A program made the position numbers and the translations under genes. From Chloroflexota bacterium (GTDB taxonomy: Bacteria > Chloroflexota > Dehalococcoidia > Dehalococcoidales > JAUYDJ01): a stretch of DNA of 11,623 nucleotides. The DNA is taken from NCBI GenBank assembly GCA_030690025.1, contig JAUYDJ010000028.1, positions 1 through 11,623 of the forward strand, in the 5' to 3' direction. Position 1 is the stretch's first letter. Every line of letters starts with the position of its first letter. The notes under the pieces are model-generated. The model worked only from the letters and a program-made list of their open reading frames with translations, was not told the DNA's origin and made no database searches. Below, piece by piece: positions 1 through 11,623 of this stretch.

Positions 1-99
1 CTGAACTTTGCGGTAAGGAGCGGTTCGTGAGACTGCTATTACTTCCAATTCTTCCTGTTCCTTTGGTTCTATTGTTACAGCTAACGCTTTTTTGCTCAT
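1..99 (-). mobile_element. IS630-family transposase, N-terminal 33 residues (runs off left edge)
   Basis: Reading the minus strand from an ATG at 99-97 gives 33 codons with no stop up to the window edge. The end of the fragment, ELEVIAVSRTAPYRKVQ, has the pattern of the first helix-turn-helix of IS630-family transposases, where a 'L-x-x-x-A-x-S-R-T-A-P-x-R-x-V-Q' stretch precedes the RARIIL-type helix. The rest of the helix-turn-helix and the DDE catalytic domain lie outside the window. A minus-strand TATAAT-like box is visible at 120-115, but no convincing -35 box or Shine-Dalgarno sequence. The element end should lie between about 100 and 178; no terminal inverted repeat can be verified with only one end present. 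The family call rests on a short motif. Confidence 0.68.
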
Positions 100-138
100 G
101 ACCAATGATAACATATTATAACACATTTGTATAGCTAA

Positions 139-411
139 TTAACTGACGGGACACTAGAAACGCCTCAAGCTCGTGAGATGATGTTCAACATGATTGCCCA
201 GCAGGTGGCCCAGGCGCCCCCGGGCAGGAAGGAAGCCTTATCCCGTGTTAAGGTAACTCTCAAGAAGAGGGAGAGAGGGTTGCAGCTGGATGTCGGTCAT
301 TCCGACGATGAGCAAGTCGAAGCGGTAATCAGGGACGCTATTGAAGGGTGGGGCGACATGGTGTCACGAGGCTTTCAGTCGATGGGATTCAGCGTAGAGA
401 TATATGAATAG
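139..411 (+). pseudogene. Small ORF of unknown function, probably the 3' remnant of a truncated gene
   Basis: The frame is open from 139 (after a TAA at 136-138) to a TAG at 409-411. The first ATG is at 178, giving 77 residues. I do not recognise the family. The product is soluble, with a basic segment (VKVTLKKRERG) followed by an acidic helix-like stretch and a C-terminal GFSVEIYE. No Shine-Dalgarno sequence precedes the ATG at 178, and the upstream in-frame codons (LTDGTLETPQARE) read like normal protein. The IS630-type transposase starts divergently about 80 bp away. I infer that the insertion removed the 5' part of an older gene, leaving this tail. It could instead be a genuine small gene with a weak start. 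Confidence 0.4.
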
Positions 412-639
412 CCAGTCGACGGGAAATGCACTCCTGCACTTGACGGGCGTGCTGGTGATGTCCGCCTTTTCTCAACTTCTTCAGGTGTCCCAAGTTACTA
501 CTTTGTTACATTACCGATTTAATATTCCAAAAGAAGTTCTCAAACTGGGGGACGATGCCTAGAACTCGGCGAAAACTTCAGCTGCACTTGCTTTCGCCGG
601 AGAGAGTTTTTTCAGTAACCTTCCCGTGGTTCCCTCGAA
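412..639. other. Gene-free stretch before the bc-complex promoter
   Basis: There is no convincing ORF, RNA gene or terminator hairpin here. A TACTA pentamer at 496-500 is not followed by TAGTA at the operator spacing, so it is not counted as a site. The stretch precedes the promoter and operator region that starts near 640. Confidence 0.5.
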
Positions 640-718
640 TATTTTTGGCTTTTACTAAACGGGCGCCGCCCAAGATTTTTCTCCCTGAACCTCTTCCGTT
701 GACATTTCTCCTGCGAAC
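640..718 (+). repeat. Upstream promoter repeat, copy A (matches 7532-7614)
   Basis: This stretch and 7532-7614 match over about 80 bp by eye. Shared blocks include TTTACTAAACGGGC, TTCTCCCT-AACCTCTT and CTCCTGCGAACTACTATA, differing by scattered substitutions and one short gap. Both copies end at the -35/-10 region of a cytochrome promoter. Either a promoter region was duplicated or a regulatory sequence is conserved. The third cytochrome promoter (near 9142) keeps only the part from the -35 box onward. Confidence 0.75.
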
Positions 719-727
719 TACTATAAT
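699..727 (+). promoter_or_regulatory. Consensus sigma-70-type promoter of the bc-complex operon
   Basis: TTGACA at 699-704, a 17-bp spacer and TATAAT at 722-727 match the housekeeping consensus at all 12 positions. Transcription should start near 733-735, giving a leader of about 180 nt before the ATG at 918. The -10 box lies inside the operator that starts at 719, so a bound repressor would block polymerase. Confidence 0.85.
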
Positions 728-755
728 TCTTTAACATTACTAAGGTGGCGTAGTA
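719..755 (+). promoter_or_regulatory. Tandem BlaI-type operator, copy A (one half degenerate)
   Basis: There are two 18-bp units separated by 1 bp. Unit 1 (719-736) is TACTA-N8-TAACA, degenerate on its right side. Unit 2 (738-755) is an exact TACTA-N8-TAGTA. Placement relative to the promoter is identical to the sites at 7615 and 9162: it starts 20 bp after the beginning of the -35 box and 3 bp before the -10 box. Assignment to BlaI is inferred from the same site in the blaI promoter of this window and from the TACTA/TAGTA-type dyads bound by BlaI/MecI proteins. Confidence 0.75.
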
Positions 756-756
756 G

Positions 757-900
757 ATAATACTAAACTCCCGTTACCACAGCTGTAGAAATTATGCGAA
801 ATGGGGGGAATATACAACCAGAATTTTATTAACCTATACGGGGGCAACTACTGGGCTGGAGACAGGCCAAAGTGTCCAATCCCAGGAGTTCACTCCAATT
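757..900 (+). repeat. Conserved 5' leader, copy A (matches 9200-9343)
   Basis: The transcribed leader of the bc operon matches 9200-9343 closely. The best block is the ATTTTATT-ACCTATACGGG segment followed by CTACTGGGCTG-AGACAGGCCAAAG. A stem can be drawn between 848-855 and 881-888 (seven of eight pairs), with an inner CTG-GAGA-CAG hairpin at 856-865. In the other copy the outer stem also forms, with changed bases. This may be a structured leader or only a duplicated promoter region. I do not recognise a known riboswitch class in it. Confidence 0.6.
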
Positions 901-917
901 AGAGCTATGATAGTGTT

Positions 918-2888
918 ATGGTCAATCAAAAATATAAGGTCGACATTGTCGACGCAGACTACTACAGAAAAACGATAAGCTGTCAGAATGCCTGCCCGGT
1001 ACATACCGACGCCCGGGGCTACGTGAATGCTATCGCCGAGGGTGACTACCGGGCTGGCTACATTATGGCCCGGCAGCCAAACCCCTTTGCCTCGACCTGC
1101 GGCCGGGTGTGTAACGCCCCCTGTGAAGCCGCCTGCCGCCGGGGCAATATTGATGCCCCGGTCGCGATTCGTGCCCTGAAGCGCTTCGTCTGCGAGCGCT
1201 ACGGGGTGGAATCAAAAGAGCACCCGGCTATCTCCAGGACTCCGGGCGAGCGGCTTATGGTGCGCGCTCCGGGTAATTTCAACACGGTGGAGAGCCTGGC
1301 TAACCTGCTGGTCACGTCGGAAAGGAAGCCGAGGGATGGTAGGAGGGCAAGGATAGCCGTGATTGGCGCTGGACCGGCCGGGCTTACCGCAGCTCATGAC
1401 CTTGCTGCCATGGGACACCAAGTTACCATCTTTGAAGCTAGCCCTGTTGCCGGAGGAATGCTCCGCCTGGGAATTCCTGAATTCAGATTACCCCGCAAGC
1501 TGATTGAGCAGGAAATAGCCGATATACTGGAGTTGGGCGTTCAGCTGAAGCTGAATTCTCGTATCGGCGATGCTTTCAAATTAAAGACGTTACGTCAGGA
1601 AGGTTATGATGCTTTTTTCATCGCCGTAGGTCTTGGACGCGGACGTGAGCTTAACATTGAAGGGGTTGAGTTGGACGGTGTAATGCGCGCCATCGAGTTC
1701 CTGCTCAACGTGAACATGGGCTACAGGCTTGACCTGGGACAAAAAGTGCTGGTCGTAGGCGGAGGGGCAGTGGCTATGGATGTAGCCCGTACCGCGGCAC
1801 GCGCGGGCGAGACCGAGCCGGTGGAGGTGGATGGCGAGCTGGCCGCTGCTCTTGATGTGGCCAGAGAGGCTATCCGTGCCGGAACGCCCGAGGTTCACGT
1901 GCTCTGCCTCGAGCGCAGGGAGGGAATGCCGGTTGCCCCCGAAGAGGTGGAGGACGCTTTGGCTGAGGGAGTCATCCTCCACACTGCCCTCGGTCCCAAG
2001 CGTATACTGGGAGAAAAAGGAAGGGTGACCGGGTTGGAGACTCTTGCCGTAGCTTCGGTATTTGATAGTCAGGGCCGGTTCAATCCAAGCTTTACCCCGG
2101 CAACTGAGTCTGTCATAGAGGGAGACACAGTTATCCTAGCTGTAGGACAGAGGAGCGACCTATCCTTCATCAGCGAGGAGGATGGCATCAAGACCGACGC
2201 GCGGGGGACTATTGTGGTTGACCCGGATACGCTGGCCACTTCGGCGCCAGGAATATTTGCCGGGGGAGACGTCGTCTTCGGTCCCAGAATCATCATTGAG
2301 GCTGTCCGCGACGGGCATACCGCAGCCAGGCACATGAACCAATACCTCCGGGGTAAGCGGGCAAAGGTGGTTACCCGGGGATGGATGGAGACTGTGCCTG
2401 CTCAGAAGCTGCCCCGCCATGACCTGGATGCTCCCTACCAGCGTCTACCTACTCTTTCACTGGACAGGAGAGTGGGTATGGCAGAGGTGGAGCTTGATTA
2501 TCCCGGTGAGGTGGCGGAGAAACAAGCCTGGCGCTGCGTGAGATGCTACATACAGACGGTATTCAATGGCGATCTCTGTATTCTTTGTGGCGGTTGTGTG
2601 GACGTGTGCCCCTGGAGCTGCTTGAAGATGGTGAGATTAGACCACATAGCCGGAGACCAGCGAGTCAAAGACGTAATTCAGGCAAGGTACGGCATATCCT
2701 TTGATGAGCTACAAAACGGGAGTGGGGCGCTGAATGTGGGGACAGCCATGATTAAAGATGAAACACGCTGCACCCGCTGCGGCCTTTGCGCCGAGCGGTG
2801 CCCTACCGGCGCTATTACCATGGAAGACTTTCAGTTCAGCGAAGAACTGGTGGATGAGGACACCCCTGAGGACGCGGGTGTCAAATAG
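918..2888 (+). CDS. GltD-like FAD/NAD(P) oxidoreductase with ferredoxin domains, bc-complex associated
   Basis: This 656-residue cytoplasmic flavo-iron-sulfur protein probably exchanges electrons between NAD(P)H or ferredoxin and the membrane b6/Rieske complex encoded next. Domains in order: an N-terminal glutamate-synthase-type Fe-S domain (C22, C26, then C61-x3-C65-x3-C69-x3-C73); an FAD-binding Rossmann motif GAGPAG at 150-155; an NAD(P)-binding motif GGGAVA at 281-286; a GGDV FAD motif near 451; and a C-terminal two-cluster ferredoxin (C554-x2-C557-x2-C560-x3-C564 and C618-x2-C621-x2-C624-x3-C628), with an extra pair at C540/C543. The start is fixed by a stop at 900-902 in frame, but no Shine-Dalgarno sequence is visible. 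It is the first gene of a five-gene operon, 1 bp before cytochrome b. It is longer than GltD (about 470 residues) because of the ferredoxin tail. Flavin/Fe-S subunits of this kind have been noted with Rieske/b complexes, for example in anammox bacteria. The acceptor here is inferred from position only. Confidence 0.87.
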   Translation: MVNQKYKVDIVDADYYRKTISCQNACPVHTDARGYVNAIAEGDYRAGYIMARQPNPFASTCGRVCNAPCEAACRRGNIDAPVAIRALKRFVCERYGVESKEHPAISRTPGERLMVRAPGNFNTVESLANLLVTSERKPRDGRRARIAVIGAGPAGLTAAHDLAAMGHQVTIFEASPVAGGMLRLGIPEFRLPRKLIEQEIADILELGVQLKLNSRIGDAFKLKTLRQEGYDAFFIAVGLGRGRELNIEGVELDGVMRAIEFLLNVNMGYRLDLGQKVLVVGGGAVAMDVARTAARAGETEPVEVDGELAAALDVAREAIRAGTPEVHVLCLERREGMPVAPEEVEDALAEGVILHTALGPKRILGEKGRVTGLETLAVASVFDSQGRFNPSFTPATESVIEGDTVILAVGQRSDLSFISEEDGIKTDARGTIVVDPDTLATSAPGIFAGGDVVFGPRIIIEAVRDGHTAARHMNQYLRGKRAKVVTRGWMETVPAQKLPRHDLDAPYQRLPTLSLDRRVGMAEVELDYPGEVAEKQAWRCVRCYIQTVFNGDLCILCGGCVDVCPWSCLKMVRLDHIAGDQRVKDVIQARYGISFDELQNGSGALNVGTAMIKDETRCTRCGLCAERCPTGAITMEDFQFSEELVDEDTPEDAGVK

Positions 2889-2889
2889 A

Positions 2890-3648
2890 ATGTCAAACGT
2901 GCTGAATAAACAGTCCATTACCCGGAATCGGGTGTGGCGGTCTATCTTCCGCCACGGCTATCCCCACGACGAGGAAACCCAATCACGGGTCATGGCAGAT
3001 AACCTGTTATTGCACATCCATCCGGTCAAGGTCAAAAAGCACAGCCTGAAGATAACCTATACCTGGGGGTTGGGGTTCATCTCCTTTTTCCTTTTCGTGG
3101 TACTGGCGGCCACCGGGGCGTGGCTTATGTTCTTCTATGTCCCTTCAGTGGATCGTGCCTATGCTGATATCCAGGCCTTGGAGACCACGGTCGCCTTTGG
3201 CATATTGATACGGAGCATGCATCGCTGGGCGGCGCATCTCATGGTGCTAACTGTCTTCTTGCACCTGTGCCGGGTATTTTACACCGGCAGCTACAAGCAC
3301 CCCCGGGAGTTCAACTGGGTGGTCGGGGTAATGCTTTGGGTAGTGACCCTGCTCCTGAGCTTCACCGGCTACCTGCTACCCTGGGATCAGCTTTCCTACT
3401 GGGCGGTCACGGTGAGTACCAACATCGCGGGGTCATTCCCGTTTATCGGTGAAAAGATTCGTATCCTCATGCTGGGGGGGGCTGAGGCCGGGCAAGAGGC
3501 GCTCGTCAGGTTCTACGCGCTGCACATCGCCGTCCTGCCGCTGGTAATGACAGTCCTCATCGGTGTGCACTTCTGGCGCATCAGGAAGGACGGCGGCCTG
3601 TCCAGCAAGGCGGAGCAGGAAGAAGAACACTTGGAGACAGCCAAATGA
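2890..3648 (+). CDS. Cytochrome b6-type subunit of a quinol:cytochrome c oxidoreductase
   Basis: This 252-residue membrane protein corresponds to the N-terminal four-helix half of cytochrome b and binds the two b hemes of the quinol-oxidising complex. Axial histidine pairs are H111/H125 (in HRWAAH...FLHL) and H212/H227. The second pair has 14 residues between the histidines, the spacing of b6f-type rather than classical bc1 cytochromes b. The stretch GYLLPWDQLSYWA (160-172) is a typical Qo-side segment. I chose the ATG at 2890, 1 bp after the previous stop; an in-frame ATG further upstream lies inside the previous gene. No cysteine occurs before C127, so the N-terminal cysteine that anchors the extra c-type heme in cyanobacterial and Bacillus b6 is absent. 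The 3' end overlaps the next gene by four bases (ATGA). Confidence 0.93.
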   Translation: MSNVLNKQSITRNRVWRSIFRHGYPHDEETQSRVMADNLLLHIHPVKVKKHSLKITYTWGLGFISFFLFVVLAATGAWLMFFYVPSVDRAYADIQALETTVAFGILIRSMHRWAAHLMVLTVFLHLCRVFYTGSYKHPREFNWVVGVMLWVVTLLLSFTGYLLPWDQLSYWAVTVSTNIAGSFPFIGEKIRILMLGGAEAGQEALVRFYALHIAVLPLVMTVLIGVHFWRIRKDGGLSSKAEQEEEHLETAK

Positions 3649-4391
3649 AGGCAGAAAATCGGGAGGTTTTCCCCAGGGACCCCAGTAAGACCTATGGCCT
3701 CATGGCGCTGGTGAAGGGTACCAGCCCGCAGGTGGAAAAGGGGATGGAAGACACGGTGATGTCCTGGCCTCACTTGATCATACTGGAGGTGCTGGCCGCC
3801 CTGGGCACGACGGTGCTGCTCTTGTTCTGGTCTCTCGCCGCCAGTGCTCCCATGAGGGCGCCGGTCAATCCAGAGATATCGGATAACCCGGCGAAGGCAG
3901 CTTGGTACTTCCTGAACCTTCAGGAAATCCTGCTCCATATGAACCCGGTGCTGGCCGGACTGATTATACCGGCGCTGGTGATTATAGCCCTGATGGCAAT
4001 ACCCTATATTGACCGCAGTAAGAAGGACATCGGGGTGTGGTTCGCTTCAAAGAAGGGGCGCTCCATCGCCCTGTGGTCCGCCGTTTATACTGCAGTCTGG
4101 CTCATTGCTCTCATCATATTTGATGAGTTCGTCCGGGTGCGGTCGTTGGTCGCTGAATCCGAGCTAATGGCGGGATGGGTTATCCCTATCCTGGTGATAG
4201 GCGGACTGAGCACCCTGCTCTATGTCATTATCCGGCGATGGTGCCCCACCACCAGAGAGGTGATGGTAGGGCTTTTCACCGCCTTTGTGGTGAGCTACTT
4301 CTTGCTTATTATAAGCGCCCTCTTCTTCCGGGGCTACGGCCTGCACCTGACCTGGCCGTGGGATTTACCGCCGGGGGCGTTGCCTTTCTAA
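3645..4391 (+). CDS. Cytochrome b C-terminal half (extended subunit IV)
   Basis: This 248-residue membrane protein completes the split cytochrome b and contributes to the quinol-oxidation (Qo) site. It has about five hydrophobic segments (roughly residues 43-67, 103-121, 142-160, 174-194 and 206-230), more than the three of chloroplast-type subunit IV. Where the classical Qo motif PEWY would sit it has AAWY (85-88) followed by FLNLQEILL, so the motif glutamate is missing; E94 in LQE may take over proton transfer. Related A/P-WYFLxLQE variants are familiar from bc complexes of several anaerobic lineages, so this is probably natural divergence. No heme c motif is present. Translational coupling to cytochrome b is indicated by the ATGA overlap. 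Confidence 0.88.
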   Translation: MKAENREVFPRDPSKTYGLMALVKGTSPQVEKGMEDTVMSWPHLIILEVLAALGTTVLLLFWSLAASAPMRAPVNPEISDNPAKAAWYFLNLQEILLHMNPVLAGLIIPALVIIALMAIPYIDRSKKDIGVWFASKKGRSIALWSAVYTAVWLIALIIFDEFVRVRSLVAESELMAGWVIPILVIGGLSTLLYVIIRRWCPTTREVMVGLFTAFVVSYFLLIISALFFRGYGLHLTWPWDLPPGALPF

Positions 4392-4423
4392 AAGCACAGC
4401 GGAATTCAAGGAAAGGAACTGAT

Positions 4424-4972
4424 ATGGATACAGACCGTTGCCCTTCAGGAAGCTGTCCAGTACCGGGCGGAGGTGTAACCAGGCGGCAGTTCCTGAGTCG
4501 TGCCTGGTGGGTGGCAGGTGGCCTGCTGGTGGCCGAGGTGGCGGGGGGCCTGGTGGTCTCCCTGTGGCCGAAGGCGAAGGCGGGCGCCTTTGTCACCAAA
4601 ATAAGCGTCATGAGTCTGCAAGAGGCCAGGGCTATGCCCGTGGGCACGGTAGCCTATTTCACGGAGCAGCGTTTATATATCTCCCGGGTTGAGTCTGGAC
4701 TCCTCGCCCTCTACCGCAAGTGCCCCCACCTCGGCTGCGTGGTGCCGTGGCTTCCTGATGATCCGACGGAAGATGATCTGGCTCAAAGGGGGCGGTTCAA
4801 CTGTCCCTGCCACAGCGGCATCTTTGACCGCTACGGACTTGTCCACGGCGGTCCGCCCCCCAGACCGATGGATGTGTTCCCCATCACCATAGAGGGTGAT
4901 GAGGTGGTCGTGGATACCGGTAACCCTATCCAGCGTTCTCGTTTCGATGAATCTCAGGTGATAGAGATCTGA
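4424..4972 (+). CDS. Rieske [2Fe-2S] iron-sulfur protein with Tat signal/anchor
   Basis: This 182-residue Rieske subunit accepts electrons from quinol at the outer membrane face and passes them to the cytochrome c subunit. Cluster ligands are C100 and H102 (in CPHLGC) and C127 and H130 (in CPCHSG), with C105 and C129 forming the stabilising disulfide. A twin-arginine motif RRQFLS (20-25) precedes a hydrophobic segment at about 30-48, so it is probably exported folded and kept as an uncleaved anchor. The ATG at 4424 is preceded by GGAAAGGA, a good Shine-Dalgarno sequence; longer frames upstream overlap subunit IV and were rejected. Two cysteines (C6, C11) in the short cytoplasmic N-terminus are unusual and of unknown role. 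It sits 32 bp after subunit IV and 4 bp before the cytochrome c gene. Confidence 0.93.
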   Translation: MDTDRCPSGSCPVPGGGVTRRQFLSRAWWVAGGLLVAEVAGGLVVSLWPKAKAGAFVTKISVMSLQEARAMPVGTVAYFTEQRLYISRVESGLLALYRKCPHLGCVVPWLPDDPTEDDLAQRGRFNCPCHSGIFDRYGLVHGGPPPRPMDVFPITIEGDEVVVDTGNPIQRSRFDESQVIEI

Positions 4973-4976
4973 AGGT

Positions 4977-5663
4977 ATGCAATTTAAGATTTTCATTGGC
5001 CTGGTGCTAACCTTAATAATAGTGGTCTTCATACCCGTGTATTGGGCGACCGAGCCCGGGCGGCAGGAAAATGCCCTGGCCCGGCAGACAGCCGAGTCCG
5101 TAGACAGAGGCGCTGAGAAATATGCTTCAAACTGCGCCGCCTGTCACGGGAGTCAGGGCGAAAGGGGACTGGGTAGGGCACTGGCGGGTACCATGCTTGA
5201 CAGCAAGGCCCTGCAAAGGGTCATCGCCCGGGGTGTGCCCGGGACAGCCATGCCTCCTTGGGGTGTAGAGGATGGCGGTCCCCTGAAGGACTACCAGATC
5301 AGGGACCTTGTCGCCTTCATCGAAAGCCTGGGGGCTCCCGCGGCAGCGGCGCCAAAGCCTGTAGCGCCACCCTCAACACCCACGCCGGCTCCCCCTTCGC
5401 CTTCCCTATCACCCGCCGCACCATCAGTAGATGCTAGGGCGCTGTATACGGGCAAATGCAGCGTCTGTCACGGGGCGGACCTGCAGGGCAGCAGGTTTGG
5501 GCCACCACTGACCACGGAAAGCCTCAGAGCAAAGAGCGACGCCGATATACGCAAGGTCATCCAGGACGGAATACCCAGCAAGGGCATGCCCCCATTTGGG
5601 AACACTCTCAGCGCCGAGGAAATGGACGCCCTGCTTAGATTCATCAAAGACGCCGGGACTTAG
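4977..5663 (+). CDS. Membrane-anchored diheme cytochrome c of the bc-type complex
   Basis: This 228-residue protein has one N-terminal transmembrane anchor (about residues 5-23) and two class I cytochrome c domains outside the membrane. Heme 1 is bound by CAACH at 53-57 with probable distal ligand M92 (GTAMPPWG). Heme 2 is bound by CSVCH at 161-165 with probable ligand M204 (KGMPPFG). The domains are joined by a flexible Ala/Pro/Ser-rich linker (about 119-150). As the last gene of the operon, starting 4 bp after the Rieske stop with GAAGG just upstream, it is the likely electron exit of the complex, replacing cytochrome c1 or f. The two domains resemble each other and may come from an internal duplication. 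Confidence 0.9.
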   Translation: MQFKIFIGLVLTLIIVVFIPVYWATEPGRQENALARQTAESVDRGAEKYASNCAACHGSQGERGLGRALAGTMLDSKALQRVIARGVPGTAMPPWGVEDGGPLKDYQIRDLVAFIESLGAPAAAAPKPVAPPSTPTPAPPSPSLSPAAPSVDARALYTGKCSVCHGADLQGSRFGPPLTTESLRAKSDADIRKVIQDGIPSKGMPPFGNTLSAEEMDALLRFIKDAGT

Positions 5664-6117
5664 ATAGCACCGGACTCAGGCCAGTCCTCTTGAACCCTCA
5701 TCAGTTGCATGGCTAAGTCGGGCATATCGCATCAGAAGTACTTCCAGCTTCTGCACGTTCTCCTGCCCCACCCCGAAACCCGTGTAGGCAATGTTCTGGC
5801 AGGCTTCCAGGAGGCGTCTGCCCGGTGGTAACACAACCGGAAACGAAAATGGAGTTGGCCGCGTTCAGGCCAGGAGCTAGAGGAGGCGGAGATAGTATTC
5901 TCCACTCTTGCTATCCTGATTTTTTCAGAGCCAACGAAATGGATAATTGTGACCCGAGACATGAGGCTCAAGCTACTGTCTTGGTCAACGAGAGTCCTGT
6001 TCCTTCCCATGGTTCCTACTTACTCAAAATACCGTGTCATGTTAAATGACAGTCCGGTTGACAACAGTAGAAAGATACGTTGGAATCGCCAGGCTACCAG
6101 TGAGAACAAGTCCGGGT
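5664..6117. other. Gene-poor stretch between the bc operon and blaI
   Basis: No convincing gene lies here. A weak 5-bp hairpin at 5672-5687 (GGACT/AGTCC) follows the bc operon but has no T-run, so it is not called a terminator. A minus-strand reading frame at 5676-5834 looks partly protein-like and is listed separately. A short inverted repeat TGTCAT-N5-ATGACA lies at 6036-6052, followed by an isolated TTGACA at 6059-6064 with no good -10 partner. Confidence 0.5.
5676..5834 (-). pseudogene. Possible remnant of an unknown protein-coding gene
   Basis: The minus-strand frame, open from 5864 down to a TGA at 5678-5676, can start at a GTG (5834-5832) to give 52 residues. The central part (LLEACQNIAYTGFGVGQENV and LEVLLMRYARL) has the balanced composition and amphipathic helix pattern of real protein, unlike the other frames here. 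There is no Shine-Dalgarno sequence and no recognised family, so it may be the tail of a decayed gene. A chance ORF is also possible. Confidence 0.2.
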
Positions 6118-6155
6118 TTGTTGAAAACCGGCGAATTTGCTAATATGGCGTAGTA
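6118..6155 (+). promoter_or_regulatory. blaI promoter with a single BlaI-type operator
   Basis: An 18-bp site at 6138-6155 reads TGCTA-N8-TAGTA, matching unit 2 of the bc-operon operator at 15 of 18 positions. At the same offsets seen at the three cytochrome promoters lie TTGTTG (6118-6123) and TAATAT (6141-6146), separated by 17 bp. The boxes are weaker and no second operator unit follows. This predicts autoregulation of blaI at lower expression than its targets. The boxes alone would not be convincing; the conserved geometry is the argument. Confidence 0.65.
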
Positions 6156-6197
6156 GGTTTTATTCATTAATATAGGGCCGGCTGAACGGAAGGAAAC

Positions 6198-6647
6198 ATG
6201 TCTACTGCCATTCATAGGGCCTCGCTGGAGGCACAAGCAAATGCCGTATTAAAGAAATTGCTCGGCAGCCTTGAATTAGAGGTTATGAACTTCGTGTGGC
6301 AAACGGGGGAAACCACAGTTCAAGAAGTTACCGATGTGATTAACTATAAGAGACGTGTTGCCTATACAACGATAATGACCGTCATGGTGCATCTGGTCGA
6401 CAAAGGACTGCTTACGCGTATCAAAGAGGGAAAGAAATACCGCTACAAGGTTGCGTTAACCAGGCAGGAATTCATTCGGGAAAGTGCAAAGAGCCGACTA
6501 CAGGACCTGATAGGTGATTTTGGAGATATTGCCATTGCGCAGTTCCTTGAAGAAGCCCAAAAGATAGACGCTGATAGACTTGAATGGCTGAGGAAACTGG
6601 TTCAAGAAGGGGGCTATGAAAGCAATACCGCAGAACAGGACATTTAA
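6198..6647 (+). CDS. blaI: BlaI/MecI/CopY-family transcriptional repressor
   Basis: This 149-residue winged-helix repressor binds palindromic operators as a dimer and is inactivated by proteolysis in the classic systems. Family signatures are LGSLELEVMNFVWQTGETTV (22-41), the recognition helix region RRVAYTTIMTVMVHLVDKGLL (starting at 52) and the wing LTRIKEGKKYRYK (72-84). The C-terminal part (about 93-149) would be the helical dimerisation domain and cleavage region. AAGGA at 6190-6194 is a proper Shine-Dalgarno sequence for the ATG at 6198. The gene overlaps the M56 protease gene by 32 bp, the usual repressor-sensor arrangement. No beta-lactamase or penicillin-binding protein gene is present; the matching operators lie before cytochrome genes, so I infer a respiratory regulon. 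The symbol denotes the family, not a beta-lactam role. Confidence 0.92.
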   Translation: MSTAIHRASLEAQANAVLKKLLGSLELEVMNFVWQTGETTVQEVTDVINYKRRVAYTTIMTVMVHLVDKGLLTRIKEGKKYRYKVALTRQEFIRESAKSRLQDLIGDFGDIAIAQFLEEAQKIDADRLEWLRKLVQEGGYESNTAEQDI

Positions 6648-7482
6648 AGTACTGACCGGTACCGTTCTAGTGCTGGTGCTGCTTCTGGTCAGCAGCCTCA
6701 TCCATGCTTTCGTGACTGCTTGTCCGGATGGTTGGGCAAAGCTGGATGTTCTTTGCCTGTTCCTGCCCACCCATGATGACGTGGGCACTCACTTGCTGTC
6801 CTATGTCCTGGCGGGGATGGTAGTTGCCGGTGCATACCGCGGGTTGCTCTTGTGGCGTACGCAGCGGAAGAACCTGGCATTCTTAGCTCGCAATCTCAAG
6901 CTGAACGAGACACCGGATGGACAGTGGCGGCCAGCGATATTGGTTACAGGCTTGAAAGATAAAGTCAATCTTGTTGATTGTGAGACACCTTTCTGCTTCT
7001 GTTCCGGGTTCATTTCACCCCGGACACATCTATCCCGGGGTATGGCGGAAAAGCTGACACCCGAAGAATTGGAGGCTGTGCTACTCCACGAACAACACCA
7101 CATGGAAAACCATGACCCGCTCAAGATTCTGCTGGGCTGGATAGCTGTGTCAGCCCTGTTCTTTGTTCCTATCCTGAAAGATGTGTTCAAACGATATCTC
7201 ATGGAGAAAGAACTGGCTGCTGACCAAAGCGCCATACGCCACCAGGGCCACAAACATGGCATCGCCGGAGCCCTGTATAAGATGTTAGGGCAGAAACCCG
7301 CGGCTCTGAATAGCTCAGTTGCCTCTAGCGGACATCTCCTTGAGGCCCGCATTGATTACCTGATAGATGATAGTTCTCCACGCAGGCATAATATTTCCGC
7401 CCTGCGCCTAACTATAAGCCTTCTCGTCATAGCCTTTCTCGTCTTCACAATGTTGGCGCCTCTGCCAACGCACTCTCCATAG
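6616..7482 (+). CDS. M56-family (BlaR1-like) membrane metalloprotease lacking a PBP sensor domain
   Basis: This 288-residue integral membrane zinc protease is the likely signal-dependent partner that leads to BlaI cleavage. The zinc site is HEQHH at 158-162 (HExxH), with E199 in EKELAAD as probable third ligand. Hydrophobic segments are at about 13-33, 59-80, 170-190 and 265-283, the four-helix layout of BlaR1. BlaR1 and MecR1 (about 590 residues) carry an extracellular penicillin-binding domain after the last helix; here only a few residues (APLPTHSP) follow, so beta-lactam sensing is not expected. Cysteines C36 and C47 in the first extracytoplasmic loop, and C122, C127 and C129 near the conserved GFISPR segment, could serve sensing, but this is speculation. 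AAGAAGGGGG precedes the ATG at 6616, which overlaps the 3' end of blaI. Confidence 0.85.
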   Translation: MKAIPQNRTFKVLTGTVLVLVLLLVSSLIHAFVTACPDGWAKLDVLCLFLPTHDDVGTHLLSYVLAGMVVAGAYRGLLLWRTQRKNLAFLARNLKLNETPDGQWRPAILVTGLKDKVNLVDCETPFCFCSGFISPRTHLSRGMAEKLTPEELEAVLLHEQHHMENHDPLKILLGWIAVSALFFVPILKDVFKRYLMEKELAADQSAIRHQGHKHGIAGALYKMLGQKPAALNSSVASSGHLLEARIDYLIDDSSPRRHNISALRLTISLLVIAFLVFTMLAPLPTHSP

Positions 7483-7531
7483 GGCACTGTTGCAACTACC
7501 ATGTAGCTCACCCATAGAGCATTTCACTGAA

Positions 7532-7614
7532 TATACTTGGCCTTTACTAAACGGGCACCGACTAGGATGTTTTCTCCCTCAACCTCTTTGCTCCTTGACG
7601 TCCCTCCTGCGAAC
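7532..7614 (+). repeat. Upstream promoter repeat, copy B (matches 640-718)
   Basis: This is the second copy of the upstream promoter sequence described at 640-718. It lies 50 bp after the protease stop and runs into the promoter of the triheme lipoprotein. The two copies diverge mainly just upstream of the -35 box. Confidence 0.75.
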
Positions 7615-7623
7615 TACTATACT
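7595..7623 (+). promoter_or_regulatory. Promoter of the triheme lipoprotein gene
   Basis: TTGACG (7595-7600), a 17-bp spacer and TATACT (7618-7623) form a strong sigma-70-type promoter. The -10 box lies inside the operator at 7615-7651. The start of transcription should fall inside the palindrome, leaving a leader of only about 50 nt, in contrast to the long leaders of the other two cytochrome units. Confidence 0.83.
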
Positions 7624-7651
7624 ATCTTAGTAATACTAAGATAGTATAGTA
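7615..7651 (+). promoter_or_regulatory. Tandem BlaI-type operator, copy B: perfect 37-bp palindrome
   Basis: Two 18-bp arms (7615-7632 and 7634-7651) are exact reverse complements around the single base at 7633. Each arm is itself TACTA-N8-TAGTA, so the palindrome can be read as two complete operators 1 bp apart, their centres 19 bp apart. That would place two repressor dimers on nearly the same DNA face and allow cooperative binding. It covers the -10 box and the expected start site. As it lacks a following T-run and precedes the gene, I do not read it as a terminator. Confidence 0.82.
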
Positions 7652-7680
7652 ATAAGTTTCGAAAAATAGAAGGAGGCAAC

Positions 7681-8649
7681 GTGAAACACAAATCCGGAAT
7701 CAAAGTGATGGCGTTGGTAGTGGCTTTGAGTGCTGTGGCGGCCATGATTAGTGCCTGTCAGGGAGCGGCTGGGCCGCAAGGACCGGCCGGGCCGCAGGGG
7801 CCTCAAGGCCCGTCGGGAGCGACTCCGTCAGCCCCGGCGCCAAAGGTGAAGGCGCTAGGTGCGGAGACGCCCGTGGCCGCTTATCCCGCCGGTGTCCAGC
7901 TCCAGTTAGTGGGTCTGGCTGACGAATTCCGCATAAAGTACTCGATTACGCTGGTCAATGCTACCGACAGGGACCTGGGCAACATCACCATCACCGTCCC
8001 GTTGCCGTCCGAATCGCGGTTCTATGAGCTAGCGACTACTCCCGAAGGGGCCGCTCTCAAGGGCAAACCGGAATCAAGCGTAGAATGGACTCTGGGTAAA
8101 CTGGCGGCACGAACTTCTCTCGGCCCCTTCGAGTACAAGATATCAGTACCCAAGCAGACAGCTGGCCCCGCTTCAGCCAAGGCACAGTGGGAACTCCCCA
8201 ATGCCGGCAGTGTCAGCGCAGCCGGCCTCGACTTTTCCAAGATTGCCGTTAACCTGCCGAAGAGAGGCTGTACTGCCTGCCACGAACTTCGAGACAATAA
8301 GACCGGCGCCGTCACAATAGCCTATGAGGCAATGGAGCGCGGCGGCCCCAACCATCCGGGGCTACCATTTGACACCACCGTTAGTACCTGTCTTACTTGC
8401 CACAAGCCCGGGACGGGTGACCGCGAGGGTAAGGGCGCCGTCGCCCCACTGATGCTCAGGGACATCGTGCATCCGGCCCACCTGAACAGCCCGTCCTTCA
8501 CCGGTACATATAAGGGCAACTGCTTCACCTGTCACAACGTTGATGGCAAGGGCAATTTCACGCTCCTGGGTGAAAAGAGCAAGACCGATTTCCGTGGTAT
8601 TCCTGATGAGGCGCCTGTCAAAAGCATACCCCCGAGCGAGGGCAAATAG
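7681..8649 (+). CDS. Triheme c-type cytochrome lipoprotein with collagen-like N-terminus
   Basis: This 322-residue surface lipoprotein probably carries electrons beyond the bc-type complex. It has a lipoprotein signal peptide with ISAC and acylated C26, a Gly-Pro-Gln repeat (GPQGPAGPQGPQGPSG, 31-46), a beta-strand-rich middle domain with no cysteine (about 70-190), and three heme sites: CTACH (197-201), CLTCH (237-241) and CFTCH (281-285). H225, H264 and H267 are candidate distal ligands, so bis-histidine hemes are likely. The Gly-rich collagen-like stretch followed by beta and multiheme regions recalls OmcA/MtrC-type outer cytochromes, but this protein is much shorter and the relationship is uncertain. 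The GTG start is set by AGGAGG at 7671-7676. Direct control by the 37-bp operator just upstream is likely. Confidence 0.83.
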   Translation: MKHKSGIKVMALVVALSAVAAMISACQGAAGPQGPAGPQGPQGPSGATPSAPAPKVKALGAETPVAAYPAGVQLQLVGLADEFRIKYSITLVNATDRDLGNITITVPLPSESRFYELATTPEGAALKGKPESSVEWTLGKLAARTSLGPFEYKISVPKQTAGPASAKAQWELPNAGSVSAAGLDFSKIAVNLPKRGCTACHELRDNKTGAVTIAYEAMERGGPNHPGLPFDTTVSTCLTCHKPGTGDREGKGAVAPLMLRDIVHPAHLNSPSFTGTYKGNCFTCHNVDGKGNFTLLGEKSKTDFRGIPDEAPVKSIPPSEGK

Positions 8650-8689
8650 ATGATGAGCAAGAGGGGCCGGTGGGAACAAAGGAGGCAAT

Positions 8690-8830
8690 TTGGGCCCCAA
8701 TATTCGCGGAAAAACGGCCGAGGATATCAAGCAAGCACTCGGTGGCGACGCGATGAGCTTCATCTCTTTGACTGGTGAAGAGATTGAAGCGGTTACCACC
8801 TACCTAAAGTACCTGGAGTCACAACCATAA
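8690..8830 (+). pseudogene. Orphan C-terminal half of a cytochrome c domain
   Basis: A frame from a TTG at 8690 to TAA at 8828-8830 gives 46 residues. GPNIRGKTAEDIKQAL, AMSFISLTGEEIEA and VTTYLKYLE match the distal half of a class I cytochrome c, including the Met that ligates heme (M22) and the C-terminal helix. The CxxCH half is missing. AAAGGAGG at 8679-8685 sits 4 bp before the TTG, so translation as a tiny protein is possible. The frame is also open back to 8657 (GGNKGGNLGPNI), typical of the loop before this motif. I infer either a deletion and frameshift that removed the heme-binding half of a domain once fused to the triheme protein, or a remnant of a separate cytochrome. Confidence 0.5.
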
Positions 8831-9141
8831 CCCTTTGAGAATACTAAAATGCAGAGGGATGGTTACCTTGAACGGCAAGTGGTGTCTTTACTACAGTGGT
8901 CTAGGTTTGGCCCAAATTGTCAAATGGAGCGTGGCTCTCCATTGAATGAGACGATGTATTTCTTGGTTCATAGGTGGCACAAACGTAGCGCCTGTGCGTA
9001 TTCCAGTATGCTGCGTCGTGGTTCCACTGAGTCACCACGAAGTGTCACCTTTACCTCCTTCAGGACGAGCCCTTCGGTAACACTAATTTTGACGCAACTA
9101 CACCACTTTCGGTAACTTTTATTATGAGTCAATGCGCCCTC
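8831..9141. other. Intergenic stretch before the third cytochrome promoter
   Basis: No recognisable gene is present. An 88-codon plus-strand frame at 8849-9115 has no Shine-Dalgarno sequence, a composition rich in Ser, Arg and Thr and no domain pattern, so I do not call it. No terminator hairpin is seen after the cytochrome fragment. Confidence 0.5.
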
Positions 9142-9170
9142 TTGACAAATCTCCTGCGGACTACTAAACT
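9142..9170 (+). promoter_or_regulatory. Promoter of the diheme lipoprotein gene
   Basis: TTGACA (9142-9147), a 17-bp spacer and TAAACT (9165-9170) show the same arrangement as the other two cytochrome promoters. The -10 box is one base weaker than TATACT. Transcripts would carry a leader of about 210 nt. Confidence 0.78.
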
Positions 9171-9198
9171 ATCTTAGTATTACTAAGGTAGCATAGTA
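9162..9198 (+). promoter_or_regulatory. Tandem BlaI-type operator, copy C
   Basis: There are two exact TACTA-N8-TAGTA units, at 9162-9179 and 9181-9198, 1 bp apart. The overall 37-bp dyad has 15 of 18 arm positions complementary. Position relative to the -35 and -10 boxes is identical to copies A and B. Confidence 0.8.
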
Positions 9199-9199
9199 G

Positions 9200-9343
9200 A
9201 TAAGGTTGCCTCTATTACCTCAGCCGTGGGAATCATACGAAGCAGGAGGAACACAACCAGAAATTTTATTGACCTATACGGGAGCATCTACTGGGCTGAA
9301 GACAGGCCAAAGTTCCAGTCCCAGAGGTTCACTACAACGACGC
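9200..9343 (+). repeat. Conserved 5' leader, copy C (matches 757-900)
   Basis: This is the second copy of the long leader found before the bc operon. Identity is strongest in the segment around CCTATACGGG and CTACTGGGCTG. The outer stem (CTACTGGG with CCCAGAGG) still forms, with one changed pair becoming a G-T wobble, which weakly favours a conserved RNA fold. The triheme gene lacks this leader. Confidence 0.6.
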
Positions 9344-9386
9344 ACAAACTGATGCGAAAGGTGGAAATTTTCTAAGGAGGCAAATC

Positions 9387-10193
9387 ATGAAGAGAGCTGG
9401 GATTATTCTAGGCATACTCGCGGTTTTATTTTTAGGGCTAGTATTGCTGGCAGCCTGCGCACGACCTGCGCCAACTCCGGCACCAGTGACGCCCACTCAG
9501 CCAACAACTCCAGCGGCACCGGCTCCAGCCACTGTAGCCCTGGGAGGGAAGCTTTACGACAACTGGATGAAGACAGCCCAAATAGCAACTCCTAAAGAGA
9601 ATTCCCCCCTCTGGGCTACTCAAACCACCAATACCCGGACCGGCAGCGATACTTGGCGATGCAAGGAGTGCCATGGCTGGGATTACAAAGGTAAGGATGG
9701 CGCCTACGGTAAGGGTTCGCATTTAACTGGCTTCCCAGGGGTTTATGGTGCGGCCACGACCAAAACCGTTGCTGAGTTGACATCTATACTCAAAGGCTCG
9801 ACTAATTCTAACCACAACTTCTCCACCTACCTTAACGCGGAACAAACCTCTGCCCTGGCTGCCTTCCTCAAGGTAGGGGCGGTCCTAGACGAGACCCAGT
9901 ATATTGATTATGCTACCAAGAAACCTAAGTCGGCCGATGCCGCCAAGGGCAAACAGCTTTTCGAGAGCAGCTGCGCCGCCTGCCACGGGGTAGACGGCAA
10001 GACGCTTAACTTCGGGAGCCCGGAAAAGCCGGAGTACGTAGGGACTATAGCTATTGATAATCCCTGGGAGTTCCTCCATAAGGTCCGCTTCGGCCAGCCG
10101 GGAACCGCCATGCCAACTGGCGTGGAGCAACAATGGAGCATTCAGAATGTGATAGACATGCTATCTCATTCCCAGACACTTCCTCAAAAGTAG
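9387..10193 (+). CDS. Diheme c-type cytochrome lipoprotein
   Basis: This 268-residue lipoprotein is a predicted outer-face electron carrier. The signal peptide ends in LAAC with acylated C24, followed by an Ala/Pro/Thr-rich tether (25-49) that lets the heme domains move away from the membrane. Heme 1 is CKECH (92-96) in a domain containing the WRCKECHGWDYKG segment, with H112 or H143 as possible distal ligand. Heme 2 is CAACH (196-200) in a class I domain with probable ligand M242 (GTAMPTG). AAGGAGG at 9374-9380 is an excellent Shine-Dalgarno sequence for the ATG at 9387. It is transcribed alone from its own operator-controlled promoter and ends at a strong terminator. It is a plausible acceptor for the anchored diheme subunit of the bc complex, given the shared promoter type. 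Confidence 0.88.
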   Translation: MKRAGIILGILAVLFLGLVLLAACARPAPTPAPVTPTQPTTPAAPAPATVALGGKLYDNWMKTAQIATPKENSPLWATQTTNTRTGSDTWRCKECHGWDYKGKDGAYGKGSHLTGFPGVYGAATTKTVAELTSILKGSTNSNHNFSTYLNAEQTSALAAFLKVGAVLDETQYIDYATKKPKSADAAKGKQLFESSCAACHGVDGKTLNFGSPEKPEYVGTIAIDNPWEFLHKVRFGQPGTAMPTGVEQQWSIQNVIDMLSHSQTLPQK

Positions 10194-10217
10194 TCCCTCC
10201 AGATTCCTTATAGCGTA

Positions 10218-10255
10218 AGGAAAGCCTGAAGGGGTGGGCCCCTTCAGGCTTTCCT
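10218..10255 (+). terminator. Strong intrinsic terminator
   Basis: A perfect 17-bp stem (10218-10234 with 10239-10255, GC-rich near the loop) closes on a TGGG loop and is followed by GCTTTTATT. It lies 24 bp after the diheme lipoprotein stop and isolates this unit from the ATP-grasp remnant. Confidence 0.92.
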
Positions 10256-10297
10256 GCTTTTATTCTCCATCCTCTCTGACACACTGTATTTCTTTAG

Positions 10298-11173
10298 CGA
10301 AAGTGCGGCAATTCTGGCTTCCCGCTCGTCCTCAAGTGCGTCATTTCCACGATGTCGCGGCTGGTGACGCTAGTCTGTAGTGAGGCGGATATTGATAGCG
10401 CCGTTGCCCGGGTGCGTGCTGCCATCGCTAAATCGCTCGATGTGGCCCGGCTGGCCAGCTTCGCTCAGACGGGTAAGGTAGAGCTGGGTTGTGACCCGGC
10501 GCGCCAGTTCCTGGTCGAGTCCTTCATGGCGGGCGATATGGTGGAGACTGACGGACTGGTCGGCGGCGGCAAACCCTTCACCTTCGGCGTAACCGAGCAG
10601 ATACAGAGCATCGACCCGCCCTTCTTCATCGAGGGCTATCTTTTCCCGGCCGAGTGCACGGACAACGCACCTATCGAGGCGGTATCAGACGCCATGCTGG
10701 AGGCGGTAGACCTGCACTATTCCGGTTTCTCCATCGAGATGCGGGTGCGTAACGGCGAGGTATGCCTGATGGAGGTAAACGGAAGGTTGGGCTGGGATGA
10801 GGGCTTCGGGGAGATGTTCTCGGTACGCACTCACCGGGAACGTATTGCCCAGACATTGCAGCTGGCGTTGGGCATTGAACCCGAGCCTGTTAATGATAAG
10901 AGCCGTTTTACCGCGCTGGCCTTTCGTTCCTGCTACGAAGACGGTATTATCGAAGAGCTGCCCACCCGTGAGGAGCTGGCGCGGCTGGAGCGTGATGGAC
11001 TCAGCTTGGGACTGGCCACCCACAAGGGGGCGCACTTTGTCGCCCCGCCCAACCCGGAGGTCTACCCCCACATGGCCTGGGCCTTAGCCACGCATCCGGC
11101 TTCCAGTCACGCTGCCTACGAGATCGCCCGACAGGCTGTCGAAGGCCTCAATATCTCGCTAAGGCGGACCTAG
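10298..11173 (+). pseudogene. ATP-grasp enzyme, 5'-truncated
   Basis: Homology-like sequence starts upstream of the first usable ATG (10352): codons before it read GFPLVLKCVISTMSRLVTLV, the ATP-grasp beta-strand with the nucleotide-binding lysine. Downstream come FLVESFMAGDMVETDGLV, a PPFFIEGYLFPAE segment and the metal-binding end SIEMRVRNGEVCLMEVNGRLG. The preceding N-terminal domain, usually over 100 residues in carboxylate-amine ligases of this type, is absent, and the terminator of the cytochrome gene sits in its place. A product starting at 10352 (273 residues) would lack the lysine and has no Shine-Dalgarno sequence. Possible earlier fragments in another frame (LAKVRQF near 10294) suggest frameshift plus deletion. 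The substrate is unknown; it is probably non-functional. Confidence 0.65.
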
Positions 11174-11183
11174 AGTTCCGTGG

Positions 11184-11623
11184 CTATTTTAGCGCTGCTA
11201 CCGATGAGTCCACTACCTGACGCGTGAAGGCGGGGTTATGCACGCCCTTGCTGCCATCGCTCTCCAGCAGGAAGTAGTTCCAGGCAACCTTCACCAGGAC
11301 GTCACCGGGGGCGGATACCGTTGTCTTGCCGTCGGTGGTGATATCACCCATCTGGACCTGCGCTTCGCCGAGCGTTATCGTGTGGGCGGTGCCTCCCTGG
11401 GGTGTGTAGGTAAATGATAGCGGGTTCTTAAATTTAAGGGTGAAACCCTGCTGGCCGTGTGGCTCAGTCGGCGCCGCCGAGGCGATATTGCTCTTGTCCA
11501 CTACCAGAGGGTCGCTTTTCATATCGTAACCCTGGCCGGCATACGAATGGGGCGTGTAGTCTTTTACGGTAACCCGGGCGGGCAGGCGGCTAACCAGGTA
11601 GCTGCCGAGCGTGCCGAACGGGA
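11184..11623 (-). CDS. C-terminal part of a probable exported, multiheme-cytochrome-associated protein (runs off right edge)
   Basis: The minus-strand frame is open from the window edge to a TAG at 11186-11184, about 146 residues; an internal Met at 11522 is not a likely start because the upstream codons (YLVSRLPARVTVKDYTPHSY) read as continuous protein. The sequence is beta-rich (FTLKFKNPLSFTYTPQGG, DITTDGKTTVSAPGDVLV) and ends with KVAWNYFLLESDGSKGVHNPAFTR-type residues. A 'WNY...DgSkGvHNP' tail is common at the C-terminus of large multiheme cytochromes and their relatives. No CxxCH occurs in the visible part, so heme binding cannot be confirmed. It converges with the ATP-grasp remnant 10 bp away, with no terminator visible between them. 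Confidence 0.5.
   Translation of the reverse strand, partial: PFGTLGSYLVSRLPARVTVKDYTPHSYAGQGYDMKSDPLVVDKSNIASAAPTEPHGQQGFTLKFKNPLSFTYTPQGGTAHTITLGEAQVQMGDITTDGKTTVSAPGDVLVKVAWNYFLLESDGSKGVHNPAFTRQVVDSSVAALK

Follow-up and report, generated by a model that had tools for sequence, protein, structure and literature searches.

The window analysed here, the whole of an 11,623-nt stretch of DNA, is contig JAUYDJ010000028.1 of assembly GCA_030690025.1, from a Chloroflexota bacterium (Dehalococcoidales; JAUYDJ01) with a genome of 1.56 Mb. It carries genes for a BlaI-type repressor and an M56 membrane peptidase, together with three cytochrome units, and the features considered are the following:

699..727, + strand: bc operon promoter (-35 TTGACA at 699-704, 17 bp, -10 TATAAT at 722-727)
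719..755, + strand: bc tandem operators, 719-736 (two mismatches, -10 inside) and 738-755 (exact)
756..917, + strand: bc operon 5' leader (774-898 is 82% like the diheme gene leader)
918..2888, + strand: flavin/4Fe-4S NAD(P)-binding oxidoreductase, GltD-like and, as we assume, NfnB-like (Pfam Fer4_20, Pyr_redox_2, Fer4)
2890..3648, + strand: cytochrome b N-terminal part, ExtP-like (PF00033; NF040969 ExtP, 291.7 bits)
3645..4391, + strand: cytochrome b C-terminal part, weakly ExtQ-like (PF00032, 22.2 bits)
4421..4972, + strand: Rieske Fe-S protein (PF00355)
4977..5663, + strand: diheme cytochrome c that ends the bc operon (PF13442 in two stretches; two CXXCH)
6118..6155, + strand: blaI promoter (TTGTTG, 17 bp, extended -10 TGC-TAATAT, operator TGCTAATATGGCGTAGTA at 6138-6155)
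6198..6647, + strand: BlaI/MecI/CopY-type repressor (149 aa; PF03965, 1.7e-26)
6616..7482, + strand: M56 membrane metallopeptidase (288 aa; PF05569; HEQHH)
7595..7651, + strand: triheme promoter (TTGACG, 17 bp, TATACT; exact tandem operators 7615-7632 and 7634-7651)
7681..8649, + strand: triheme cytochrome c with a GTG start, a lipoprotein by its signal sequence (judged by eye)
9142..9198, + strand: diheme promoter (TTGACA, 17 bp, TAAACT; exact tandem operators 9162-9179 and 9181-9198)
9199..9386, + strand: diheme gene 5' leader, related to 756-917
9387..10193, + strand: diheme cytochrome c (PF13442), a lipoprotein by its signal sequence (judged by eye)

Searches with the N-terminal part of cytochrome b used 2836-3648, and its start at 2890, where an ATG is found, was placed by eye. 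Its ExtP score is barely above the cutoff of 290, and the ExtQ match (NF040970) of the C-terminal part, at 36.8 bits, is far below the cutoff of 150. Neither a porin nor a rhodanese was found among the ten window proteins scanned, while the Rieske protein and small c-type cytochromes are present.

The BlaI and M56 identities proposed in an earlier note on this DNA were borne out by the Pfam matches. PF03965 (Penicillinase_R) spans residues 22-137 of the 149 of BlaI, scoring 93 bits (cutoff 22.6), and the nearest solved structure is 2g9w (2e-10), which we take to be Rv1846c of Mycobacterium tuberculosis, followed by MecI (8e-7). The best NCBIfam match of BlaI is CopY/TcrY, with 62.8 bits and below its cutoff of 121.95; a residue count found no cysteine in the 149 aa, and the C-terminal Cys-X-Cys copper motifs that define CopY are accordingly missing. 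A defence-system scan returned only two weak matches, both to BlaI. The blaI and M56 genes overlap by 32 nt, and the M56 protein has the HExxH that goes with a BlaR1/M56 signal peptidase (HEQHH at residue 158), with the Glu in EKELAAD (from residue 197) as candidate third ligand. A BlaI-type repressor and its protease usually sense penicillin, and MecI/MecR1 is counted with BlaI/BlaR1 of Staphylococcus aureus as a system for comparison.

Four promoters of one exact geometry, with TACTA-N8-TAGTA operators at 719, 6138, 7615 and 9162, had been described in the earlier note. A script reproduced the register at all four (-35 boxes TTGACA at 699, TTGTTG at 6118, TTGACG at 7595 and TTGACA at 9142, then 17 bp and the -10 box, and an operator whose first base is 20 bp past that of the -35 box). 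The places were right, but the operator at 719 deviates from the motif at two positions and the one at 6138 at a single position. Moreover, a second operator, 19 bp downstream at three promoters (738, 7634 and 9181), had been missed, and the exact copies in the window are those at 738, 7615, 7634, 9162 and 9181. The bc operon promoter scores 12/12 to consensus. At the blaI promoter no second site was found, its -35 box is poor, the left operator arm TGCTA forms the extended -10, and the output of a consensus promoter scan does not include it. About 60 bp upstream are common to the bc and triheme promoters (85% alike), and about 126 bp downstream to the bc and diheme leaders (82% alike), so that the promoters are not independent samples.

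The motif stands well above chance in the window, where 11 matches at up to two mismatches compare with a shuffle mean of 2.36, and none of 200 shuffles reached 11. Five of the eight exact places in the genome fall in this 11.6-kb contig, with none for the reversed-pattern control. Base composition predicts 0.006 exact sites in 11.6 kb and about 0.8 in the whole genome, giving P = 5e-14 for five or more, a value computed before allowing for the promoters' shared ancestry. Promoter-nested places numbered eight in four whole genomes, against zero for reversed controls. Elsewhere in the genome, a promoter of the same build heads a permease run described below. Exact sites also stand before ftsZ (contig C146) and a LuxR-type regulator (C127), but with 2 and 3 mismatches in the -35 register, and these two were set aside as likely chance. 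Tandem operators, searched in 393 genomes of the class at up to two mismatches, matched in four genomes. The matches in G204 and G414 fall within a hisC-like gene and were put down to chance; with the G076 match left uninspected, the tandem form is at this tolerance known from the source genome only.

To judge by sequence and occurrence, TACTA-N8-TAGTA is the operator of the BlaI family, to which BlaI would be expected to bind: it is a palindrome of the TAC/GTA type, and one copy lies at blaI's own promoter. A survey of 80 BlaI loci gave a close match upstream of blaI at 37, whereas 65 of 4000 shuffles had one; within the class it is present in 11 of 18 regions, the window counted among them. 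Among 48 further exact sites, 20 lie 1.2-1.75 kb after the start of the blaI match, which is where the gene following M56 lies. On its own the blaI promoter does not reach significance, because the pattern TTGAC-N15-operator at up to three mismatches has 36 genome places against 16 in the reversed control; its support comes from recurrence in relatives. The register is kept in all three close orthologues, and the two closest, in G012 and G085, share both register and TGCTA arm with the window, upholding the claim that blaI itself has an operator-bearing promoter. For the register, a control gave 8 places among 80 loci, but this was rejected as a chance background, since the loci used for it were BlaI loci too; one of the eight is G012 again, and four of the other seven lie just behind M56 (L019, L022, L030 and L032). 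In G245, which has a BlaI locus of the 18-bp type, the three exact sites lack the promoter register; they are found ahead of a sortase-like gene and in the interval from blaI to a DUF3105 gene.

In other genomes some genes behind M56 code for extracytoplasmic metal or redox proteins, namely SCO1/SenC, an FtrD-like protein, the permease and, as second gene, a multicopper oxidase, and a cupredoxin-domain protein also occurs in other BlaI/M56 gene runs. The metal theme is partial, as among the 13 first genes scanned behind M56 (or its place) three are MacB/FtsX and five have no Pfam match.

Among the cytochrome units claimed as targets, BlaI control appears best supported for the diheme lipoprotein. 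Its orthologue lies directly behind blaI-M56 in eight other families, and its gene has an operator at seven of nine BlaI-linked loci against none of eight unlinked ones. Of all 393 genomes 38 have BlaI, and of the 17 diheme genomes nine do (4e-6 by a hypergeometric test that makes no correction for kinship). An exact 17-bp operator occurs at three places in 19 genomes, all at diheme promoters, although the reversed 17-bp control has more, 11 places in the same genomes. Outside the class, no BlaI was found beside diheme relatives in nine regions of eight genomes. The link does not run through orthology of the regulator, because the window BlaI sits in a different subclade from the diheme-linked BlaIs. 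For the bc operon the claim did not extend to relatives: no operator was found in the bc regions of six of them, one contig ending inside the flavin gene. In some other families a histidine-kinase/response-regulator pair adjoins the diheme gene. The M56 protein of the diheme-linked subclade has a C-terminal cysteine, predicted to lie on the outer side of the membrane.

That the switch is dedicated to cytochromes, as had been proposed, is not supported. A promoter of the same build, in contig C10 of the source genome, heads a run of ArsM-like, DsrE-like and ArsP_1-permease genes. Each of the three genomes in the window's BlaI clade carries an operator upstream of the permease, and in one of these, G085, a rhodanese gene has one too, again in a same-build promoter. 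The ArsM-like and rhodanese matches are below their curated cutoffs, and the permease bears a weak likeness to the Cu/Zn efflux proteins of the SO_0444 family, scoring 38-54 bits where the cutoff is 300.

"Undescribed system" was likewise too strong a term. In Synechocystis sp. PCC 6803, PetR/PetP is a BlaI/BlaR1-type pair controlling cytochrome c6 and plastocyanin, in which PetR, responding to copper, is a repressor of petE and an activator of petJ (PMC7896320, PMC13421787). By description rather than sequence comparison, it is likewise an adjacent BlaI-family regulator and BlaR1-family protease, with a small regulon, no beta-lactam role in the accounts cited, and electron-carrier targets that include a c-type cytochrome. 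The window has that BlaI-M56 adjacency and operators at cytochrome promoters, which would place these under control of the pair. It differs from PetR/PetP as described there in that each of its four promoters has an operator over the -10 box and its putative targets are a bc operon, multihaem lipoproteins and a methyltransferase/permease run. Mycobacterial BlaI represses the atp operon (PMC12565901, PMC5874750, PMC8265638); an energy-metabolism operon is thus a likeness, while the targets named in these reports (blaC, sigC, atp, a division gene) are not cytochromes. S. aureus BlaI/BlaR1 shares the PF03965 repressor, the M56 peptidase with HExxH and TAC/GTA-type palindromes, but its penicillin-binding sensor domain and its beta-lactamase or PBP2a targets were not found in the window (PMC9834060). 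BlaI_0696 and BlaI_1845 of Clostridium thermocellum also have palindrome pairs for four protomers, autoregulation and very small regulons, but their targets are thought to be beta-lactam response genes (PMC8457756). Since the same kind of switch controls cyanobacterial photosynthetic electron carriers, we regard the locus as a known device in altered form and not a new one.

We consider it rather probable that BlaI and M56 form a proteolytic derepression switch like those of PetR/PetP and BlaI/BlaR1. From the proteins, sites, register, co-occurrence and conserved target, which are read directly in the DNA, we infer binding and cleavage of BlaI, the sense of regulation and the signal. BlaI dimers would block RNA polymerase by occupying 18-bp palindromes that cover the -10 box and the start region, two dimers side by side at each of the three cytochrome promoters and one at the blaI promoter, giving autorepression. 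An extracytoplasmic signal would lead M56, for which the domain search gave no beta-lactam sensor, to cleave BlaI and induce the whole set: the NAD(P)H/flavin-cytochrome bc operon, the triheme and diheme lipoproteins, blaI-M56 and the distant ArsM-like/DsrE-like/ArsP_1-permease run. The signal would most likely be a metal, copper first, or thiol-redox or metalloid stress.

A stricter PetR/PetP-like switch, in which copper activates M56, haem carriers are swapped for copper proteins, and BlaI represses some targets and activates others, draws on the PetRP precedent, the CopY/TcrY match, the SO_0444-like permease, and the SCO1, multicopper oxidase and cupredoxin-domain proteins of other BlaI/M56 runs. 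We find it unlikely, as BlaI lacks cysteine, none of the ten window proteins scanned is a copper protein, and an operator over the -10 box at all four window promoters suits repression and not activation. Alternatively, selenite, tellurite, arsenite or sulfane sulfur might induce an ext-like chain together with the methyltransferase/permease run, to reduce, methylate and export the toxicant. The slight excess of cytochrome b over the ExtP cutoff and the same-build promoters before the ArsM-like gene (with the DsrE-like and permease genes behind it) and the G085 rhodanese point that way. Moreover, extHIJKLMNOPQS of Geobacter sulfurreducens encodes a rhodanese (ExtH) and a porin (ExtI) and, besides ExtQ, has ExtP, to which the window's cytochrome b is similar, and, like the window, a Rieske protein and c-cytochromes; unlike the window, it has larger multihaem cytochromes as well as the rhodanese and porin, and some of its genes are reported there as Fur targets (PMC5877670). 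With the ExtQ, ArsM-like and rhodanese matches under their cutoffs and relatives' bc operons of the same build lacking the operator, this alternative seems to us rather doubtful.

The 82-85% likeness of the promoter flanks would also fit a mere duplicated promoter cassette whose sites play no part in regulating the cytochromes. Across the three tandem promoters, however, 18 of 20 operator-arm positions are identical, while of the inner N8 positions only 7 in 16 are (spacer positions are conserved as well, 10/14), and the same build recurs in G012, G085 and C10, leaving this very improbable. The protein families speak for a classical beta-lactam or cell-wall-damage response with cytochromes as chance targets, but the 288-aa M56 matched only M56/M48 domains, with no penicillin-binding sensor domain found, its match to BlaR1 structures is very weak (E 0.93), and, as the earlier note had said of resistance genes, no beta-lactamase was found among the ten proteins scanned. 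We hold such a response to be highly improbable.

Returning to the derepression switch, a wider reading, offered tentatively and only as a whole, is that one sensor-less BlaI/M56 pair unites an ext-like respiratory chain with the ArsM-like/DsrE-like/permease run, whose products would be predicted selenoproteins, in a respiratory regulon responsive to metals or chalcogens. The promoters of this regulon would have spread as a copied tandem-operator cassette, and the diheme cytochrome would have been recruited separately by two BlaI subclades (17- and 18-bp operators), BlaI replacing the histidine-kinase/response-regulator pair and the terminal M56 cysteine being a possible sensing residue.

A derepression switch here would add a bc-type respiratory module of Chloroflexota to drug resistance and photosynthesis as processes under protease-triggered BlaI control. 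The order blaI, M56, operator, target offers a simple sequence rule by which the targets of BlaI/M56 pairs could be sought in different phyla, and the small target set makes testable what sensor-less M56 peptidases detect.

Finally, a reading of the two related leaders as RNA elements was rejected, since no Rfam family matched (whole window at gathering scores; 690-920 at E up to 5) and folding was no better than that of shuffles (z -1.0 and -0.9). One further partial match to the leader, of 31 bases, lies elsewhere in the genome, in contig C171.

The genome that holds the window (1.56 Mb in 274 contigs, approximately 75% complete) provides it as one entire contig, C162, in which all genes lie on the plus strand:

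Gene groups of the window
First run, plus strand: flavin/4Fe-4S oxidoreductase, cytochrome b as two parts, Rieske protein, diheme cytochrome c
Second run, plus strand: blaI and the M56 metallopeptidase gene, with a 32-nt overlap
Third set, plus strand: triheme cytochrome, then diheme cytochrome, both with lipoprotein-like signal sequences

Directly after the triheme stop codon (8650-8830), a different frame looks by eye like the C-terminal part of a cytochrome c domain; a frame change or an assembly error may therefore have truncated the triheme ORF.

The promoter register described in the earlier note (-35 box, 17 bp, -10 box and operator palindrome) was reproduced at all four window promoters; those of the three cytochrome units also carry a second operator 19 bp further downstream, which that note overlooked. 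In these tandem promoters the -10 box lies inside the first operator and the second falls just past the expected transcription start, an arrangement consistent with repression. The exact palindrome TACTA-N8-TAGTA occurs at 8 places genome-wide, 5 of them within the window contig, while the reversed control gave 0. An exact copy in contig C146 (L174, 3113-3130), approximately 11 bp ahead of the ftsZ start codon, is probably due to chance; a mycobacterial BlaI has been reported to influence a division gene (PMC12565901, PMC5874750, PMC8265638). Unlike the other three, the blaI promoter combines a weak -35 box, an extended -10 box and a single operator, a design repeated in its two closest orthologues, G012 (TTGCAC) and G085 (TTGCAG), both with TGCTA at +20.

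The bc and triheme promoters are 85% alike over 60 bp upstream, and the bc and diheme promoters 82% alike over 126 bp of leader. Across all three tandem promoters, identity reaches 18/20 positions in the operator arms and 10/14 in the stretch from the -35 box to the operator, versus 7/16 in the inner N8. The geometry was therefore copied with the arms retained, and the three promoters are related by descent. The 60 bp or so preceding the -35 boxes (637-695 and 7529-7588) could represent an additional regulator site or merely copied sequence. Within the long 5' leaders (774-898 and 9215-9337), a 52-base core (822-873 and 9262-9313) is 92% alike, better conserved than its surroundings; a Rfam search of these leaders returned no match and their folding was not unusual.

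Promoter copying may also account for the putative BlaI control of the bc operon. The five genes are present together in G069, G097, G086 and G106 (where the contig ends within the flavin gene); G074 has the two parts of cytochrome b fused and a flavin gene that is either split or shortened, and in G245 no adjoining flavin gene was found. None of these six bc regions holds an operator scoring at least 9, even though BlaI is nonetheless present in G097, G074, G086 and G245. BlaI control is therefore not seen there, and in the window it may be recent.

We then considered the palindrome across the BlaI family. From at least 555 confirmed relatives found by contig search, the best 80, named records from many phyla, were kept, and TACTA-N6..8-TAGTA with at least 9/10 arm bases was sought in the 250 bp preceding the blaI match. 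It was found in 37/80 loci, compared to 65/4000 plain shuffles. The same test was positive for 11/18 blaI genes of the class, window included, which supports the operator reading; G085, G109, G077 and G074 score 8, the second BlaI of G086 scores 7, G064 and G165 gave nothing in this upstream test, and in G062 the gene lacks upstream sequence. Hence, the palindrome is the predicted operator of the BlaI family, for which paired sites have been described (PMC8457756), as have CopY operators (PMC7253601). In 79 of these best 80 loci (L014 excluded), 48 further exact N7/N8 sites lie outside the blaI promoter, with 6 in a reversed control counted across whole loci. Twenty of them, in 19 loci, fall 1.2-1.75 kb past the blaI match start, with an M56 match in between in 18/19 (exception L021); the window's triheme operators (7615) occupy the same slot, 1.4 kb past the blaI start. 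In the 13/19 loci scanned with Pfam, the first gene behind the site is FtrD-like (3), MacB/FtsX (3), SCO1/SenC (1) or an NHL propeller (1), and matches no Pfam family in five (L017, L018, L019, L030, L044). In L019 this first gene is followed by one for a multicopper oxidase, and in L032 a cupredoxin domain occurs in a gene further along the run.

Of the cytochromes, the diheme lipoprotein has the best support as a BlaI target. Among 393 genomes, a BlaI match (E 1e-15 or better) is present in 38 and a diheme orthologue (E 1e-40 or better) in 17, both occurring together in 9 (hypergeometric 4e-6, uncorrected for kinship). In 8/9, each from a different family, the diheme gene follows immediately behind blaI-M56; the ninth is the window, where the triheme gene intervenes. 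In the 350 bp ahead of the diheme gene, an operator of 9 or 10 out of 10 was detected in 7/9 BlaI-linked versus 0/8 unlinked genomes (Fisher 0.002; plain shuffles 78/3400), G097 (8) and G117 (6) being the linked genomes below threshold. In 5/8 unlinked genomes, related response regulators are encoded in the vicinity of the diheme gene, with an adjoining histidine kinase in 4. The exact 17-bp form, TACTAC-N5-GTAGTA, occurs at three places in 19 genomes, each at a diheme promoter; as the reversed control gave 11, its placing is special and its number is not.

A tree of 19 BlaI rows places the window with G012 and G085 (93/97), apart from the eight BlaIs linked to a diheme gene (82/84, moderate); judged one against the other, the two groups both remain intact in 100% of 200 bootstrap trees. 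The former use the 18-bp operator and the latter the 17-bp form. These differences suggest that either BlaI acquired the diheme gene as a target on two occasions, or a single early link later changed both regulator and operator. Outside the class, no BlaI was found near diheme relatives in 9 regions from 8 genomes. Also outside the class, the neighbours of diheme relatives in L246 and L249 are an Fe-S protein, a large oxidoreductase-like protein whose start is of the twin-arginine type, and additional haem proteins; by eye, this grouping is reminiscent of alternative complex III or polysulfide reductase modules.

HExxH is present in each of the 16 M56 proteins that were aligned. In the diheme-linked ones (L131, L132, L133, L134, L135, L136, L138, L139), the last residue is in 8/8 a cysteine following a hydrophobic stretch (FFLC, FFVC, FLIC); of the other eight, two (G109, G291) end in cysteine, and the window's M56 does not. 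Because the BlaR1 sensor comes after the last membrane helix (PMC9834060), we would guess that this cysteine sits on the outer membrane face. The best reading of these parts, with their sites, register, recurrence and co-occurrence, is that BlaI would bind and repress at the tandem operators, and that M56, triggered by an extracytoplasmic metal or thiol-redox signal, would cleave BlaI and lift repression. The switch had been proposed as a candidate for an undescribed system; BlaI/BlaR1-type control over electron carriers is already known from PetR/PetP (PMC7896320, PMC13421787), and the mycobacterial atp operon is reported to be under BlaI control (PMC12565901, PMC5874750, PMC8265638). Among the open-access matches listed, no BlaI/M56 cytochrome regulon in Chloroflexota and no BlaI-family cytochrome repressor besides PetRP was found.

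To delimit the regulon of the window's BlaI clade, four genomes (G000, G012, G085 and G245) were screened for perfect matches to TTG-N17-TVCTA-N8-TAGTA and its N18 form, resulting in 8 places (reversed controls 0):

Places of the promoter pattern
Window genome (G000): blaI, triheme and diheme promoters, and contig C10
G012: blaI promoter and contig C96
G085: two places, both in contig C36

The degenerate site at 719 and the G085 blaI site escape these patterns and were recovered by a separate register search. Behind the C10 site lie genes for an ArsM-like methyltransferase, a protein we take to be DsrE-like, and an ArsP_1 permease. The C96 site lies between the end of an M56 gene and the same permease, the next gene having a DsbD_TM match below cutoff; in G085, one site precedes the permease, behind M56, and the other a rhodanese. 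As the permease thus follows an operator in 3/3 clade genomes (as first gene in two, as third in the window's genome), the claim that the switch is dedicated to cytochromes does not hold.

The ArsM-like, DsrE-like and rhodanese-like frames each contain one in-frame TGA, where by eye cysteine or selenocysteine fits:

Frames with in-frame TGA
L172 (C10), 978-2224, minus strand: ArsM-like and DsrE-like frames; selenocysteine would fit
L124, 3277-3780: rhodanese-like frame behind a BlaI-type promoter, one TGA in YCAxPQE, probably (by eye) the active-site position

The ArsM and rhodanese scores are under curated cutoffs. The presence of selenoproteins in C10 is suggested by a SECIS_4 match elsewhere in that contig.

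Neither pattern has a mismatch-free place in G245. There the BlaI, which likewise goes with 18-bp sites, has another target set: the three exact copies (L126; 8245, 10439, 10524) lie ahead of a sortase-like gene and in the interval from blaI to a DUF3105 gene. A stand-alone cyclic-nucleotide-binding-like protein is encoded ahead of the diheme gene in two genomes, of the flavin-bc operon in another, and of the flavin gene in G085:

Cyclic-nucleotide-binding-like protein
L167, 7643-8125
L169, 658-1134
L224, 9362-9841
L124, 4109-4579
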